From assembly GCF_004369205.1 (NCBI RefSeq), contig NZ_QFGA01000003.1, positions 248,001 to 312,000 on the forward strand: DNA of 64,000 nt, given 5' to 3'. Below are positions 1 to 64,000 of the stretch, one piece after another; positions within the stretch are counted from its first letter, which is position 1, and every line of letters begins with the position of its first letter. The stretch comes from Pelotomaculum schinkii. Lineage in GTDB: Bacteria; Bacillota; Desulfotomaculia; Desulfotomaculales; Pelotomaculaceae. The position numbers and the translations under genes were made by a program. Under the pieces are notes generated by a model, which saw only the letters and a program-made list of their open reading frames with translations, did no database searches and was not told where the DNA came from.

Positions 1-927
1 CTTTATGAAACATACGTGACCGCGCGTGGGCACTGGAGTAACTATGTGGAGGGTGTGCGGAACAAGCTTAGGACAATAACAACCGGAGGATTGGCAGCGC
101 TCACTTCCGAGAGCGATTTTACCCTCAGCGATATAGGCCGGGAAAAAACTGCGTTGTTCTGTGTTCTACCGACTGATGGGGACTACCGCATGTTGTTAAC
201 ACCTTTCTATGCTTTTTTGTTTAAGCGTTTAAAAGAACTTGCCGCGGCGAGTCCAAAGCAGCGATTGCCGGTACCAACGAGGGTTGTAGTGGAAGAGGCT
301 GCAAATGTGGGCAGAGTTCCATGGTTAGGAAAAACATTGGCTGTTGCGAGGAGTATGGCCATTGACATTCAATTGGCATTTCAAAATATAGGTCAAGTGC
401 AGGGATTATACTCCAAGGAGAAAGAGTGGCAAGCCATCGTGGGCAACTGCCCTGTAAAAGTGTGCCTCGGTTGCGACGATATGGACACTGCCACATGGTT
501 TGTAAGGCCTTTCGGAGATGTGCGGGTTTTAACAGAGTCATATAGCCGGGATGTGACGCTACCGTACCAGCATTACACAGAAATGCCCCGGCGCAGGGAA
601 AGTGTCCGGAAAGAGCGGTTGATGGAACCATGGGAACTGACGCAACTGCCGGAGGACGACATGGTTGCCACGGTCCGGGGGAAGAGGCCTCTGTATCTAC
701 AGAAGATTCCATGGACCGATCTTCCCCAATACAAGGAAGTGCTGGCGGCCGGCCAGCTACCGGTTCAGGAACTCATACCGGCTCGCTCCTTGAAAATTTC
801 CATGCCGGTGGTACCGGGAGGTCCTGGTGAACAAGGAGCTTTCGGTACCAATATGGGCCGTGGAGACAGAGAAAATACCGATGGAAGGGGACAGGTAGAT
901 GTAATGGGTCTCTTTAATCAGCCGTGA
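1..927 (+). CDS. Type IV coupling protein (VirD4/TraG-like), C-terminal part
   Basis: The reading frame is open to the window edge, so this is the C-terminal part of a longer protein; the GTG at 16 is only an internal codon. VirD4/TraG proteins are membrane-anchored hexameric ATPases that hand relaxase-bound DNA to the conjugation channel. A Walker-B-like segment (VVVEEAANVG) is followed by a Gln-rich helix (QNIGQVQGLYS), the order seen in the family's ATPase core. The N-terminal membrane helices and Walker A must lie upstream. Next to a replication initiator and a serine recombinase it marks the element as conjugative. Assignment rests on motif order, not on an alignment. Confidence 0.8.
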   Translation, partial: LYETYVTARGHWSNYVEGVRNKLRTITTGGLAALTSESDFTLSDIGREKTALFCVLPTDGDYRMLLTPFYAFLFKRLKELAAASPKQRLPVPTRVVVEEAANVGRVPWLGKTLAVARSMAIDIQLAFQNIGQVQGLYSKEKEWQAIVGNCPVKVCLGCDDMDTATWFVRPFGDVRVLTESYSRDVTLPYQHYTEMPRRRESVRKERLMEPWELTQLPEDDMVATVRGKRPLYLQKIPWTDLPQYKEVLAAGQLPVQELIPARSLKISMPVVPGGPGEQGAFGTNMGRGDRENTDGRGQVDVMGLFNQP

Positions 928-941
928 GCACGTGGGATGTT

Positions 942-985
942 AAAAGGCAGCCCTTGGTCTGTTGACCATGTGGCTGTCTTTTTTG
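942..985 (+). terminator. Rho-independent terminator after the coupling protein gene
   Basis: AGGCAGCC (945-952) can pair with GGCTGTCT (972-979) and is followed directly by a T run. The run ends a few bases before the ribosome-binding site of the next gene. Confidence 0.7.
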
Positions 986-992
986 TGAGGAG

Positions 993-1529
993 GTGAGAAA
1001 TATTCAAGGTGAAACACATTTAAGCGCAGGACTTTTTCTAGGGGCAATGACCGGCATTTCGTTTGAAGGAGGTATGGGGGATATTCTAATCAGTACGTTG
1101 CTGGGAGGGGTGATGGCGGTTCTTCCGGATGTTGATCATCCGGGCAGTATGACCGGGCGACTCATCAGGCCCCTATCGCTGTATCTGGAGGAGCGCTGGG
1201 GACACAGGGATAGTCCCGCTCACACGGCCGTATTCGTCTTTATATCTTCGTTAACAGTCGCAGCGCTCTGGCTTTTACCAGGGCACCTGGCGGGGCTTTC
1301 AACGATGGCCCCCGGGATCGCAGCACTGCTTGGAGGCACATCACATTTGGTGATGGACTCTGTAACCAGATCCGGGATAAAGCCCTGGCGCTACCTGCCG
1401 ATACCGGAAAAATGGCGCCAAAAGATTTACAGGGGAACACTGGAGTCCGGAAAATCAGCGCTGGAACGGGTGCTTGCCTGTGCCGGTTTACTTGGCGCCT
1501 TTTTTATCTCTATATTCAAACTCACATAA
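993..1529 (+). CDS. YdjM-like membrane metal-dependent hydrolase (DUF457)
   Basis: A 178-residue membrane protein with four to five hydrophobic segments. It shows the family's conserved LPDVDHPGS near residues 44-52, an HRDSPAHT stretch near 71-78 and a GGTSHLVMDS motif. These Asp/His motifs are typical of the YdjM/DUF457 group, often annotated as membrane-bound metal-dependent hydrolases of unknown substrate. The GTG at 993 overlaps the AGGAGG box (988-993). An ATT at 1002, eight bases after that box, would give a protein beginning with the family-like x-QGETHLSAG. The start is therefore uncertain. It is probably ICE cargo acting at the membrane. Confidence 0.75.
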   Translation: MRNIQGETHLSAGLFLGAMTGISFEGGMGDILISTLLGGVMAVLPDVDHPGSMTGRLIRPLSLYLEERWGHRDSPAHTAVFVFISSLTVAALWLLPGHLAGLSTMAPGIAALLGGTSHLVMDSVTRSGIKPWRYLPIPEKWRQKIYRGTLESGKSALERVLACAGLLGAFFISIFKLT

Positions 1530-1553
1530 GTAATCCAAAGGGGTGGAAGTGAA

Positions 1554-2348
1554 TTGTTGCTTAGACCGGAAGGATATGAGTACCGCGGTGGGGCAATGGA
1601 TAAACTCTACGATGCGATGCAGCGGGAATATCCCATTGAAGCGATGATTGTGCGGGTAACATGGGAAAACAACTTGCCAGTGTGGGAATTGGACCTTGGT
1701 GTTGTTCGGGGGCTGGTGCCTTCATCCGAGACGGGCCTGGGGAATGACGCCCCTGCCCTGATGCAAAAATTCACCGGCCAGAAGGTATCTGTGAAGATTA
1801 AAGGGATTGATAAAAACGCTGGTATAGCCGCTTGCAGCAGGCGCGAGGCTATAGCTGACGCCAGGGAGAAGATGTTCGATGTCCTGCGTGAAGGACAGAG
1901 AATCGAGGCGGTCGTGAAAATCATCAACCCTAAACAACTTCTTGTGGATATTGGCGGCGGTGTGTTGGTTCACGTGCCGCGGGTAGCGGCGACGAAAAGC
2001 AGGGCGCTCAGGCTGGTTGATATTTTCAGCCCGGGGCAACCGGTAAGTGTGATAGTAAAAGCACTGAACAAGCAAACCGATACCATCTCGGTAACCATGG
2101 TATCCGGGAGCGACCCATGGGAAGAAATTCCCGAACTGAGGCGCGGGGATAGTGTGGCCGGTATAGTAGTTGGATTAAATCCAGAATATGTCATGGTGGA
2201 AACGTTTGCGACCCCTGGCGTGGTTGGTCTGGCGCCGCCGCCACAACGGGGAAATTTGCGGCGTGGCAGTAAGGTCCGGTGTGTAGTACAAAACTTCAGC
2301 CGAAAGAATAAAAAGTTGAGTTTAAGACTGCGCGATACCCTGGCTTGA
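1554..2348 (+). CDS. Protein with three S1-type RNA-binding repeats
   Basis: A 264-residue soluble protein starting at TTG behind a GGGGTGG box. Three S1-like OB-fold repeats can be read: roughly residues 27-95 (IVRVTWENN, GVRGLVPSSE), 112-180 (EAVVKIINPKQLLVDIGG, VHVPRV) and 195-262 (GDSVAGIVVGLNPEYVMVE, SLRLRD). S1 domains bind single-stranded RNA and occur in ribosomal protein S1 and in RNases. No nuclease domain is visible, so it is probably an RNA chaperone or translational regulator encoded by the element. The same element carries many structured translation leaders, which makes an interaction plausible, but that link is only inference. It overlaps the next gene's region by a few bases. 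Confidence 0.75.
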   Translation: MLLRPEGYEYRGGAMDKLYDAMQREYPIEAMIVRVTWENNLPVWELDLGVVRGLVPSSETGLGNDAPALMQKFTGQKVSVKIKGIDKNAGIAACSRREAIADAREKMFDVLREGQRIEAVVKIINPKQLLVDIGGGVLVHVPRVAATKSRALRLVDIFSPGQPVSVIVKALNKQTDTISVTMVSGSDPWEEIPELRRGDSVAGIVVGLNPEYVMVETFATPGVVGLAPPPQRGNLRRGSKVRCVVQNFSRKNKKLSLRLRDTLA

Positions 2349-2362
2349 GGGGGTTGCCGCTT

Positions 2363-2854
2363 ATGCGTATCATAGTCGATCAAACCCGAGCCGCACCGGG
2401 TCTAGTAACATCCAGCAGGGCCATGGCCATGCTGCGGTTTGTCGAGTCCTGCGGCGGCGCGCCGGAAGAGGCACTGGGTCTTGTCTTCCGTAAGAGCCGT
2501 TTGTTGCTTTCTAAGCTGCGTGGCGCCGGGGTAATATACCGCGTGACGGCGGAAGGAAAAGTGTTGTGGTTGCCCGCGGGAGTCCCGCCGCCCGGTGACC
2601 GCAATGATTTCGAGCGTAGGTTTGCCGTGGGTTGGTTGGCCGCGAGATTATTTGAATCTGGTGGATGTTACGAGGAAGACACTGCCGTCTTTCCGAACGG
2701 AGCTGTGTTTCGCGTCGCGGTGGCTCCACCAGCGCCTGCCGACACTTGTCTGGTTGTATTTCTCGCAGGAGCAACTCGTCTCGTTCAAGGTTCCGTTTGG
2801 GTGCTGTTGAATGAGATCCAGCGAAAGAGTCTTAAAGAGTGTTTAAAGTCGTGA
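2363..2854 (+). CDS. Hypothetical protein, possible winged-helix DNA-binding protein
   Basis: I do not recognise the family. The ATG at 2363 sits nine bases after GAGGGGG and is preferred over the upstream TTG at 2345. The first 70 residues form an alternating helix pattern (SRAMAMLRFVESCGG, EALGLVFRKSRLLLSKLRGAGVIYRV) ending in a short beta hairpin (TAEGKVLWLP), the usual look of a winged helix. The C-terminal half is mixed and hydrophobic. It directly follows the S1-repeat gene and is probably co-transcribed with it; a strong terminator follows. Confidence 0.5.
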   Translation: MRIIVDQTRAAPGLVTSSRAMAMLRFVESCGGAPEEALGLVFRKSRLLLSKLRGAGVIYRVTAEGKVLWLPAGVPPPGDRNDFERRFAVGWLAARLFESGGCYEEDTAVFPNGAVFRVAVAPPAPADTCLVVFLAGATRLVQGSVWVLLNEIQRKSLKECLKS

Positions 2855-2866
2855 ATCCTGACAGTC

Positions 2867-2893
2867 AAAGCGGGGGGAGTATCCCCCGCTTTA
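2867..2893 (+). terminator. Strong intrinsic hairpin terminator
   Basis: A perfect 10-bp stem (AAAGCGGGGG with CCCCCGCTTT) closes a six-base loop and is followed by a T-containing tail. It ends the group of genes at 993-2854. Confidence 0.7.
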
Positions 2894-3015
2894 CTGCTTG
2901 GCTGAAGAGATATTCAATATTATTTCATCAAATGTGAGCACTTAACTTCATTTTTTATCACTTAAGCAATTATATGCACCTAATTAATCAAAGTACCTCT
3001 ATGGAGGCAAAAAAT

Positions 3016-4029
3016 ATGATGAATAGACTTAAGCGTGTCATAATTAAAGAAGAGTTTGTGGCATTGACCGGCGACATGTGCAAAGCGATCATCCTGAACC
3101 AGTTTATATACTGGTCGGAACGTGTTAACGATTTTGACAAATTCATTGCCGAAGAAAAAATAAGGTCTGAGCAAAGCAGCATGGATATGATTATTGAGCC
3201 GACAAACGGGTGGATTTATAAAACGGCGGAAGAATTGTCGGAAGAAACGATGCTTGGCATGGCCCCGAACACTATCTTGAGGCACGTAAAAGCTCTACTT
3301 GAAAAAGGTTGGCTTGATGAACGGTATAATCCTAACCATAAGTGGGACCGCACCAAGCAGTACCGCGTCAACCTTTTGAAGATAAATCAAGATCTGGTAA
3401 AAATAGGCTATGTTCTTCAGGATTATAAGGTGGAGCTTCCATTTTCCAAAACGGAAAATGCATTTTCCAAAATGGAAAATGCAAAATCCATTTTGGAAAA
3501 TGGATCTTCCAAAATGGAAAATCGAATCGTACAAAACGGAAAAGCAATACCAGAGATTACTACAAAAGGATCATTCAATCATTCATCCATCCATCATAAA
3601 AAAGAGGATGATCGCGCGCGCGTGAAGACGGCAGAAGGTAATACTGAAAATGTTTCTGGCGGTGTGGATAGTTGCGTGGATAATAAATCGTCAACAGAAT
3701 CCGTCAAATCAATTTTGAAGAATGCCGGCTTTGAAGGTTTGCCGGTGGAGGTTGAGTATATTTCCAAGTGGTTTGATGTGCTTTCTCCGGAGATGTTCAA
3801 ATATGCAGTAAATAAGGCCGTTTTAAACGGCATAAGAAGCCTGCCTTATATTGCAGGGATTTTCGAGGATTGGGTGAAAAAAGGGATCAGGACTGTAGAG
3901 CAGGCCGAGAGGGAAACCAGGTATGATTCTATACTCTCAAAGAAAAAAAACCAGGGACAGGGGAGGAGGTTCACAAAACTCCCTGATTCACAAGTTTTCA
4001 AAGACCATCCAAGCAGACAGGGCGGGTGA
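3016..4029 (+). CDS. Plasmid/ICE replication initiator-like protein (wHTH plus DnaD-like domain)
   Basis: The ATG at 3016 lies eight bases after GGAGG; in-frame ATGs at 2974 and 3001 lack this. Residues 1-120 form a replication-initiator-type winged helix (ALTGDMCKAIILNQFIYW, TILRHVKALLEKGWLDER). A low-complexity linker follows, encoding repeats such as FSKTENA and FSKMENA. The C-terminal third (from about residue 235) is helical and resembles the DnaD-like region that recruits helicase loaders (VEYISKWFDVLSPEMFKYAVNKA). The linker DNA is an iteron array, so the replication origin may lie inside the gene, as in many phage and RepA_N-like initiators. This would give the excised element autonomous replication. 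A Gly-rich C-terminus completes it. Confidence 0.7.
   Translation: MMNRLKRVIIKEEFVALTGDMCKAIILNQFIYWSERVNDFDKFIAEEKIRSEQSSMDMIIEPTNGWIYKTAEELSEETMLGMAPNTILRHVKALLEKGWLDERYNPNHKWDRTKQYRVNLLKINQDLVKIGYVLQDYKVELPFSKTENAFSKMENAKSILENGSSKMENRIVQNGKAIPEITTKGSFNHSSIHHKKEDDRARVKTAEGNTENVSGGVDSCVDNKSSTESVKSILKNAGFEGLPVEVEYISKWFDVLSPEMFKYAVNKAVLNGIRSLPYIAGIFEDWVKKGIRTVEQAERETRYDSILSKKKNQGQGRRFTKLPDSQVFKDHPSRQGG
3441..3544 (+). repeat. In-gene iteron array, candidate replication origin
   Basis: About five copies of the near-palindrome ATTTTCCAAAATGGAAAAT occur, for example at 3441-3459, 3462-3480 and in altered phase at 3489-3521. A partial unit lies at 3530-3544. Spacing is mostly 21 bp, two helical turns, which also keeps the reading frame. 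The neighbourhood is AT-rich. Inference: binding sites for the initiator that the same gene encodes. Confidence 0.65.
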
Positions 4030-4098
4030 AAACAACAAAAATAAAAAAAGTGTTGACAAGCTGCTTTTTGTTTGATTATTATTTTCTTAGGTTTTTCG

Positions 4099-4281
4099 CT
4101 CCCTCTCATCCGAGAGGCACATGCTGCTCCATCATAGGAGCAGGGACTGCGGTGCTTGTTTCAAGTGCGCGGCGTCCAAAGCTCCCGTCCAATCCGGTCG
4201 GCACATCCTGCTCGTAGTTTACGGGCAGTGGTCGCAGCCAAAATGGCTTGGCGCCAACTCCCTCTCATCCGAGAGGCACAT
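4099..4281 (+). repeat. 24-bp direct repeat, two copies
   Basis: CTCCCTCTCATCCGAGAGGC plus ACAT is present exactly at 4099-4122 and 4258-4281, 159 bp apart. Each copy contains a small hairpin with six paired bases, CCTCTC with GAGAGG around the loop ATCC. Confidence 0.75.
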
Positions 4282-4386
4282 CTGCCTTTCTTTTGGCAGG
4301 GCCAGCGGTTCAGGCACATGTCTGCACGCGGCGGCACAAAACAAATGAGCAGGGGTAACCCTGTCTTCAAATCAACGATGAAATTT

Positions 4387-4430
4387 AAGCGGCTATTTTC
4401 CTGGTTACAGGGGCCGCTTTTGTGTTTTTA
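4387..4430 (+). terminator. Intrinsic terminator
   Basis: AAGCGGC (4387-4393) pairs with GCCGCTT (4413-4419), and a T-rich tail follows. The apical part (CCTGGTTACAGGGG) resembles that of the terminator at 6353, suggesting shared ancestry. Confidence 0.65.
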
Positions 4431-4470
4431 AAAACGCGGCATCTAAAGGGTGTCGATGAAATAAACAAGG

Positions 4471-4543
4471 CTGCCGGCAGGCCCGCAAAATTCTAATCGG
4501 AGGTGATTAGAGCGCGGGACCTGCCGGGGGCCCACGCTGAATT
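4471..4543 (+). promoter_or_regulatory. Structured leader 1 (hairpin-bridged Shine-Dalgarno)
   Basis: Arm A, CCGGCAGGCCCGC (4474-4486), pairs with GCGGGACCTGCCGG (4514-4527) with one bulged A. This loops out the Shine-Dalgarno GGAGGTGA (4499-4506). An alternative local hairpin, GCGGG with CCCACGC, can form between the Shine-Dalgarno and the ATG at 4544. Within the loop, CTAATC and GATTAG flank the GGAGGT. It is the most divergent member of the leader family. Confidence 0.5.
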
Positions 4544-4918
4544 ATGATACGGCTGTTTGTGAAAATGTCTTTCAGGGATTCGGATTTCCGGAAGAGTGCG
4601 GCTTACTTCATGGTCGCCGCAATATTAAAAACTATTGGCCATATTTTTGCCGCGGTCAGGGAAACGGGCGTCAAGCTATTTGACCCGGTCCTAAACCAAG
4701 CAAGACGTTGGAGATGGAAAAATCCCTGGCTAAACTTCCTGTCGGCGCTTGTGGAGTTCCTGATTGCAACTCTGATGTTACCCCTGGAAAGCATTTATCT
4801 TCTCGGTTTTCTCCTGGAGAAGGCTGACGAAAAACTCAGGGCTGCAGGTAATGTTTACATCGACCGTTGGGTTGCTCGGTACAAGGTTAGGAAGAATGGT
4901 ACAGTAACCAGTTGTTAG
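4544..4918 (+). CDS. Hypothetical membrane-associated protein, 124 aa
   Basis: No family recognised. The protein is basic at both ends and has two likely membrane-associated helices (around AAYFMVAAILKTIGHIFAAV and NFLSALVEFLIATLMLPL). The ATG follows structured leader 1, whose Shine-Dalgarno is 38 bases upstream unless the hairpin folds. The next gene starts 114 bases downstream behind its own ribosome-binding site. Confidence 0.6.
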   Translation: MIRLFVKMSFRDSDFRKSAAYFMVAAILKTIGHIFAAVRETGVKLFDPVLNQARRWRWKNPWLNFLSALVEFLIATLMLPLESIYLLGFLLEKADEKLRAAGNVYIDRWVARYKVRKNGTVTSC

Positions 4919-5032
4919 AACCAAGTTGGCAGACTGTTTAAAATCTGTCCCTTCCGCCGGGGACAAAAAAACGTGCGGCATCTGCGTAAGCGGGGCCGTC
5001 ATGGCCCCGGCAGGTGTGGAAAGGAGATAAAC

Positions 5033-5794
5033 ATGTTGACAGTTCTGGCTCAGAAGTTGAGTGGAGAGCAGATTGAAAACCTGGTTGTCGGACTGCACGA
5101 TGCACGGCAGATGCTGCACGACATCCTCGATGCGGTTAAGAGACGTGAGGTCCTCGTGGCTGGCCAAGTGGCCTCTGAGAAAAAAGGCGCGAATGAAGAT
5201 TTAAGGAAAGCTGAAACCTTAAAACGTCTTGAGCATGACGGAGAATATCAATCACTTAAAGAGAAACTCCAGGATGCCCGCGTAAACCTAGCGTTTGCCG
5301 AGGCGGAACTGGAGGGAGAAAAAGCCGGTCATGCAGGCCTGGTGGCAATGACGGGATTGGTGACAGCGATGGTAAATGCTGGGCAAATCAGTGACCTTGA
5401 AAATGTTGAAGCCGTTATGTCGGGGATGCTCGGGTACGTAGGCCAGGGGAACAAAACAGGCCAAAAAGTTGCCGGTGGTATTGCCACTTCAGGTAATCAC
5501 CAGGGACAGACTCTTAATGCAGCGGCAAAATCCCCTGTCCAAGGGTTCTCACAGCCTACCGCGCAAGAAGAGAATGACGTCGAGTCGGGAGCATTCATGG
5601 TACTGGAGGCACGTGAATCAAAACCAGGCACCATAAGGGGATATTGTCAGTCATCGGATGGCACTAAGGTGGCCATTTACGCGAAGAATGGTATTGGTCA
5701 AACATTAGCCCGGGCTGTCGGAGGATTTGTGCAGGTTGCCTTCCGGCGTGGAGACAAAGGGCTAATTGCATCCAGCGTCAAACTTGTCAGCTAA
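5033..5794 (+). CDS. Hypothetical coiled-coil protein with C-terminal beta-rich domain
   Basis: The ATG at 5033 has a textbook AAAGGAGA box eight bases upstream and is preferred to any earlier start. A hairpin GGGGCC/GGCCCC lies just before that box. Residues 1-110 are helical and charged (a likely coiled coil). A Gly/Ala/Gln-rich linker follows, then a compact beta-rich end (GTIRGYCQSSDGTKVAIYAK, QVAFRRGDKGLIASSVKLV) that could be an OB-like fold. Function unknown. It lies just upstream of the toxin-antitoxin pair, separated by 32 bases. Confidence 0.6.
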   Translation: MLTVLAQKLSGEQIENLVVGLHDARQMLHDILDAVKRREVLVAGQVASEKKGANEDLRKAETLKRLEHDGEYQSLKEKLQDARVNLAFAEAELEGEKAGHAGLVAMTGLVTAMVNAGQISDLENVEAVMSGMLGYVGQGNKTGQKVAGGIATSGNHQGQTLNAAAKSPVQGFSQPTAQEENDVESGAFMVLEARESKPGTIRGYCQSSDGTKVAIYAKNGIGQTLARAVGGFVQVAFRRGDKGLIASSVKLVS

Positions 5795-5826
5795 CCTCCT
5801 ACATGGTATTCTGGAGGTGAAGGCAG

Positions 5827-6012
5827 GTGTTGGATGCAATGAACAAGGTTGACAGGGTTCTGCAGGAAATTGAGAACTTTACGGCCGCGGAAATTAGAGA
5901 GCTATTGAAAAAGATGGCTGAAAGAATTGAGCTGCTGGGATGGTTGAAAGTGGCGGACACTGCTTTCTCCGAATGGGATAACGAGGAGGATGCAGTTTAT
6001 GACCAGCTTTAA
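5827..6012 (+). CDS. Antitoxin partner of the PemK/MazF-like toxin
   Basis: A 61-residue acidic, helical protein starting at GTG behind GGAGGTGA. It overlaps the toxin gene, the usual arrangement in type II toxin-antitoxin operons, where the antitoxin is made first and neutralises the toxin by binding. No HTH or AbrB fold is evident. The pattern EIRELLKKMAERIELLGWL followed by an acidic, Trp-containing tail is like small PemK partners in Firmicutes. The call depends mainly on the neighbouring toxin. Confidence 0.7.
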   Translation: MLDAMNKVDRVLQEIENFTAAEIRELLKKMAERIELLGWLKVADTAFSEWDNEEDAVYDQL

Positions 6013-6337
6013 TCCCGGGGACGTGGTATTGGTACCATTTCCTTTCAGCGACCTCAGCGGGGTTAAGAAAAGACCGGCATTGCTTCTCGCAGTTGCAAAT
6101 AAGCTACAGGAAATGGTATGCCTGATGCTTACTTCCCTGCCCGGGAAAGGAGTTTTATGTCATTCTGTTGCAAGCTGGAAGGCGGCGGGACTGCTGAAAC
6201 ACACCACTGCAAGGCTTCACAGAATATTCACCATCGACCGGGCGCTTGCACTGGGCAAGTTGGGTAAGATTGACGATGAGGAGTACATGGAAATCCTGGC
6301 TAAAGTAGTAACGCTACTGGAGCGAGGTAGATTCTAA
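5999..6337 (+). CDS. PemK/MazF-family mRNA interferase toxin
   Basis: A 112-residue protein with the family N-terminus FNPGDVVLVPFPFSDLSG followed by KKRPALLL, the beta-barrel that cleaves RNA at short specific sequences. A conserved LTS segment and a C-terminal helix complete the usual length. The ATG at 5999 is nine bases after GAGGAGGA; an in-frame ATG at 5990 touches that box and is unlikely. The gene overlaps the antitoxin gene by 14 bases. It probably stabilises the mobile element. A terminator follows. Confidence 0.85.
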   Translation: MTSFNPGDVVLVPFPFSDLSGVKKRPALLLAVANKLQEMVCLMLTSLPGKGVLCHSVASWKAAGLLKHTTARLHRIFTIDRALALGKLGKIDDEEYMEILAKVVTLLERGRF

Positions 6338-6352
6338 CCAAAGAGATTTTTT

Positions 6353-6391
6353 AAGACGGTTCCCTGATCACAGGGGCCGTCTTTGCTTTTT
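6353..6391 (+). terminator. Terminator of the toxin-antitoxin operon
   Basis: AAGACGG pairs with CCGTCTT around an apical CCCTGATCACAGGGG hairpin, and a T-rich tail follows. Confidence 0.75.
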
Positions 6392-6441
6392 AAAAATACG
6401 GGATAATTTTGGGCTATCTTACCCCTCTATGAAAGGGGGTG

Positions 6442-6579
6442 ATGCCGGTGGACACGATTAAGGTCGTCCTGGAGGTGCTGTTATTGGCTGTAAAGCTGTT
6501 AGCGCTTTTGCTGCAGATCTTTAGGCCAAACAAAACCAAAAGGACTACTCACCGTGGTTCCCGCCGCGCCGTGAGGTAG
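6442..6579 (+). CDS. Small single-pass membrane peptide, 45 aa
   Basis: The ATG at 6442 follows AAAGGGGGTG. The product has an acidic start, one hydrophobic helix (VVLEVLLLAVKLLALLLQIF) and a very basic tail rich in Arg, Lys and Thr. This layout is common for small membrane peptides of unknown role and also resembles holin-like or type I toxin peptides. A perfect terminator hairpin follows six bases after the stop. No family is recognised. Confidence 0.5.
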   Translation: MPVDTIKVVLEVLLLAVKLLALLLQIFRPNKTKRTTHRGSRRAVR

Positions 6580-6584
6580 TCCCG

Positions 6585-6613
6585 AGGGCAAGGGAAAAAT
6601 CCCTTGCCCTTAT
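6585..6613 (+). terminator. Terminator after the 45-aa peptide gene
   Basis: A perfect 10-bp stem (AGGGCAAGGG with CCCTTGCCCT) with a six-base A-rich loop, followed by TATTAT. Confidence 0.75.
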
Positions 6614-6640
6614 TATAAAACCTTGAAAGGGGGCGCGTCA

Positions 6641-6781
6641 ATGGCAGGTCAAGTTATTGATTATGTCAGAGTGGCGTCAAAATTTGTGGGATTGTTCTTT
6701 TTTGTCCTGTATCTGCTGGCAAAAGAACGTGAACGGAAAATGGAATTGCTGCTCCTGGCTACATTCTGTATCGCGGCGTAA
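6641..6781 (+). CDS. Small membrane peptide, 46 aa
   Basis: The ATG at 6641 follows AAAGGGGGCG. Two hydrophobic stretches (SKFVGLFFFVLYLLA and ELLLLATFCIAA) are joined by a charged turn (KERERK), so the peptide probably forms a membrane hairpin. Together with the 45-aa gene upstream it makes a pair of short membrane peptides between the toxin-antitoxin operon and the first tandem leader. No family is recognised. Confidence 0.45.
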   Translation: MAGQVIDYVRVASKFVGLFFFVLYLLAKERERKMELLLLATFCIAA

Positions 6782-6789
6782 TGAACCAG

Positions 6790-6850
6790 GCGGACCGAAC
6801 CACCCAACTACCTTAAGGGGGTGATGATGGGCGGTGCGGTAGCCGCCCAA
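6790..6850 (+). promoter_or_regulatory. Structured leader 2, without its own gene
   Basis: Arm A, ACCGAACCACCCA (6794-6806), can pair with TGGGCGGTGCGGT (6828-6840) at 11 of 13 positions. The Shine-Dalgarno AAGGGGGTGA (6815-6824) lies between. The alternative hairpin is GGGCGG (6829-6834) with CCGCCC (6843-6848). No start codon follows at the expected distance, and a second leader begins at once. It therefore looks like an orphan copy. Confidence 0.5.
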
Positions 6851-6862
6851 GTTTAATTCAAA

Positions 6863-6935
6863 GGCCCACACAGGCCCAAACCATTTCAACTCGAAGGAGG
6901 GAGAATGGGGCGGGCCGCTGGGTCCGCCCCGGATC
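6863..6935 (+). promoter_or_regulatory. Structured leader 3 (hairpin-bridged Shine-Dalgarno)
   Basis: Shine-Dalgarno AAGGAGGG at 6894-6901. Hairpin GGGGCGG (6907-6913) with CCGCCCC (6924-6930) leaves 6 + 5 unpaired bases to the ATG at 6936. Upstream blocks GGCCCA, GGCCC and CCATT (6863-6885) are complementary, in order, to TGGGTC, GGGCC and AATGG downstream of the Shine-Dalgarno. Confidence 0.6.
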
Positions 6936-7274
6936 ATGACGGTTTACGCGAGATTTGCCCTTTTAGGACAAGTAAATCAAATCCAAGAACCAATTGAAAT
7001 TGAGGTATGGGAACCCAACCCTGAGAAGCTAGGGTATCTGAGGTTTAATCGAATGAAAACGGTTCAGGAAGTATTCGAAGAACTCAAGGCGAGGCTGGAA
7101 GCGGAAGACCTTGTGCCGGATGAGTATTTTGATACTTGCGTGGAATATCGTTATTCCGATAAAAAGCCCAAAGAAATATCTATTCCATCTGATTATTGGC
7201 GAGTAATATCTTTTGCAGTCAAGGACGTCAGAAGGACACTACATCCATGTAGGGTTGATCCTTGTCGGTGGTAA
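6936..7274 (+). CDS. Hypothetical protein, 112 aa
   Basis: Not recognised. A small, acidic, mixed alpha/beta protein (FALLGQVNQIQEPIEIEVWE, then a charged helix VQEVFEELKARLEAEDLVPD). It is expressed from leader 3 and followed about 110 bases later by leader 4. Like the other leader-controlled genes it is a stand-alone unit with no obvious partner. The C-terminal Cys/Arg tail may or may not be functional. Confidence 0.5.
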   Translation: MTVYARFALLGQVNQIQEPIEIEVWEPNPEKLGYLRFNRMKTVQEVFEELKARLEAEDLVPDEYFDTCVEYRYSDKKPKEISIPSDYWRVISFAVKDVRRTLHPCRVDPCRW

Positions 7275-7387
7275 ATATCAGGATCTGTTTCTTGGGAAAA
7301 CCCTCCGGCAAGGACCCGACGGTTTGAATTACGCCTTGCAGATAGCCAATGCCTGTACAAAGGCGTTCCAAAGTTAACAAGATCGTA

Positions 7388-7461
7388 GGCGGCCAACCGG
7401 TCCCAATCATTCCGATATTGAAGGGAGGAATGGGGTCGGTCAAGGCCGGCCCCGCATTAAA
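7388..7461 (+). promoter_or_regulatory. Structured leader 4 (hairpin-bridged Shine-Dalgarno)
   Basis: Shine-Dalgarno AAGGGAGG at 7421-7428. Hairpin GGGGTCGG (7432-7439) with CCGGCCCC (7446-7453), eight pairs including one G-T, leaves 3 + 8 bases to the ATG at 7462. Arm A (7391-7413) matches in antiparallel order GGAATG, the GGG-TCGGT block and GGCC, and would also cover the end of the Shine-Dalgarno. A short frame ATG GGG TCG to AAA TGA (7431-7465) overlaps the start codon. Confidence 0.65.
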
Positions 7462-8133
7462 ATGACAACATATGAAGTATATAAAAAAGATAGCAATGTC
7501 CTGAGAATTTATTACGACGAAAGCGCAAGCAATCCTCGGCAAGATTACGATAACTTTGGTACAATGATCTGCTGGCATAGCCGCTATGTTTTAGGTGATA
7601 AGCATAATTTTGAAGATAAGGATAATTTTTTATTATCCTTGCTTGAGGAAATGCTTGGGAACACATACAAAGCCGAAGAAAAGTACGAAAAACTTAAAAA
7701 CCAAGTTGATAGGGAGATATTTAGAAGTTACAGTGCCTACAGTAAAGAAGTAGATGATAAGATTCTTGATTTCTTAGAGAATGATTGCATCATCTTACCT
7801 CTTTACCTGTATGACCACTCCGGGATCACAATGAACACGACCGGCTTTTACTGTCCCTGGGATTCCGGTCAGGTTGGCTGGATTTATGTAACGAAGGAGA
7901 TGGTCCGGAGGGAATACGGTATCAAGCGGATAACTAAGAAAATCCGCGAAAAAGTTATCCAGGCATTGAAATCTGAGGTCAATGTTTACTCCGAGTACCT
8001 GGAAGGTAATGTCTACGGTTATGTTCTGGAGGATGCAGAAGGCAACGAGTTAGATAGCTGTTGGGGATTCTACGGAGATAACTTTAGAGAAAACGGAATG
8101 GCTGATTACGTCGGCCAGGAATGGTTTAACTAA
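7462..8133 (+). CDS. Conserved hypothetical protein of mobile elements, 223 aa
   Basis: I recognise the pattern as one recurring in phages and plasmids of Firmicutes, but know no function. Conserved-looking blocks are YYDESASNPRQDYDNFGTM near the start, LPLYLYDHSGITMNTTGF near residue 112 and WDSGQVGWIYVTKE near 132. The protein has no membrane segment and no recognisable catalytic motif. It lies behind leader 4 and just upstream of the Ycf35/DUF2997/Ycf46-like cassette. Confidence 0.65.
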   Translation: MTTYEVYKKDSNVLRIYYDESASNPRQDYDNFGTMICWHSRYVLGDKHNFEDKDNFLLSLLEEMLGNTYKAEEKYEKLKNQVDREIFRSYSAYSKEVDDKILDFLENDCIILPLYLYDHSGITMNTTGFYCPWDSGQVGWIYVTKEMVRREYGIKRITKKIREKVIQALKSEVNVYSEYLEGNVYGYVLEDAEGNELDSCWGFYGDNFRENGMADYVGQEWFN

Positions 8134-8161
8134 TCGGCTTTTAAAAAAGGAGGAATGTAAC

Positions 8162-8545
8162 GTGTCTCATTGGACGCAAGTAAAAACAAATATTAGGGAT
8201 TTTGATGTTCTTGAAGAAGCAGCCAAGTCGCTTGGCTGTGAAGTCTCGCGTAACGCCACTGCGCGGGGATATTACGAAAACAGGATTCAGGCTATGATGG
8301 TCATCATCCCTCCGGAGTCGCCCTATGACGTGGCGGCTAATAAAGAAGAGGATGGCAATATAAGCCTCACAACCGACTGGTACATGGGGCACGTGGAGAA
8401 GGTCCTGGGAGCCGATTTTGGACTGCTCAAACAGAGATATTCGGTCTCCATGGCCAAACGCCAGGCTTCAGCGCTATTAGCCAACGTCACGGAAGAGACC
8501 CTTCAGGACGGCTCCATCAGGCTCAAGATAAGGGGGGCGGCGTAA
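8162..8545 (+). CDS. DUF1257 (Ycf35-like) protein
   Basis: A 127-residue protein starting at GTG behind AAGGAGG. The N-terminus SHWTQVKTNIRDFDVLEEAA followed by LGCEV is the DUF1257 signature known from the plastid/cyanobacterial Ycf35 protein. DUF1257 genes in Firmicutes and phages usually sit beside DUF2997 and an AAA ATPase, exactly as here. Biochemical function is unknown. The next gene follows two bases after the stop, so the set is an operon. Confidence 0.8.
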   Translation: MSHWTQVKTNIRDFDVLEEAAKSLGCEVSRNATARGYYENRIQAMMVIIPPESPYDVAANKEEDGNISLTTDWYMGHVEKVLGADFGLLKQRYSVSMAKRQASALLANVTEETLQDGSIRLKIRGAA

Positions 8546-8547
8546 TA

Positions 8548-8760
8548 ATGAAAGAAATCATTATCACAGTAAAACCGGACGGGTCCACCGAGATCGAGGC
8601 GGCGGGGTATACCGGCAGGGATTGTCTGAAGGCAACCAAGCCGTTCGAGGACGCCCTCGGGTTCATTACCCAACGCGAGCCAAAGCCGATCATGCTCCAG
8701 GAAACCGAAGAGAATGAGGTGGGAGGCAGTGGTGTCTTTAAAAAACTCAGTGCCTTTTAA
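8548..8760 (+). CDS. DUF2997 protein
   Basis: A 70-residue protein beginning KEIIITVKPDGSTEIEAAGYT followed by GRDC, the typical DUF2997 beta-hairpin and Gly-x-x-Cys motif, then a helix ending in an ALGF-like segment. It lies two bases after the DUF1257 gene and overlaps the start of the following Cys-rich gene. The family has no known activity but co-occurs with DUF1257 and Ycf46-like ATPases. Confidence 0.8.
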   Translation: MKEIIITVKPDGSTEIEAAGYTGRDCLKATKPFEDALGFITQREPKPIMLQETEENEVGGSGVFKKLSAF

Positions 8761-8974
8761 TCAGGGACTGGAGAGAATTAGACATGCCAGGCAGGCATCA
8801 GAGGTATTACCGATGCCTGCCCATAAGGAACTGGAGATCACCATCCACGCGGACGGCACCGTTGAGTCCGCGTGGTGGACTCCGGAGATAGGGCTGTTGC
8901 TGTGCGGGATCTGTGGAATGCAGGGGTCAACAAATTGTATCGCCTGCATGAACTCAAACCCGTATTGCGGTTAA
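8732..8974 (+). CDS. Cys-rich DUF2997-like partner protein
   Basis: About 80 residues. The GTG at 8732 lies behind GGGAGG and overlaps the DUF2997 stop; ATGs at 8714 and 8813 are alternatives. The core KELEITIHADGTVESA repeats the DUF2997 hairpin. The C-terminus carries CGICG, then C-x-x-C and a final C, six cysteines in about 24 residues, suggesting a metal or Fe-S site. In comparable clusters a ferredoxin often occupies this place. I infer that this protein fills the redox or metal role for the neighbouring ATPase. Confidence 0.6.
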   Translation: MSLKNSVPFNQGLERIRHARQASEVLPMPAHKELEITIHADGTVESAWWTPEIGLLLCGICGMQGSTNCIACMNSNPYCG

Positions 8975-9004
8975 AAATAGACGATTTCCCGGGAGGGATA
9001 GCAA

Positions 9005-10744
9005 TTGAAATGGATACAAGAAATTTATAAGAAATGGCATGCTTCTATAGCTCATGTCTTTTTACTGCACTTCAATGTCTCTGATACGGTAGACAGCATT
9101 GATTCCACGGTGGAATTTTTAAGGAAATCACCGCTGGTCGCCGATAGGGAGATCATTATCTGCTACAATCGATCCGCCGGGATTAGTTTCCCAATTCCGG
9201 AACACCGCAAGGTGCTACTGGATGAACTGGGGTTAAAGGGTTCCGACATCAATCCCCTGGGGATAGACGAGGCTCTGCCCAGAGATCCAGTTGCAGCCCT
9301 TATTCTAATTGAGGCTGCCCTGCGCCTTTTCTTCGTGGACAGTGACGGTGAGAGCAAGCCAAAGACCGCTGTGATTATTGACTATGCGGAAACCCTAGCG
9401 CCCGCGGCCGAATTAGCCCAAATGTCGCCCGGTGACAGGACCGTTCTCACAACACTTTTGCGCTGGGCACGGGACAGTCAGATCGCCGAGCTGGGTTCAC
9501 CCGTTTTTCTGGTGACGGAAAACCTTTCCGATATTCACCCGGCCCTGCGTTCTGCCAGCAGCCGGATTGAGGCAGTGCAGGTACCCCTGCCTGCTCAAGA
9601 AGATCGTCAGCGATTTATCGAAGCCTTAGCCGCTAAATATGCCCTTGAAGACGGCTCGGCCAACCTGAAGGATATCACCGTTACACAAATGGCCAGATTA
9701 ACCGCCGGCTTGAAGAAGCTGCACTTGGAAGACATCTTCCTGCGCGCCGACACTGACGAAGTGCCGGTGACCCCTGAGTTGGTGAAAGAGCGCAAGAAGG
9801 ACATCATCTCATCGGAATACGGTGACGTGCTGCAGATCATTGACCCTGAAGTTGACTTTAGTGACATCGGGGGAATGAGGCACATAAAGGAATTCTTCCT
9901 GAAGAACGTCATTCGACCCCTGCGTGAGGGGAACCTGAAGCGCTGCCCCATGGGCATACTCCTGCCCGGCCCTGCCGGCACCGGCAAGACTGTTCTTGGC
10001 GAGGCGGTGGCCAAAGAGAGCGGGATCAACTGCTGTTCTCTTAACCTGGCCAAAATTATGGACAAGTGGGTGGGATCGTCCGAGGCGAACCTAGAGAAAG
10101 CCCTTAAGTGTGTTGAGGCCCTTTCGCCAGCTATCGTCCTTGTTGATGAGATAGACCAGGCCGGACTTTCCAGGGACAACAGCGGCGACTCGGGAGTCTC
10201 CAACAGGCTCTTTAAACGCCTCTTGGAATTTATGTCGGACACAAGGCACCGGGGCAGGGTCGTGTTTATCGGCCTGACCAACCGGCCGGACAAGATGGAC
10301 GCTGCCTTGAAGCGTCCCGGTCGGTTTGATAAGAAACTGCCTGTGCTTCCTCCTGACGCGGAGGAAAGGGCAGACATCTACCGGGTCATATGCAAGAAAT
10401 ACAGTATTGCCTGTTCGCTCTCTGAAGAGGAGCTGCAAGAGGCGGCCGAAGCCACAGAAGAAGGGTATACCGGCGCCGAAATCGAGGCCCTGGTCCTGAA
10501 GGCTGCAGAGGTAGCCGAGGATGCCGGCTCAGAGGCAATCCAGGCAGAGCACATTCGTTACGCCCTGGATGTTTACAGGCCAACCACACAAAGCATTGAG
10601 GAGATGACCAGTCTGGCGCTGGAGGAATGTAACGATCTGGAGTTGTTACCCCCGGCTTACCGGCAGAGACTTGCTGAAAAGCGCGTTCGAAAACTGCAGG
10701 TTGTCGGCGAAAGTGGTCAATCCAGGCGGAAACGTAATTTATAA
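9005..10744 (+). CDS. Ycf46-like AAA ATPase
   Basis: A 579-residue ATPase starting at TTG behind GGGAGGG. Residues 1-250 form a degenerate AAA-like domain with a Walker-B-like VIIDYAETLAP but no P-loop. Residues about 285-530 are a complete AAA domain: DIGGM entry, Walker A GPAGTGKT near 322, Walker B IVLVDEID near 377 and an Arg-finger region RPGRFDKK near 436. This layout is that of Ycf46, which in cyanobacteria has been linked to inorganic-carbon uptake but has no defined biochemical role. The C-terminal 50 residues are basic. It forms an operon with the preceding DUF1257, DUF2997 and Cys-rich genes. Confidence 0.85.
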   Translation: MKWIQEIYKKWHASIAHVFLLHFNVSDTVDSIDSTVEFLRKSPLVADREIIICYNRSAGISFPIPEHRKVLLDELGLKGSDINPLGIDEALPRDPVAALILIEAALRLFFVDSDGESKPKTAVIIDYAETLAPAAELAQMSPGDRTVLTTLLRWARDSQIAELGSPVFLVTENLSDIHPALRSASSRIEAVQVPLPAQEDRQRFIEALAAKYALEDGSANLKDITVTQMARLTAGLKKLHLEDIFLRADTDEVPVTPELVKERKKDIISSEYGDVLQIIDPEVDFSDIGGMRHIKEFFLKNVIRPLREGNLKRCPMGILLPGPAGTGKTVLGEAVAKESGINCCSLNLAKIMDKWVGSSEANLEKALKCVEALSPAIVLVDEIDQAGLSRDNSGDSGVSNRLFKRLLEFMSDTRHRGRVVFIGLTNRPDKMDAALKRPGRFDKKLPVLPPDAEERADIYRVICKKYSIACSLSEEELQEAAEATEEGYTGAEIEALVLKAAEVAEDAGSEAIQAEHIRYALDVYRPTTQSIEEMTSLALEECNDLELLPPAYRQRLAEKRVRKLQVVGESGQSRRKRNL

Positions 10745-10774
10745 AATAGCCAGATAGCTAAAAAAAACGAGGCT

Positions 10775-10796
10775 GGGAAGGACTTCAGTCCTTCCC
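10775..10796 (+). promoter_or_regulatory. Perfect hairpin between the ATPase gene and the next gene
   Basis: GGGAAGGACT pairs with AGTCCTTCCC around a two-base loop. No T run follows and a GGAGGTG box comes nine bases later. It is more likely a processing, stabilising or partial-termination hairpin than a full terminator. Confidence 0.6.
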
Positions 10797-10815
10797 GGTT
10801 ACGGAGGTGTGATAG

Positions 10816-12087
10816 ATGGACATTCGGAATATCATGGACGATCTGCTTAAGAATATTGCCCAGGAAGAGGGCGATAAGAGCATCGTTGATCAGAAAAACG
10901 AAATTGCTGATAGACTGGGATGCGATCCAGACGACATCCGCGTTCGGATGGACGCCACTGCGACTAAACTGGCCAGAAAAGGTATTCTGGTTGATCTGAA
11001 GATCACCCGGGAACGGTTTGAGCTGCTGCTCGACGCAGTAGACCTGGGGATTGAAGCAAAGGACGATTACGGCGAGTTTCTGGACGAATACATTAAACTT
11101 GGACGGCGCAGGCTCATTCCATTAAGCTATCTCAAGAACCTTGATGCCGTTGAGACGAGGGCCAGGAGGTTGCTCAAAGAGTCCAGCTTTAACACCGCGT
11201 GGGGGCATTTTGTACCCTACCAGGTGTATGATGAGCTGCGCCGAAGGCTGGAAGAGTTTAAGGTCGATTATAAGAGATATCACGACAGCATTATAGCCGA
11301 CTATGACAGCATTCGGGCGAGCACCTACATGAAATACCGCGAGGCGGCTCAGGAGGTATACCGGACGCTTCAAAAAGATCCCTATGCCAGTGTACCTGAA
11401 TACTTTGTGGAGAACTTTGTGTTCCGTGTCATGAACGCCTTTCCAAGTGTGGAAGAGATCGAGGGATCTTATAAGTTTGAGATCAACCTCAGTTTCGTGC
11501 CCGTAACGACAACGATGGCCGAGATGGAAACACGCATGGCCAATGCGGTGATGGCCAGGGCGGAAAATGCTGTGGCTGAAGAAATCAGGCAATCATACAC
11601 CCGACACGTGGAAGGGTTTATTTCCGACCTGGCCGCCCAGTTGCGGTCGATGATTTTTGAGGCTGTATCGGCTGCCCAAGAGAGTGTTAAAAGACATGGG
11701 CACCTGCCGGGGCCAAGTGTCAACTCACTGCGTCAACTGGTGGGTAAAGTGCAGGCGCTAAACTTCATGGAGGACCGGGTTGTCATCCAGCAGCTCGGCG
11801 AACTTTCCGGGATGCTTGAAAAAGAATCCAAAGACCGGGATGCCGGGGAAACCTTGGATTTATTGAAAAAGATAGCGGAAGAAAACCGCCAGGTTCTCTT
11901 GTCTCTGGGGCACAAACCGAGGGCTACGCGCGGCCGTGTTACACTGGAAACCGAACAGCAAGTAGTGACTGGCGGGCGCAAACGGCGCGGTGTGGTAATA
12001 AGTGGAAGTGACGAAAACAGGGACATGCCTGTCGAAGGTGGCCGCCGCCGGCGTGGTGGGGTACCGATGCAAACCATGGCGGTGTAA
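10816..12087 (+). CDS. Large helical protein, DUF3150-like, partner of the Ycf46-like ATPase
   Basis: A 423-residue, mostly helical protein with an ATG behind GGAGGTG. A central part (GRRRLIPLSYLKNLDAVETR, SFNTAWGHFVPYQVYDELRR) resembles DUF3150-type proteins that accompany MoxR/AAA ATPases; this is recalled similarity, not an alignment. The C-terminal 60 residues are rich in Arg and Gly (GGRKRRGVV, GGRRRRGGV), which suggests nucleic-acid or polyanion contact. Placement 72 bases after the ATPase gene suggests a common operon and that it is the client or effector of the ATPase. Function unknown. Confidence 0.6.
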   Translation: MDIRNIMDDLLKNIAQEEGDKSIVDQKNEIADRLGCDPDDIRVRMDATATKLARKGILVDLKITRERFELLLDAVDLGIEAKDDYGEFLDEYIKLGRRRLIPLSYLKNLDAVETRARRLLKESSFNTAWGHFVPYQVYDELRRRLEEFKVDYKRYHDSIIADYDSIRASTYMKYREAAQEVYRTLQKDPYASVPEYFVENFVFRVMNAFPSVEEIEGSYKFEINLSFVPVTTTMAEMETRMANAVMARAENAVAEEIRQSYTRHVEGFISDLAAQLRSMIFEAVSAAQESVKRHGHLPGPSVNSLRQLVGKVQALNFMEDRVVIQQLGELSGMLEKESKDRDAGETLDLLKKIAEENRQVLLSLGHKPRATRGRVTLETEQQVVTGGRKRRGVVISGSDENRDMPVEGGRRRRGGVPMQTMAV

Positions 12088-12114
12088 TTTTCAGAGCTTG
12101 ATTTGACATAATCG

Positions 12115-12184
12115 GACGGACCGGCCCGTTCTGGATCATCTCGAAGGAGGTGAAAAAGGGCGGCGCCGGTGGCCGCCCTATAGA
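12115..12184 (+). promoter_or_regulatory. Structured leader 5 (hairpin-bridged Shine-Dalgarno)
   Basis: Shine-Dalgarno AAGGAGG at 12144-12150. Hairpin AGGGCGGC (12157-12164) with GCCGCCCT (12172-12179) leaves 6 + 5 bases to the ATG at 12185. Upstream ACCGGC (12120-12125) can pair with GCCGGT (12165-12170). A frame GTG AAA AAG to GAA TGA ends on the start codon, but its GTG touches the Shine-Dalgarno. Confidence 0.65.
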
Positions 12185-12733
12185 ATGACAGAAATGATTG
12201 ATTCGCAGCCGAATACTACGCCAAACAATGATGCTATTTTGCTTGCTATATTGAACTTCTATGAAGCAGAGGATGGCCAGGATTTAACGAAAGGCATCGG
12301 GCAAATGCATGCTCTGGGAGTTATCGATGTCGATTCGCTGGAGACTTACCTTGAGTCGGAATTTGACTTCGGCGGCTTGTATAATGAGGATACTCTCAAG
12401 TATTTATTTGGATGCCTGCTGCTTGAGTACCCTGTAGATAATGTTTTGCCGGCGCCTGTGGATGCAGAGATTAGTTACGACGGCGACAACACCATGTCTA
12501 TCGGATTGAGTGTCTATGTGAACGTTTTTGGCTTTAAGCAGGCCAACCTGACTTTCAAATATTTTTTTGCCAAACTTTCTGAGATCAATACCTTGGGCAG
12601 GGTCGTTGATATTCTGCAAAATGTGTCGAGTGAAGCATTTAGAATCATGGAATATTTGACTGCCGGCTGCAGATTCCAGGTGATTCTTTGGCAGGAAGAA
12701 GGACAAGAAGCCCCGAGCATTTGTAAACAGTGA
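12185..12733 (+). CDS. Hypothetical protein, 182 aa
   Basis: Not recognised. An acidic soluble protein with a helical N-terminal half (DAILLAILNFYEAEDGQDLT, DVDSLETYLESEFDFGGLY) and a beta-rich C-terminal half (AEISYDGDNTMSIGLSVYVN). It is preceded by leader 5 and stands alone, separated from the next gene by leader 6. No signal peptide or membrane segment is apparent. Confidence 0.55.
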   Translation: MTEMIDSQPNTTPNNDAILLAILNFYEAEDGQDLTKGIGQMHALGVIDVDSLETYLESEFDFGGLYNEDTLKYLFGCLLLEYPVDNVLPAPVDAEISYDGDNTMSIGLSVYVNVFGFKQANLTFKYFFAKLSEINTLGRVVDILQNVSSEAFRIMEYLTAGCRFQVILWQEEGQEAPSICKQ

Positions 12734-12810
12734 GGATGGACGTGTTTTTGATGAAAAACGGAAGATGCTCAGCTAATCTTTAAGCAATATCTGATGATTT
12801 AATAAATATG

Positions 12811-12879
12811 GCGGCGTGAACCGCACCCAAAACCTGAAAGGAGGGAAAGGGGGCGGTTCTGATAGCCGCACCTATACGA
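12811..12879 (+). promoter_or_regulatory. Structured leader 6 (hairpin-bridged Shine-Dalgarno)
   Basis: Shine-Dalgarno AAAGGAGG at 12837-12844. Hairpin GGGGCGG (12850-12856) with CCGCACC (12866-12872), six of seven pairs, leaves 5 + 7 bases to the ATG at 12880. Arm A, GAACCGCACCC (12818-12828), pairs with GGGGGCGGTTC (12849-12859) at ten of eleven positions, the clearest A:B match. Confidence 0.65.
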
Positions 12880-13377
12880 ATGCCCAGAAAAACCAAAAAA
12901 GAGATGATAGGCTATATTACCGGCTACAATACTTACTGGACAATGAATAGCTGGAACGGTTTGATTGGTTATAGCCGTTGTATTAAACTTTATAAGCTAC
13001 CTTTGACCAAGGAAGAAACGGACAGAGCGTACGAAATTATTTGTGACAAAGACCTTAGTACAGTCCTTTGGGAGGAAATGCGCTGGTTGATTGAAGTTTT
13101 TAGAGAAGAAACAGGTATACATGTTTTTACCAACGGTCGAAGTGGAGGTTATTTGGTGATGGAAAGCCACTTTCGCGACGGGTTCCCGGTAAAAGATAAA
13201 CAAGAACTGAAAGAAATGCGTTATGACGAGGTCAGGGAAATATATAATATCCTTAAGCGATTTGATCGTCTTTACGAGGACATGGTTGCCACTCTGAAGT
13301 ATTATTGCTCTTTACCGATAACGGAAGAGACATATACGGTTGTTAAGACCCGGAAAGTATTTAACGAGGTTGCTTAG
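12880..13377 (+). CDS. Conserved hypothetical protein of mobile elements, 165 aa
   Basis: A soluble, charged protein with GYITGYNTYWTMNSWNG near the start and FTNGRSGGYLVMES in the middle. The second block recalls phage and plasmid proteins of unknown role. It is expressed from leader 6. Twelve bases after its stop another short gene started (ATG 13393), which has been broken by the IS110-type element, so this was once a small operon. Confidence 0.6.
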   Translation: MPRKTKKEMIGYITGYNTYWTMNSWNGLIGYSRCIKLYKLPLTKEETDRAYEIICDKDLSTVLWEEMRWLIEVFREETGIHVFTNGRSGGYLVMESHFRDGFPVKDKQELKEMRYDEVREIYNILKRFDRLYEDMVATLKYYCSLPITEETYTVVKTRKVFNEVA

Positions 13378-13392
13378 GAGGGGGCAATAGGG

Positions 13393-13430
13393 ATGAGTAA
13401 TTTTGATAACGCTGATTTGCCCTCCCTTAA
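13393..13430 (+). pseudogene. 5' fragment of the gene interrupted by the IS110-type element
   Basis: An ATG behind GGAGGGGGC begins MSNFDNAD and then runs into sequence that no longer looks like the continuation found at 15266. The exact junction is not visible, so the right edge is approximate. Confidence 0.4.
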
Positions 13431-13439
13431 TAGTCTTCG

Positions 13440-13881
13440 GTTATCTTTAAATATCTCCGCTTTTCTTAGATTTTCACTTTTTATTCGGATAGCCTATCTC
13501 TTGTTATTTACATCAATGTGTAATTATGGATGATGATGTTTAACTTTCACCAAGGCCGCATGTTTTTTTGTATCAAGGCCAGTGGGATTCCACATCGTCT
13601 CCTGGCAGCAAACCTCCCACATCTTCCTGGGTCTTCGCCCTAAATACCTTCGTCCTGCCTATCCAAGAGGTGGAACGTCAGTCATGCTCCTAGACCGGGT
13701 CTATGCCCTAATGGAATAATTCAACCTGACTGTCCCGGGCTCTCCGTTTTCAAAGTGCGATAAAAACCTGTAGATAACTATTGGGGGCAGTCACATCTTC
13801 GTCTGAATGGCCGCGGCTAATTCCACTACGATGATGTGCTTTCGTTAATCTGTATCGTTTATCAGGATGTTCTCAGCGTTT
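13440..13881 (-). ncRNA. Candidate bridge RNA/seekRNA region of the IS element
   Basis: A non-coding stretch downstream of the transposase stop, rich in short complementary segments. In the IS1111 group this is where the guide RNA that pairs with donor and target DNA is encoded. RNA boundaries and guide loops are not resolvable by eye. Confidence 0.35.
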
Positions 13882-15162
13882 TCATGCGGCTATTTTAACC
13901 GGCTGTTGAATATCGCCCATCATCTTCTCAGGATTGTAGTCAACACCCTTGCTCAGAATGGTGTAGAATACCCGGATGAGTTTGCCGCAGAGGGCGATAA
14001 TGGATTGCATCTTGTTTAGCGGGTTTTTTTCCCTTGTTAGATTGCGTTGGTGTAGTTCCTGGAACTCCGGGTTTTTACCCAGGATGGCAATCATGGCCAT
14101 GAACAGCCCATGCCTTAATCGCTTCCGCCCCCGGTGACTGATAGTGGTCTTTCCTTTGTGTTTGCCGGAGCTGTTCTCAACCAGGTTACAACCAGCCAGT
14201 TTTTGTATCTGGCGAGGGTGTTCGAACCTGTGGATATCACCGGTTTCGCCGACAAAGGTTGTGGCTGTAACCAAGCCCACTCCCTTGATTTTCAGAAGTT
14301 TGGCTGCATTCGGCACCTGAAGCAGTAGTTCCAACATTAGTTGTTCTAAGCGTTCATGTTGTGCATGGTACAATTCATATTCTGCAAGCAGGTTCTGCAG
14401 GCTGGCATCCGAAGCTACATGGCCGGTGGTTCTGCCAATGCTGTTGGACGCTGCTTTTACCAGCGCTTGCGCTCTTTTTATGCCTACGGAACGTTTCACA
14501 ACTGTCCTCCATGTGGCCAGTATTTTGTCTGCGCCCGCTTCCAAAACCTTTGCTGGTGTCGGGAATATTTTAAGTGTCAGCAGTGCTGTTTTTCCTGTCC
14601 ATTTCTTAAAAACCCCTGCAAACTCTGGAAACCGGATATCCAGCCAGCGAACAACCCTGTTGTGAGTAGCATTTAACCGCTCTTGAAGCCGTTCCCGTTC
14701 AGCCACCGCTTCCCGCAGTTCCTGATAGATGTCGTCGGGTATGTACACATCCCGGTAACGCCCGTCTTTTACTAACATGGCGATGGTTTTCGGATCCTTT
14801 CGGTCATTCTTGGTAGGGCTGTTGTCATCCAGTTCCTTGGTTCGTTTGACATGGAAAGGGTTGACTATTGCAAGTTTATGACCCTTGCGCTTTAGGTGGT
14901 CCCCCAATGAGAACCAGTAATGTCCAGTGGGCTCAAAACCGGCGATGACTTCGGTCTTTTCTTGCTGCTTGCAGATGTCCCGCATCCATCGGTCAAGGTG
15001 TTGAAATCCTTCCGCCGTGTTGCTAAATATCAGCAGCTTGGCCAGTTCAATCCCTCTGTAATCAAAGGCTCTTGCATAATGGGTTTCTTTTCCAATATCG
15101 ATTCCGACCACCAAGGTTTCAATTTTTATTTGCGAAATTTTCTCGTTTTGTGTACGCTTCAT
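13882..15162 (-). CDS. IS110-family DEDD transposase/recombinase
   Basis: A 426-residue protein. The ATG at 15162 is nine bases after GAGGAGG. The N-terminal RuvC-like DEDD domain shows VVGIDIGKETHY (first Asp), GFEPTGHYW (Glu) and KNDRKDPKTIA (Asp). The C-terminal Transposase_20 domain shows FVGETGDIHRFEHPRQ and AGCNLVENSSGKHKGKT with the conserved serine. IS110-family recombinases cut and rejoin DNA under guidance of a bridge RNA. The gene is full length with no visible lesions, so the element may be active. A coiled-coil linker lies near residues 130-250. Confidence 0.9.
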   Translation of the reverse strand: MKRTQNEKISQIKIETLVVGIDIGKETHYARAFDYRGIELAKLLIFSNTAEGFQHLDRWMRDICKQQEKTEVIAGFEPTGHYWFSLGDHLKRKGHKLAIVNPFHVKRTKELDDNSPTKNDRKDPKTIAMLVKDGRYRDVYIPDDIYQELREAVAERERLQERLNATHNRVVRWLDIRFPEFAGVFKKWTGKTALLTLKIFPTPAKVLEAGADKILATWRTVVKRSVGIKRAQALVKAASNSIGRTTGHVASDASLQNLLAEYELYHAQHERLEQLMLELLLQVPNAAKLLKIKGVGLVTATTFVGETGDIHRFEHPRQIQKLAGCNLVENSSGKHKGKTTISHRGRKRLRHGLFMAMIAILGKNPEFQELHQRNLTREKNPLNKMQSIIALCGKLIRVFYTILSKGVDYNPEKMMGDIQQPVKIAA

Positions 15163-15265
15163 ATAGAGGCGCCTCCTCAATTTGGTTTTGTGCCTTTCTT
15201 GGCTGGATCAGCACAATACCATTTTATTGGTGAGCGTCTCTTTTTTCAAAGACCGTTTCTAATGA

Positions 15266-15634
15266 TTACAGGTATGCTCCTATAAAGAGTTAACTGATTT
15301 TCTTGAAGAAAATGGTTGGGATGAAAGTAGTCTAACGGAATTTATTGGGGATGACAATTACCTCATGGTGCCATACACCAGCGGCCATTACGCTGAATTC
15401 TTAGGGTGCTTTATAATAAAAGTCAAAGAGGGTTACGCTGTCTTGCCGTACACAGAAGTGGTACTGGGTAACGGATGGGAGCAGATTGACAGAGAGCAAT
15501 GCCATATAGCTAATGAGCACGACCTTTCCTATGTCCTGCGTGCCATAGAGTATCATGCTCAAGCAATTATCGGTATGAAAGAATTTATCTGTGAAATTGG
15601 AGTTAGAAGGGAGCAGGCGTTGCCTAACATTTAA
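15266..15634 (+). pseudogene. 3' fragment of the gene interrupted by the IS110-type element
   Basis: An open frame without a proper start reads CSYKELTDFLEENGWDESSL, then LMVPYTSGHYAEFLGCF and a C-terminal helical part, and stops at 15634. It most likely continues the truncated gene that starts at 13393. The family is not recognised; the compact alpha/beta composition resembles other small accessory proteins in this element. The ATG at 15365 could still give an 89-aa product. Confidence 0.5.
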
Positions 15635-15664
15635 GTTATTAATAACATGGCAGAAATGATATTG

Positions 15665-15738
15665 GGCCAGCCGGCCTCGATTTCCTGATAACAAGGAGGT
15701 GTAAGGGAATCGGGCCGGGGCGCCCGATTCCGAAATAT
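15665..15738 (+). promoter_or_regulatory. Structured leader 7 (hairpin-bridged Shine-Dalgarno)
   Basis: Shine-Dalgarno AAGGAGGT at 15693-15700. A perfect hairpin, GGAATCGGG (15706-15714) with CCCGATTCC (15723-15731), leaves 6 + 7 bases to the ATG at 15739. Arm A, GCCGGCCTCGATTTCC (15670-15685), can pair with 15705-15718 through about 14 pairs and one bulged T. That is stronger than the local hairpin. Confidence 0.7.
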
Positions 15739-16338
15739 ATGATGAATAATATTGATAGAGGAAAAGAAATTTTCCTGGGGCAGTTAAAGGAGATGGCTGA
15801 AGGTTATAAGACGATGGAGGAATGTGTACTTGACAACGGTATCCCATTCGCCCAGGCGGAGGTTTTTGAGGTACCCGTGGAGTTGCGGGAAGCATTCTAT
15901 GCCTACCATGCTGAGTTTTTGACTGACCATGGAACGTGCACAAACACTTCGGGGCCTTTCTTCGACGACGAGGATGTCAATGATGGTATACGTAAAAAGT
16001 ACTGGTATTTCTATTGGCCAATAGTGAAACTACTAAATAACAAATATCCCGATCTGCAGTTTAGGGTAATCATAGAACCACATTATGAGGGTTCTTCTAC
16101 AATACTGGTTGTTGTTGACAGGTATGGAAAAAACAAATTTACTTTTCCAGTGGTCGTTTTATTGGAATATGTTAAGGCTTGGTGTTTGCCGTTCGATAGA
16201 CCGGAGGAACCAAACCACGTATTTTTTTACCTTTGTAACCTGTATAACAGTATGGAACAAGTTTGCTCCATTGCCCTTAGCATTTTTGATTTTACAAACA
16301 GCGCTAAAGAAGAAAATCTTCAATCCGTAAGATGCTAA
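15739..16338 (+). CDS. Hypothetical protein, 199 aa
   Basis: Not recognised. An acidic soluble protein with an N-terminal helix (KEIFLGQLKEMAEGYKTME), an aromatic middle (KKYWYFYWPIVKLLNNKY) and a beta strand set (FRVIIEPHYEGSSTILVVVD). Translation depends on leader 7; an ATG at 15742 is an alternative. Stand-alone gene between the IS-disrupted gene and the Par-like region. Confidence 0.55.
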   Translation: MMNNIDRGKEIFLGQLKEMAEGYKTMEECVLDNGIPFAQAEVFEVPVELREAFYAYHAEFLTDHGTCTNTSGPFFDDEDVNDGIRKKYWYFYWPIVKLLNNKYPDLQFRVIIEPHYEGSSTILVVVDRYGKNKFTFPVVVLLEYVKAWCLPFDRPEEPNHVFFYLCNLYNSMEQVCSIALSIFDFTNSAKEENLQSVRC

Positions 16339-16347
16339 CATATTTAG

Positions 16348-16513
16348 CGGAGACGGCCGTCGATAATATGGGTTGATGTCTTTTACGATCCGGATGAGTT
16401 CACCGACTACCGATTTTGTAGAATGTAACCGGGTGTGTTTACAAGTTTTAATAAAGGCCTATGGATTAGGACGTAGGGCCACCGACCCCATTGAGGAACA
16501 CGCTACCCCCTAA
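16348..16513 (+). other. Possible remnant of a small gene (frameshifted)
   Basis: One frame reads WVDVFYDPDEFTDYRFCRM then stops at 16435. The overlapping frame from ATG 16376 runs to 16513 (ending RRATDPIEEHATP). Neither has a ribosome-binding site. The protein-like composition suggests a decayed coding sequence, but this is weak. Confidence 0.2.
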
Positions 16514-16534
16514 ACAAATAAAGGAGATACTGAA

Positions 16535-16557
16535 AAGGCGCTCTTAGAGAGCGCCTT
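16535..16557 (+). terminator. Terminator before the Par-like region
   Basis: AAGGCGCTCT pairs perfectly with AGAGCGCCTT around a three-base loop. The following T tract is short. Confidence 0.6.
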
Positions 16558-16592
16558 CATTAATGGACATTGGAGGGGGCAGAGGTGTTGGA

Positions 16593-16763
16593 GTTAACAT
16601 CTTTGTACCTTTATTACTCACGTTAACATATGTTATTTTGTTAACAATCTATTTTAAAGAAATAATAGTAAAAATAGGTATTGTATTTGTTTACATGTTG
16701 TTAGCAAAATGTTATATTGTTAACATAGGGTAACATCAATAAAAATAAGAGGTGATTGTTAAC
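16593..16763 (+). promoter_or_regulatory. GTTAAC operator/centromere-like cluster with promoter
   Basis: Five exact GTTAAC sites (16593, 16622, 16640, 16719, 16758), plus near matches GTTTACAT (16689), GTTAGC (16700) and GTAACAT (16730), lie within 171 AT-rich bases. A promoter TTTACA (16690-16695), 16 bp, TTATAT (16712-16717) is embedded among them. The last site touches the start codon of the next gene. The layout fits autoregulation and possibly a partition site. Confidence 0.65.
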
Positions 16764-17996
16764 ATGGCAGGCGACCAAAAAACTATAGGGATACGTGGAA
16801 CCTTGGAAACAGAAGCAAAATACGAAGAATTAAGACAACTGTCTGGCTTGAATAAAAAAGAGTTCCTTGAAATGCTTTTAAGTAATTACGAGTCCAACAA
16901 GGCACGGGAAAGTATGGGGCAAGTAAAGGAATTAGAGAACCTTAGCCACCACCTGGCCAGAATAGAGGAAACATATGTCTCCCTTGTGAAGGCGGGACAG
17001 GATCGGGACGAAGCTTATGCAGATAAAATAGCCAGCCTTGAACAAGAAACTCTCCAGTCCAAAGCAGCCGCATTGGAAGCAAAAGAAGAGTTACAAAAGG
17101 TAGCCAAGGATGCTCAGGTCCAAGTTGATGCAGCAAAAGCGGAGGCGGCGTTGGCCAGGGAGACGGCGGCCAAGGAGGTTCAGGAAGCGAAAGAGGCACT
17201 TTCTAGGTCGCTTGATGCCCAGGAGAAATTAGCCAAACTTGCGAACCTGGCAGAAGAGGCAGCCGCGACAGCAAAAGCTAAGGTGTCTGAACTTGAAGAA
17301 AAAGCAGGGTTGGTTGGGCAACTGGAAGTAACAGTCGAGCAACTTAAGGCAGAACGTGATGATTTGACCGGGCGCCTGGAAAAAACAAAGGAAGATTATG
17401 AACGTCAATTAGAAAGAGCAAAAGCAGAGAAGGAAAATTCTTTGCTTAAGCTTGAAAATGAGCTCCGGAATGATTATGAAGAACGTAATAGGCAGGCTGT
17501 TGCTGCTGTTGAAACAAAAGCTGAAGAAAGGGTCCGGAGAATAGAGGCCGAAGTATCTACGGTGCAGAAGAAGGCTGAAGAAAAGCTCCAAAAAGCGGAG
17601 GATGAGATTGCTGCAATTAGGGAAAAGGCTGAAAAACAGCTTTCTGAAATTAGGGAAGCTTTGGATCGTGAACGTCAGGCCCGCTTATTAGCCGAAAGAA
17701 ATTCAGAGAAAGCAAGTGAAGCGGCCGCAGAAGCTAATTCCGTGGCTGAGGCCTTACAGGAAAAAGCAAACCTTGCAGATCGTTATCTGAAGGATCGTAA
17801 CGATTTAGAAGCCCGTTTGCAGCAGGCATTGGTTGATAAGGATAAATCTCTTCTCGCCCAGGAACGAGAGTCTATGAATGAAATCAGTCGGTTGCGAGAG
17901 GAGTTGGCCCAGGTGAGAGAAGATAAAGCGGCGCTTGAGGTGCTAATGGCCAGAGCGGGTGGCAAGCAGCCAGTTCCGGAAACAGTTGGTAGATAA
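16764..17996 (+). CDS. KfrA/Par-like coiled-coil DNA-binding protein
   Basis: A 410-residue protein. The ATG at 16764 is nine bases after AGAGGTGA; the earlier GTG at 16752 overlaps that box. The first 45 residues (TIGIRGTLETEAKYEELRQL, then LNKKEFLEMLLSNYE) look like a ribbon-helix-helix or small HTH domain. Residues about 55-400 are one long Ala/Glu/Lys-rich coiled coil. This architecture matches KfrA of IncP plasmids and the single-protein Par of staphylococcal pSK1, which bind repeats upstream of their own genes and aid plasmid segregation. No ParA is visible. I infer a stability or autoregulatory role for the excised element. Confidence 0.65.
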   Translation: MAGDQKTIGIRGTLETEAKYEELRQLSGLNKKEFLEMLLSNYESNKARESMGQVKELENLSHHLARIEETYVSLVKAGQDRDEAYADKIASLEQETLQSKAAALEAKEELQKVAKDAQVQVDAAKAEAALARETAAKEVQEAKEALSRSLDAQEKLAKLANLAEEAAATAKAKVSELEEKAGLVGQLEVTVEQLKAERDDLTGRLEKTKEDYERQLERAKAEKENSLLKLENELRNDYEERNRQAVAAVETKAEERVRRIEAEVSTVQKKAEEKLQKAEDEIAAIREKAEKQLSEIREALDRERQARLLAERNSEKASEAAAEANSVAEALQEKANLADRYLKDRNDLEARLQQALVDKDKSLLAQERESMNEISRLREELAQVREDKAALEVLMARAGGKQPVPETVGR

Positions 17997-18195
17997 GAAG
18001 GGTGGTTCTGGAGTTGGTGTAACTTTGCACATTAATGTTCCACTATTTTTACAAGGTTGGCTGTCCTTAGAAAAATCGTTTGTTTTATTGGGGAGAAGAG
18101 TTTTAATGAAGGAAGATCATAGATGCTATTAATAATTCTTCTTTTCTTGAATATAAGGGTTGGTGCTGTTGAAAGCATTGATTATAGCCTCTCCT

Positions 18196-18234
18196 GAGAG
18201 CCAGTCAAATTTGTTGGCTCTTCTTTATTTTACT
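18196..18234 (+). terminator. Terminator upstream of the Y-family polymerase
   Basis: AGAGCCA (18197-18203) pairs with TGGCTCT (18215-18221), followed by a T-rich tail. Confidence 0.65.
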
Positions 18235-18249
18235 TCCATAATTGTCCTG

Positions 18250-18298
18250 TTGATCGAAAGGATGTTCGCGTATATAATTAACTACAAACACTTGTTCG
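18250..18298 (+). promoter_or_regulatory. SOS-controlled promoter with two LexA boxes
   Basis: TTGATC (18250-18255), 17 bp, TATAAT (18273-18278) forms a good promoter. CAAACACTTGTTCG (18285-18298) is, read on the other strand, CGAACAAGTGTTTG, a full match to the Gram-positive LexA box core CGAACNNNNGTT. CGAAAGGATGTTCG (18255-18268) inside the spacer is a one-mismatch copy. Confidence 0.7.
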
Positions 18299-18397
18299 AG
18301 GTTGATTATGAAGCGAGTTAATACTGCTGGCTGCTTCTTACTTAATTATAGAGAAAAATTATAGAGAAAAAAACGAACTTTAGGCCATATTCCTACA

Positions 18398-19633
18398 ATG
18401 AACGAGAAAAAACGTTATTCTGAAGGGTGGTTCGATAGCTTAATGGGCAGAGTTATTGCTTTAGTAGATATGAATTCCTTTTTCGCAAGCTGCCACCAGG
18501 CTGAAAACCGCGATTTAGAGGGAAAGGAGGTTGTGGTTGCCGGTGACCCCGAGCGCCGTACAGGTATTGTTTTAGCCTGTTCTTATCCATGCAAGGCAAA
18601 GGGAGTAAAGTCTGGAATGGCGCTGTGGGAGGCAAAAAAACTATGCCCTGACGCCACATATTTTAAGCCACATTATTCCCTGTATGTCGACTACTCGACC
18701 CGGATTTTGAAAATTATGCGAGATTTTACGGACCTAGTTGAGCCTTTTTCCATTGATGAGGCGTTTATGGATCTGACTGGTGTCATTCATCTATTTGGCA
18801 CGCCTTTAGAAATCGCTATGAAGATTAAAAAGAAAATCAGATCGGAAGTAGGTGTAAGCTGTAGTGCCGGCATCGGTCCAAACAAATTAATCGCCAAGAT
18901 GGCCGCTGGTCTCCAGAAGCCTGACGGTCTAACCATAGTGGACACGGTGGAGGATTACAGAAAAGCTTTTTATGACAAGCCCGTTAGGGAACTGTTTGGA
19001 ATAGGTCCCAGATATGAACGCCATTTGCGATATTTTAACATACATACTATTGGAGACCTGGCAAATTTTCCGGTAGAGATACTAAAAAAGCGGTGGGGTA
19101 AAAATGGTGAGATGCTCTGGTACTGTGCAATGGGCATCGATTATTCTCCGGTAAGTCCCACTTCCTTGAACACATCCAAAAGCATCGGTCAACAGAGAAC
19201 CCTTCCACGTGACCTTCGGGGCTTTGAGAAGATAAAAGTAGTCATCCTAGAACTAAGTGAGATGGTATCAAGACGGGTCCGCCAGGGCGGTTATGTAGGA
19301 CGAACGGTTTTTTTGACCCTTCGGGATACGCAGCTCAACTTTTTGTCTAAGGCAATGAGTATGAGGGATTATACTGATCTTCCCGACGATATCTACCAAA
19401 CGGCCTGCAGACTTCTGTCGAAACACTGGGATGAATCCTGGTCGACAAGGCTTGTTGGCGTGACGTTCAGCAATCTCGTCAAGAAGGAACACCAGCAGTT
19501 TGACCTTTTCGGTTGGGAAGAGCGCCAGGAAAAAATGGTCAAAGCTTGTGACGCTATACGGGATCGATTTGGCGAAAGCGCAATTTTCAGGGGAATTTCC
19601 CTCACGGAGGAAAGTTTGAAGTATGGCAGATAA
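18398..19633 (+). CDS. Y-family DNA polymerase (DinB/UvrX-like)
   Basis: A 411-residue translesion polymerase. IALVDMNSFFASCHQ carries the first metal-binding Asp and the steric gate Phe. SIDEAFMDLTG holds the catalytic Asp-Glu pair, and SCSAGIGPNKLIAKMA and a GIGPRYERHLR helix-hairpin-helix follow. The C-terminal QFDLF is a standard sliding-clamp-binding motif. The ATG at 18398 has no clear ribosome-binding site; ATG 18443 (GRVIALVDMNSFF) follows GAAGGGTGG at 12 bases and may be the real start. LexA boxes upstream make it damage-inducible. Such polymerases are common on ICEs and plasmids. The downstream small gene overlaps its end. Confidence 0.9.
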   Translation: MNEKKRYSEGWFDSLMGRVIALVDMNSFFASCHQAENRDLEGKEVVVAGDPERRTGIVLACSYPCKAKGVKSGMALWEAKKLCPDATYFKPHYSLYVDYSTRILKIMRDFTDLVEPFSIDEAFMDLTGVIHLFGTPLEIAMKIKKKIRSEVGVSCSAGIGPNKLIAKMAAGLQKPDGLTIVDTVEDYRKAFYDKPVRELFGIGPRYERHLRYFNIHTIGDLANFPVEILKKRWGKNGEMLWYCAMGIDYSPVSPTSLNTSKSIGQQRTLPRDLRGFEKIKVVILELSEMVSRRVRQGGYVGRTVFLTLRDTQLNFLSKAMSMRDYTDLPDDIYQTACRLLSKHWDESWSTRLVGVTFSNLVKKEHQQFDLFGWEERQEKMVKACDAIRDRFGESAIFRGISLTEESLKYGR

Positions 19634-19919
19634 AAGTAATGTTTTGTGGGAGAAGCACCGGATGTATCTTCCCGGTATGCGACAGAAGGCAGTTCACCGT
19701 TGCAGACATTGTAAGTTCTTTGTGGCTATAAAAGGTAAATTAGAAACTAAATATGGCTGTGTAGTTAGTATCAAGGCATATGGAAATTTAGAAAAACGAA
19801 TTCCTCCTGTTATTCCCGTAATAGAAATAATTAAGCAAGTTGGCCTTGAAGGCTTAGACAAATGCTTAAAATGTAGCGACCCTGAAGCTCAAAGCTGTGG
19901 CAAATTCTCAACGAAATAG
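19623..19919 (+). CDS. Hypothetical Cys-rich protein, 98 aa
   Basis: Overlaps the polymerase gene by 11 bases, so it is translated from the same SOS-induced mRNA. It has a CRHCKFF motif near residue 27, a lone Cys near 46 and CLKCSDPEAQSCGKF at the end, suggesting a zinc-binding fold. Family unknown. The coupling suggests an accessory factor of the polymerase. Confidence 0.55.
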   Translation: MADKSNVLWEKHRMYLPGMRQKAVHRCRHCKFFVAIKGKLETKYGCVVSIKAYGNLEKRIPPVIPVIEIIKQVGLEGLDKCLKCSDPEAQSCGKFSTK

Positions 19920-19964
19920 CAGTATAATTGACTTCCTCCACTTACCAGTTGAACCCAAAAGTCC

Positions 19965-20549
19965 TTAGTCTATTGGTTGAAAGAAATGTACTATATTACT
20001 ATCATATGTTCCCCGGAGCTTCTTTATGGGTTTCTCATGATCAAAAAAAGCTACAACGAGGCTTTTAATTTCATCTTGTGTTATTATACCACCAATCTTT
20101 GACACAGATAGGTGCCACATAGATCCTTCAACTGAATCTCTCAAGGTAAAACAAATTTTAAGTCCAGATGGGAAGGTTGCCCAATGACGACTATGAGGCA
20201 TATCTTCATTATCTTCAGCGATAGGATTCTCTTTTGCGACAAGTCTCATTTTTCTTGCTAATTTGATAAAAGAATTGAACTGGCTCCCACGTTCTTTAAG
20301 CCACTTATCAGATTCTGACTTAATGCTGTCTGGAATATTATCGTTAGCAACGATCATCTGATGCATTATCAATTCAACAAATTCTTTGGGTTCTTTTTCA
20401 AGTTTGTGTAATTTTTTTGACTGGATTTTAAACGCCCATTTATTTACAAATTTGACCAACATATCTGGGTCTCGTGTTATTAATACATTTGTTAATTCTT
20501 GGTAATATTCTTTAAAGTTATTCAAGTATTTTCCCGTTCCTTTCTTCAT
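19965..20549 (-). CDS. Hypothetical protein, 194 aa
   Basis: Not recognised. Lys/Glu-rich helical first 130 residues, then a more beta-like part (HWATFPSGLKICFTLRDS, WHLSVSKIGGI). No signal peptide. It is transcribed convergently to the SOS operon and begins just beyond the IS607 right end. Its strand matches the IS607 genes, so it may lie downstream of tnpB transcription. Confidence 0.5.
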   Translation of the reverse strand: MKKGTGKYLNNFKEYYQELTNVLITRDPDMLVKFVNKWAFKIQSKKLHKLEKEPKEFVELIMHQMIVANDNIPDSIKSESDKWLKERGSQFNSFIKLARKMRLVAKENPIAEDNEDMPHSRHWATFPSGLKICFTLRDSVEGSMWHLSVSKIGGIITQDEIKSLVVAFFDHEKPIKKLRGTYDSNIVHFFQPID

Positions 20550-20559
20550 AGAAAGATAT

Positions 20560-20700
20560 TCCCACTCCGAAATTCCTGCATCATCGACCCGTGACTAAAT
20601 GGTTTCCCATCCCCGACAGAGGGATCTCTACAGGCGTTAATTCCCGGAGAACTTCCGGTACTGAAATTTTAAGCAACGATTCTTGCATATTTCTTCAGGT
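20560..20700 (-). ncRNA. Candidate omega RNA (reRNA) of the TnpB gene
   Basis: TnpB guide RNAs derive from the 3' end of tnpB and the following element end. Here, reading on the minus strand, ATTAACGCCTGTAGAGATCC and a GGGATGGGAAACC segment follow the stop. TNACGCCTGTANAG is shared with the orphan site at 34635-34750. The exact ends and the guide are not determined. Confidence 0.45.
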
Positions 20701-21769
20701 TGACAGCTGCATTAATGTCACGGTCATGATGAACTCCGCAGCAAGGACAGTCCCATTCACGAATAGATAGGGGCATGCTATCCATTACATAACCGCAAGA
20801 TGAGCATGTCTTGCTGCTGGGATAAAATCGGGGAGCGAGTATCAGTGTTGACCCGTACCACACAGTCTTATATGCTAATTGCCGCCGGAATTCTCCCCAG
20901 CCCACGTCTGCGATATGCCTGGACAACCGGTCATTTTGCAACATCCCGCGGACATTCAAATCTTCGATCACGATCTCTGACTTGGTTTTTGCCAGCTCTG
21001 TCGTGAGCTTGTGAATGAAGTCCCGCCGGCTGTTGCGGATGCGCCGGTGCAGCCGGGCTAATCCAAGAGCGCTTTTCTTCCGGTTGTTGGAGCCTTTTTG
21101 CATTCTGCTGTGTTTCTTGGATAATCTCTTGAGTCTTTTCAGATACTTGCCCAGAGGTTTAGAAGCTTCGATCTTCGTCCCGTCAGACATGGCGGCAAAA
21201 TGGTGCAACCCCACGTCAATGCCAACAGCATCACCGAAGACAGGTTCAGGATCTGGAATCGCTACCTCACAGGAAAAGCTGACAAACCAGCGATCCGCTT
21301 CTCTGCTGACGGTGGCCGAAAGAATCCGGCCACCTATCGCTGATTCTTCTTTGAGACGGATTATACCCAGGCGGGGAAGCTGAACGGCTTTCTCTTCAAC
21401 CTTGATTGCTCCCGTCAATCGGAAAGAGTCATGGACACCTTTCTTCTTGAACTTGGGAGATCCGATCTTCTCTCCTGCTTTCAGACCAGTGAAAAAGTTT
21501 TTGAATGCCCGGTCGAGATCCCGCAGGGCTTCCTGGGGAGCACACTTGGAAACCTCATACATCCAGGGGAAATCTGTCTGTTTAAGCTTATTCAACGCCC
21601 GGTGTTGGGCCATAGCATTAGTTGACTTCTTTTCCGCTTGATACAGCTCGATCCGGCGGGCTAGCCCCCAGTTGTAAGCGAAGCGAGCGCATCCGGCATG
21701 CTTGGCAAGGAGGATTCTCTGAGATATGTTTGGTTTTAACTCATACCGATAGGCACGGTTAATTATCAT
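20669..21769 (-). CDS. tnpB: TnpB RNA-guided endonuclease (IS607-associated)
   Basis: A 366-residue, apparently complete TnpB. The N-terminal RYELKPNISQRILLAKHAG and FAYNWGLARR region is typical. RuvC residues appear in GIDVGLHHFA (Asp), IVIEDLNVRGM (Glu) and HDRDINAAVNL (Asp). A zinc ribbon CSSCG ... CPCCG lies between the last two. TnpB cuts DNA next to a short target-adjacent motif, guided by an omega RNA from the element end, and helps the element persist. The ATG at 21769 overlaps the tnpA stop. The gene stays intact although its transposase is dead. Confidence 0.9.
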   Translation of the reverse strand: MIINRAYRYELKPNISQRILLAKHAGCARFAYNWGLARRIELYQAEKKSTNAMAQHRALNKLKQTDFPWMYEVSKCAPQEALRDLDRAFKNFFTGLKAGEKIGSPKFKKKGVHDSFRLTGAIKVEEKAVQLPRLGIIRLKEESAIGGRILSATVSREADRWFVSFSCEVAIPDPEPVFGDAVGIDVGLHHFAAMSDGTKIEASKPLGKYLKRLKRLSKKHSRMQKGSNNRKKSALGLARLHRRIRNSRRDFIHKLTTELAKTKSEIVIEDLNVRGMLQNDRLSRHIADVGWGEFRRQLAYKTVWYGSTLILAPRFYPSSKTCSSCGYVMDSMPLSIREWDCPCCGVHHDRDINAAVNLKKYARIVA

Positions 21770-22160
21770 TCTCTAAGGCCTCCATTGCTTTTTTTACCTT
21801 GTTCTTTGCCGACCTGCGGCCATATAGCCGGGCACAGAAGGATGTGAGAACTTCAATCATATCTTGAACCAGATCATCTTTCATTTCAGACTGGTCCATC
21901 ACGATCACCCGTCTACCCTGGGCAGAAAGACAGCTTTCCACCTATTCAAACACAAACCGCATGAGACGATCACGGTGTTCAACCACAATCACTCGTATCT
22001 TAGGATCTGCAAGTAATTTCATCAGTTTTGGGCGGTGTCCGTTCAGACCGGATCCGATGGGGGTTTGTTCGGCAGCAACAGGTAATTTCCCTGCCTTGAA
22101 CCACTTCCAGGCAGTCCTGTATGTAATTCCATTCTTCTATGCCCATTCACTTAGTTTCGT
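21759..22160 (-). pseudogene. IS607 serine-recombinase TnpA, degenerate
   Basis: On the minus strand the frame starting with ACG at 22160 reads KLSEWA, stop, KNGITYRTAWKWFKAGKLPV, then directly SGLNGHRPKLMKLL and VVEHRDRLMRFVFE, stop, VESCLSAQGRRVIV and the usual SFCARLYGRRSAKN end. It has lost the ATG (ACG instead), gained two TAG codons and lacks the roughly 65-residue catalytic part containing the active serine (normally ARVSS). Product would be inactive. Confidence 0.8.
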
Positions 22161-22456
22161 GGAATATTATACTATAAAAGGTAATATATTTCTATATATT
22201 AATTAACAGTTTAAAACCCCTTTTCTTCATATGTAAGCGGTAGAAACCGGGGTATGATTCGCAGACGAAAAGAGAAATTCGAAGCAGACCTTCAGATCTT
22301 GAATGAACGTGCCGAAAAAAAATAAGAAAGGTGTTAAGCAAAAAGACTCATACGGGTCTGCACCATATCCCCATCCCTTCCAAGTGTCCCCCAGCTGGCC
22401 AAGTCCCCCCCACCCAATCAGTTGTTTAATTGATGTTATTGTTAATAACTGTAAAT

Positions 22457-22972
22457 CTAACTGACCTGCGACTCGCCAGAATCTTTTTGTTTTTTTTGAA
22501 GCTCTTCAATTACGTTGTGGGGAATAGCCAGGTCAAATTGTACTTCCGCCCAGTTTCTAATTTTATCGTCGCCGGCGGCCCATAGATCACAAAGGGTTCC
22601 CACCATGCGATTTAGCGCTGGATCACCGGTAGCAGCGTGGCGGCTGCCTAGCCCGCCGTTAGGCATAATTAAGTTATGTTCTTTCAGTAAACCAGCAAAT
22701 GCAGCAATTATGGTCTGCTCGCCAAAGCGGGCCATTAAGTTTTTTAAGGCTTCTTCAGGGGAGGTGAGCATCTCTCCTTCTCCTGTTTTTAACCATGCTA
22801 TTGAAATACCATGTTCGATAGAGATAAGTTTTAGAAGTGTATCAGAGGGTTCTTGTAAATCGTTTTCCATACTAGCAATGTAACCCCTTGTAATAGCCAG
22901 TGGTTGGGCAAATTTTTCTTGGGTTAATTTTAAATAGGTTCTTGCCTCTTTTAAACGCTTACCAATACTCAT
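22457..22972 (-). CDS. XRE-family regulator (module A)
   Basis: A 171-residue protein. An N-terminal XRE HTH (SIGKRLKEARTYLKLTQEKF, ITRGYIASMENDLQEPSD) is followed by WLKTGEGEML and a helical C-terminal region that probably mediates oligomerisation. The ATG at 22972 is preferred over an upstream GTG. It is divergent from the small regulator gene at 23102 and shares the 130-bp promoter region, an arrangement like phage repressor/cro. The protein is a close relative of the one at 24034-24558. Confidence 0.8.
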   Translation of the reverse strand: MSIGKRLKEARTYLKLTQEKFAQPLAITRGYIASMENDLQEPSDTLLKLISIEHGISIAWLKTGEGEMLTSPEEALKNLMARFGEQTIIAAFAGLLKEHNLIMPNGGLGSRHAATGDPALNRMVGTLCDLWAAGDDKIRNWAEVQFDLAIPHNVIEELQKKQKDSGESQVS

Positions 22973-23004
22973 AAATAACACCGCATTTCAGTAGTATATG
23001 CTTC

Positions 23005-23033
23005 TTGACATAGCATCTCAATAGCATTATTAT
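23005..23033 (+). promoter_or_regulatory. Promoter for the 87-aa regulator (module A)
   Basis: TTGACA (23005-23010), 17 bp, TATTAT (23028-23033). The same promoter in the same context occurs at 24587-24615. Confidence 0.65.
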
Positions 23034-23101
23034 TATAGCCAAGAACAATTAATTTATTTAAAGCATCATGTCTAACGCCCTGACAGGAAGGAGGGATCGT
23101 T

Positions 23102-23365
23102 ATGGCCGGGCTAAAAGAAGTCATGACTGGGCTTGAGGTCAAGATAGAACTTATGAAAAAGGGTCTTAAGCTTGCCGATATTGCTGACATGGCGGATGTA
23201 ACGCGCCCCACAGTAACCAAGACTTTGAGCTATAATGACGGATACGAGTGTACACTGGTTACGAAACAAATTGCCCGGGTGCTCGGATTGCAGAAACTCC
23301 AGATAATTAAGAAACCGAAAAAAGCAAAGGGCAGGATGCACAGCCAGTTAGCAATCAAAGAGTAA
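23102..23365 (+). CDS. Small HTH protein (module A)
   Basis: An 87-residue protein with ATG behind GGAGGGATC. The helices KIELMKKGLKLADIADMADV and RPTVTKTLSYNDGYE form an HTH of the XRE/lambda type, with a basic tail. A near-identical paralogue lies at 24685. It faces the XRE gene across a shared promoter region and probably acts in a two-repressor switch. Targets unknown. Confidence 0.7.
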   Translation: MAGLKEVMTGLEVKIELMKKGLKLADIADMADVTRPTVTKTLSYNDGYECTLVTKQIARVLGLQKLQIIKKPKKAKGRMHSQLAIKE

Positions 23366-23491
23366 ATTTGTTTACTTGATCATATCAAACATATAAAGAC
23401 GAAGCAAACGGTCTTTTGGAAGATAGTAAAACTGATTGACGCGGGTAGATGTAGTTGGAAGGCAAATTAAATATGTGCAAGTAAGGAGGGG

Positions 23492-23660
23492 GTGGCTGCT
23501 CTGCAAGAAGGAGCGCAGTCCCTATGGTATCCGTATGTGCAAAAATAAATTGCTCATGAACACGAAGATGGGGAAGCAAATCTGGAATAAAATGTAATGT
23601 TGCGCTCTTGAAAAACGGTGAACTGTTACTGGCAGTGGACAGGAACATAATTGGTAGCCT
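23492..23660 (+). pseudogene. Truncated copy of the 26271 regulator gene
   Basis: Starts with the same GGAGGGGGTGG box and codons for VAALQEGAQSLWYPYVQK, then meets a TAA. Downstream, AAAAACGGTGAACTGTTACT and its flanks match the gene at 26271 before similarity ends near 23660. Confidence 0.7.
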
Positions 23661-23773
23661 TAAAGCATTATTTAAAAAATTACTTTGCCTTGCGCTTATT
23701 AGCTTTTGTCTTATCCAGCACAGAAATCTGGATGTTATGGCTTTCGATTTTTCCCTCAATGCGTTCAAGTTGC

Positions 23774-24031
23774 TCAAGTATGGCGGTAAAGGATTTGAGC
23801 ATTTTGCTTGTAGCCATCTATGAGGGCCCCAAGTATTTCACCATGATTGTGCTCAATGCTGGTGACAGTGGACTTTACTTTCTGTACGTCGGCTTTGACT
23901 TCTTGTACATCAGCTTTGACGGCCATTAGTTCAGATGCCAGTATGTCTTGAGATTTTTCCAGACCGTCCATACAGGAATTTATATTTTGTAGTTGTTGCA
24001 GTACAAGTTCCTGAAATTTCTCGTTTTCCAT
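23774..24031 (-). CDS. Coiled-coil protein following an XRE gene (module B)
   Basis: An 85-residue helical protein (ENEKFQELVLQQLQNINSCM, AVKADVQEVKADVQKVKS). The ATG at 24031 lies two bases after the XRE stop and is better placed than the ATG at 24037, which touches the AAAGGAGA box. The N-terminus matches the protein at 25062-25472, which also follows an XRE gene. The conserved pairing suggests an antirepressor or partner of the regulator; not a known family to me. Confidence 0.6.
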   Translation of the reverse strand: MENEKFQELVLQQLQNINSCMDGLEKSQDILASELMAVKADVQEVKADVQKVKSTVTSIEHNHGEILGALIDGYKQNAQILYRHT

Positions 24032-24033
24032 AA

Positions 24034-24558
24034 TCATTCTCCTTTGGTTTCAGGATTAAGTCCTCCCTCATCACTCTTCACCACCGAAGTAACAAACGGT
24101 GTTTTTTGTTTTTTGGCTTCCTCTACGATGTGTTTAGGAAAGGCTATATCAAACTGCATGGAAGCCCAAGCCTTGAGGCGTTCATCGCCGACGGCCCAGA
24201 GGTCATAAAGTGTGTTGATCATGCGATTTAGTTCAGGATCGTCGGTGTCCACGGTCAAGTCGTGTTTTTTTATAACGAAGTTAAAAGCATTCAGAATGGT
24301 CTGCTCGCCAAACCGGGCTATTTGATCTATTATCACTTCTTCAGGAGGGACGAGCATCTGTCCTTCCCCTGTTTTCAACCATGTAACTGAGATACCATGC
24401 TCATGTTCTATAAGTTTCAACAGTGTTTCGGAAGGTGCACGCGAGTCATGTTCAAGCGTAGAAATATAACCCCTATCTATGCCCAGGGGTTTAGCAAAAT
24501 CAGCCTGAGTAAGATTTAGTGTTTTTCTTGCCTTTAGTAAGCGATCTGAAATACTCAT
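24034..24558 (-). CDS. XRE-family regulator (module B)
   Basis: A 174-residue paralogue of the module A regulator. XRE HTH in residues 1-60 (ISDRLLKARKTLNLTQADF, IDRGYISTLEHDSRAPSE), then WLKTGEGQMLV and a helical C-terminal region with the same FGEQTI and LYDLWAVGDER blocks. Divergent from the 89-aa small regulator. Followed after two bases by the coiled-coil gene at 23774-24031, so the two are co-translated. Confidence 0.8.
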   Translation of the reverse strand: MSISDRLLKARKTLNLTQADFAKPLGIDRGYISTLEHDSRAPSETLLKLIEHEHGISVTWLKTGEGQMLVPPEEVIIDQIARFGEQTILNAFNFVIKKHDLTVDTDDPELNRMINTLYDLWAVGDERLKAWASMQFDIAFPKHIVEEAKKQKTPFVTSVVKSDEGGLNPETKGE

Positions 24559-24586
24559 TTTTGTGCACCATTGTAGAGTTTATTTG

Positions 24587-24615
24587 TTGACAATGAAACA
24601 TAGTTACATTATTAT
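24587..24615 (+). promoter_or_regulatory. Promoter for the 89-aa regulator (module B)
   Basis: TTGACA (24587-24592), 17 bp, TATTAT (24610-24615), the same arrangement as in module A. Confidence 0.65.
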
Positions 24616-24684
24616 TATAGCCAAGGGCAATTAATTTATTAAAGCATCATATCTAACGCCCTGGCAGAGAAAGGAGGGATCGTT

Positions 24685-24954
24685 ATGGCTGACCCCGTGC
24701 TAAAAGAAGTCATGACTGGTCTTGATGTCAAGATAGAACTTATGAAAAAAGGAATCAAGCTTGCCGATATCGCCGACATGGCGGATGTAACACGTCCCGC
24801 GGTGACTAGAACTTTGAGCTACAATGATGGATACGAATGTACACTGGTTACGAAACAAATTGCCCGGGTGCTCGGCTTGCAGAAACTCCAGATAGTAAAG
24901 AAACCGAAAAAAGCCAGGGGCAAAATACGCAGCCAGTTAGCTTTCAAAGAGTAA
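24685..24954 (+). CDS. Small HTH protein (module B)
   Basis: An 89-residue paralogue of the protein at 23102, differing at only a handful of positions over the HTH (KLADIADMADVTRPAVTRTL) and with the same basic tail. ATG behind GGAGGGATC. It lies opposite the module B XRE gene. The high identity of the two copies indicates a recent duplication of the regulator pair. Confidence 0.7.
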   Translation: MADPVLKEVMTGLDVKIELMKKGIKLADIADMADVTRPAVTRTLSYNDGYECTLVTKQIARVLGLQKLQIVKKPKKARGKIRSQLAFKE

Positions 24955-25061
24955 AATTGTTTATTGATCATATCAAACTTGTGAAGGCTTGGCAAACAAT
25001 ATAAATTGCAGTTAAACGTGCCGAGAAATTTATTTGGTCACCTACATCAAGAACAATAAGG

Positions 25062-25472
25062 CTACCTCGATGACAATTTCTTTTGAGTCATCAATTTGAC
25101 TTCATGCTGGGTTATTTTTAGTAGTGCAAAATCAAGCTTGTCGTCCATTTCGGACAATTTTTCAATTATCTGGTCGTTCTTATCGTTTTGCATGCTCCTG
25201 GCATCAAACAGAGCGCCGATCTTGTTAAATACTTCGTTTTCCATACGTGTTTCAAGTTTGGTTAAGTCTTTGCGAATTTCCTTCTGGCCCTCGGTTAACC
25301 TGGCCTGGCCTTCGGCTAACTTAACCTGTTCCTCAGTTAACTTGACCTGGCCTTCGGATAATCTGACCTGTTCCTCGGTTAACTTAGCCTGACCTTCGGT
25401 TAACTTGACCTGGCCCTCGTTAAGTGATTGCAGTTGTCGGAGCACAAGGGCTTGGAATTCTTCGTTAGTCAT
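25062..25472 (-). CDS. Coiled-coil protein with heptad repeats (module C)
   Basis: A 136-residue protein. The N-terminus NEEFQALVLRQLQSLN matches module B's coiled-coil protein. About seven tandem seven-residue units follow (EGQVKLT, EGQAKLT, EEQVRLS and variants), an uninterrupted heptad coiled coil encoded by 21-bp DNA repeats. The end is helical and charged. It starts two bases after the XRE gene stop. Probably a dimerising partner of the regulator or of another element protein. Confidence 0.65.
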   Translation of the reverse strand: MTNEEFQALVLRQLQSLNEGQVKLTEGQAKLTEEQVRLSEGQVKLTEEQVKLAEGQARLTEGQKEIRKDLTKLETRMENEVFNKIGALFDARSMQNDKNDQIIEKLSEMDDKLDFALLKITQHEVKLMTQKKLSSR

Positions 25473-25474
25473 GA

Positions 25475-25798
25475 TTAGTCTCCTTCCGGTTGATTATCTT
25501 TGACCATCTCTTTCATGACAGAGATCAACAGTTCACGTTGCAGGGGGGTAAGTTTTTGAGCAACATCAACCATCTGACGAAGATCAGGTTGAAGTTCAGC
25601 AGGAGGGTCAGCGAAAAACTCGGAAAGGGTAAGTCCCAGTCCAAAGACTATTTTTTCAAGAACTTCAAAAGTTGGCTGACGTTTCCCAGATTCTATTTCG
25701 CTAATTGCGGATTGGGCCGCGCCAGATTTTTTTGATAATGCATTCATGCTGATACCTTGGTGCTCTCTGGTTGTCTTAATTCTTTGACCTATATCCAA
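25475..25798 (-). CDS. XRE-family regulator (module C)
   Basis: A 107-residue protein with a standard XRE HTH (IGQRIKTTREHQGISMNALS, SGAAQSAISEIESGKRQPT) and a short tail (LTLSEFF, LTPLQRELLISVMKEM). It is divergent from the 72-aa XRE gene at 25934, and both share a palindromic operator region. The recognition helix AQSAISEIESGKR is nearly the same as in its divergent neighbour, so both may bind the same sites. Confidence 0.8.
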   Translation of the reverse strand: MDIGQRIKTTREHQGISMNALSKKSGAAQSAISEIESGKRQPTFEVLEKIVFGLGLTLSEFFADPPAELQPDLRQMVDVAQKLTPLQRELLISVMKEMVKDNQPEGD

Positions 25799-25859
25799 TT
25801 TAGTACTCCATAAAACTATCTTTATTCAGATTGTAACATAAAATTTTTTCAAGCGTATT

Positions 25860-25890
25860 ATACGAATTCGTATTGACTTTATATACGTAT
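25860..25890. promoter_or_regulatory. Palindromic operator between divergent XRE genes
   Basis: ATACGAATTCGTAT (25860-25873) is a perfect 14-bp palindrome, and ATACGTAT (25883-25890) repeats its core. A TTGACT box (25873-25878) overlaps the operator edge. Likely binding site of one or both neighbouring XRE proteins. Confidence 0.55.
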
Positions 25891-25933
25891 TCAGATAGTA
25901 TATTATCTAGAAACATATAGGCGGTGAATAAAA

Positions 25934-26152
25934 ATGAAGTGTCTTGCTCAACGCTTAACAGCACTTCGTGGGAATAGATCCCAAACAGAATTAGCAAGGA
26001 AAGCAGGTATTCCACAGTCCGCAATAAGTGAAATTGAAGCCGGAAAGAGAATACCAAGAACAGATACCTTACAAAAACTTGCTACTGCCCTGGGTGTTTC
26101 CGTAGCTGAACTGCTGGATGATGAGCCGCTGCCTAAAGCAGTAAGCGAATAA
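25934..26152 (+). CDS. Small XRE-family regulator (module C)
   Basis: A 72-residue protein that is essentially one XRE HTH (RLTALRGNRSQTELARKAG, PQSAISEIEAGKRIPRTD) plus a short acidic tail. ATG behind AGGCGGTGA. It lies in the position occupied by the 87/89-aa regulators in modules A and B, but belongs to a different HTH type. Likely the cro-like member of the divergent pair, controlling the gene at 26271. Confidence 0.8.
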   Translation: MKCLAQRLTALRGNRSQTELARKAGIPQSAISEIEAGKRIPRTDTLQKLATALGVSVAELLDDEPLPKAVSE

Positions 26153-26270
26153 GCCAACAATGACCCACAAAAAAATAATGCGCCTCAACAGTATATATTT
26201 CTGCTAATCACAGGAAATTCCTTCATTTGGAAATAGTCGTCATTAATAACATAACGAACAAAGGAGGGGG

Positions 26271-27260
26271 GTGGCTGCCCTGCAAGAAGGAGCGCAGTCC
26301 CTATGGTATCCGTATGTGCAAAAAAAAATCGTTCGTGAAAATGACGATGGGGGAAGCAAATCTGGAATAAATTGTAATACTGTGCGCCTGAAAAACGGTG
26401 AACTGTTACTGGCAGTGGCCAAGTGTGTTATGGTAGATGGCAGTGTCACATTAGAGGATATGTCCTCTGAGCTTGGTATTACAAAAAGATCTGTAAAAAG
26501 CGCTCTGAAGAAAATCAGAGACAAGCTGTCATTAGGCTTGGCCATACCAGGTCTAAACGACATGGAGACAGAGAACCTGGCACTGGCGCTTAGCAAAAGA
26601 GACAGTCTTAGAAATAAGCGCAAGCGCGTTTCAGGGCATATTGATGAAGAAGCGAAGGCCAGGAAAGAAAGAATAATCTCAATTGCCCGGGAGTTCGCAA
26701 TCGAGAAGATGATCCGGGCTGGTAACAGCGTAGCGGAGACAGCAAGTGTGGTCGGGCTCTCGGGAAAGAGAATCCGCGAGATTCTGGCGGAAATGTATTT
26801 TACCACAGGCGTACTTGCAAAGGAAATTATTCAATCCGGAGGCAGTGTATCAGAAGCATCTGAGCGTCTTGGAGTAACACGTAAGGAAGTAAAACAAGCT
26901 CTTTTGGAAGTGGGTTATCATATTATCACTGACGATGCTGCAGTAACAAATAATGAATGCAGCAAGGTCAGCATGATGAAACCAGGCAAACCCAGAAAAA
27001 GGGAGTACAAAAAGCCGGCGACGATCAGCAAGGCCGGCCTGGCTGAGTGGAACATGATGCACTACGATCAGGAAGGCATCCTTCGGTTGCCGGCGGGTTG
27101 CAGGGCGCCGGCGGATTTACCCCGGAAATACCCATCACCAAAAGCAAACTTGCTTCCAGCTGCTGAAACGAAACCGACATGGATTCCAGCCCCGCCTCTT
27201 TCCAAGTCGGAATGTACGGCACGAGGCAGGAAACGGATAGGATATTTGAGACTATATTAG
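26271..27260 (+). CDS. Multi-HTH putative regulator, 329 aa
   Basis: Starts at GTG behind AAAGGAGGGGG. Three HTH-like segments can be read: VTLEDMSSELGITKRSVKSA near residue 62, NSVAETASVVGLSGKRIREI near 152 and GSVSEASERLGVTRKEVKQA near 188. A basic, Pro-rich C-terminal part follows (KKPATISKAGLAEW). This resembles sigma-factor or transposon-end-binding proteins but matches no family I know. A broken copy of its start lies at 23492 and a 77-bp copy of its end at 31734, so the gene has been duplicated with its surroundings. Confidence 0.55.
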   Translation: MAALQEGAQSLWYPYVQKKIVRENDDGGSKSGINCNTVRLKNGELLLAVAKCVMVDGSVTLEDMSSELGITKRSVKSALKKIRDKLSLGLAIPGLNDMETENLALALSKRDSLRNKRKRVSGHIDEEAKARKERIISIAREFAIEKMIRAGNSVAETASVVGLSGKRIREILAEMYFTTGVLAKEIIQSGGSVSEASERLGVTRKEVKQALLEVGYHIITDDAAVTNNECSKVSMMKPGKPRKREYKKPATISKAGLAEWNMMHYDQEGILRLPAGCRAPADLPRKYPSPKANLLPAAETKPTWIPAPPLSKSECTARGRKRIGYLRLY

Positions 27261-27371
27261 CCGGGCCTCGGGAGGGGCGGCGTCAACAATGATGAAGCTA
27301 AAAAGGCCACTACACCTGATTGAGGGTTTTGTGGCTTTTAATATGCAGTATACCTGAAAGGTGGTCAGCGA

Positions 27372-27551
27372 ATGACACCAGCGTTACAGAATTTGGTGCA
27401 AAAAAACCCACCTATTGAAGAGCAGTTAATTAAAATAGAAAACCTTCGTTATAAGCTAAACTCCACCAGCATAGAGGATAGACAAAGGCTGCTGTTATTA
27501 AGCCAAAAGCTTGATAAGCTTATATTAACTTATCAGCGGCAAATGGTATAA
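27372..27551 (+). CDS. Spo0E-like aspartyl-phosphate phosphatase
   Basis: A 59-residue protein with ATG at 27372. Spo0E-family proteins dephosphorylate the sporulation regulator Spo0A~P. The family fold is two helices and the key motif is S-x-x-L-D-x-x-I. Here IENLRYKLNSTSIEDRQRL is followed by LSQKLDKLILTYQRQ, a good match. Its presence on the element suggests the ICE can delay or prevent host sporulation. The Rpn gene follows 24 bases later. Confidence 0.7.
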   Translation: MTPALQNLVQKNPPIEEQLIKIENLRYKLNSTSIEDRQRLLLLSQKLDKLILTYQRQMV

Positions 27552-27575
27552 TACTAGCAAGGGGGTGTCAAATGG

Positions 27576-28523
27576 GTGGTACAAAGCATCAATCGCATCA
27601 ATGATTATGCTTTTAAACGGATCATGGGTTCAGAAGAAGGCAAAGACGCACTGCTAAGCTTCCTGAATGCTGTACTGAAACCGGCGCCCGGCAAAGAGCT
27701 GGCTTCCGTTGAGTTGCTGGACCGGGAACTTGACCCCAGGTACCTGTTGGACAGAGCGGCCCGGTTGGATATACTGGCTAGAACGGCGACGGGCGCCCTG
27801 GTCAATATAGAGGTCCAGATCGCTAACCAGTATAACATCGACAAGCGGACGCTGTTTTACTGGGCCGGACTTTACCACGGGCAGCTTTCCCGTGGAGAAG
27901 ATTTCAGGAGTCTCAAGAAAACTATTACGATTAACATACTGGGATTTAGTTGGTTCACGGATAAGGAGCGGTATCACCATATATTTCAGTTGAGAGAAAA
28001 GGATACCGGAGAGTTGCTTAACGAGGATATGGAAATACATTTTTTGGAGTTGCCGAAGATAGTGAAACTTGATCGCAGGCCCAGTGATGCTCTGGAAGAA
28101 TGGATGTTGTACCTGAACAACCTGGAAGGGAAAGAAATGGAGGCGATCGCCATGGAGAACCCGGGTATCAAAAAAGCGCTGACCATTGAGCAAATTTTCC
28201 TAAAAGATAAGAAAGAACGCAGGCTGTATGAGTTGCGGGAAAAAGCGTACCGGGACGAGCTTTCCGCATTGGCAGGCGCTAGGGCGGAGGGTGAAGCCAG
28301 AGGAGAAGCCAGAGGAGAAGCTAGAGGAGAAGCCAGAGGAGAAGCTAGAGGCAGACAGGAGGCTATTTGCAAGTACCTGGAGGCCAGGTTTGGGGATGCT
28401 TCGCTAGGCTTGCAGGAAAAAGTCAGGCAGTATAATGAGTTGGAGAAACTGGACATGCTCATCAACAAAATATACACTGCTGCTTCGCTTGAAGAGGCCG
28501 GCGCTATCATTAACGGCATATAG
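27576..28523 (+). CDS. Rpn/PD-(D/E)XK-family putative transposase nuclease
   Basis: A 315-residue protein starting at GTG after AAGGGGGTG. The N-terminus INDYAFKRIMGSEEGKDALL is followed by the nuclease core RLDILARTATGALVNIEVQI (Asp and Glu-x-Gln), then the usual YWAGLYHGQL. Rpn proteins are DNA endonucleases that promote RecA-independent recombination; many are annotated as transposases. Residues about 239-258 are a tandem GEAR repeat from 12-bp DNA units (28288-28350), which may change length by slippage. A 3' duplicate lacking the nuclease core lies at 32911-33337. Confidence 0.85.
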   Translation: MVQSINRINDYAFKRIMGSEEGKDALLSFLNAVLKPAPGKELASVELLDRELDPRYLLDRAARLDILARTATGALVNIEVQIANQYNIDKRTLFYWAGLYHGQLSRGEDFRSLKKTITINILGFSWFTDKERYHHIFQLREKDTGELLNEDMEIHFLELPKIVKLDRRPSDALEEWMLYLNNLEGKEMEAIAMENPGIKKALTIEQIFLKDKKERRLYELREKAYRDELSALAGARAEGEARGEARGEARGEARGEARGRQEAICKYLEARFGDASLGLQEKVRQYNELEKLDMLINKIYTAASLEEAGAIINGI

Positions 28524-28558
28524 TTAAGACGATAGGTTTTCCTAATATGTTGTTGCAT

Positions 28559-28600
28559 AAAAAGGAAGACGTTAAGGGCCGCCACCCCGTCTTCCTTTTC
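28559..28600 (+). terminator. Terminator after the Rpn gene
   Basis: AAAAGGAAGACG pairs with CGTCTTCCTTTT, and T residues follow. Confidence 0.7.
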
Positions 28601-28713
28601 CTATCCGGCTTACGCCTATGGAAATGGTAATGGAAAAGAAGCAGAATTTAAAGCCCATTTTTAGTTAGTATGAATCCGTATTTAACTGATAACTTAAAAA
28701 GGAGGTAAATTGC

Positions 28714-29673
28714 ATGAAAAAATTCATAGCGCTTGGTATCTTTTTTGGACTTGCGGTAATCTTTATTCCCTGGCTGCATTCGGCTAAAGCCGAGCAGGTG
28801 GACGTGTACGAGGACAACCAGTTGGTCAAATCGGTGGTATTCAAGATCGGGGTGCCAGAGTATGTGGTGAACGGCCAGACCCCCGGCGTTAAAATGGACG
28901 TGGCTCCGTTCATCCAGGATGACCGGACGTTTGTGCCGGTAAGATTCCTGGGCAACGCCCTGGGTGTGAGCGACGAAAATATTAATTGGAACGGTGAAGT
29001 GCGGCGCGTATTTGTTGCGGGGCCGAATAATACCAGCCTGGTAATGACGATAGATGTTAAGGAGATTATGGTCGACGGCCAGGCCCGGGCCATCGACGTG
29101 GCGCCGGTACTGACCAGCGACCGGACCTTCCTGCCGGCCCGGTACGTAGCCGAGGGACTGGGCTATGAAGTAGCCTGGGACGAAGCCACTCAGACGGTGG
29201 TATGCTGGCCAGCGGGTGAGACGAAGCCGGACGTAAGCGCGGCGGTGGATTACCTGAACCAAGTGCAAGAGCAGCCGCAGGATCAGGCGCAGGCCACCCC
29301 TTACGTTCCTGCGGGCTGGAAACAGGTCAGCTATAACGGTGGACAGGCTTACATCCCGCCTGACGCAGAGAACAGGTACCCTAACGTGTATTTCATGGAA
29401 AAAGGCAACATGGTCCAATTCGACACAAAAGGCTTGACTATTAGCTACCCCTGCAAACAGTTTTCCAACGAAAAAGCCGACCAGACCGCTAAGGACCTTT
29501 TGCTGTCCAACATCGGCGATTCCAGCCTGGTGCAGCAGATCTGGGACTACGGCGCCCAGAAGACCACCCGGGGATATTGGCTGCCGCTGAAAATTTTCCC
29601 CGGCACGGAGAAGTTTAAGGAAATCCAGGTGGAAAACGCCGATGGCTGCATCGCTGTGCTGTGCATGTATTAA
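28714..29673 (+). CDS. Secreted stalk-domain protein (copper amine oxidase N-terminal-like)
   Basis: A 319-residue exported protein. ATG behind AAGGAGG; signal peptide in residues 1-27 (MKKFIALGIFFGLAVIFIP, cut after SAKA). Residues about 30-170 form the copper-amine-oxidase-N/stalk repeat: VNGQTPGVKMDVAPFIQDDR, TFVPVRFLGNALGV, then TFLPARYVAEGLGYEVAWDE. These domains serve as cell-wall or surface modules in Peptococcaceae and related clostridia. The C-terminal half (AGWKQVSYNGGQAYIPPD) is unknown. The next secreted protein gene follows after 29 bases, so they probably act together at the cell surface. Confidence 0.8.
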   Translation: MKKFIALGIFFGLAVIFIPWLHSAKAEQVDVYEDNQLVKSVVFKIGVPEYVVNGQTPGVKMDVAPFIQDDRTFVPVRFLGNALGVSDENINWNGEVRRVFVAGPNNTSLVMTIDVKEIMVDGQARAIDVAPVLTSDRTFLPARYVAEGLGYEVAWDEATQTVVCWPAGETKPDVSAAVDYLNQVQEQPQDQAQATPYVPAGWKQVSYNGGQAYIPPDAENRYPNVYFMEKGNMVQFDTKGLTISYPCKQFSNEKADQTAKDLLLSNIGDSSLVQQIWDYGAQKTTRGYWLPLKIFPGTEKFKEIQVENADGCIAVLCMY

Positions 29674-29702
29674 AATGATTCGGAAAGGAGAAAACCTAAA
29701 TA

Positions 29703-31616
29703 ATGAAGACAAAGAAGATACTCGTGGGGGCGCTGGCTGGCGCTCTCCTGTTTTTTGTCGCGCATTTCGCGTTCGCCGCGGGCCTGGCCGACGTGCAGAC
29801 GCCGCCGGCGGATGTCTTGAAAAAAGCCAACGATTTCGCTGCCCGCGTCAGCGGCTTACCATATGATTTCTTTATCGATACCAATGATAAAGGCGATTCC
29901 CTGCGCTACGGCGACCTGATCCTGCCCCACGAGGGCACGGTCAATTACCTGGCCTGGGGGCCGTGGCACAGCGACCCGAACTGGGACGGCGAGGGCGCGA
30001 CGAAGAAAGACCGGAACAATATCGAACGCGCGCGCTACGTCGGCTACGGTTACTACGGAGAGCAGATCTCCAACGTCTTTTTCCCGCCGGATCGTTCCGG
30101 TGGCTGGAAGTCTCTGAGCGACGCAGATTTCGTAGAGGAGCCGTGGTGGGATTCTTCTGTCAAGCAGGCTTTCCCGCAATTTTTCGGGCCAAGTGACCGT
30201 TTCGACGGCAAGACCGACCCCGACCTGATCAAGGCCATGCAGATTGGCCTGGACTATTGCGCCTGGGGCAACGAATTAGCGCCTCCGGACCCGGGCTCCG
30301 ACCTGTACCAGAACCCGCAGAATTACATCCATGTCTTTCTGCCTTGTTCGGAGCAAACTTTCGGCATGGGCGTGATGTTCCACCGCGACACGGACGGCTC
30401 CTTGTGGTACCGCTCGGTGCCTTTGACCGATCTTAACAGGACTAAGTTCACCCCGGACGACGCCATCTCTCTCGATCCGCCGGAACGCACCGGCAACCCC
30501 GGCGACTCGGCGGCCTTCAGCTTGAAAGTGAACTGGCAGGAAATAAAATCTCTCCAGGAGATAGCGGCTGATTACGGTTTTGACTTCGGCTTTTTGATCC
30601 AGGTATCCCACCAGGTGAACGGCAGCCCTAACGCAGCCGCCTTTACTATGGACGGCATGCAATCGCAGGACGCCGGGAACGGCTGGGCGCAGATAGACTA
30701 CACCGACCTCAGCGACGCTTCCAAAACGAGCAGTGTCTCGGTGCACGTCCAGGACGTTCCCAGCGAAGTGGTGGCTCAGATAGTGCCATACGTGAAAGAC
30801 AAGGAATCCGGCTACGTCTTTTTGTGGAGTGACTACTACCTGTACAAACAAGCCAAGGCGAAGGTGGCGCCGAACAACATATCCAAGCCGCCCGAGCAGC
30901 AGATAACCACCGGCAGCGGCCTGCACTTCCAGGCTATCAGCCAGAGGAACGCCGTTACGGGACAGGAAATCGACCCGCCCAGAGAGCCTGACACAGCAAA
31001 GTGGACGGACACCGTAACAGCCACATTAACGCCGCTAAGAGTGCAGAGCGTTGTGAATGTGGACGAAAGCGTCGACTACGGGACAACCGTAGCGCCGCCG
31101 CCCCCGCCGGGAGGAGGCTGCGCACCGGCCTATACCACCCTGGATAGTTGGAGACTGAACAGCGCAACGTTAACCTATCCGAAACAGAATCCGCATTATA
31201 CTTTCGGAGATCCGCGCCCGCCGATCGGAGTTGAACCTAATGACTCCGGCCAGCCGATCCCGCTCTCGTCGTCGCCTGAAGGGTTCGAGACAACAAGCAT
31301 GGCACCTGCATCCGACGGGCATGCGTTAGCTTGTCAATTCAAAGAGATGTGGGCTCAAAACGGTACGTACCTGCATGATATTTTGAACCCGTCGCTTGAT
31401 TCGTGGATACAGACGCCGCAAACTTATAAGTTGACTGCCTCAAATATTCAGGTGACGGTGGATTACACTGTGCATACGTTCCATATGGTTTGTGATCCGG
31501 ATGGTGGTTGCAGTTGCGAGGAGAATACCACTCCCGGTTCATATACCTATACGCTCAATCCGATTTCAGGCAACCTGCTGGTCAACGGCACTGGCGTGGC
31601 TTCGATAGGCATGTAA
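29703..31616 (+). CDS. Large secreted protein of unknown function, 637 aa
   Basis: Signal peptide in residues 1-25 (ILVGALAGALLFFVAHFAF, cut after AFA). The mature part is Trp/Tyr/Pro-rich with many short beta-type segments, a PPPPPGGG linker near residue 465 and paired Cys near the end (CDPDGGCSCEE). No LPXTG or transmembrane anchor is seen. It is co-transcribed with the stalk-domain protein, and I infer an extracellular structure or adhesion role. No homologous family recognised. High GC compared with the neighbouring regulators suggests a separate origin. Confidence 0.65.
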   Translation: MKTKKILVGALAGALLFFVAHFAFAAGLADVQTPPADVLKKANDFAARVSGLPYDFFIDTNDKGDSLRYGDLILPHEGTVNYLAWGPWHSDPNWDGEGATKKDRNNIERARYVGYGYYGEQISNVFFPPDRSGGWKSLSDADFVEEPWWDSSVKQAFPQFFGPSDRFDGKTDPDLIKAMQIGLDYCAWGNELAPPDPGSDLYQNPQNYIHVFLPCSEQTFGMGVMFHRDTDGSLWYRSVPLTDLNRTKFTPDDAISLDPPERTGNPGDSAAFSLKVNWQEIKSLQEIAADYGFDFGFLIQVSHQVNGSPNAAAFTMDGMQSQDAGNGWAQIDYTDLSDASKTSSVSVHVQDVPSEVVAQIVPYVKDKESGYVFLWSDYYLYKQAKAKVAPNNISKPPEQQITTGSGLHFQAISQRNAVTGQEIDPPREPDTAKWTDTVTATLTPLRVQSVVNVDESVDYGTTVAPPPPPGGGCAPAYTTLDSWRLNSATLTYPKQNPHYTFGDPRPPIGVEPNDSGQPIPLSSSPEGFETTSMAPASDGHALACQFKEMWAQNGTYLHDILNPSLDSWIQTPQTYKLTASNIQVTVDYTVHTFHMVCDPDGGCSCEENTTPGSYTYTLNPISGNLLVNGTGVASIGM

Positions 31617-31638
31617 TTCTTCTGCTAACCCTCGTCAA

Positions 31639-31668
31639 CCCCTGAAGCTGTTCGAGCAGCTTCAGGGG
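31639..31668 (+). terminator. Hairpin after the secreted-protein operon
   Basis: A perfect 12-bp stem (CCCCTGAAGCTG with CAGCTTCAGGGG) with a six-base loop. The downstream T tract is lacking, so termination may be partial. Confidence 0.6.
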
Positions 31669-31733
31669 CCTAGAGAAACCCCGGCAGGCGAGGCGAACCA
31701 CTGTATTTTCAGCATTCCCACTTTTAATGAACT

Positions 31734-31810
31734 GCACGAGGCAGGAAACGAATAGGACATTTGAGACTATATTAGCCGGGCCCCGGGAGGGGCGGCATCA
31801 ACAATGATGA
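31734..31810 (+). repeat. 77-bp duplicate of the 3' end of the 26271 gene
   Basis: Matches 27219-27295 with four differences (for example CCTCGG versus CCCCGG). With 32911-33355 it shows that a segment carrying this gene end and the Rpn gene was duplicated. Confidence 0.75.
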
Positions 31811-31924
31811 TTCTGGTTTATTAAAGGATGCCCGACAAAGCGGGTCTCCATTTCTTCTTTCCAAAGGTTGGATGTCCTCATGAAAAAGTGGGCTCTCCCG
31901 GGCGGAGGATCGTAATAATTTTTC

Positions 31925-31953
31925 TTGACAACGATTTTATAGAACTGCATAAT
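31925..31953 (+). promoter_or_regulatory. Promoter of the type III toxin-antitoxin operon
   Basis: TTGACA (31925-31930), 17 bp, CATAAT (31948-31953), about 45 bases upstream of the RNA repeats. Confidence 0.7.
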
Positions 31954-31998
31954 ATTATTAGAAAAAGATAATATACGTTTGTGGTAGCGATGAAGAAC

Positions 31999-32092
31999 TT
32001 ACCGCTCACCGATATGCGGACATAAGTGGTCGGGATTGATCGAATTTACCGCTCACCGATATGCGGACATAAGTGGTCGGGATTGAAGAAGT
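31999..32092 (+). ncRNA. Type III antitoxin RNA (tandem pseudoknot repeats)
   Basis: Two identical 41-bp repeats at 31999-32039 and 32046-32086, period 47. Each can form an H-type pseudoknot: CCGC (32002-32005) with GCGG (32016-32019), and loop CCGA (32009-32012) with TCGG (32030-32033). A promoter precedes and a terminator plus toxin gene follow, the fixed order of type III systems, where each processed repeat binds and inhibits one toxin molecule. Repeat length and number are like CptIN/TenpIN antitoxins. Confidence 0.75.
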
Positions 32093-32124
32093 AAACTCTC
32101 TGCGAAATGTAGAGAGTTTTTCTT
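32093..32124 (+). terminator. Attenuating terminator between antitoxin repeats and toxin gene
   Basis: AACTCTCT pairs with AGAGAGTT, followed by TTTCTT. In type III loci such a leaky terminator sets the excess of antitoxin RNA over toxin mRNA. Confidence 0.75.
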
Positions 32125-32141
32125 CAGGCTGAAAGAGAAAT

Positions 32142-32684
32142 ATGATTGAAAATGGTTTATATATTGTAAGCGAAAGTTATTTTGATAAATTTAAAAAGTT
32201 AGGGTGTAGTTTTAAAGACAGCAAAGGAGAAAACAGACCTGTATTTTGTTGTCTAAAGGATTTAAAATTCGATGGTTTATACTGGGCGATTCCTCTAAGT
32301 GAAATAACCGAAGAAAAAATTGAGAATGGTACAATTGATAGAGTCAAAAAATATATGAATTACAAAGAAAATAGCCTTGGATGGGCATATTATCATATTG
32401 CAAAAACAAATAAACCAGCAATTTACAATATAAGCTCTGTGCTTCCAATTACTGACCATTACATTGAACGTAAATGGATATTAAATCAGAAACATTTTGT
32501 CATTCCATATACTTCTGCTATAAAAATAATAAGAAGAAAATTTAAAAGAATTTTAAGTGAAGAAAATCGTTTTCCGAATAAGTTTGAGCAACATATAACA
32601 CTCATTAAAAATATTTTGATTAATGAATTAAGAGAAATTAATATTACCCAAAAAGATATAGCAACTACTAAAGAAGTTCTATGA
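32142..32684 (+). CDS. ToxN/AbiQ-superfamily endoribonuclease toxin (CptN-like)
   Basis: A 180-residue protein with ATG 17 bases after the attenuator. The N-terminus GLYIVSESYFDKFKKLGCSF, then RPVFCCLKDLKFDGLYWAIP and SSVLPITDHYIERKW, follow the pattern of small ToxN-fold toxins that cleave adenine-rich RNA and process their own antitoxin RNA. The C-terminal half is helical and Lys-rich. The upstream repeat-terminator arrangement strongly supports the call, while subfamily assignment (CptN versus TenpN) is tentative. The AT-rich codon use differs from flanking genes, pointing to separate acquisition. Likely roles are element maintenance or phage abortive infection. Confidence 0.8.
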   Translation: MIENGLYIVSESYFDKFKKLGCSFKDSKGENRPVFCCLKDLKFDGLYWAIPLSEITEEKIENGTIDRVKKYMNYKENSLGWAYYHIAKTNKPAIYNISSVLPITDHYIERKWILNQKHFVIPYTSAIKIIRRKFKRILSEENRFPNKFEQHITLIKNILINELREINITQKDIATTKEVL

Positions 32685-32706
32685 ATTCACAACTAGAACG
32701 CTGAAG

Positions 32707-32726
32707 CCGGGCATAAGCCCGGTTTT
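32707..32726 (+). terminator. Terminator after the toxin gene
   Basis: CCGGGC pairs with GCCCGG around ATAA, followed by TTTT. Confidence 0.7.
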
Positions 32727-32910
32727 ACTCTCAAGGGGGAGGTTCATAGCCTTCAGCATATTTGATTGACGTGGAATCGCTAAAAAAATGCAAATTTCCA
32801 AGGAATCTGCAGCCGAATTGTTAACGAATAGTAGAATGGAAAGCCTGGGGAGAATATCTCAGAACAAGGGCCAAAAAATGCTTAAAGAGAGGTTCGGGTT
32901 GCCTACTCAA

Positions 32911-33337
32911 TGTGAAACTTGATCGCAGGCCCAGTGATGCTCTGGAGGAATGGATGTTGTACCTGAACAACCTGGAAGGGAAAGAAATGGAGGCGATCGC
33001 CATGGAGAACCCGGGTATCAAAAAGGCGCTGACCATTGAGCAAATTTTTCTAAAAGATAAGAAGGAACGCAGGCTGTATGAGCTGCGGGAAAAAGCGTAC
33101 CGGGACGAGCTTTCCGCATTGGCCGGTGCCAGGGCGGAGGGGGAAGCCAGAGGAGAAGCTAGAGGCAGACAGGAGGCTATTTGCAAGTACCTGGAGGCCA
33201 GGTTTGGCGATGCTTCGCTAGGCTTGCAGGAAAAAGTCAGGCAGTATAATGAGTTGGAGAAACTGGACATGCTCATCAACAAAATATACACTGCTGCTTC
33301 GCTTGAAGAGGCCGGCGCTATCATTAACGGCATATAG
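32911..33337 (+). pseudogene. 3' fragment duplicate of the Rpn gene
   Basis: From GTGAAACTTGATCGCAGGCC onward it matches 28062-28523 almost base for base, but has only two GEAR units instead of about five. It lacks the N-terminal 160 residues, including the PD-(D/E)XK core, so any product would be nuclease-dead. Similarity continues about 18 bases past the stop. The upstream junction is sharp. Confidence 0.85.
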
Positions 33338-33372
33338 TTAAGACGATAGGTTTTCCCATTATGTGCAAGTTC

Positions 33373-33401
33373 AAACCAGGCATTTCGCCTGGTTTAATCT
33401 T
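33373..33401 (+). terminator. Intrinsic terminator
   Basis: AAACCAGG pairs with CCTGGTTT around CATTTCG, then ATCTTT. Confidence 0.7.
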
Positions 33402-33431
33402 TACCCTCTGTCACTAAAAGGGGGAGACTTT

Positions 33432-33509
33432 ATGAGATTACAGGGTCCGGTTCGTCCGGTGGTGGCAAGTCATAATGAGCAGTTAACGCTATTTAGAGGG
33501 GGTGGATAA
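33432..33509 (+). CDS. Possible 25-aa peptide with clamp-binding motif
   Basis: ATG behind AAAGGGGGAG. The peptide ends NEQLTLFRGGG. QLTLF closely fits the bacterial sliding-clamp-binding consensus QL[SD]LF. It directly precedes the PolI-like nuclease gene. Too short to be certain that it is a gene. Confidence 0.35.
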   Translation: MRLQGPVRPVVASHNEQLTLFRGGG

Positions 33510-33533
33510 AAAATATCGCATAAAGGAGATTTG

Positions 33534-34610
33534 ATGCTTGTTGATGGGAATTCCTTGTTGCACAGGTGTTTCCATGCTTTTCCCCCGATGAGTGCGCCTG
33601 ACGGTAGGCCAACAAATGCTGTCTTTGGAATGCTCCGGTTACTTGTAAATATTATAGATGCACGTAAGCCAACCCATCTAGCTGTTGCTTTCGATTTATC
33701 CCGTAATTCTTTTCGCAAAGAAGCATACCCGGAATACAAGGCAAATCGTAAGGAAACCGATCCGGATCTAGTACCGCAGTTTTCTATAATAAGAGAAGTA
33801 TTAAAAGCCTTGAACATTCCATACTTTGAAAAAGAGCTCTATGAGGCCGACGATATTATCGGTACCCTGGCTTGCCAGACTCAGGCTGACTACAAAGTAA
33901 AGATACTTACCGGAGATAGGGACTGTTTACAGTTAATCAACGAGAAAGTTTCCGTTCTTCTAACGATAACGGGAGTTTCCAAATTAGTAGAGTGTACCCC
34001 CGAAAGCACTGAGAAGAAACTCGGATTTAGGCACGATCAAGTCCTTAGCATGAAAGCTCTGGCCGGCGATCACTCCGATAACATTCCCGGTGTTAGGGGG
34101 GTAGGTGAAAAAACAGCCCTTTCCCTGCTAGATAAATACGGTACGATAGAAGGCGTTATAGCGTCGGCCTCAGAAATACCAGGTAAGCTGGGTGAAAAGG
34201 TTCGGACGAGCGTCGAAATGATTCGTTTGAGTCAACAGCTGGCAACAATTGTTTGTAATGTCTCCCTTGATGTGGAACCGGAATCTCTAAGACTGAGGAT
34301 TAACCGGAAAGCCGGTACCGAAATATTAGCTCGGCTTGGAATAAAATCAATTAACCTGGACGGATTAGTCTCACAGTCACCACAGGTATCAAAGCCAGCC
34401 AGGCCTACCATCCAACACAATGCGGGTCGTATAGTTATTCCGAGCACAGGAAGCCAACAGCGCTGCGGTATATGTGCAAGGCCGATACCATGCAGGCGTT
34501 TTGTTGAGCTTGGCGAACATGGGAAACTCGCATTTGGTGCAAAAATATTTTGGGCATGCCGTATTTGCTCGGCAGCTCTGAAACCGGACTGTTACAAAGA
34601 AATACCATAG
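33534..34610 (+). CDS. PolI-like 5'-3' exonuclease/flap endonuclease with Cys motif tail
   Basis: A 358-residue stand-alone version of the PolA N-terminal nuclease. MLVDGNSLLHRCFHAFPP with AVFGMLRLL, AFDLSRNSFRKEAYPEYKAN, YEADDIIGTLA and LTGDRDCLQL are the metal-binding and arch motifs. ALAGDHSDNIPGVRGVGEKT is the H3TH. No polymerase domain follows. Instead, the last 80 residues carry CGICARPIPC and CRICSAALKPDC, a likely zinc-binding module not usual in this family. ATG 33534 follows AAAGGAGA; a TTG at 33531 is too close. It probably processes flaps or primers during element replication or repair. Confidence 0.85.
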   Translation: MLVDGNSLLHRCFHAFPPMSAPDGRPTNAVFGMLRLLVNIIDARKPTHLAVAFDLSRNSFRKEAYPEYKANRKETDPDLVPQFSIIREVLKALNIPYFEKELYEADDIIGTLACQTQADYKVKILTGDRDCLQLINEKVSVLLTITGVSKLVECTPESTEKKLGFRHDQVLSMKALAGDHSDNIPGVRGVGEKTALSLLDKYGTIEGVIASASEIPGKLGEKVRTSVEMIRLSQQLATIVCNVSLDVEPESLRLRINRKAGTEILARLGIKSINLDGLVSQSPQVSKPARPTIQHNAGRIVIPSTGSQQRCGICARPIPCRRFVELGEHGKLAFGAKIFWACRICSAALKPDCYKEIP

Positions 34611-34634
34611 GAAATTAGGAATAGGAATGGTGAA

Positions 34635-34750
34635 CTACCCCTTCCTTCGCTCCGATCAGGAAGGGGTTTCCTGATCAGGCGAATTTGTGGGTTTCCTGCT
34701 TCATCGTGAGCCTACCGGCACAGCTATACAGGCGTAAACTCATGATCCAT
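34635..34750 (-). ncRNA. Orphan omega-RNA-like IS605/IS1341-type end
   Basis: On the minus strand the order is TTTACGCCTGTATAGCTGTG, CCGGTAGGCTCACGATGAAG, a hairpin CCCCTTCCT with AGGAAGGGG, then GTAGTTCAC. This is the look of the right end and guide RNA scaffold of TnpB-carrying elements, and the ACGCCTGTA core recurs beside the intact tnpB at 20560-20668. No tnpB is adjacent. Recognition from memory, not a covariance search. Confidence 0.45.
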
Positions 34751-34803
34751 AAAAAGGTTGGGTCTGAGAAGTGTAGCTTTCATAAAGGGGCTTAAAAATT
34801 TTT

Positions 34804-34829
34804 CCTTGGCGAGATGCCAAGGTTTTTCC
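34804..34829 (+). terminator. Intrinsic terminator
   Basis: CCTTGGC pairs with GCCAAGG around GAGAT, flanked by A and T runs on both sides, so it may act in both directions. Confidence 0.7.
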
Positions 34830-34857
34830 TTTGTATGACAAGTAGGATAAACCATAG

Positions 34858-34994
34858 AACGTGTAGAATTTTATGAAAGGAGACAACCACCATGGAAAGG
34901 TTAAAACAATCCCGGAAAGGTTATACTTCAAACCGGGAGGGGAAGGAGTTGAAACCTGAAGTGAGAGTTGTTTTTGGAGATAATTCTACACGTT
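34858..34994. repeat. 13-bp perfect inverted repeat around the small pre-recombinase gene
   Basis: AACGTGTAGAATT (34858-34870) is exactly inverted as AATTCTACACGTT (34982-34994). One copy lies in the leader, the other inside the 62-aa gene. Could be an operator pair or recombination accessory sites. Confidence 0.6.
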
Positions 34995-35080
34995 TACAAG
35001 ATGCATTTCGTCTACTGGCCGAGTTCTTTGAACAGGAAAAAGCTGAACAGGATTCAAAGGCTGGGGGTGGTAACCGTTGA
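34892..35080 (+). CDS. Small protein coupled to the serine recombinase, 62 aa
   Basis: ATG behind AAAGGAGAC. A basic N-terminus (ERLKQSRKGYTSNREGKEL) and an acidic helical C-terminus (DAFRLLAEFFEQEKAEQD). It overlaps the recombinase start by four bases, so the two are translationally coupled. The position suggests a regulator or directionality factor for integration/excision, but no family is recognised. Confidence 0.6.
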   Translation: MERLKQSRKGYTSNREGKELKPEVRVVFGDNSTRLQDAFRLLAEFFEQEKAEQDSKAGGGNR

Positions 35081-36630
35081 ATATTGCGGCTATCTACCTT
35101 CGTGTATCTACTGAAGACCAAGCACGACATGGCTATTCACTCGCTGACCAATTATCGGTTTGTCGGGAGAAAGCGTTTGCGATGGGGGCCGATGAGATTT
35201 TGGAGTTCGCCGATGAGGGTGTTTCCGGGGAACTCTTAGATAGGCCGGGTTTATCGGACTTGCGTGAGTCTATAAGAAACGGGCAGGTCAATATTATGAT
35301 CTGCTATGACCCTGACCGCCTATCTCGTAACCTGGCGCATCAGCTACTTTTAACAGATGAAATTGAAAGAGCTGGCGTCCGGCTGGATTTTGTTAATTTT
35401 GAATGGCAGAACACGCCAGACGGTAGACTTTTTTATGCTTTAAGAGGTGCAATCGCTGAATACGAAAAAGAAAAGATCCGGGAAAGAACTGTTAGGGGAA
35501 AAATGCAGAAAGCCCGTCAAGGTGGTCTGCCTGTCCGTGCTGATTCCTATGGTTATAAATTCGAAAAAGGAACATTACTGCTTAACCAGGAAGAGGCTGA
35601 AGTAGTCAAATTAATTTACAAGTGGTTTATATCAGAAGATATGGGGGTTAATGGTGTTGCAACCAGGCTTACCGAGCAATGTATCCCTACCAGAAAAGGC
35701 AATTCGATATGGCAACGGTGTGTAGTAAAAACCATACTTACCAATCCTATGTATGCCGGTACATTCTATTATAACCGGAGGGATTGTAAGGGGGTTGCTT
35801 ATAACAAACATCTACCTCTGGAGAAAAGGGTTAAGGCCAAAAGCAAACCAAAGGATGAATGGATATCCATACCAGTTCCTGCCATCGTTGATCTGGCAAC
35901 TTGGGAGAAAGCACAAGAAAAAATTAAATCAGCACGTAGGTTATGGTCGGGGTGGTCGCGAGAAGAATATCTTTTATCAGGGATAATCTCATGTACTGAC
36001 TGTGGCAATACGATGCACGGGGCCGTTAAAGTAAAATATAACGGAAATAAGGAACGTGGCTATACGTGCGTAAAGACAACAGCAGGTACTTCCAATAACG
36101 GATGTAAGCCAATTAAGCGAGTACCTGCTGAAATAATAGAAGTGATTGTTTGGGAACAAGTATGTACCTGGCTCAACGACCCTGATGCTCTTACCAGCGA
36201 GATTAGGGAGCGTACAACGGAGAAAGATTTACGAGCCGACTTGGAAAGGATAGAAAAACTCATCGCCGATGTTGAGAAGGGGAGAGACAATGTTAGGAAT
36301 GCTTTAGCAGCCGGGTTATTTGATCTTGATCCCAAAACTACGAAACTATTGCAAGGCCTTAAAGGACGTGAAAAGCAATTACTGACGCGTAAAAAAGAAT
36401 TGGAGATAGCTTTACATCGGAGCACGGCAGCAGAGATCAGGGTTAAGGAAATACGTAAACAAGCAGCTTCATTCCTGTCGAAATTGGATGCGCTCTCTTT
36501 TGATCAGAAAAAAGCTCTTTTGCGTACGCTTGTACAGCAGGTAACGATTTCAGGCCGGGGAGATAACTTACGGGTTACGGTACACGCAGCTTTTTTGCCA
36601 GAGGTAGAAGCGAAAACAAAAAAATTGTAA
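35077..36630 (+). CDS. Large serine recombinase (element integrase)
   Basis: A 517-residue protein with TTG start behind GGGGGTGG. The resolvase domain begins with IAAIYLRVSTEDQ (nucleophile Ser near residue 11), then DEGVSGELLDRPGL and YDPDRLSRN. The recombinase domain follows (ANPMYAG-like TNPMYAGTFYYN near residue 225). A zinc-ribbon domain (CTDCG ... C) near 305 and a coiled-coil C-terminus (residues 375-460) complete the large-serine-integrase layout. These enzymes integrate elements at a specific site without needing host factors. It ends 28 bases before the interrupted chromosomal gene, so it is at the right end of the ICE. Confidence 0.9.
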   Translation: MNIAAIYLRVSTEDQARHGYSLADQLSVCREKAFAMGADEILEFADEGVSGELLDRPGLSDLRESIRNGQVNIMICYDPDRLSRNLAHQLLLTDEIERAGVRLDFVNFEWQNTPDGRLFYALRGAIAEYEKEKIRERTVRGKMQKARQGGLPVRADSYGYKFEKGTLLLNQEEAEVVKLIYKWFISEDMGVNGVATRLTEQCIPTRKGNSIWQRCVVKTILTNPMYAGTFYYNRRDCKGVAYNKHLPLEKRVKAKSKPKDEWISIPVPAIVDLATWEKAQEKIKSARRLWSGWSREEYLLSGIISCTDCGNTMHGAVKVKYNGNKERGYTCVKTTAGTSNNGCKPIKRVPAEIIEVIVWEQVCTWLNDPDALTSEIRERTTEKDLRADLERIEKLIADVEKGRDNVRNALAAGLFDLDPKTTKLLQGLKGREKQLLTRKKELEIALHRSTAAEIRVKEIRKQAASFLSKLDALSFDQKKALLRTLVQQVTISGRGDNLRVTVHAAFLPEVEAKTKKL

Positions 36631-36660
36631 AATTATTGTAGTTACTTCTGTATGTAATGT
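36631..36660. other. Right boundary of the ICE (attR region)
   Basis: Between the recombinase stop and the first codons (GTG GGC AAC CTG) of the truncated chromosomal gene. The recombination core cannot be fixed because the left end is outside the window; a GTGGGCAACC-like core from the target gene is plausible. Confidence 0.5.
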
Positions 36661-38482
36661 GGGCAACCTGCAGCAGTACCAGGAGGCGCAGTACGATGCG
36701 CTGGCAGGAAAAGCCAGGATCAAAATACCGGGAACGGAAATTATGCCGCAGGTATGGGTGGAGGAGGGCGCCTCGATTGACCCCTCCGCGAAAATCAGAG
36801 GCCCGGCCCTGATCGGGGCTGATTGTCAGCTGGGGGCTGCAACCCGCATAGAACCTTTTTCGATCCTGGGGCAGGGCTGTCTGGTGCGGGAAAGGGCTTC
36901 GATCAAGAGAAGCGTCCTCTGGAACAATGTCTATGTAGGTCCCGGGGCTGCTTTACGCGGGGCTGTCCTAGGCAGCCGGGTCCAGGTGCTGGCCAAGGCA
37001 GGCATATACGAGGGGGCGGTTGTTGGTGACAATTCGATTATCCGTGAAAACGGCCTGCTCAAGCCTGACGTCAAGCTGTGGCCGCATAAGCTGGTTGAAA
37101 CAGGGGCGACCGTTCACCGCAGCTTGATCTGGGGTTCCTGTTCTCCCAAGAAAATCTTTGGTTTTGAGGGGATCTCCGGCCTGATCAATGTGGAGATTAC
37201 GCCTGAGTTCGCTGCCAGGATCGGCGCTGCCTTTGGCTCCGTAGCCGGAGCCGGGGCGCGTCTAGCCGTCAGCAGCGACAGTTACGCTGCTTCTGTAATG
37301 CTTAAGGAAGCCGCAAAAAGCGGGATGCAGTCGGTAGGGGCGCAAGTTTTGGACTTCGGTCCCGGCATTACGCCGGTGAGCCGCTTTGGTGTCAGGGAGA
37401 CGGGTTGCCGGGGGGGAATTCACGTCAGGATATCACCGCAGGCGCCCGACAAGGTGACCATGGTATTTACCAACCCCCACGGTGGGAATATTTCCAGGGA
37501 CCAGGAGCGCAAGATCGAAAACGCCATGGCCAGAGAGGACTTTTTGCGGGCGGAAACAGGCAGGATCAAGCCGCCGGAGGTCCTGACGCAAGTTGCGGAC
37601 AGCTATCTTTCAGCCATATGTGCGGGTTTAAGCGCACTCAGGCTGCGGGAAGCCAATTTTAAACTGCTGCTCTGCTATGACCAGGTCAATCTGGAAAATA
37701 TCGTTGGGAACCTTTGCGCCAGGCTGGGGTTAGGCTTGGAAAGCATCGGCCTGGAAAGCGACGCAAAGGCATACCGTGGCTGGCGTTCTCACCAGGAGCT
37801 GCTGCCCGCCCTGTCCCGGGCGGTCGTTGACGGCGGCGCCGACGCCGGAGCCGTCCTGGACTCCAACGCCGACCGCCTGATCCTGATCGACAACAAGGGG
37901 CAGGTAATTCAGGATGAACTTCTGACAGCCCTGCTCTCTTTGATTATCCTGAAGGGGGAGGAAGGCCCGGTGGTGGTGCCGGTTACGGCCCCGCGCGCCA
38001 TAGAAGCGCTGGCCGAGCGCTACCGGAGCAGGGTGGTGCGCACCAAAACCGCCATGCAGGATTTCCTGGATAAAGTACTGGCTCCGGAGAACGGGATAGA
38101 AGGGATATCCCAGTTTTTCCTCCACTTTGACGGGTTGGCAGCCCTGGCCAGGGTGCTCGACCACGCAGCCCGTTTCAATACCTCGATATCCGATCTGGTG
38201 GCCGAAATACCTGAATTTTTCATGGACCGGCGGGAGGCCCCCGTCCCCTGGGAGGCCAAGGGCAGGGTCATCAGGCAGCTGATTCAGGATCCCCCGGCCA
38301 GCCGGCTGGAACTGCTGGACGGGGTCAAGGTCTACCACGAGGACGGCTGGGCGCTGGTGCTGCCGGACCCGGACGAGCCCTTCTGCCGGGTCTTCAGCGA
38401 AGGCAGCACCATGGAAATCGCCGAGTCGCTAACCGATATGTACATCAAAAAAATTAACGATATCGCGGGTATTGTGAGTTAG
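36659..38482 (+). pseudogene. Mannose-1-P guanylyltransferase/phosphomannomutase-like gene, 5'-truncated by ICE insertion
   Basis: The frame starts with VGNLQQYQEAQYDAL, the junction segment that in intact proteins follows a nucleotidyltransferase domain ending in a YWCDVGNL-like motif; that domain is absent here. Residues about 15-150 are left-handed beta-helix hexapeptide repeats (IGADCQLGAATRIEPFSILG, VLWNNVYVGPGAAL). From about 175 on follows a phosphomannomutase-like domain (SSDSYAASVMLKEAAKSG, DSNADRLILID). The mutase active-site Ser-His motif is replaced by GIHVRISPQAPDK, so this domain is degenerate as in many such fusions. No proper start codon context exists. The missing 5' part should lie left of the ICE. 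Confidence 0.8.
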
Positions 38483-38492
38483 TGTAATCATT

Positions 38493-38665
38493 GGGGTCAG
38501 GCTTGAATTATTCACTTATTTTTTTCCGAATCACATCTTCTACATAAGATGTGTCCTTATACCTACCGGACTTTATTTTTGATAACAAGGATACACGGTT
38601 TTTGGCCATATCAATTACCTGGATGATTATGGCATTTAATAAGTAAATATTTCAAGTCTGACCCC
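38493..38665. repeat. MITE-like element, copy 1 (173 bp)
   Basis: Ends form a 28-bp imperfect terminal inverted repeat: GGGGTCAGGCTTGAATTATT with its partner AATATTTCAAGTCTGACCCC. No coding capacity. The same element occurs at 39360-39533 in the same orientation. The end sequence resembles those around RAYT/IS200-like transposases in related genomes (recalled, unchecked). Confidence 0.75.
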
Positions 38666-38674
38666 GCTCACCTC

Positions 38675-39340
38675 TCAGTATGGTTTCTCCGGCACATCAA
38701 TATACTTAACCTGGTATCCTTTTTGGGAGGCCAATTTTTCAGCATCGGAATGATAGTGAAGGTCAACCAGCCAGACATTTGATTCATTTATAAGGTCCTC
38801 TAACAAATCAAGTGGGGCAGAGACGAGTAAGGCGTATATTTTGAAATTACCTTCCCGAACAGCCTTGTAGTGGGATTTGGTAATAGCGTTGTCCTTATCT
38901 TCTGCGATCTTCTGTTCGGAGTAATCGAGAAACTCGTTTATCCACGTAGAGTAGGCTGCACTCAGATCATTATTGTTAACCGTTGCAATGCCTCCGCCCT
39001 GAACTCCGGGTTCGGCAATCCACATATTCTTTACACTAATGTCATTTTTATCGGCAAAGGCAGAGGCCTCTTGCAGGGTGATATACTTGTCATAGACGAC
39101 AAGGGCTTCCATGATTTTACTTCCTTCGGCCGAGGATTGATTCTTCAAAACATCAACCCTTCTGTTTTTATACAGATCCATGCTCTCTTTTCCGCCAGGC
39201 TGTCCTATAAAGACTTTTACTTCACCTTCGCCATTATCAATTTTCAATGATTGATCTTTAGATTCCAATGCCATGGCTCCTGTAACATAAGCGATAACAG
39301 TAAATAACGCAACCAGAAGAATAGCGATCTTAATTTTCAC
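38675..39340 (-). CDS. Secreted or membrane-anchored hypothetical protein, 222 aa
   Basis: A GTG at 39340 lies nine bases after GAGGAGG and gives KIKIAILLVALFTVIAYVTG, a signal peptide or anchor; the longer frame into the MITE is unlikely. The mature part is mixed alpha/beta (VKVFIGQPGGKESMDLYKNR, ITLQEASAFADKNDIS) with an extracytoplasmic look. Function unknown. The gene is sandwiched between two MITE copies, whose arrival may have altered its promoter. Confidence 0.6.
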   Translation of the reverse strand: MKIKIAILLVALFTVIAYVTGAMALESKDQSLKIDNGEGEVKVFIGQPGGKESMDLYKNRRVDVLKNQSSAEGSKIMEALVVYDKYITLQEASAFADKNDISVKNMWIAEPGVQGGGIATVNNNDLSAAYSTWINEFLDYSEQKIAEDKDNAITKSHYKAVREGNFKIYALLVSAPLDLLEDLINESNVWLVDLHYHSDAEKLASQKGYQVKYIDVPEKPY

Positions 39341-39359
39341 GCTAAACAACCTCCTCATT

Positions 39360-39533
39360 GGGGTTAGGCTTGAATTATTCACTTATTTCTTTCCGAGGAA
39401 CATCTTCTATATAAGCTGTGCCCTTATACCTATCTGACTTTATTTTTGATTGTATGGATACACGGTGTTTGGTCATATCAAATACCTGGATAATTATAGC
39501 ATTTAATAAGTAAATATTTCAAGTCTGACACCC
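39360..39533. repeat. MITE-like element, copy 2 (174 bp)
   Basis: GGGGTTAGGCTTGAATTATT at one end and AATATTTCAAGTCTGACACC at the other, about 80 to 85 percent like copy 1 by eye. It covers the region just upstream of the secreted-protein gene. Confidence 0.7.
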
Positions 39534-39591
39534 AATGACGACGATAACCTAATTCTGAGCCAACGTTATATCAAATAAAACAATTCTAATC

Positions 39592-40119
39592 TCATAACTG
39601 TGAAGTTATTTCATGTGCTTTCGTCCTTAGTTCTTCATATACTTGTTTTGGATTATTTACGCTTTCCACTTCGATTTTCTTACACTCTTCTAATAAATTT
39701 TCTTTTTCTTTAATTACTTTCCGCCACTTTTCTGCCGTTTCGAGATCAAAAGGTGAGTCCTTACTTTCAAGTGCTATTTTTTCATCCTCAATTGTTCCCT
39801 CAAGTGCATAAGTGAATGATTCTATCTTGCTTCTATAATATGCTTCTTCATCGACTTCTTTTGCAAGCGCATTAACCTCCATGGCTTTTCCCCTTATCTC
39901 TTTAAGCATTTCACTGATTTTTTCTTTGGCTTCCGGGTTGTTCCGACTTTCTTTTGATAGTTGCTCTAAATCTTCTTTCTGCTGAACAAACTCATTTCGC
40001 AATTGGTTGTAATGTTCTTTCTTTTTTTCTTTATTATATTCAGCCGCATTTGAGGCAGCGTATCCTATTAACAGGCAAATAAGTAAAGTGCCTACTAATA
40101 TGGTTATTTTTAATTTCAT
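39592..40119 (-). CDS. Secreted helical hypothetical protein, 175 aa
   Basis: ATG behind AGGAGGT. Signal peptide in residues 1-26 (LKITILVGTLLICLLIGYA). The mature protein is highly charged and helical (KEKKKEHYNQLRNEFVQQKE, AEKWRKVIKEKENLLEECKK), a probable coiled-coil extracytoplasmic protein. Family not recognised. Same strand and similar style as the gene at 38675, so the two may be functionally related. Confidence 0.6.
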   Translation of the reverse strand: MKLKITILVGTLLICLLIGYAASNAAEYNKEKKKEHYNQLRNEFVQQKEDLEQLSKESRNNPEAKEKISEMLKEIRGKAMEVNALAKEVDEEAYYRSKIESFTYALEGTIEDEKIALESKDSPFDLETAEKWRKVIKEKENLLEECKKIEVESVNNPKQVYEELRTKAHEITSQL

Positions 40120-40185
40120 ATTAATACCTCCTTGTATGATATGACCAACGGTACAATTTCCAGGCGTCTTTCTACCGTCTCGCGA

Positions 40186-40656
40186 TCAACCACTGAACCG
40201 GCCCTCCTTTATCCGCTTAGCCAATCCTTCGTGTACAACTCTCTCAACTGGCTTAAAATCAAAATAACGGTCAAAGGTTCGTACCTGAAAATCTACTCGC
40301 TGACCTTTTTTATCGCCTCTTTCAAAAAGCAGACGGCCTTTGCTTAAAATCTGGTAAGCAAATGCGGGTGGAGCCTGGTTTAAAATTATAAAATCTACTT
40401 CATCAGTTTTAAGCGCTGCAGTTGCCAAAGAAAGAAGTTTCAACTTCTTATCAAAGTAGCTATCCATAGGGAATTCCCGGTCCAGCAAAACCGCCAGATC
40501 AATATCGCTTGCCGGGTTTTGTCTATCTTCCGCGTAAGACCCGAACAGGTAGAACGCTGCAATATCATTATCCATGCTAATTTTTTCGGTCAGTGCCGGA
40601 ATATATTGCATTATATCGACTGCTGTTTTTTTAAGATGGTACAAGTTGGTCACCAC
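40186..40656 (-). CDS. MNT-type nucleotidyltransferase (MntA-like), orphan
   Basis: A 156-residue protein starting at GTG without a strong ribosome-binding site. The motif YLFGSYAEDRQNPASDIDLA contains the GSYA and DxD residues of minimal nucleotidyltransferases. In type VII toxin-antitoxin systems MntA AMPylates the HEPN toxin to silence it. No HEPN gene is found on either side, so the partner is missing, elsewhere, or this protein has another target. The C-terminal VDFIILNQAPPAFAYQILSK is normal for the family. Confidence 0.8.
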   Translation of the reverse strand: MVTNLYHLKKTAVDIMQYIPALTEKISMDNDIAAFYLFGSYAEDRQNPASDIDLAVLLDREFPMDSYFDKKLKLLSLATAALKTDEVDFIILNQAPPAFAYQILSKGRLLFERGDKKGQRVDFQVRTFDRYFDFKPVERVVHEGLAKRIKEGRFSG

Positions 40657-40869
40657 TGGCTTATCAAATTAACTATATTTTACTATAATATTCCTTTTAA
40701 AGCCACGTACGCTTACTCGGAAAGGCCAGAAATAATTTTTCGTTAGTCCTATCATTGGCAGATGCCCTTCGGATGAGAACCTTGGATAAATTTCCATCCG
40801 GAATGAAGCGCTATAATTTATTTTCTTTATGACTTTATCAATAGTCCCAAAAAGGATACTATATAACAA

Positions 40870-40896
40870 CAAACAGGAGGGCATCTGCCCTCCTGT
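40870..40896 (-). terminator. Terminator of the GH57 gene
   Basis: AACAGGAGGGCA-type stem with TGCCCTCCTGTT, T-rich on the minus-strand side, directly after the GH57 stop. Confidence 0.75.
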
Positions 40897-40898
40897 TT

Positions 40899-42509
40899 TC
40901 ACACTGCCACAGACCTGGCCGGCTCGTTCCGGTACCAGCTGTAGTCCACATCGGGGAAAATATTGTCGCGGTATTCCAGGTCTCTGAGCCAGCCCTCATC
41001 AATACGGTTGCCTGTGATTTCGTCCCGGAGGCGGAGAAAGTTGCTGAGATGGATCTTGGTCCTTTTTATTGCGTATTCAACCATGGTGCCGGTGCTCATA
41101 ATGAAGGCCCAGTCGCTGCTCTGCGCCAGCATCAACTCGCGCGCCGCCTGGTTTAAGGCCCGCCTGAGCAGCCCTCCGGCAGCGGGGTAGCGGGTGGTCA
41201 TATCTACCATCATATTGGCAGCCATGTGCAGGTGCCTGTAAATCCATGCATTGGCGCCGGAAAGCCAGACCTCGTGGTAGCCTTTGTTGCCCCAGCTGGA
41301 CGAGCAGGGCACGGCCACCTGGTTGCAAGGGAAGCGTTCCAGGTACTGGCTTGGCGTTAGCAGCTCGATTTCATCCTGGTCAAAAGCAATTTTACGGATC
41401 AGGTATTCCAGCCAGGCCGGCCCTTCAAACCACCAGTGGCCAAAGAGTTCGGCGTCATAGGGCGCGACGATCATCGGCGGCCGGTCCATCATGCCGGCCA
41501 GGTGGCGAATTTGGTGCTGGCGGTTGAACATAAAATTGCCGGCGTGCTCGGCGGCTTTTTCATCCGCCGCTCTTGGATTGTAGGGCTCTTTTTGGCTTAA
41601 GTCCACTTTCCCGGTGATTTTAAAATATTTGAAGCCCGTATGGATGCGGATCCCGTCCGGATGGATGTAGGGCTTGATATAGTCATAGTCCAGGTCGTAG
41701 CCTATATCCCGGTAAAATTCACGGTAATTATAATCGCCGGGATAACCCTCCTGCGTACTCCAGACCTGCTTGGACGATTCAATATCCCGGCCGAAGGCGG
41801 CTACCCCTGACGGGCAGTAAATTGGAGCAAATATCCCAAAGCGGGGCCTGTGCGAGGCATAAAGCACACCATGCGAGTCGGTAAAGAAAAATTGAATTCC
41901 GTTCTCCTTTAAAATCTCATCGACTCCAGGGGCATAGCCGCATTCCGGCAGCCATATGCCGCGCGGCGGCCGGCCCAAGTGCCGGGTGTGAAGATCCACG
42001 GCCGTCCTGATTTGCGCCCGCACTGCTTCAGGCTGAAGCTGCATCAAGGGCAGGTAGGCGTGCGTAGCGGCGCAGGTAATAATTTCGAGACGGCCCTGGT
42101 CCTGGAACTTCTTAAAAGCTGAGACAATATTGCGGTGATAAAGGTCATGAAATATATACATGGCTTCCCGCAGCCTTCTCTTGTACATTAACGCGGCTTC
42201 ATGAAAAGGACTGCCGTAGGTCCGTCCTTCCTCTTTGTCCGCCAGCTCAATCAAGCCGGCAAGATGGCGGGTATAGCGCTCCTGCAGCAGCGGGTCGGTA
42301 AGCATGGAAATCAAGGGAGGAGACAGGGTCATGGTCAACCTGAAACTGATACCGTCGCCAATCAGACGGTCAAAAGCCTGGATGAGCGGTATATATGTTT
42401 CGGTGATAGCCTCGTAGAGCCATCTTTCCTCCAAAAAGTTCTCATGCTCCGGGTGTCTTACATAAGGCAGATGCGCATGGAGTACAAGACATAGATAACC
42501 TGTTGCCAT
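40899..42509 (-). CDS. GH57 1,4-alpha-glucan branching enzyme-like protein
   Basis: A 536-residue protein. The ATG at 42509 follows AAAGGGGTTG; an upstream frame extension of two residues is ignored. GH57 motifs in order: HAHLPYVRHPE (motif 1), GIWLPECGY with the nucleophile Glu (motif 3), APYDAELFGHWWFEGP with the acid/base Asp (motif 4), and a C-terminal DUF1957 helical domain (SDWAFIMSTGTM). Such enzymes introduce alpha-1,6 branches into glycogen-like glucans. The upstream DUF4912 gene on the same strand often accompanies it. Confidence 0.9.
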   Translation of the reverse strand: MATGYLCLVLHAHLPYVRHPEHENFLEERWLYEAITETYIPLIQAFDRLIGDGISFRLTMTLSPPLISMLTDPLLQERYTRHLAGLIELADKEEGRTYGSPFHEAALMYKRRLREAMYIFHDLYHRNIVSAFKKFQDQGRLEIITCAATHAYLPLMQLQPEAVRAQIRTAVDLHTRHLGRPPRGIWLPECGYAPGVDEILKENGIQFFFTDSHGVLYASHRPRFGIFAPIYCPSGVAAFGRDIESSKQVWSTQEGYPGDYNYREFYRDIGYDLDYDYIKPYIHPDGIRIHTGFKYFKITGKVDLSQKEPYNPRAADEKAAEHAGNFMFNRQHQIRHLAGMMDRPPMIVAPYDAELFGHWWFEGPAWLEYLIRKIAFDQDEIELLTPSQYLERFPCNQVAVPCSSSWGNKGYHEVWLSGANAWIYRHLHMAANMMVDMTTRYPAAGGLLRRALNQAARELMLAQSSDWAFIMSTGTMVEYAIKRTKIHLSNFLRLRDEITGNRIDEGWLRDLEYRDNIFPDVDYSWYRNEPARSVAV

Positions 42510-42553
42510 AAGCAACCCCTTTCATATGTTGTATAATAAAAATAATCGCCGGC

Positions 42554-42572
42554 AAATGAATTCGCACCTGCA
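42554..42572 (-). repeat. Dispersed palindromic repeat, copy 1
   Basis: The minus strand reads TGCAGGTGCGAATTCATTT, matching the palindrome at 48839-48861 over its left half and centre. Lies between two genes of the same strand. Confidence 0.55.
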
Positions 42573-42575
42573 TTT

Positions 42576-43331
42576 TCAGTTTAGGCTCTGCTTATCACTT
42601 CCGGGATGCCAGTTCCCGGGCGAACTAATCCCCACCGGCAGTTTGCGGGCTTCCAGGGCCAGTTCCTCAATGAGCATCGGTGAACTGACACCATACTGAA
42701 ATTTACCAAGCGTGCGATATAAGCTTTCGATCCACATCCACTCCTCGTCCAGCCGGTCGGATAGCGAGGCCCTGGGAGTGGTCGCTATATTGGACCTGAG
42801 CAGGGTAATAAAACGGCCGTCCTGGAACATGCGTCCCAGGTCGATACAGAAGGAACGGTCCGGCTCCTTTACTTCAATATGCCAGTTATCGATTTCATCA
42901 CCAAGGTGAATATCCATGAATCCTTTAGCGTTATTCCCGTTAAAGTCAACACCGGTTACATCGTAAACCCTTAAAACAGGATGAGTGGAGGACCAGGCTT
43001 CGGGTCCGTAGGTTCTGGTGAATTCATCCTGCTTGGTGGCGGTGATTTCCCAGTAGGCATAAAGCCAGTGGGGGTCCCGGGCCATCAAGACCAGGCGGTC
43101 AACCCCGTAACTGTGCGGCAGTTGGGGTTCCGGCAAATGCTGTGCCCGATGTTCAGGAGCGGCCGGCACGGGCAGGCTGAACTCTTCAGCTATCTCTTCC
43201 ACGAATTGAGGGGGGGGGAGGGTTTCAGCTCCAATTTTTTTGGCCGTCCGCCTGCGCAGTGACGGCCATAAAAAAACGCCTACCGCAAAAACCATAATGA
43301 ATGCTAAAATCAACCAGAGAAAAATATTCAC
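42576..43331 (-). CDS. DUF4912 membrane-anchored protein
   Basis: About 251 residues; GTG 43331 behind GGGAGG is the best start. An N-terminal membrane helix (FLWLILAFIMVFAVGVFLW) is followed by a basic, Pro-rich linker. The DUF4912 domain comes next (DRLVLMARDPHWLYAYWEIT, VLRVYDVTGV, RSFCIDLGRMFQDGRF). The domain has a carbohydrate-binding-like beta sandwich character and is commonly found next to glycogen-related GH57 enzymes. It stands 66 bases upstream of the branching enzyme and is probably co-transcribed with it. Confidence 0.8.
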   Translation of the reverse strand: MNIFLWLILAFIMVFAVGVFLWPSLRRRTAKKIGAETLPPPQFVEEIAEEFSLPVPAAPEHRAQHLPEPQLPHSYGVDRLVLMARDPHWLYAYWEITATKQDEFTRTYGPEAWSSTHPVLRVYDVTGVDFNGNNAKGFMDIHLGDEIDNWHIEVKEPDRSFCIDLGRMFQDGRFITLLRSNIATTPRASLSDRLDEEWMWIESLYRTLGKFQYGVSSPMLIEELALEARKLPVGISSPGNWHPGSDKQSLN

Positions 43332-43596
43332 GGTGATCAGATCCTCCCTTCGAAGGTAAAATATTAACACATATTAAACCGGTGAAATTTATCTATCACA
43401 AATACTTTTTTTATTATTGCCCAGACTAAAAATGTTTATTTACTTAAAAAATCAAGCGCTCAGAAAAAATGAAGTAATTCACTAAACATAAAACCTCAGA
43501 AGGGATAGGGCCGGGTTGCAGCGAAAATCAACTTGATTAAGATGAATTTTATTGAAATAATAAACCTGCGGTGTCAAAAGGTGGCTTATAAAAAAC

Positions 43597-44259
43597 ATGG
43601 TAATCAAGAATACATTTGCTGGTGCGGAAAAAGCTGCTAAAATATTATCCATATTAGAAATGGCGTATCCCGGAGCCGGTACGGCCCTAAAATTCAGCAC
43701 GCCTTTTGAACTGCTGGTAGCGGTAATGTTGTCTGCTCAGAGCACAGATCAGCAGGTTAACCGGATTACCGGATCTCTTTTTTCGAAGTATCACACGCCT
43801 GGTGATTTTGCCGCCCTGGCGCCGGAGGAACTGGCTGAAGAGATTAAAGGCTGTGGGTTGTATCACAATAAAAGCAGGTACATCATTGACGCTTCGCGGC
43901 AGATTCTTGCCCGGCACGGCGGCAAGGTACCGGAAACCAGGACAGAGCTGGAAGCGTTGCCGGGAGTGGGCAGGAAAACGGCCGGAGTGGTGCTGGGGCT
44001 GGCCTTTGGCGGCGACTCCCTGCCGGTCGACACCCATGTTTTCCGTGTGGCCAGGCGTTTGGGACTCTCCGAAGCAAAGGAACCTGGCCGGGTGGAAGAC
44101 GACCTGTCCAAATTGATCCCGCCCAGGCAGCGGATGGCGGCCCATCACCTGTTTCTTGCCCACGGCCGGACAACCTGCCGGGCCAGAAAGCCGGCCTGCG
44201 GCGATTGCGGCCTGAGAGAACTTTGCCGCTACTATTCTACGGGAGGACTTAAAACTTGA
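43597..44259 (+). CDS. nth: Endonuclease III (DNA glycosylase/AP lyase)
   Basis: A 220-residue HhH-GPD glycosylase that removes oxidised pyrimidines. STPFELLVAVMLSAQSTDQQ is the conserved N-terminal segment. LPGVGRKTA near residue 122 holds the catalytic Lys, VDTHVFRV near 145 the catalytic Asp, and C-x6-C-x2-C-x5-C (CRARKPACGDCGLRELC) the 4Fe-4S cluster. It overlaps the following trmL start, and the four genes to dnaE read as one operon. Confidence 0.95.
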   Translation: MVIKNTFAGAEKAAKILSILEMAYPGAGTALKFSTPFELLVAVMLSAQSTDQQVNRITGSLFSKYHTPGDFAALAPEELAEEIKGCGLYHNKSRYIIDASRQILARHGGKVPETRTELEALPGVGRKTAGVVLGLAFGGDSLPVDTHVFRVARRLGLSEAKEPGRVEDDLSKLIPPRQRMAAHHLFLAHGRTTCRARKPACGDCGLRELCRYYSTGGLKT

Positions 44260-44714
44260 ATATCGTCCTGGTTGAACCTGAGATACCGGCTAACACGGGA
44301 AATATTGCGCGGACCTGCGCCGTCACCGGTTCCTCGCTGCACCTGGTACGCCCCCTGGGCTTCTCAACTGCTGATAAATATTTAAAAAGGGCTGGCCTGG
44401 ACTACTGGCATTTGGTCGAAGTCCTTTATTATGACAGTTTTCAGGAAGTGGTGGAAAATCATCAGGGTAGTTGTTTTTATCTGGTAACTACCAAAGCGCC
44501 AAGAAGTTACTGCGAAGTTAGGTACCAGCCGGATTCCTTCCTGGTATTTGGCAAAGAGACCCGCGGGCTGTCCCCTGAGATTTTAAATTCTGCTCCAGAA
44601 AATCAAATTCGCATACCCATGGTCGAGGAGGCCCGGTCTCTGAATTTGGCCAACTCAGTGGCTGTTGTTCTCTATGAGGCGCTGCGCCAGCAGGGTTTCC
44701 GCGGGATGATCTAA
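44256..44714 (+). CDS. trmL: tRNA (cytidine(34)-2'-O)-methyltransferase
   Basis: A 152-residue SPOUT methyltransferase that modifies the wobble base of tRNA-Leu. Start TTG overlaps the nth stop. Motifs NIVLVEPEIPANTGNIARTC (motif 1), FLVFGKETRGLSPEI (motif 2) and IPMVEEARSLNLANSVAVVL (motif 3, the trefoil-knot cofactor site) are all present. Length is normal for TrmL. Confidence 0.9.
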   Translation: MNIVLVEPEIPANTGNIARTCAVTGSSLHLVRPLGFSTADKYLKRAGLDYWHLVEVLYYDSFQEVVENHQGSCFYLVTTKAPRSYCEVRYQPDSFLVFGKETRGLSPEILNSAPENQIRIPMVEEARSLNLANSVAVVLYEALRQQGFRGMI

Positions 44715-44739
44715 CGGAGTCGAAGAAGAGGTGTTATTA

Positions 44740-45201
44740 ATGAATGTCATCGAGAAGGTGCAGTCCTATCTGGACCAGTATAACCTGGGCTTGAAAATTA
44801 TTGAACTCAAGGAAGATACCAGTACTTGTGAACTGGCCGCCGCGGCTCTTGGAGTTGAAGTCGGGCAGATCGCCAAGACACTGGTGTTTTTAGCCGACGA
44901 CCAACCCGTGCTTGTTGTGGCCAGCGGGGACCGGAAAATAAATAGCGGTAAGTTAAAAAGGCTCCTTGCAGCGGCAAAGGTCCGCATGGCTGACCCGGAT
45001 ACGGTCCTGGAGGTTACCGGTTATCCAGTTGGCGGGGTCTGCCCTCTGGCTTTACCTGAAAGCCTCCCAATATTTTTGGAAAGTACCATGCAGCGTTTTG
45101 GAATGGTTTACGCAGCGGCGGGAACGCCAAATTCAGCCCTCCCGGTCACCATGCGGCAGTTGGAGATAATCACCGGGGGGAAATGGGCCGATTTGATTTA
45201 G
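44740..45201 (+). CDS. YbaK/EbsC-type aminoacyl-tRNA deacylase
   Basis: A 153-residue protein; ATG 44740 behind AGAAGAGG. The family proof-reads misacylated tRNAs such as Cys- or Ala-tRNA-Pro. The conserved segments QIAKTLVFLADDQPVLVVAS, GDRKINSGKLKRLL and GYPVGGVCPLALP are seen, with the catalytic Lys in the AKTLVF segment. Genetic neighbour of trmL and dnaE. Confidence 0.85.
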   Translation: MNVIEKVQSYLDQYNLGLKIIELKEDTSTCELAAAALGVEVGQIAKTLVFLADDQPVLVVASGDRKINSGKLKRLLAAAKVRMADPDTVLEVTGYPVGGVCPLALPESLPIFLESTMQRFGMVYAAAGTPNSALPVTMRQLEIITGGKWADLI

Positions 45202-45217
45202 ATAGGAGCGTTATAAC

Positions 45218-48200
45218 TTGTTTGTCCATTTGCATTTGCATTCAGAATACAGCCTTTTAGACGGAGCGGCCCGCATCAAAAAAGCGGTCTCCAGCGCCAA
45301 AGAGATGGGGATGCCCGCCCTGGCCATCACCGATCACGGGGCCATGTACGGCGTTGTGGAATTTTACAAGGCCTGCAAGAACGCCGGGATTAAGCCGGTC
45401 CTGGGCTGTGAGGTCTATGTGGCGCCCCGTACCATGGACGACCGTACGCCAAGGGTCGACGACCACCCGTACCACCTGGTCCTGTTGGCGGAGAATGAGG
45501 AGGGTTACCGGAATTTATTGGAGCTTGTATCCCTGGGCTTTACCAGAGGTTTTTACTACAAACCCAGGGTCGATAAAGAAGCGCTGGCAAGGTACAGCAA
45601 AGGCTTGATAGCCTTAAGCGGCTGCATCGGGGGAGAAGTCGCCTCCCGGGTCTTAGCTGGAGAGCTGGAAAAAGCCAGGCAGGCAGCCGTTGCATACAGG
45701 GATATTTTCGGGCCGGATAATTTTTTCCTGGAACTGCAGGACCATGGTTTTCCGGAACAGCGCACGGCCAACCGGGAACTTGTAAAAATTCACGAAGAAA
45801 CTGGCATACCGCTGGTGGCTACCAACGATGTCCATTATGTCCGGCGGGAGGATGCGGCCAGCCAGGATGTGCTTTTAGCGATTCAAACCGGAAAAAGCGT
45901 GGACGACCCCAGCCGGATGAAATTTCAGTCTTCAGAGCTCTATCTAAAGAGCGAAGATGAGATGAGCCTCTTATTTGGAGAACAGCGGCAGGCTCTGCAT
46001 AACACGCTGCAAATTGCCGAACGCTGCCAGGTGGAGATGGATTTCAGCCAGTACTATCTGCCGTATTTTGCGGTGCCCGAGGGCTATACGGCCGATACCT
46101 ACCTGGAAGAACTCTGCTACCAGGGCGCCCACCGGAGATACGGTGATGAACTAAGTGAGGAAGTAAAAAACAGGCTGTCCTACGAACTGGGCGTCATCAA
46201 GAAGATGGGTTATTCAGCCTATTTCCTTATTGTGTGGGACTTTATCAATTTTGCGCGGCAACAGGGCATTCCTGTGGGTCCCGGCCGCGGTTCCGCAGCC
46301 GGCAGCCTGGTGGCGTACAGCTTGACCATTACCAACCTCGACCCGTTAAAATACGATTTGCTCTTTGAGCGTTTTTTAAACCCCGAGCGGGTTTCCATGC
46401 CTGATATTGACACTGACATCTGTTATGAGCGCAGAGGCGAGGTAATTGACTACCTGGTCCAAAAATACGGGACTGACCATGTGGCCCAGATTGCAACTTT
46501 TGGTACCATGGCGGCACGGGCGGCTATTAAGGACGTCGGCAGAGCCATGGACATGCCTTACGGTGAAGTGGACCGGGTAGCCAAGCTGGTCCCCATGGAA
46601 CTTCACATTACTATTGAAAAAGCATTAAGTACTACTCCTGAATTAAAAGAACTTTACGACCAGAAGGCGGATATCAAAAGACTGATCGACACTGCGATAG
46701 CCCTGGAGGGAATGCCCCGGCACGCTTCCATTCATGCCGCCGGCGTAGTGATTACGAAAGACCCGCTGACCCACTACCTGCCCCTTTATAAAGCCAGCGA
46801 CGGTCCGGTGACGACCCAGTTTCCCATGGGCACGGTGGAAGAACTGGGCCTTTTAAAGATGGACCTTTTGGGCTTGCGCACGTTGACGGTAATCAGTGAC
46901 GCAGTCCGCATGATCGCTGAAAACACCGGGACAGATCTGGATATTGGGGAAATCCCCATCGACGACCGGGCCGCCTATGATTTGCTGTGCAGGAGCGAGA
47001 CCACAGGGGTATTTCAGGTGGAAAGCAGCGGTATGAAAGCCATCCTGCGGGAATTGAAGCCTAGTGTGTTTGCGGATATTGTACCCCTGATGGCGCTGTA
47101 CCGGCCCGGCCCTCTGCAAAGCGGGATGGCTAAGGATTTTATCAAAAACAAGCAAGGCATTACTAAGACCAAATACCTGCATCCCAAGCTGGAGCCCATC
47201 TTAAAGGACACCTACGGGGTCATTCTCTACCAGGAGCAGGTTATGCGCATATCCAGCGACCTGGCCGGGTTCAGCCTGGCTGAAGCCGACATGCTGCGGC
47301 GTGCTATGGGTAAGAAAAAACCTGAAATTATCGCGGGCCTGCGTTCACAATTCGTCGAAGGCGCCGGTAAAAACGGTGTAAACGAGAGTATTGCCGGTGA
47401 AATCTTTGACCTGATGGAGAAGTTCGCGGGTTATGGTTTTAACAAATCCCACTCGGCAGCTTATGGCCTGGTTACATATCAGACTGCCTATCTCAAAGCA
47501 AATTACCCGGTAGAGTTTATGGCTGCGCTGTTAACTTCGGTTAAAGATAATGCCGACAAGATGGCTTTCTATATTGAAGAATGCCGGCGTATGGGCATAG
47601 AGGTCCTGCCGCCGGATGTAAACGAGAGCGGGGAGAGCTTTACGGTAGCCGGGCCGAAAATTCGCTTTGGCCTGGCAGCCGTGAAAAATGTTGGTATGGG
47701 AGCAGTTGAAGCGATTATCCAGGCCAGGCGCGAGGGAGGGCAGTTCCCTAGCTTCGCTGATTTTTGCCGGCGGATGGACACCAGAGTAGTCAACAGGCGG
47801 GTATTGGAAAGCCTCATTAAATGCGGCTCTTTTGACTCGTTGGGCGACCGGCGGGCCCAACTGATGGGTGCTGTTGACTCAGGCTTGAGTCTGGCACAGC
47901 AGTCACAGCGGGATCGGGCTAACGGGCAGATGTCCCTCCTGGATCTTATGGACGAAAGCGAGACCGTATCCCTGACCCTGCCGGAAGTGGCGGAATTCCC
48001 CACGGAAGAAATACTGGCCATGGAAAAAGAAACCCTGGGCTTTTATGTCAGCGGGCATCCACTTGCGGCATACCGGGGGGTCTTAAACAAGTTGGCCACA
48101 GTTACCACTACGGAATTAGCCGAACTGCCTGATGACAGTGATGTAGTGCTGGGAGGGTTGATTTCCGGAGTCAAAAAAGTCAGTACCCGTAAAGGGGACG

Positions 48201-48790
48201 CTATGGCTATTTTAACTGTGGAAGACCTTACTGGTTCGGTTGAGGTTGTAGTTTATCCTCGTCCCTACCAGAAGAACATCCTGGCCATCAGGGTTGATGA
48301 AGTGGTTCTGATCAAAGGCAGGGCTAAAGAAAATAGTGAGGAAAAAAAGATTATAGCAGATGAGATTTCAACTCTTGATTCCCATCTGGGTGGGGAGCTG
48401 CACTTAAAAATCGACAGCCTGCAGTCCCAGCTGCTGGATCACGTTAAAATGGTGCTTTCCAGTTTTCAGGGGGATGCGCCGGTATTCCTTCATTTTGTAC
48501 AGGAAAAGAAAGTGATTAAGGCCGGCGAAGAGTTCCATGTTGATCTATCGGGTCCGGTGGTGGCCAGGTTGGAAGAAATGATGGGCCACGCCAGGGTTAA
48601 AGTAAAGAGAATTGTTGATGAAGAAGGTTCATCTTCAGAAAAAATAAAAGAAAGGCCTGTAGAAACAACCCCAACTGGTACAACTCTTGGTGAACCGGCC
48701 GTTCCTCAGGCCGGACTGGAGCAGGCGCATACTCCACGCAAGAAGCCCGGAACATCCACCGCAGAATTCTTTAGTATTCTAGAGCTTTAA
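45218..48790 (+). CDS. dnaE: DNA polymerase III subunit alpha
   Basis: The 1190-residue DnaE-type replicase; TTG start behind TAGGAGCG. The PHP domain opens with VHLHLHSEYSLLDGAARIKK. The palm contains VGPGRGSAAGSLV near residue 356, PDIDTDI near 396 (two catalytic Asp) and MDLLGLRTL near 548 (third Asp). Helix-hairpin-helix and an OB fold (GGLISGVKKVSTRKGD) follow, and an Arg/Pro-rich tail closes the protein. The exonuclease lies in the PHP domain or a separate protein. Gram-positives usually also carry PolC. Confidence 0.97.
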   Translation: MFVHLHLHSEYSLLDGAARIKKAVSSAKEMGMPALAITDHGAMYGVVEFYKACKNAGIKPVLGCEVYVAPRTMDDRTPRVDDHPYHLVLLAENEEGYRNLLELVSLGFTRGFYYKPRVDKEALARYSKGLIALSGCIGGEVASRVLAGELEKARQAAVAYRDIFGPDNFFLELQDHGFPEQRTANRELVKIHEETGIPLVATNDVHYVRREDAASQDVLLAIQTGKSVDDPSRMKFQSSELYLKSEDEMSLLFGEQRQALHNTLQIAERCQVEMDFSQYYLPYFAVPEGYTADTYLEELCYQGAHRRYGDELSEEVKNRLSYELGVIKKMGYSAYFLIVWDFINFARQQGIPVGPGRGSAAGSLVAYSLTITNLDPLKYDLLFERFLNPERVSMPDIDTDICYERRGEVIDYLVQKYGTDHVAQIATFGTMAARAAIKDVGRAMDMPYGEVDRVAKLVPMELHITIEKALSTTPELKELYDQKADIKRLIDTAIALEGMPRHASIHAAGVVITKDPLTHYLPLYKASDGPVTTQFPMGTVEELGLLKMDLLGLRTLTVISDAVRMIAENTGTDLDIGEIPIDDRAAYDLLCRSETTGVFQVESSGMKAILRELKPSVFADIVPLMALYRPGPLQSGMAKDFIKNKQGITKTKYLHPKLEPILKDTYGVILYQEQVMRISSDLAGFSLAEADMLRRAMGKKKPEIIAGLRSQFVEGAGKNGVNESIAGEIFDLMEKFAGYGFNKSHSAAYGLVTYQTAYLKANYPVEFMAALLTSVKDNADKMAFYIEECRRMGIEVLPPDVNESGESFTVAGPKIRFGLAAVKNVGMGAVEAIIQARREGGQFPSFADFCRRMDTRVVNRRVLESLIKCGSFDSLGDRRAQLMGAVDSGLSLAQQSQRDRANGQMSLLDLMDESETVSLTLPEVAEFPTEEILAMEKETLGFYVSGHPLAAYRGVLNKLATVTTTELAELPDDSDVVLGGLISGVKKVSTRKGDAMAILTVEDLTGSVEVVVYPRPYQKNILAIRVDEVVLIKGRAKENSEEKKIIADEISTLDSHLGGELHLKIDSLQSQLLDHVKMVLSSFQGDAPVFLHFVQEKKVIKAGEEFHVDLSGPVVARLEEMMGHARVKVKRIVDEEGSSSEKIKERPVETTPTGTTLGEPAVPQAGLEQAHTPRKKPGTSTAEFFSILEL

Positions 48791-49150
48791 CCAGGGTTGA
48801 CCTCTAAAATAAGTCCAGCCTACAGGGCGTTTTAAAAATGTAGGTGCGAATTCATTCGCACAAAAGTTAAATTAGCCACACAAGTTCGGCGCTGGCGCGC
48901 CGTGTGCGATTGTTTCATGACGCGTGGCGCCGCGATAGCGGCTTGTGGAACTACTCACGCAAGCTGTAACTTATTGATTCAATTGGCCTATGAGAATGCT
49001 GGATATACTACGCCCTACGTCTTACGGCTAAAAATCGTGGGAGCGACTATTCGCACATTGCCATTAGAAGGGAGTATATATAAGCGGTTTGTAGTATACT
49101 ACTGCCCTCCAGCATAGTAATGAATAAAGTATATAAAGGGAGGTCTATCA
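48791..49150. other. Non-coding gap after dnaE
   Basis: About 360 bases with no convincing gene. It holds the palindromic repeat at 48844-48861, a GC-rich GGCGCTGGCGCGCCG inverted stretch near 48888 and an AT-rich TATATA region before pgpA. A 71-codon frame at 48902 has no ribosome-binding site and odd composition. Confidence 0.6.
48844..48861. repeat. Dispersed palindromic repeat, copy 2
   Basis: GTGCGAATTCATTCGCAC has 8-bp inverted arms around TC. Related copies at 42554-42572 and 61331-61349. Confidence 0.6.
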
Positions 49151-49657
49151 ATGAGCAAGGAATTGGCGGCCCTGTTGATGGAGAGAGGGGTCTACCTGCA
49201 TGAGATCGCCCAAATTGTTTACGAATTGCAGATAGGGTTTGTACCCGGTCTTACTCTGGAATACTGTGTTGAGGTCTTAACCGGGGTTTTGGAGAAAAGA
49301 GAAGTCCAGTTTGCCGTGCTTACCGGTGTGGCCCTGGATAACCTGGCGGAAGCCAACCTGCTGCCCTCTCCCCTCCAGGAAATTATTCAAAATGACCACC
49401 CGCTGTACGGTATTGATGAGGTATTGGGGTTGGGCATAGCGAATATCTACGGCACCATCGGGACCACCAGTTTTGGCTACCTGGATAAAGAGAAGGTGGG
49501 AGTGATCGGCAGGCTTAATTTAAACAAAATTAATAAGGTCAACACGTTTATGGACGATCTGATAGCAGGCATTGCCGCTGCGGCAGCTGCCAAAATCGCC
49601 CATGCCAGTATCAGCCATATCAGCAATCTGAACAGCAGGACTGGACCAAAGAGCTGA
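49151..49657 (+). CDS. pgpA: Phosphatidylglycerophosphatase A family protein
   Basis: A 168-residue YutG/PgpA-type protein; ATG behind GGGAGG. ELAALLMERGVYLHEIAQIV, REVQFAVLTGVALDNLAE, DHPLYGIDEVLGLGIANIYG and VNTFMDDLIAGIAAAAAAKI are the usual conserved blocks. In Firmicutes it is a likely phosphatidylglycerophosphate phosphatase in phospholipid synthesis. The mtrB gene follows 90 bases on. Confidence 0.85.
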   Translation: MSKELAALLMERGVYLHEIAQIVYELQIGFVPGLTLEYCVEVLTGVLEKREVQFAVLTGVALDNLAEANLLPSPLQEIIQNDHPLYGIDEVLGLGIANIYGTIGTTSFGYLDKEKVGVIGRLNLNKINKVNTFMDDLIAGIAAAAAAKIAHASISHISNLNSRTGPKS

Positions 49658-49747
49658 CCACTTGCTTGTAAAAGGTGTTGCCCTGTGTTAATATGGATTT
49701 GTCATAAGATGGGTTTGTTAAATGAAGGCAATCACAAGGGGTGATCG

Positions 49748-49981
49748 ATGTTGCAGGAAATGTGGGAAATTACCGGCGAGTATGTGGTGATTAAGGCGCT
49801 GGAAAATGGGGTCACCATCATAGGTTTGACCCGGGGCAGGGACACCAAGTTTCACCATTCCGAAAAGCTGGATAAAGGGGAAATCATGATCGCCCAGTTT
49901 ACCGAACATACCTCAGCAATCAAAATAAGGGGAAGGGTGGAACTGCTGACCAAACACGGCAGTCTCAAAACAGACGATTAA
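49748..49981 (+). CDS. mtrB: Tryptophan RNA-binding attenuation protein (TRAP)
   Basis: A 77-residue protein. Its core [40 protein letters not shown] and [15 protein letters not shown] is almost the Bacillus TRAP sequence, including the KFH, KLDKG and KIRG residues that contact RNA and the Thr/Ser residues that bind tryptophan. TRAP forms an 11-subunit ring that binds repeated GAG/UAG triplets in trp leaders and lowers expression when tryptophan is plentiful. The trp targets are not in this window. ATG behind GGGGTGAT. Confidence 0.95.
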
Positions 49982-50194
49982 ACTGCCGGTATAGAGTATT
50001 ATTATCCAACTGGACGTTTCTGATTGGGGATATTTTCCTGAGACGAGGTGTGTCCTATTTTTTTAATGAAAAATGGCACTGGTATCCAGGGCAAAAGCTC
50101 TGGATATACTTATTTTAGTGAAAAAGAGGATTACCGTCCAAACGGGTAGAAAGATTATTTGCGAGACGGCAAAACTGGAAGAGGAGGCATTCTT

Positions 50195-50386
50195 GTGTGG
50201 ACGGTGGTATATATTGCGCCTAGTCTGAAAGAAGCCGAAAAGATGAGAAATCTTTTATCGACTGAGGGCTTTTTAGTGAAACTAAGGACAATCGGCCTGC
50301 CGCAAGCCAACGATGCATGTTCCGTGGAAATATTAGTTCCGGAGTCGGAAGTGGATGAGGCGCTGGAAACTATCAATACTATTTAA
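50195..50386 (+). CDS. DUF2007-like small protein upstream of accD
   Basis: A 63-residue protein; GTG 50195 lies behind GAGGAGG, better than the longer frame from 50159. WTVVYIAPSLKEAEKMRNLL, then SVEILVPESEVDEALETI, forms a ferredoxin-like beta-alpha-beta fold as in DUF2007 putative signal-transducing proteins. It lies 32 bases before accD in the likely fatty-acid synthesis operon. Role unknown. Confidence 0.65.
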   Translation: MWTVVYIAPSLKEAEKMRNLLSTEGFLVKLRTIGLPQANDACSVEILVPESEVDEALETINTI

Positions 50387-50418
50387 TTTGTTTTAAAGTT
50401 GTGATAAGGAGTGTTTTT

Positions 50419-51270
50419 ATGGTTCTAGAGTTTTTTCGCAAGCAGAAATACATAGCGGTGCAGCCCGAACCCGTCAGCCGTGATATCCCTGAAGGTATAT
50501 GGGTCAAATGCAGCCGCTGCAATGAAATTATCTTCAGCAAGGAACTGGACAAAAATTGCAAGGTCTGCCAGAAATGCGGGTTTCATTTCAGGGCGTCGGC
50601 TTACGAGCGGATAGCGATGACGCTGGATGAAGGGACCTTTAAAGAAATGGATACCGATATGCTGCCGGTTAACCCGTTTAAGTCTGCTGAATACGAAGAG
50701 AAGTTGCAGGCGGCGCGCAAAAAGAGCGGGCTGAATGAGGCGGTGGTAACGGGGGAAGGCGCCCTGCAGGGCTTTCAGGTCGTGATTGTCGTCATGGACT
50801 CCAATTACATGATGGCCAGTATGGGCACCGTGGCAGGAGAGAAAATAGCCAGGGCTATAGAGGCGGCAGCCGAAGGGCAGAAGCCGTTGATCATTTTTTC
50901 AGCTTCCGGGGGCGCCCGCATGCAGGAAGGTATACTATCCCTGATGCAGATGGCCAAGACGGTAGCCGCTCTGGATAAATTGGAAAAAGCCGGTCAACTC
51001 TATATTTCAGTATTAACCGATCCCACTACCGGCGGGGTCAGCGCCAGCTTTGCCGCCCTGGGCGACATTATCATCGCCGAACCGGGAGCTCTGATCGGCT
51101 TTGCCGGCCAGCGTGTCATCGAACAGACTATACGGCAGAAACTGCCGGAAGGATTTCAGCGGGCGGAATTTCTAAAAAGCCATGGCTTTGTTGATATGAT
51201 AGTGGCCAGGACGGAGCTGAAATCGACATTGGCCAAAATATTGGAATTACACCTGCGGGGGGAGAAGTAA
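50419..51270 (+). CDS. accD: Acetyl-CoA carboxylase carboxyltransferase subunit beta
   Basis: A 283-residue protein; ATG 50419 behind AAGGAG. The N-terminal zinc ribbon is CSRC then CQKCGFHF; the crotonase-like carboxyltransferase domain shows MDSNYMMASMGTVAGEKIAR and IFSASGGARMQEG. With AccA it transfers the carboxyl group from biotin to acetyl-CoA, giving malonyl-CoA. The accA start follows four bases after the stop; accB and accC must be elsewhere. Confidence 0.97.
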   Translation: MVLEFFRKQKYIAVQPEPVSRDIPEGIWVKCSRCNEIIFSKELDKNCKVCQKCGFHFRASAYERIAMTLDEGTFKEMDTDMLPVNPFKSAEYEEKLQAARKKSGLNEAVVTGEGALQGFQVVIVVMDSNYMMASMGTVAGEKIARAIEAAAEGQKPLIIFSASGGARMQEGILSLMQMAKTVAALDKLEKAGQLYISVLTDPTTGGVSASFAALGDIIIAEPGALIGFAGQRVIEQTIRQKLPEGFQRAEFLKSHGFVDMIVARTELKSTLAKILELHLRGEK

Positions 51271-51274
51271 GTTA

Positions 51275-52234
51275 ATGTCGGCTACTCTTGAATTTGAAAG
51301 ACCCATCCAGGAATTGGAAGAAAAAATTGATGAGCTTAGAAAGTTCTCCAGGGAAAAAGGTATCGATCTTACTAACGAGATAACAATCCTTGAAAACCGG
51401 GCCAGGGAGGTCAGGGGGTCTATATACGGAAACCTCAACTCCTGGCAAAAAGTCCTCATTGCCAGGCATCCCGAACGGCCCAACGCGTATTATTACATTA
51501 ACAATTTGTTTACTGACTTTATGGAACTGCACGGCGACCGCTGCTTCAGGGATGATCCCTCGGTGGCAGGGGGTATCGGCCGGTTTAACGGATATTCGGT
51601 CACCGTAATCAGCCATCTCAAGGGAAAGGACACCAAAGAAAATCTGGCCAGGAACTTCGGTATGGCTCATCCCGAGGGGTATCGCAAGGCCATACGCCTG
51701 ATGAAGCAGGCTGAAAAGTTCAAGCGCCCTGTGATAACATTTATTGACACCCCCGGCGCTTACCCCGGCATGGGCGCGGAGGAGCGGGGGCAGTCCGAGG
51801 CTATCGCTAAAAGCATTCTCACCATGGCAGCTCTCAGGGTCCCCATTATCTCGGTGGTGATTGGCGAAGGAGGCAGCGGGGGTGCCCTCGCTTTTGGTGT
51901 TGGCGACCGTATCTTGATGCAGGAGCACGCCGTCTATTCGGTTATAACACCAGAGGGTTACGCCAGCATTCTGTGGAAGGATTCCAGCCGCAACCGCGAA
52001 GCTGCCGAGACGATGAAAGTTACTGCCCAGGACCTCCTTGCTCTTGGTGTGGCCGACCAAATTGTACCCGAGCCGCTGGGAGGCGCCCACAGAGAACCTG
52101 AAGCCTCGGCTGAGCTCTTAGGCAAAGCGCTGGCCGCAAATCTGAATGAATTGCTTGGTATAGACCCGGACATACTTGTAGCAGCCAGATATAAAAAGTT
52201 TCGGGCGATAGGAAACCTTGGAGGGACTTTTTAA
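51275..52234 (+). CDS. accA: Acetyl-CoA carboxylase carboxyltransferase subunit alpha
   Basis: A 319-residue AccA; ATG behind GGGGGAGAAG. The coiled N-terminus ELEEKIDELRKFSREKGID, then ELHGDRCFRDDPSVAGGIGR, FIDTPGAYPGMGAEERGQSE and GEGGSGGALAFGVGDRILM, carry the oxyanion-hole glycines of the active site. It pairs with AccD. The pfkA gene follows after 116 bases. Confidence 0.97.
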   Translation: MSATLEFERPIQELEEKIDELRKFSREKGIDLTNEITILENRAREVRGSIYGNLNSWQKVLIARHPERPNAYYYINNLFTDFMELHGDRCFRDDPSVAGGIGRFNGYSVTVISHLKGKDTKENLARNFGMAHPEGYRKAIRLMKQAEKFKRPVITFIDTPGAYPGMGAEERGQSEAIAKSILTMAALRVPIISVVIGEGGSGGALAFGVGDRILMQEHAVYSVITPEGYASILWKDSSRNREAAETMKVTAQDLLALGVADQIVPEPLGGAHREPEASAELLGKALAANLNELLGIDPDILVAARYKKFRAIGNLGGTF

Positions 52235-52329
52235 TCAAAAACCAGTGTTGAGCCCGCAGGATAACGGTATATATTCAGTAAACCATGCTTCCACCGCCGG
52301 GTTCACTGAAAAGTTACGGATAACGATAA

Positions 52330-53313
<984 letters not shown>

Positions 53314-53325
53314 GGAGGAGATAGT

Positions 53326-55080
53326 TTGCGGCGGTCAAAAATAGTTTGCACCATTGGTCCTGCCACCGATGATGTGGCCATGCTCAAGAAACTTCTCCTG
53401 GCCGGGATGAATGTGGCCCGCTTGAATTTCTCCCACGGTACCCATGAGGAGCACGGCAGGCGCGCTGCAGCGGTGCGCCGGGCAGCCGCCGAGGCCGGCG
53501 TAAATGTGGCGATTATGCTCGATACCAAGGGGCCGGAAATCCGCCTGGGCTATTTTAAGGAAGAACCGGTTATCCTCGAAGAGAATGCCACCGTGACTCT
53601 GACCACCGAGCAGATCAAAGGGGACCGGGAGCGCATACCCGTGACCTACCCCGGGTTGCCCGGTGACGTTAAAGAGGGCGACGCTATCCTGATCGCGGAC
53701 GGTTTGATCGAGCTCAAAGTTTTGTCCACCACACCCACAGAAATATTATGCAGGGTTATCAACGGAGGGAAATTGGCCAGCCAGAAGGGCATTAACCTGC
53801 CCGGCGTGGAGGTGAATCTTCCTGCTGTCACCGAAAAAGATGTTCAGGACATCACCTTCGGTGTTGAGCAGGGTTTTGACTTTATCGCCGCCTCTTTTAT
53901 CAGGAAAGCTTCTGATGTCCTGGCCATCCGCCAGGTACTGGAAGAGGCCGGCGCCAACCTGGACATCATTTCCAAAATAGAAAGCAGGCAGGCGGTTAAC
54001 AACCTGGATGAAATTATCAGAGTTTCAAACGGGATCATGGTAGCCAGGGGAGACCTGGGTGTGGAGATTCCGGCGGAAGAAGTACCCCTGGTGCAAAAAG
54101 ATATTATCGAGAGATGCAACCTGCTTGGTAAACCGGTGGTTACGGCAACCCAGATGCTCGACTCGATGATCAACAACCCCCGTCCCACCCGGGCGGAGGC
54201 CAGCGATGTGGCCAACGCTATTTTTGACGGGACGGACGCGGTGATGCTTTCAGGAGAAACCGCTGCCGGCAAATACCCGCTGGAGGCGGTAGAAACTATG
54301 GCCCGTATCGCTGAACGGGCTGAAGCGGCATTGCATTATGAAGGTATGCTGGCAAAGAAAAGGGGCGCCATACCTCACCGCACCGTAACAGACGCCATCA
54401 GTTACGCTACTTGCGCCAGCGCCCAGGATCTCGGCGCCGCCGCCATTATCACCGCCACCGAGTCGGGGCACACTGCCAAAATGGTTGCCAAATACCGGCC
54501 TAAGGCCCCTGTTATTGCGGTAACGCCGCATGCCGCGGTGATGAGAAAACTTGCTCTGACCTGGGGGATCAAGCCTCTTTTAGCGGCTCCCAAGGAAAGC
54601 ACGGATGAAATGATGGCGGAAGCCGTTGAGGCTTCCCTGCAGGCCGGGTTGATTAAGGGGGGAGATTTGATTATTTTTACTGCAGGTGTTCCCGCAAGAG
54701 TACAGGGCACCACCAATTTGCTGCGCGTTCATACCGTGGCGGATATTCTGGCAAGGGGTGTGGGCATCGGCCGTGATGCGGTAACCGGCGTAGTGAGGGT
54801 TGCGGGTGATTCTAGAGAGGCTGTCGATAAGGTTAAACAGGGCGATGTCCTGGTGGCCAAAGCAACAGACACCGAATACATACCGGCCATGAAAAAGGCC
54901 GCCGCGGTGGTTACTGAAGCGGGAGGCCTGACTTCCCACGCTGCCATTGTCTGCCTCGAGTTCGGCATACCGGTGGTGGTAAATGTTGAACAAGCTACCT
55001 CGGTACTGCCTGACGGTGAACTGGTAACCATAGACGGGCACAGGGGCCTGATTTACAAGGGCGCCGCCAAAGTACTGTGA
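53326..55080 (+). CDS. pyk: Pyruvate kinase with C-terminal PEP-utiliser domain
   Basis: A 584-residue enzyme starting at TTG behind AAGGAGGAG. RRSKIVCTIGPATDDVAML, NFSHGTHEEH, LDTKGPEIRLG, SKIESRQAVNNLDEII and MVARGDLGVEIPAEEV with TATQMLDSMI define the kinase core. The last 95 residues (GGLTSHAAIVCLEFGIPVVV) are the extra PEP-utiliser mobile domain typical of Bacillus and clostridial enzymes. It makes ATP and pyruvate at the end of glycolysis. Confidence 0.97.
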   Translation: MRRSKIVCTIGPATDDVAMLKKLLLAGMNVARLNFSHGTHEEHGRRAAAVRRAAAEAGVNVAIMLDTKGPEIRLGYFKEEPVILEENATVTLTTEQIKGDRERIPVTYPGLPGDVKEGDAILIADGLIELKVLSTTPTEILCRVINGGKLASQKGINLPGVEVNLPAVTEKDVQDITFGVEQGFDFIAASFIRKASDVLAIRQVLEEAGANLDIISKIESRQAVNNLDEIIRVSNGIMVARGDLGVEIPAEEVPLVQKDIIERCNLLGKPVVTATQMLDSMINNPRPTRAEASDVANAIFDGTDAVMLSGETAAGKYPLEAVETMARIAERAEAALHYEGMLAKKRGAIPHRTVTDAISYATCASAQDLGAAAIITATESGHTAKMVAKYRPKAPVIAVTPHAAVMRKLALTWGIKPLLAAPKESTDEMMAEAVEASLQAGLIKGGDLIIFTAGVPARVQGTTNLLRVHTVADILARGVGIGRDAVTGVVRVAGDSREAVDKVKQGDVLVAKATDTEYIPAMKKAAAVVTEAGGLTSHAAIVCLEFGIPVVVNVEQATSVLPDGELVTIDGHRGLIYKGAAKVL

Positions 55081-55081
55081 T

Positions 55082-55296
55082 GAGACGTGAGAAGTGGGAC
55101 GTGAGACGTGAGTATATTCTGCATTTCTTATCAGTTTTGTGTAGGGTGTAAGGGGTTAAGTCATTGATGGAAACATGTATTGGTGTTAGAAATTGGCTCG
55201 TTTACTGAAACTGCAGACAAAACACCTAAATACAGGCGTTTTTTGTTTAAAAGATTACTTCCCACGTCCCACGTCTCACGTCTCACGACTCATATT
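55082..55296. repeat. ACGTGAGACGTGAG inverted repeat cluster
   Basis: Three ACGTGAG-type units at about 55085-55112 (GAGAAGTGGGACGTGAGACG) are mirrored at 55258-55292 (CCCACGTCCCACGTCTCACG). The two ends could form a long imperfect stem over about 210 bases. No gene is recognised inside. Confidence 0.6.
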
Positions 55297-55341
55297 GTTC
55301 CTTCCTACGGGTATTCTAATAATACCGAAGGGGGGATTTTT

Positions 55342-55947
55342 TTGTCGGATTTTATTCTTAATTACCTCTCTACCCTGGGTTTGGTCGGGTTGCTGATGGG
55401 GGTGTTTATTGAGTCGATGGGTGTGCCTTTTCCAGGAGGGATCATGGTAATCCTGACCGGTCTTTTGGTTAACCAGGGCCGGTTGGAGTTTTCCAGCGCC
55501 ATGTTGGCCACCCTCTCCGGGTATACGGGAGGCTCTTTAACCGCTTATCTTATCGGTAGAAACCTTGGCCAGCCTTTTTTTGTCCGGATCGGCGCCTTTT
55601 TACGCATATCTCCCGAGCGATTTGAACAGGCGCAGTCCTTGCTGGACCGTTCGGCTCCGGCTTTTATTATTTTTGGGCGTTTTCTGCCGGGCCTGAGCAA
55701 CCTGACCCCCTATATGGCCGGCGTCACCCGCATCAGCCTGCCTTATTTTCTTTTATACAACTCCATTTTCACAGTGGGATGGGGATTTCTTTACCTCCTG
55801 TTGGGGATGTTTTTCGGCCATAATTACCAGCTGATTGCGCCTTACATAAACACCAGGCTGCCGCTGGTGGGGCTGGCCCTGCTGGGAAGTTGCCTGGCCT
55901 ATCTCTTAATTAGAAATTCTCTTCGCAACAGGATAAAAAACGAATGA
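55342..55947 (+). CDS. DedA-family membrane protein
   Basis: About 201 residues; TTG 55342 lies behind GGGGGGAT, shorter than the longest frame. GVFIESMGVPFPGGIMVILT is the DedA reentrant Glu/Pro motif; GRFLPGLSNLTPYMAGVTRI with its conserved Arg is the second. Four to five membrane helices. DedA proteins are thought to scramble or flip lipid carriers such as undecaprenyl phosphate and to support proton-motive-force homeostasis; the substrate here is unknown. Confidence 0.9.
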   Translation: MSDFILNYLSTLGLVGLLMGVFIESMGVPFPGGIMVILTGLLVNQGRLEFSSAMLATLSGYTGGSLTAYLIGRNLGQPFFVRIGAFLRISPERFEQAQSLLDRSAPAFIIFGRFLPGLSNLTPYMAGVTRISLPYFLLYNSIFTVGWGFLYLLLGMFFGHNYQLIAPYINTRLPLVGLALLGSCLAYLLIRNSLRNRIKNE

Positions 55948-56035
55948 AAACAAAAATTATTTTAAGAGGATAAATAATCCTCCTGTGAGAAGTATTAATT
56001 GCCGGTTGACATAACAAGCAAGGCAGGGGTGTAAA

Positions 56036-57028
56036 ATGATAACAGTGATCAAAGGAGATATTACCGGAGTGGCTGTTGATGCCATTGTCAATATAAGCCC
56101 TGTTCCGGTAGAGGATGCGTTAGTTGCCGGCGACTCGTTCAAGGGAGGCAGTTGCATTTATACAACCGGCACGGGAGAGGCCCTTGCCGCTGACGAGGCC
56201 GGGGTAAGGCTTGTCACCCGCAAGGCCTTGCTGCGGGCAGAGGAGTGCGGCTTGCATAACATCGCTGTTCCTGTTCCGGTTACAGGGTTAGGAGAGCTTG
56301 ACCCGGAGGCTGCGGCTAAAGTGATGGTCAGTGAGGCAAGGCGTCTCTTGGCTCACAGCAACAGCATCGAAAACGTGATTTTTTCAGTTTTTGCTGATAC
56401 GGCATTTGAGACCTTTTTAAAAGTAGCCAGGCGGGACCAGGTCGTTTGCCTGGGGGACAGCATTACTTATGGTTACCCAGGCGGGCCGGAGACCTCCTGG
56501 GTAGCTCTTTCGTCTAAGATGGTTGGCCTCACTCTGGTTAACGAAGGAATTAACGGGGATTCCACCTGCGGGATGCTGGACCGCTTGAAATATGATGTTC
56601 GACCAATGGCGCCGGCTTATGTGATCATCCTGGGTGGCGCCAACGATATCTTGCTTGGGGGCAGCGTGGAGAAGATCCAGGATAACATCAAAACCATGGC
56701 AGCGGTAGCTCTTGAGGCGGGGATATGTCCTGTCCTGGTTGTGCCGCCCCCGGCTTTGCCGGGCGGGGGCTTTGTGCCTCCCGGCTTGGCCGGTAGTCTG
56801 GCAGAAGCAATGGCAACCATCGGCTGTTGGGTCAGGTCATTTGCAGAGCAGGAGCGACTCCCGGCGCTGGATTTTTACACTCCCATGCTGGATCCCCAAA
56901 CCGGGAAGGGTAACCCGCATTACTTTACGGACGGAGCTCATCCCAACCAAAAGGGTTACCGTGAGCTGGCCAGGGCGGCCGGACAGACGCTGCTCCGGTT
57001 AAAAAAAGGATTTTATTACAAAGGTTAA
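56036..57028 (+). CDS. Macro-domain/SGNH-hydrolase fusion protein
   Basis: A 330-residue two-domain protein with ATG behind AGGGGTG. Residues 1-130 follow the macro-domain course: VIKGDITGVAVDAIVNISP at the start, a Gly-rich loop YTTGTGEAL and a C-terminal helix, but the ADP-ribose-binding VNAAN core is altered to VNISP. Residues about 138-330 are an SGNH/GDSL esterase: CLGDSITYG (nucleophile Ser), GING, GGANDIL and DGAHPNQKGYREL (Asp/His). The fusion suggests deacylation of a nucleotide- or ADP-ribose-linked ester, which is inference. Confidence 0.75.
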   Translation: MITVIKGDITGVAVDAIVNISPVPVEDALVAGDSFKGGSCIYTTGTGEALAADEAGVRLVTRKALLRAEECGLHNIAVPVPVTGLGELDPEAAAKVMVSEARRLLAHSNSIENVIFSVFADTAFETFLKVARRDQVVCLGDSITYGYPGGPETSWVALSSKMVGLTLVNEGINGDSTCGMLDRLKYDVRPMAPAYVIILGGANDILLGGSVEKIQDNIKTMAAVALEAGICPVLVVPPPALPGGGFVPPGLAGSLAEAMATIGCWVRSFAEQERLPALDFYTPMLDPQTGKGNPHYFTDGAHPNQKGYRELARAAGQTLLRLKKGFYYKG

Positions 57029-57279
57029 TCACCCTTACTCTTTGTAGACCCCGCGTTCTATAAACAACTCACCAAACAGCCTCTTTTGAGCCTCTCCTCT
57101 ACATTTAAGCTCGCGACGCTTTGCTTGATTTTCACCTGCCCGTTAATGTTATAATTACCCGGTAAAGGGATAAAAAGGCGTTGTTGCCGCGAGGTGCAAA
57201 CATTTTTAATTTTAGACAGGAATTGTATTTCAAGTCGAGAACTTATATGTGACCGCATTTATTGCATGGGGGTAGGGGT

Positions 57280-57786
57280 ATGTATAAAGAAATAGCCATT
57301 CCCGAATTTATTGGGGAGACAGAGCAGGCTGTGATTCTGGTGGTACCGGCCCTGGAGCGGGATTTATCGGTATTGTTTAAGCGCTTCCATGAAGGCGAGG
57401 AAATAAATTACTGGTTTAGCTGGGAATTAACACTGCTCAATGATGATCAATATATGGTTACCCTGGAGATTGGTTGGGACGGAGAAGACGTGGTTTCCAT
57501 CGGCTTTACACTGGACATGTGGGAGTACCTGCCGGTTATAACCAGGCGCAGCCATGTTGTCTTGATGACGGACTGGCGTCTCATCGAGGAGGGCATTGCA
57601 GCCGGGATGGACAAGATGGGGAGATTCCGGCCCAGGGCCTTGCTGGTACGCAACGCGGGCCGGGGCATGGGAGAGCTGTCCAGTAAAGTGGCCGATCAGG
57701 CCATGTATAGCAAAAGCAATATCAAGCTGGCGCAGTTGCTTGAAATTTTGCGGGACAGCTTCATTTCAAAGGCGAACTTGCACTAG
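57280..57786 (+). CDS. Hypothetical protein, 168 aa
   Basis: Not recognised. ATG 57280 follows GGTAGGGG. Mixed alpha/beta (AVILVVPALERDLSVLFKRF, YMVTLEIGWDGEDVVSIGFT) with a helical basic end. No signal peptide. It sits between the macro/SGNH gene and a ferritin-like gene, with no evident operon partner. Confidence 0.6.
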   Translation: MYKEIAIPEFIGETEQAVILVVPALERDLSVLFKRFHEGEEINYWFSWELTLLNDDQYMVTLEIGWDGEDVVSIGFTLDMWEYLPVITRRSHVVLMTDWRLIEEGIAAGMDKMGRFRPRALLVRNAGRGMGELSSKVADQAMYSKSNIKLAQLLEILRDSFISKANLH

Positions 57787-57853
57787 CGGCGGACGGATAG
57801 GAAAGGAAATAGTGGAAATGAATATATCATATTAAAACTCGGGAGGTATCCAG

Positions 57854-58321
57854 GTGGGGCCGTCCAAAATCAGCGAAATCGCCAGGGGCGCCATGCGTAT
57901 AGAGGAAAAGGGCTTCAGGTTTTACAGCGCCATGGCCCGCATGACGGAAGATGAACGGGCCAGGCAGATATTTATAAAACTTGCTGATGAAGAAAAGGAA
58001 CACTTAAAGGTTTTTGAAAAGCTCCTGGTGTGTTATGATCACGATGAATTTCTTGAACCGGAGGTTTCGGAGTATCTTAACGCCGTTATGCAGGAAAATC
58101 TCTTTCCCGTGGATGTGGAACCGGGGCAGGCTGGCTGGAAAGCTGAAACCATGAAGGATGCCCTGGCCATCGGGGTCCAGGCTGAAAAGGACGCCATTTT
58201 AGTCTATCATGAACTACTGTCGCGCACCCGTTCGGATAATGGACGCAAGTTGCTGTACAGTTTAATTGAGGAAGAAAAAATGCATTTGGTAGAGTTGAGA
58301 AGTTACTATGAGGAAATCTGA
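57854..58321 (+). CDS. Ferritin-like/rubrerythrin-family diiron protein
   Basis: A 155-residue four-helix protein; GTG start behind GGGAGGT. Metal ligands appear as EEKGFRFYSAM, then DEEKEHLKVFEKL, GVQAEKDAILVYHELL and EEEKMHLVELRSYY, the paired ExxH-type helices of ferritin-like proteins. No rubredoxin domain follows, unlike full rubrerythrins. Likely peroxide scavenging or iron handling in an anaerobe. A zinc-ribbon protein gene follows 65 bases later. Confidence 0.8.
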   Translation: MGPSKISEIARGAMRIEEKGFRFYSAMARMTEDERARQIFIKLADEEKEHLKVFEKLLVCYDHDEFLEPEVSEYLNAVMQENLFPVDVEPGQAGWKAETMKDALAIGVQAEKDAILVYHELLSRTRSDNGRKLLYSLIEEEKMHLVELRSYYEEI

Positions 58322-58386
58322 AGATATTTAAAATATTGCTGTATAATGGTAAATTATATATTAGGTATCTTGAGGGGGCGTTTTAT

Positions 58387-58605
58387 ATGCTGGACCTGTT
58401 TGGCAAGCTTAAGGTTAAAAAAAATCAAGAACAGGGGCATGAGGCCAGGTGCGTGTGCGGTGAGTTGGCCATCCGGATCCCCGAAGAAAAGAAAGAGATC
58501 TACTTGTGCCAGAAGTGCAATAAACTCCTCTATTACGTGGATCCCGCCCCAAGCTTGACCAACGTTATCCCGCTCAGTCTGGGTTTCTTCAAGAGACGCA
58601 AGTAA
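58387..58605 (+). CDS. Small zinc-ribbon protein, 72 aa
   Basis: ATG 58387 behind GAGGGGGCG; the longer frame from 58336 is unlikely. One CVCG and one CQKC pair flank about 20 residues (a zinc ribbon), with a hydrophobic basic tail. Possibly a partner of the ferritin-like protein upstream, but the spacing gives only weak support. Family not recognised. Confidence 0.55.
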   Translation: MLDLFGKLKVKKNQEQGHEARCVCGELAIRIPEEKKEIYLCQKCNKLLYYVDPAPSLTNVIPLSLGFFKRRK

Positions 58606-58698
58606 CGGCTGCAGGATAGTTGTTAAGTAAACAAAATTCATATAATTAAAAGCGGTGGGAATAATACGTTTTAACAATCCTTTAGTTGGGAAGGTAAA

Positions 58699-59376
58699 AT
58701 GATCTTAACGATTATTCGCACCCTTATTTTATTTGCCGTGGTAGTAGTGGCCTTGAGGCTCATGGGCAAGAGGCAAATCGGGCAGCTGCAGCCTTACGAA
58801 CTCGTAATTATAATCATGCTATCCGAGCTGGCTGCCATCCCCATGGAGAATATCGGCATTCCACTTTTTAGCGGGCTCTTGCCAATCCTGACCCTATTAG
58901 TGGCTGGAGTTACATTGTCCTATATTTCCTTGAAAAACGTGAAGGCCAGGGGGTTTATCTGCGGTACGCCGGTTGTCTTAATCGAAGGCGGCAGAATAAT
59001 AGAAAAAGAACTGCAGAGAACGCGCTTTAACATAAACGATCTGCTGGAAGAGTTGAGGTCCAAAAACTTTCCCAATATTTCTGATGTTGAATTTGCCATC
59101 CTGGAAACCTCGGGGCATTTGAGCGTTATTCCAAAATCACAAAAAAGGCCGTTGGTTCCCCAGGATTTGAATTTGTCTACACAGTATGAGGGGTTGCCCC
59201 TAACTTTGGTAATTGACGGTCAGATAATGGATAAGAATTTGCAGAAGGCCCGGCTTGACCCCGGCTGGCTCAAGTCGGAGTTGGATAAATTCGGTATCAA
59301 AAGTTTTAAGGATGTCCTGTTTGCCAGCCTGGACACGGAAGGCAAACTTTTCTATCAGGCTAAAGCAAAAACTTAA
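58699..59376 (+). CDS. DUF421/YetF-family membrane protein
   Basis: A 225-residue protein with three N-terminal membrane helices (TIIRTLILFAVVVVALRLMG) and the family signature GKRQIGQLQPYELVIIIMLS. The soluble part VVLIEGGRIIEKELQRTRFN, then DLLEELRSKNFPNISDVEFA, is the usual DUF421 alpha/beta domain, followed by a second smaller domain. YetF-type proteins are linked to spore germination and membrane stress; their mechanism is open. The DUF4363 gene follows and is usually its partner. Confidence 0.85.
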   Translation: MILTIIRTLILFAVVVVALRLMGKRQIGQLQPYELVIIIMLSELAAIPMENIGIPLFSGLLPILTLLVAGVTLSYISLKNVKARGFICGTPVVLIEGGRIIEKELQRTRFNINDLLEELRSKNFPNISDVEFAILETSGHLSVIPKSQKRPLVPQDLNLSTQYEGLPLTLVIDGQIMDKNLQKARLDPGWLKSELDKFGIKSFKDVLFASLDTEGKLFYQAKAKT

Positions 59377-59404
59377 AACCAATACAACAGGTCCGGGGGC
59401 TAAG

Positions 59405-59785
59405 ATGAGGCTGCTAACCACACTGCTAATAATATTCGTCGCTGTTGTTGCGTTGGGCTTTTGGACCAACCACCAACTTACGGTCTCAGCCAATGAACTT
59501 TTACTTGATGTGGACAAAATCCGCGGGGAAATCAACGCGGAGAATTGGGACAGCGCCTCAGAGCATACCGAGGCGCTGGAACGGAACTGGGATCGGAGAG
59601 GAAAATGGTGGCCCGCGCTACTGGACCACGAGGAAATTGATAATATTGATTTCGCCATAGCCAAAAACAAGGAATATATTGCTGAAAGAAACACCCCACT
59701 GGCATTGGGACAGCTTTCTGAAATAAGGCAGATGATTAAACACATACCTGAAAAAGGGACCATAAATCTCACTAATATTTTTTAG
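59405..59785 (+). CDS. DUF4363 membrane-anchored protein
   Basis: A 126-residue protein; ATG 59405 behind CCGGGGGC. One N-terminal membrane helix (LLTTLLIIFVAVVALGFW), then a helical extracytoplasmic domain (ENWDSASEHTEALERNWDRR, ALGQLSEIRQMIKHIPEKG), as in DUF4363. The gene commonly follows DUF421 genes in clostridia and Bacilli, as here. Function unknown. Confidence 0.75.
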   Translation: MRLLTTLLIIFVAVVALGFWTNHQLTVSANELLLDVDKIRGEINAENWDSASEHTEALERNWDRRGKWWPALLDHEEIDNIDFAIAKNKEYIAERNTPLALGQLSEIRQMIKHIPEKGTINLTNIF

Positions 59786-60043
59786 CAGTATTTTCTTTTT
59801 TAATCATGAGCGCATACCTGCAGGCACAATTACCGCATTTTTGAAAAAATAAAGGTACATATATGATATTGGTATCATATATTATGATTGACGATAACTA
59901 AGATATAATATAAAATAAAATAATATAGATAACTTTATGGGCTTTTATATAATTAACTATTTTGCCACGGCTTTCATTCATCCTAACGTGTGAGCCGGGG
60001 CATTTGTCTTTTTACCCCAAATGAGAATGGTTACTGATAACAA

Positions 60044-60058
60044 TAAGAATAGTTATCA
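60044..60058 (+). promoter_or_regulatory. Fur-family operator upstream of the CDF exporter
   Basis: TAAGAATAGTTATCA matches 12 of 14 fixed positions of the Fur 7-1-7 consensus TGATAATNATTATCA. It ends 26 bases before the ATG of the exporter; an imperfect second copy overlaps upstream (60022-60036). Confidence 0.55.
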
Positions 60059-60084
60059 TTGTAGTTAAAGAGAGGACTGGTCCA

Positions 60085-60972
60085 ATGGATGAAAAAGCTA
60101 AGGTGGCTTTGCTCTCTATAGGTTCAAATACTTTCCTGGCCCTGGGCAAGCTGGCCGCCGGACTTTATATGGGGTCCGTCAGCGTAATTTCAGAAGCCGT
60201 ACACTCGAGCCTGGATTTAGTGGCTGCGGTAATTGCCTTTTTCGCCGTAAAAACCGCAGCCAAGCCGGCGGATGACAGGCATAATTACGGACACGGCAAA
60301 TTTGAGAACCTTTCGAGCATTATTGAAGCCATCCTCATTCTGGTCGCGGGCGCTATGATTATCAATAGCGCTATCCCCAAATTACAAGGGGGCGGGCAAA
60401 TCGAAAGCCTTGGCCTGGGCGCCGGGGTGATGGGCGTCTCAGTGTTGGTAAACCTGTTAGTATCGCGTAAGCTATTAAAAACTGCCAGGAAAATGGAATC
60501 CCCCGCGCTGGCAGCCGATGGCTGGCACCTAATGACAGATGTTTATACATCTCTGGGGGTTTTTGCCGGGCTGGGAGCTATTTATCTGACCGGTCTGACA
60601 ATACTGGATCCGATCATCGCTATTGCGGTAGCCCTTATGATCTTTAAAGCAGCTTTCAACTTGATCAGAGAATCAGTACGCAGTATCCTGGATGTTAACC
60701 TGCCCAAAACGGAGGAAAATCTAATTAAGGGAATCCTTCAAAGCTATGCGGAAGAATACGTTGAGTTCCACGACCTGCGCACGAGGAAGGCAGGTAGTGA
60801 CCGATATGTTGATCTGCACCTGGTTGTACCCAAATATCAGGACATCAATGCCGTGCATAATCTCTGCGACCGCATTGAAGATGATCTTCGCGCGCAATTG
60901 CCGGGAGCGCAAATTCTTATTCACACCGAGCCCTGTGGCGGTCACTGTGAAGAGATAGGTTCTATTAAATAA
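60085..60972 (+). CDS. Cation diffusion facilitator (CDF) metal exporter
   Basis: A 295-residue protein with six membrane helices; ATG behind AGAGAGGAC. The transport site includes SEAVHSSLDLV in helix 2 and ADGWHLMTDVYTS in helix 5, each with paired His/Asp metal ligands. The cytoplasmic domain ends with EPCGGHCEE, a Cys/His cluster that may sense metal. CDFs export Zn, Fe, Mn or Co in exchange for protons. The Fur-like box points to iron, or to zinc/manganese by a paralogous regulator. Confidence 0.9.
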   Translation: MDEKAKVALLSIGSNTFLALGKLAAGLYMGSVSVISEAVHSSLDLVAAVIAFFAVKTAAKPADDRHNYGHGKFENLSSIIEAILILVAGAMIINSAIPKLQGGGQIESLGLGAGVMGVSVLVNLLVSRKLLKTARKMESPALAADGWHLMTDVYTSLGVFAGLGAIYLTGLTILDPIIAIAVALMIFKAAFNLIRESVRSILDVNLPKTEENLIKGILQSYAEEYVEFHDLRTRKAGSDRYVDLHLVVPKYQDINAVHNLCDRIEDDLRAQLPGAQILIHTEPCGGHCEEIGSIK

Positions 60973-61062
60973 ATATTTGCCTGATTTTCCATAACCCTTT
61001 CAACTCCTCCTGCATAAGATTAGATCAGGTATGAATCGAAAAAAGAGGAGAGGTGTAACAAG

Positions 61063-61314
61063 GTGAAGCGTTTTCTTTACCCGATTTTATTTTTGATGTC
61101 CTGCATACCGGACTCGAATAAGCACCTGGAGTCATTCAACGCCGTAGCCCAAGCCGCTCAATACACGGTTAAAAATATCAAAGAAGGGTTGGATAATTTC
61201 CAGAGTACCATTATTCAGTTCAACCAGGGGCTCAACCAGCCGGTGGTGAAAATGGATGATGCGGGCAGTCAGCCGGAATCTGGCCCGAGCAACGATAGCG
61301 AAGCCGAAAAATAA
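61063..61314 (+). CDS. Small hypothetical protein, 83 aa
   Basis: GTG start behind GAGGAGAGGTG. A short hydrophobic N-terminus (KRFLYPILFLMSCI) may be a membrane anchor or signal, and the rest is polar and helical (NAVAQAAQYTVKNIKEGLDN) with an acidic tail. It resembles YtxH- or small stress-type proteins only in general character. Not recognised. Confidence 0.5.
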   Translation: MKRFLYPILFLMSCIPDSNKHLESFNAVAQAAQYTVKNIKEGLDNFQSTIIQFNQGLNQPVVKMDDAGSQPESGPSNDSEAEK

Positions 61315-61330
61315 CCAATGATAGAAGGGG

Positions 61331-61349
61331 CAATTCATTCGCACCTTCA
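61331..61349 (+). repeat. Dispersed palindromic repeat, copy 3
   Basis: CAATTCATTCGCACCTTCA, matching the right half of the palindrome at 48844-48861. Confidence 0.5.
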
Positions 61350-61388
61350 GCGAAACCATGTTTATTCAGTTGCATTAGAGCAATTCAT

Positions 61389-61414
61389 GGCCCTTACCGG
61401 TAACGGGAAGGGCC
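61389..61414. terminator. Hairpin between convergent genes
   Basis: GGCCCTT pairs with AAGGGCC around a GC-rich loop that can itself pair (CCGG-TAAC-GG). T residues on one side are sparse. Confidence 0.4.
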
Positions 61415-61526
61415 TCGTCATTTCTAAAGCAAATAGAAGTACTATTGCCACTCTTTCACCGGCCGCAGCGACCTGTGCCGGGCTGGCAGGTTAACGAAGG
61501 AATTACCGTCATGGTAGAACAGACCG

Positions 61527-62117
61527 TTACTCAAACTTCACCGGAATGCGCTTTGGTGGGTCCGGTTTCTTTTTGGGGACGCTGAGGGATAAGAGACCCT
61601 TGCGGTAGGTCGCCGTGGCCCCCGAAGGTTCGACCGTGGCGGGGAGCCGGATAATTTTATGAAAGTTATCAACAGGGTTGCTGCCTCCAGGGGGGACTTT
61701 GGCCCCAAAAAGCTCGATACCCTCCTGGGAAATCAGCAGGTGCAAATCTTCATGAGAAACGATGCCGGGCAGAATGGCCTGGACGTTGACGTCCATGGCA
61801 GTTTCGTAAATCGAGACAGGTGAGACATTTCCCGCCTGACCCGGTTCAGTGAAGGCGTTCTGAGGAGGGTTGGTCTCCTGCTTCCAGAAAAGATGGTTCT
61901 CATCCTCCTGTGGGTCCTTCTGCAAATTCTCCTGCTGGTTTTTTTTATCTCTACCGGTGTGTGAAAAAGGTGACAGCTCGCCGGGGTCTATTTTTTTAAT
62001 TGCCTCCAGCACTGTCTCCAGCCTATCTTTGTTCCAATAACTGCTCAAGCCCGTTTCCTTTGTCTTTTCATACAGGTCCAGGGCAAACTTCAGTAGGTCT
62101 TTTTGATCATAGCTCAC
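61527..62117 (-). CDS. Hsp20/alpha-crystallin-like protein
   Basis: About 196 residues; GTG 62117 lies nine bases after GGAGG, while a longer frame from 62219 has no such box. Residues 1-90 are acidic and helical. The last 110 form the alpha-crystallin core: VNVQAILPGIVSHEDLHLLI, HKIIRLPATVEP, then TATYRKGLLSLSVPKKKP, with the conserved GLL-x-I/L-x-V edge strand. The long N-terminus differs from classic Hsp20. Probably a small holding chaperone. Confidence 0.75.
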   Translation of the reverse strand: MSYDQKDLLKFALDLYEKTKETGLSSYWNKDRLETVLEAIKKIDPGELSPFSHTGRDKKNQQENLQKDPQEDENHLFWKQETNPPQNAFTEPGQAGNVSPVSIYETAMDVNVQAILPGIVSHEDLHLLISQEGIELFGAKVPPGGSNPVDNFHKIIRLPATVEPSGATATYRKGLLSLSVPKKKPDPPKRIPVKFE

Positions 62118-62324
62118 AGTTGAACCTCCAAAATCAGAAGTATAGCAGGGGCGGTCCGGAGGGCATAAGGTCCTCCCAATTGCAGCGGTATTACTAAAGG
62201 ATATGTCCCTATTGACCAATACGTGCTTCCACCCGCAAGAGTAAAAATATCCTGCAGCTTAAAGTGAATAGAAAAAGGCCATGGGCCTTAGCAAAGCATT
62301 ATAATCATACCTGAGCCTGCGTGA

Positions 62325-62705
62325 TCAGTCCTTGATACGTAATCTCAGGTCTTTAGATAGCCTCATGTCTATGGCGTAGATATGAAAAAACCACTCTCCA
62401 ACCACAATTACCAGGGTCAGGATTGCCAGAGTCGATATAGGCAGCAAAAGCCCCGTAATGAGTCTGGTTAAACCCCAAATCAAGGGAATTGCCAGGGCTA
62501 CGTCGACCAGCACGGTGATGTTGCGGCCCAACAACAGTAGAAAGGGACGGTCCGCGGCCAGGGATGTCACCAGGGTCAGAGTCAGGGCAATCACTGTTCC
62601 CCAGATTACAGTAATACCGGTTACATAAGTCAGAATAGCGGTTACCGTTAAGGCAATGATTAGCTTTGCCAGAAAGGCCCGGGCATACAAGCTCAGATGC
62701 GTCAC
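62325..62705 (-). CDS. DUF2512 (YndM-like) membrane protein
   Basis: About 126 residues. The frame extends further upstream, but GTG 62705 (THLSLYARAFLAKLI) fits the family start; TTG 62690 is another option. Four hydrophobic helices (ALTVTAILTYVTGITVIWGT, VTSLAADRPFLLLLGRNITV, NITVLVDVALAIPLIWGLTR). DUF2512 proteins have no known function. Transcribed divergently from the efflux adaptor gene. Confidence 0.7.
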   Translation of the reverse strand: MTHLSLYARAFLAKLIIALTVTAILTYVTGITVIWGTVIALTLTLVTSLAADRPFLLLLGRNITVLVDVALAIPLIWGLTRLITGLLLPISTLAILTLVIVVGEWFFHIYAIDMRLSKDLRLRIKD

Positions 62706-62987
62706 CTCCAGCTTCAAAAATAGTATTTGGAGCAAGTAAAATTTTATCCACATCAACAAAATATTCATCGACTCTGAGGAAACCCTTGACATTTTCTTTC
62801 TTATGGTATATCTATCGATTAGACGCGAAGGCGGCATATGTGAAAGATATTGATAGTGGAAGATAAAACTGCTGTTGCTCTTGTGTTGCAGGCAGACACG
62901 GAGTATGCTGGTTACCGCCGGTTAAAAGCCATATTTCGCCTGTGTCCGACACGTGTTGTATGATGAAAACCAGGGAGGAAAGCCAGA

Positions 62988-64000
62988 GTGGAAAATATGC
63001 TCAATACCGAAGAAGGTAAATTAAGTCTTTTAAAAAAATTTTGTATGCCTCCGGCATTCTTTAAAAGAAAAAAACTGCTATATGGGACCTCAATAATTGT
63101 GGCGGTTGCATTGGCGGGATATTTTTTCCTGGGCAACTCAAAAAAAGCGTCGGGAGGCTATCTTACTGAAAATGTCAAAAAAGGCTCAATAACCAACACC
63201 ATCTCGGCAAGTGGTACGGTCGAACCGGTAAGCACGGTTTCTCTGGCCTTTAAAAATGCCGAAATCATAAAAAATATCTACGTCCAAGTGGGAGATCATG
63301 TAACACCCGGTCAGGTTTTGGCCGAACAGGACAGCCAAAACCTGGAGTTGCAGTTAAAACAGGCGGAAGCCAACTTGGATCAAGCCATCGCCAGTATGGA
63401 ACTGCTGCAAAATGGCTCCACCCAGGAGGAATTGCGGCAGTCCGAGGCAAGCGTAAAGATGGCCCAGGCGGCATATGACCAGGCCAAGTCCGACCTGGAG
63501 CGTTACCAGCAGCTGGCTGAGGCGGGAGCGGTTGCCCAAACCGACCTTGAAACCGCCAAAATAAGCTATGCCAATGCCGAGGGTAATTTAATCAAAGCAC
63601 AGGAATCTTACAAGGCCCTGCAATCAGGCGCCCGGGCAGAAGATATCAAATCGGCTGCAGCTAAACTGGCAAGTAGCCAGGCGTCGCTGCAAATTGCCAG
63701 TATCGATCTGGCAGGAGCCCGGATGGTAAGTCCCATTAATGGTATCGTTAGTGAGATCAACGGCGCCGTGGGGCAGCGGGCTACGGCCAACAACAACAGC
63801 ACCAGCGGGTCCAGCGGGTTTATGGTTGTGATCTCGGAAGCTTTGCAGATCAAGGCGCAGGTTAACGAAGCCGACATCGGCAAGACGGAAGTAGGCCAAA
63901 AGGTGGAATTTACCGTTAACTCTTTTCCGGAGCAAAACTTTACAGGCCGGGTCAGCAGTATATCTCCCCAGGCATACACCCTGTCCAACGTCCAAATTTA
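62988..64000 (+). CDS. HlyD/RND-type efflux adaptor subunit, partial at the window end
   Basis: GTG 62988 behind CAGGGAGGAA; the frame is open to the window edge, so the C-terminus is missing. After a basic N-terminus one membrane helix (LLYGTSIIVAVALAGYFFLG) is followed by a beta-barrel/lipoyl half-motif (VSTVSLAFKNAEIIKNIYVQ, VGDHVTPGQVLAEQD), a long alpha-helical hairpin (residues about 130-230) and the second lipoyl half (GARMVSPINGIVSEINGAVG). In Gram-positives such adaptors work with MacB-type ABC exporters, probably encoded just downstream. Starts divergently from the DUF2512 gene. Confidence 0.85.
   Translation, partial: MENMLNTEEGKLSLLKKFCMPPAFFKRKKLLYGTSIIVAVALAGYFFLGNSKKASGGYLTENVKKGSITNTISASGTVEPVSTVSLAFKNAEIIKNIYVQVGDHVTPGQVLAEQDSQNLELQLKQAEANLDQAIASMELLQNGSTQEELRQSEASVKMAQAAYDQAKSDLERYQQLAEAGAVAQTDLETAKISYANAEGNLIKAQESYKALQSGARAEDIKSAAAKLASSQASLQIASIDLAGARMVSPINGIVSEINGAVGQRATANNNSTSGSSGFMVVISEALQIKAQVNEADIGKTEVGQKVEFTVNSFPEQNFTGRVSSISPQAYTLSNVQI

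Follow-up and report, generated by a model that had tools for sequence, protein, structure and literature searches.

Most of the known sporulation-linked gene-splitting elements are prophages. Recombination in the serine recombinase family is conservative and takes place over two bases, and both the insertion of serine-recombinase elements into genes and the sporulation-timed restoration of genes are already known. The directionality factor of the C. difficile skin element is a 72-aa protein (PMC5025042). SPbeta, a 134-kb active prophage in spsM, is excised specifically in the mother cell with the directionality factor SprB (PMC4191935). In the B. subtilis group, phi3T lies in kamA, which is restored in a sporulation-timed manner, and in the laboratory prophages and an ICE can exchange their integration units (PMC6957869). 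The gin element in gerE of B. cereus ATCC10987 is 28.6 kb long, has three recombinases, and has been demonstrated to excise (PMC5595907).

The DNA analyzed here (the window, the whole stretch of 64,000 nucleotides at C3:248001-312000) comes from a host genome of 4.4 Mb in 8 contigs (G000). A large serine recombinase of 517 aa is encoded at positions 35077 to 36630 on the plus strand; it combines Resolvase, Recombinase and zinc-ribbon (Zn_ribbon_recom) domains with a length of ~500 aa, and its gene adjoins an att site. The first-pass annotation had claimed that this gene abuts VGNLQQYQEA and that an ICE had thereby left a headless mutase-like protein. Both points hold: the recombinase ORF ends at 36630, and a 607-aa open frame (VGNLQQYQEA...) starts 28 bp past it, at 36659. 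This 3' part of a split ManC/PMM-type gene (36664 to 38482, plus strand) encodes LbH/hexapeptide repeats and PGM/PMM domains I-II, and the nucleotidyltransferase domain is absent. A search of the host's own genome for the NTP_transferase family located the 5' part outside the window at C3:177702-178357, on the same contig and strand and 106.3 kb leftward. It is a 237-aa ORF with an NTP_transferase domain that ends shortly after GYWCDVG with an unrelated tail.

At the left junction the sequence is TGGTGCGACGTGGG/AACTTTAAAAAC, at the right one TATGTAATGTGGG/CAACCTGCAGC. GTGGG is common to both halves, and fusion there yields a single in-frame protein of 824 aa, so that precise excision of the element that splits the gene would restore the reading frame. 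The insert spans 106,306 bp (C3:178358-284663), of which the right-hand 36.7 kb occupies positions 1 to 36663 of the window. Comparison with attL and with the sites of two other genomes (G012 and G054) placed attR at 36637 to 36663 (plus strand), where the element arm (TAGTTACTTCTGTATGTAAT) is followed by GTGGG. The crossover GG of the Gly codon is at 36662-36663, and attL is at C3:178357.

The gene was present in 103 of the 113 genomes searched from the host's GTDB order. By a hand count of rows, 91 of these matches were essentially full-length, 3 were split exactly here and 9 were otherwise partial, the last mostly at contig ends, in assemblies of low completeness or with a frameshift. Homologues therefore do not begin at this point, and a natural separate mutase gene was ruled out by the intact full-length homologues. 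The site was uninterrupted in both congeneric genomes inspected as empty sites, G001 and G002. The G001 gene shows 90% identity along all 824 aa; that of G002 reaches 95% across residues 1-692 and has a frameshift beyond them. The site residues W-C-D-[IV]-G-N-L-Q-Q-Y are nearly invariant across homologues, which makes attB strongly conserved coding DNA.

In two other genomes the gene is split at the same Gly codon. One, which we take to be Pelotomaculum thermopropionicum SI (G012), has a genome of 3,025,375 bp in which the gene halves lie ~270 kb apart; the other is the MAG UBA3572 (G054, contig DFNH01000024.1), with an insert of 9.3 kb. In both, a related recombinase adjoins the 3' half in the same orientation (75% and 55% identical, respectively, to that of G000), and the 5' half ends in a different unrelated tail in each split genome. 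An assembly artefact or a misjoin of contigs was considered as the source of the split and rejected as having virtually no chance of being correct. Nothing spoke in its favor, and the two G000 junctions lie on one contig, as do those of G054, and G012 is a single contig. The earlier claim that the insertion lies inside a coding gene is thereby confirmed.

Where the strands cross over, all att sites have nothing in common but the two G of the Gly codon. GTGGG stands at both ends of the G000 element, and the arms of its rebuilt attP (TAGTTACTT...GTGGG...AAGGTAACTA) form an imperfect inverted repeat with GYTAYNTYTG half-sites, as do those of the other rebuilt attP sites. This 10-mer, which was defined after the fact, occurs in 6/6 element arms, each time about equally far from the core; the whole 106-kb insert has 9 occurrences, both strands counted. 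One arm contains TACTTCTGTATGTAA in both G000 and G012, and the opposite arm contains TAAAAACAAAG in both. The rebuilt attB, the empty sites and the recurrence at one codon strongly support the predicted mechanism of site-specific integration.

Most proteins of the G000 element were without a match in the G012 insert. The two elements share a region near VirD4 whose proteins are ~35-60% identical, compared with 75% for the recombinase; the identity of the VirD4-like proteins is 40%. Such differing cargo beside matching att arms fits separate arrivals of elements that have an integration module in common. Vertical inheritance of one old insertion is unlikely, because the near relatives are empty and most of the cargo is unmatched in G012. 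By eye, the G012 insert (C1:2350-2619 kb) resembles an accreted island, full of transposases and accessory metabolic genes that include a glycyl-radical-like enzyme, acyl-CoA dehydrogenases and ABC transporters. It contains no credible tRNA gene, and housekeeping genes were likewise not obvious by eye. Conjugation genes are not recognizable in the G054 insert, whose recombinase and att sites are intact.

Profile matches in the G000 insert identified a VirB4-type ATPase (AAA_10, 2.6e-41), a VirD4-type coupling protein (T4SS-DNA_transf, 4.7e-12) and a VirB11/T2SSE-type ATPase. The VirD4/TraG-type protein starts at C3:247008, where its upstream part carries the Pfam match, and its C-terminal part enters the window at 16 to 927 (plus strand). 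ParA-like, lytic-transglycosylase/M23-like and pilin-like genes were noted by inspection. No relaxase was recognized by ORF inspection or among the few proteins scanned with profiles. The designation ICE, as first proposed, was thus backed by the conjugation ATPases and not by a relaxase; it is a reasonable name, given the VirB4- and VirD4-like ATPases from which conjugation would be predicted. No tRNA gene was found in the window, which argues against tRNA attachment, and Rfam gave no matches there.

Several other features of the insert were observed. A type IV pilus/Tad-like gene run, unusual as ICE cargo, lies beside the conjugation genes at C3:201993-232653 and comprises several T2SSE-type ATPases, a prepilin peptidase, two similar pilins and PilC- and PilT-like genes (one ATPase identified by profile, the remainder by eye). 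A large secreted protein with no Pfam match is encoded in two closely similar copies, at 29703-31616 of the window and at C3:212263, whose first ~80 aa are nearly identical. Near the recombinase end, 33531-34610 encodes a stand-alone 5'-3' exonuclease corresponding to the PolA N-terminal domain without the polymerase. A stretch of ~76 bp at 34630-34705, ahead of the 62-aa ORF described below, is repeated in inverted orientation, at 90% identity, at C3:189263-189339 toward the left end of the element.

We consider it highly probable that a ~106-kb ICE entered the chromosome by serine-recombinase attP x attB recombination and that its excision would rebuild the gene. The attB would be the conserved ManC/PMM-type stretch (the W-C-D-V-G-N-L-Q-Q-Y codons), in which strands would be exchanged at the Gly codon's GG, and residue 222 would be the last before the cut. 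As exchange by serine recombinases is conservative and two-base, codons 1-222 would be parted from the rest without loss, and excision by the same recombinase would rebuild the gene exactly. The 5' half would keep its upstream glycosyltransferase neighbor, and presumably its promoter, and its product would be a shortened nucleotidyltransferase that ends in 15 foreign residues. For the 3' half, no visible start would remain: no ribosome-binding site (Shine-Dalgarno) was visible for it at the junction, and a pattern scan found no sigma-70-type promoter on its strand near the junction (in 34600-36900, the counts of sigma-70 and terminator patterns were at chance level). For these reasons the 3' half is probably silent, and loss of gene function while the element is integrated is likely. 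Some activity may remain in the truncated 5' product, since it still matches nearly the whole NTP_transferase model.

A permanent fission, in which the halves work separately as a nucleotidyltransferase and a mutase, would make the insertion neutral and excision irrelevant. It would agree with the position of the break, between the nucleotidyltransferase and LbH/mutase domains, and with the fact that both halves stay open. However, the missing translation and sigma-70-type signals of the 3' half speak against it, as do the unrelated 5'-half tails of each genome and the loss of the part beyond the D-[IV]-G motif, and we regard it as improbable.

The gene order at the locus (a GT4 glycogen-synthase-like gene, the split gene, a GH57 1,4-alpha-glucan branching enzyme gene at 40899 to 42515 and a DUF4912 gene at 42576 to 43370, the latter two on the minus strand of the host flank) points to a putative role in alpha-glucan metabolism for the nucleotidyltransferase/mutase fusion. 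Both downstream genes are neighbors of the split gene in G054 as well. Two similar intergenic stretches, 38490-38660 and 39350-39500 (with aggcttgaattattcacttatt...), lie on either side of the next gene after the split one and are possibly a small insertion or repeat unit.

Many of the order's closest recombinases adjoin sigK halves and are thus skin recombinases. In the recombinase tree, the three manC-site sequences grouped together (96/74) and then with a sequence from G031 at a ligD site (95/97), and this clade fell within a group holding 16 of the sigK-site recombinases (99/98). The comparison set consisted of sigK-site recombinases from this order and nearby groups, without B. subtilis SpoIVCA, and the target sites of the related recombinases L047-L050, L104 and L118 lie outside the assigned set. 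As judged by this tree, the integration module belongs to the sigK-skin module family. The likeness to sporulation-gene splitting suggested at first pass therefore extends to the recombinase, whose nearest relatives with known sites mostly split sigK; the target is a carbohydrate gene of a general kind. In this order and nearby groups, skin-type recombinases split sigK in many genomes (L061-L068, L077-L089, L102-L127 and L180-L186), in two arrangements: the recombinase gene is either convergent with the N-terminal half or codirectional with the C-terminal half. P. thermopropionicum carries both a sigK skin-type element and the manC-site element.

In G031, an element splits a gene for a LigD primase-polymerase (L200 on C54, L201 on C73). 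Of the ligD-Pol profile, the piece next to the recombinase gene covers positions 82-254, and a piece on another contig covers positions 1-92. The pieces (...ANQACIEMHA and ...ACIEVHAWLSTRD) overlap at the junction and therefore could join in frame; by its split halves, ligD-Pol is a second non-sigK target of the same module.

A 62-aa ORF with no Pfam match (34892 to 35080, plus strand) overlaps the start of the recombinase gene. It is kept in the three manC-site elements and, weakly, before skin recombinases: the three manC-site elements, the ligD element and many skin elements all have an ORF of ~50-65 aa that lies just ahead of the recombinase start or overlaps it, with a weakly conserved pattern, V-x-V-V-Y...A-Y-R-L-L-A. 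Given that the skin directionality factor of C. difficile is a protein of 72 aa, we infer that this ORF is a fair candidate for a recombination directionality factor or another partner of the recombinase. Unlike the C. difficile factor, it is coupled to the recombinase gene. No other gene for a directionality factor was located. Excision would be carried out by the recombinase, probably with a directionality factor, for which this neighboring ORF is our candidate.

Since the integration module appears to be of the sigK-skin family, we propose that the gene would be inactive in the majority of cells and restored only in those that the element leaves, a minority; such departure would necessarily accompany transfer and possibly also occurs in the sporulating mother cell. 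Our high confidence in the structure and mechanism does not compete with the two readings that follow, which divide the question of regulation between them. The more probable is that the element is a plain parasitic ICE that uses a conserved stretch as attB and excises rarely, for transfer, from a gene that is dispensable, with no regulatory role. The carrier is a conjugative-type element, and the empty near relatives and differing cargo fit repeated arrival. The gene may indeed be dispensable, because it was unmatched in 10/113 genomes, 5 of which are among the 80 best assemblies. However, this reading alone does not explain the small G054 element that has retained an intact recombination module.

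The second reading, which we hold only tentatively and as clearly the less likely of the two, is a developmental switch: excision would be turned on in the sporulating mother cell, as for skin/sigK and SPbeta/spsM, and the gene would work only then. The recombinase is nested among sigK-site recombinases and is closest to the ligD-Pol splitter, the cassette of small ORF and recombinase gene is common with skin elements, and the 9.3-kb G054 element has an intact recombinase and att sites, as for domesticated skin. The host encodes SpoIIID, a spore-former marker, and an intact sigK, and by this gene content it is a spore former. Precedents are the polysaccharide gene spsM (PMC4191935), kamA (PMC6957869) and the nonphage gin (PMC5595907). 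However, a crude pattern scan revealed no sigE-, sigK- or sigG-type promoter upstream of the operon or the recombinase; the only sporulation-type pattern match upstream of the G000 recombinase was sigH-like. Nor is the target gene sporulation specific, as it occurs in 103/113 genomes of the order, and non-endospore-formers, Streptomyces among them, have relatives at ~31% identity.

Sequence decay did not separate these readings. Both gene halves are intact in all three split genomes, and dN/dS was 0.06-0.20 when G000 was one of the pair and 0.08-0.17 between G054 and G030, which matches the intact pairs (0.03-0.21) or exceeds them only a little. Relaxed selection on the split gene was not seen by dN/dS, which has little power in G000, where the branch since the near relative carries 16 synonymous and 6 nonsynonymous changes. 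With so few changes, maintained function and recent insertion are indistinguishable in G000, and the insertion there can be recent. The absence of decay in all three genes is not explained by a parasite alone, although recent insertion could account for it, a point that also counts against a switch. On balance, we favor an ICE that carries a skin-type integration module, and sporulation-timed restoration of the gene would be plausible. Somewhat more doubtful still is the full version, in which a conjugative element with a skin module would reversibly switch a sugar-nucleotide (alpha-glucan) gene during development, the gene having become switchable in three lineages. If true, the element would be mobile DNA and a timed on-switch at once.

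Our literature search, in which few subscription journals were covered, found no report of this split target gene and, within the same scope, none of a natural conjugative element with a skin-type module. The locus would thus present a natural conjugative-type element with a skin-type module and a new target gene in three lineages, with inserts of 9, 106 and ~270 kb. Since a full-size and a shrunken element occupy the same codon, the question of how a mobile element becomes a developmental switch can be tested by comparison. The small ORF common to sigK- and manC-site modules offers a concrete directionality-factor candidate in this order.

The locus resembles the skin elements in sigK of B. 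subtilis and C. difficile (PMC5025042) in having the recombinase gene at the end of the insert and a gene restorable in frame, and in the tree its recombinase falls among those found at sigK sites in the same order. It differs in that skin is a defective prophage in a sigma factor gene, whereas the predicted carrier here is a conjugative-type element in a sugar-nucleotide gene. Like gin in gerE, it is a gene-intervening element that is not a prophage; gin, in contrast, targets a sporulation transcription factor, has three recombinases and was demonstrated to excise. As with phi3T in kamA, a serine-recombinase element splits a metabolic-type gene, but phi3T is a phage and natural carriage by an ICE is not the case there. 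SPbeta in spsM is likewise a large element with a large serine recombinase in a polysaccharide-synthesis gene, and its precise excision restores spsM. The timing of that excision and the role of SprB were demonstrated, whereas in the present element excision is predicted and the 62-aa ORF is a candidate factor.
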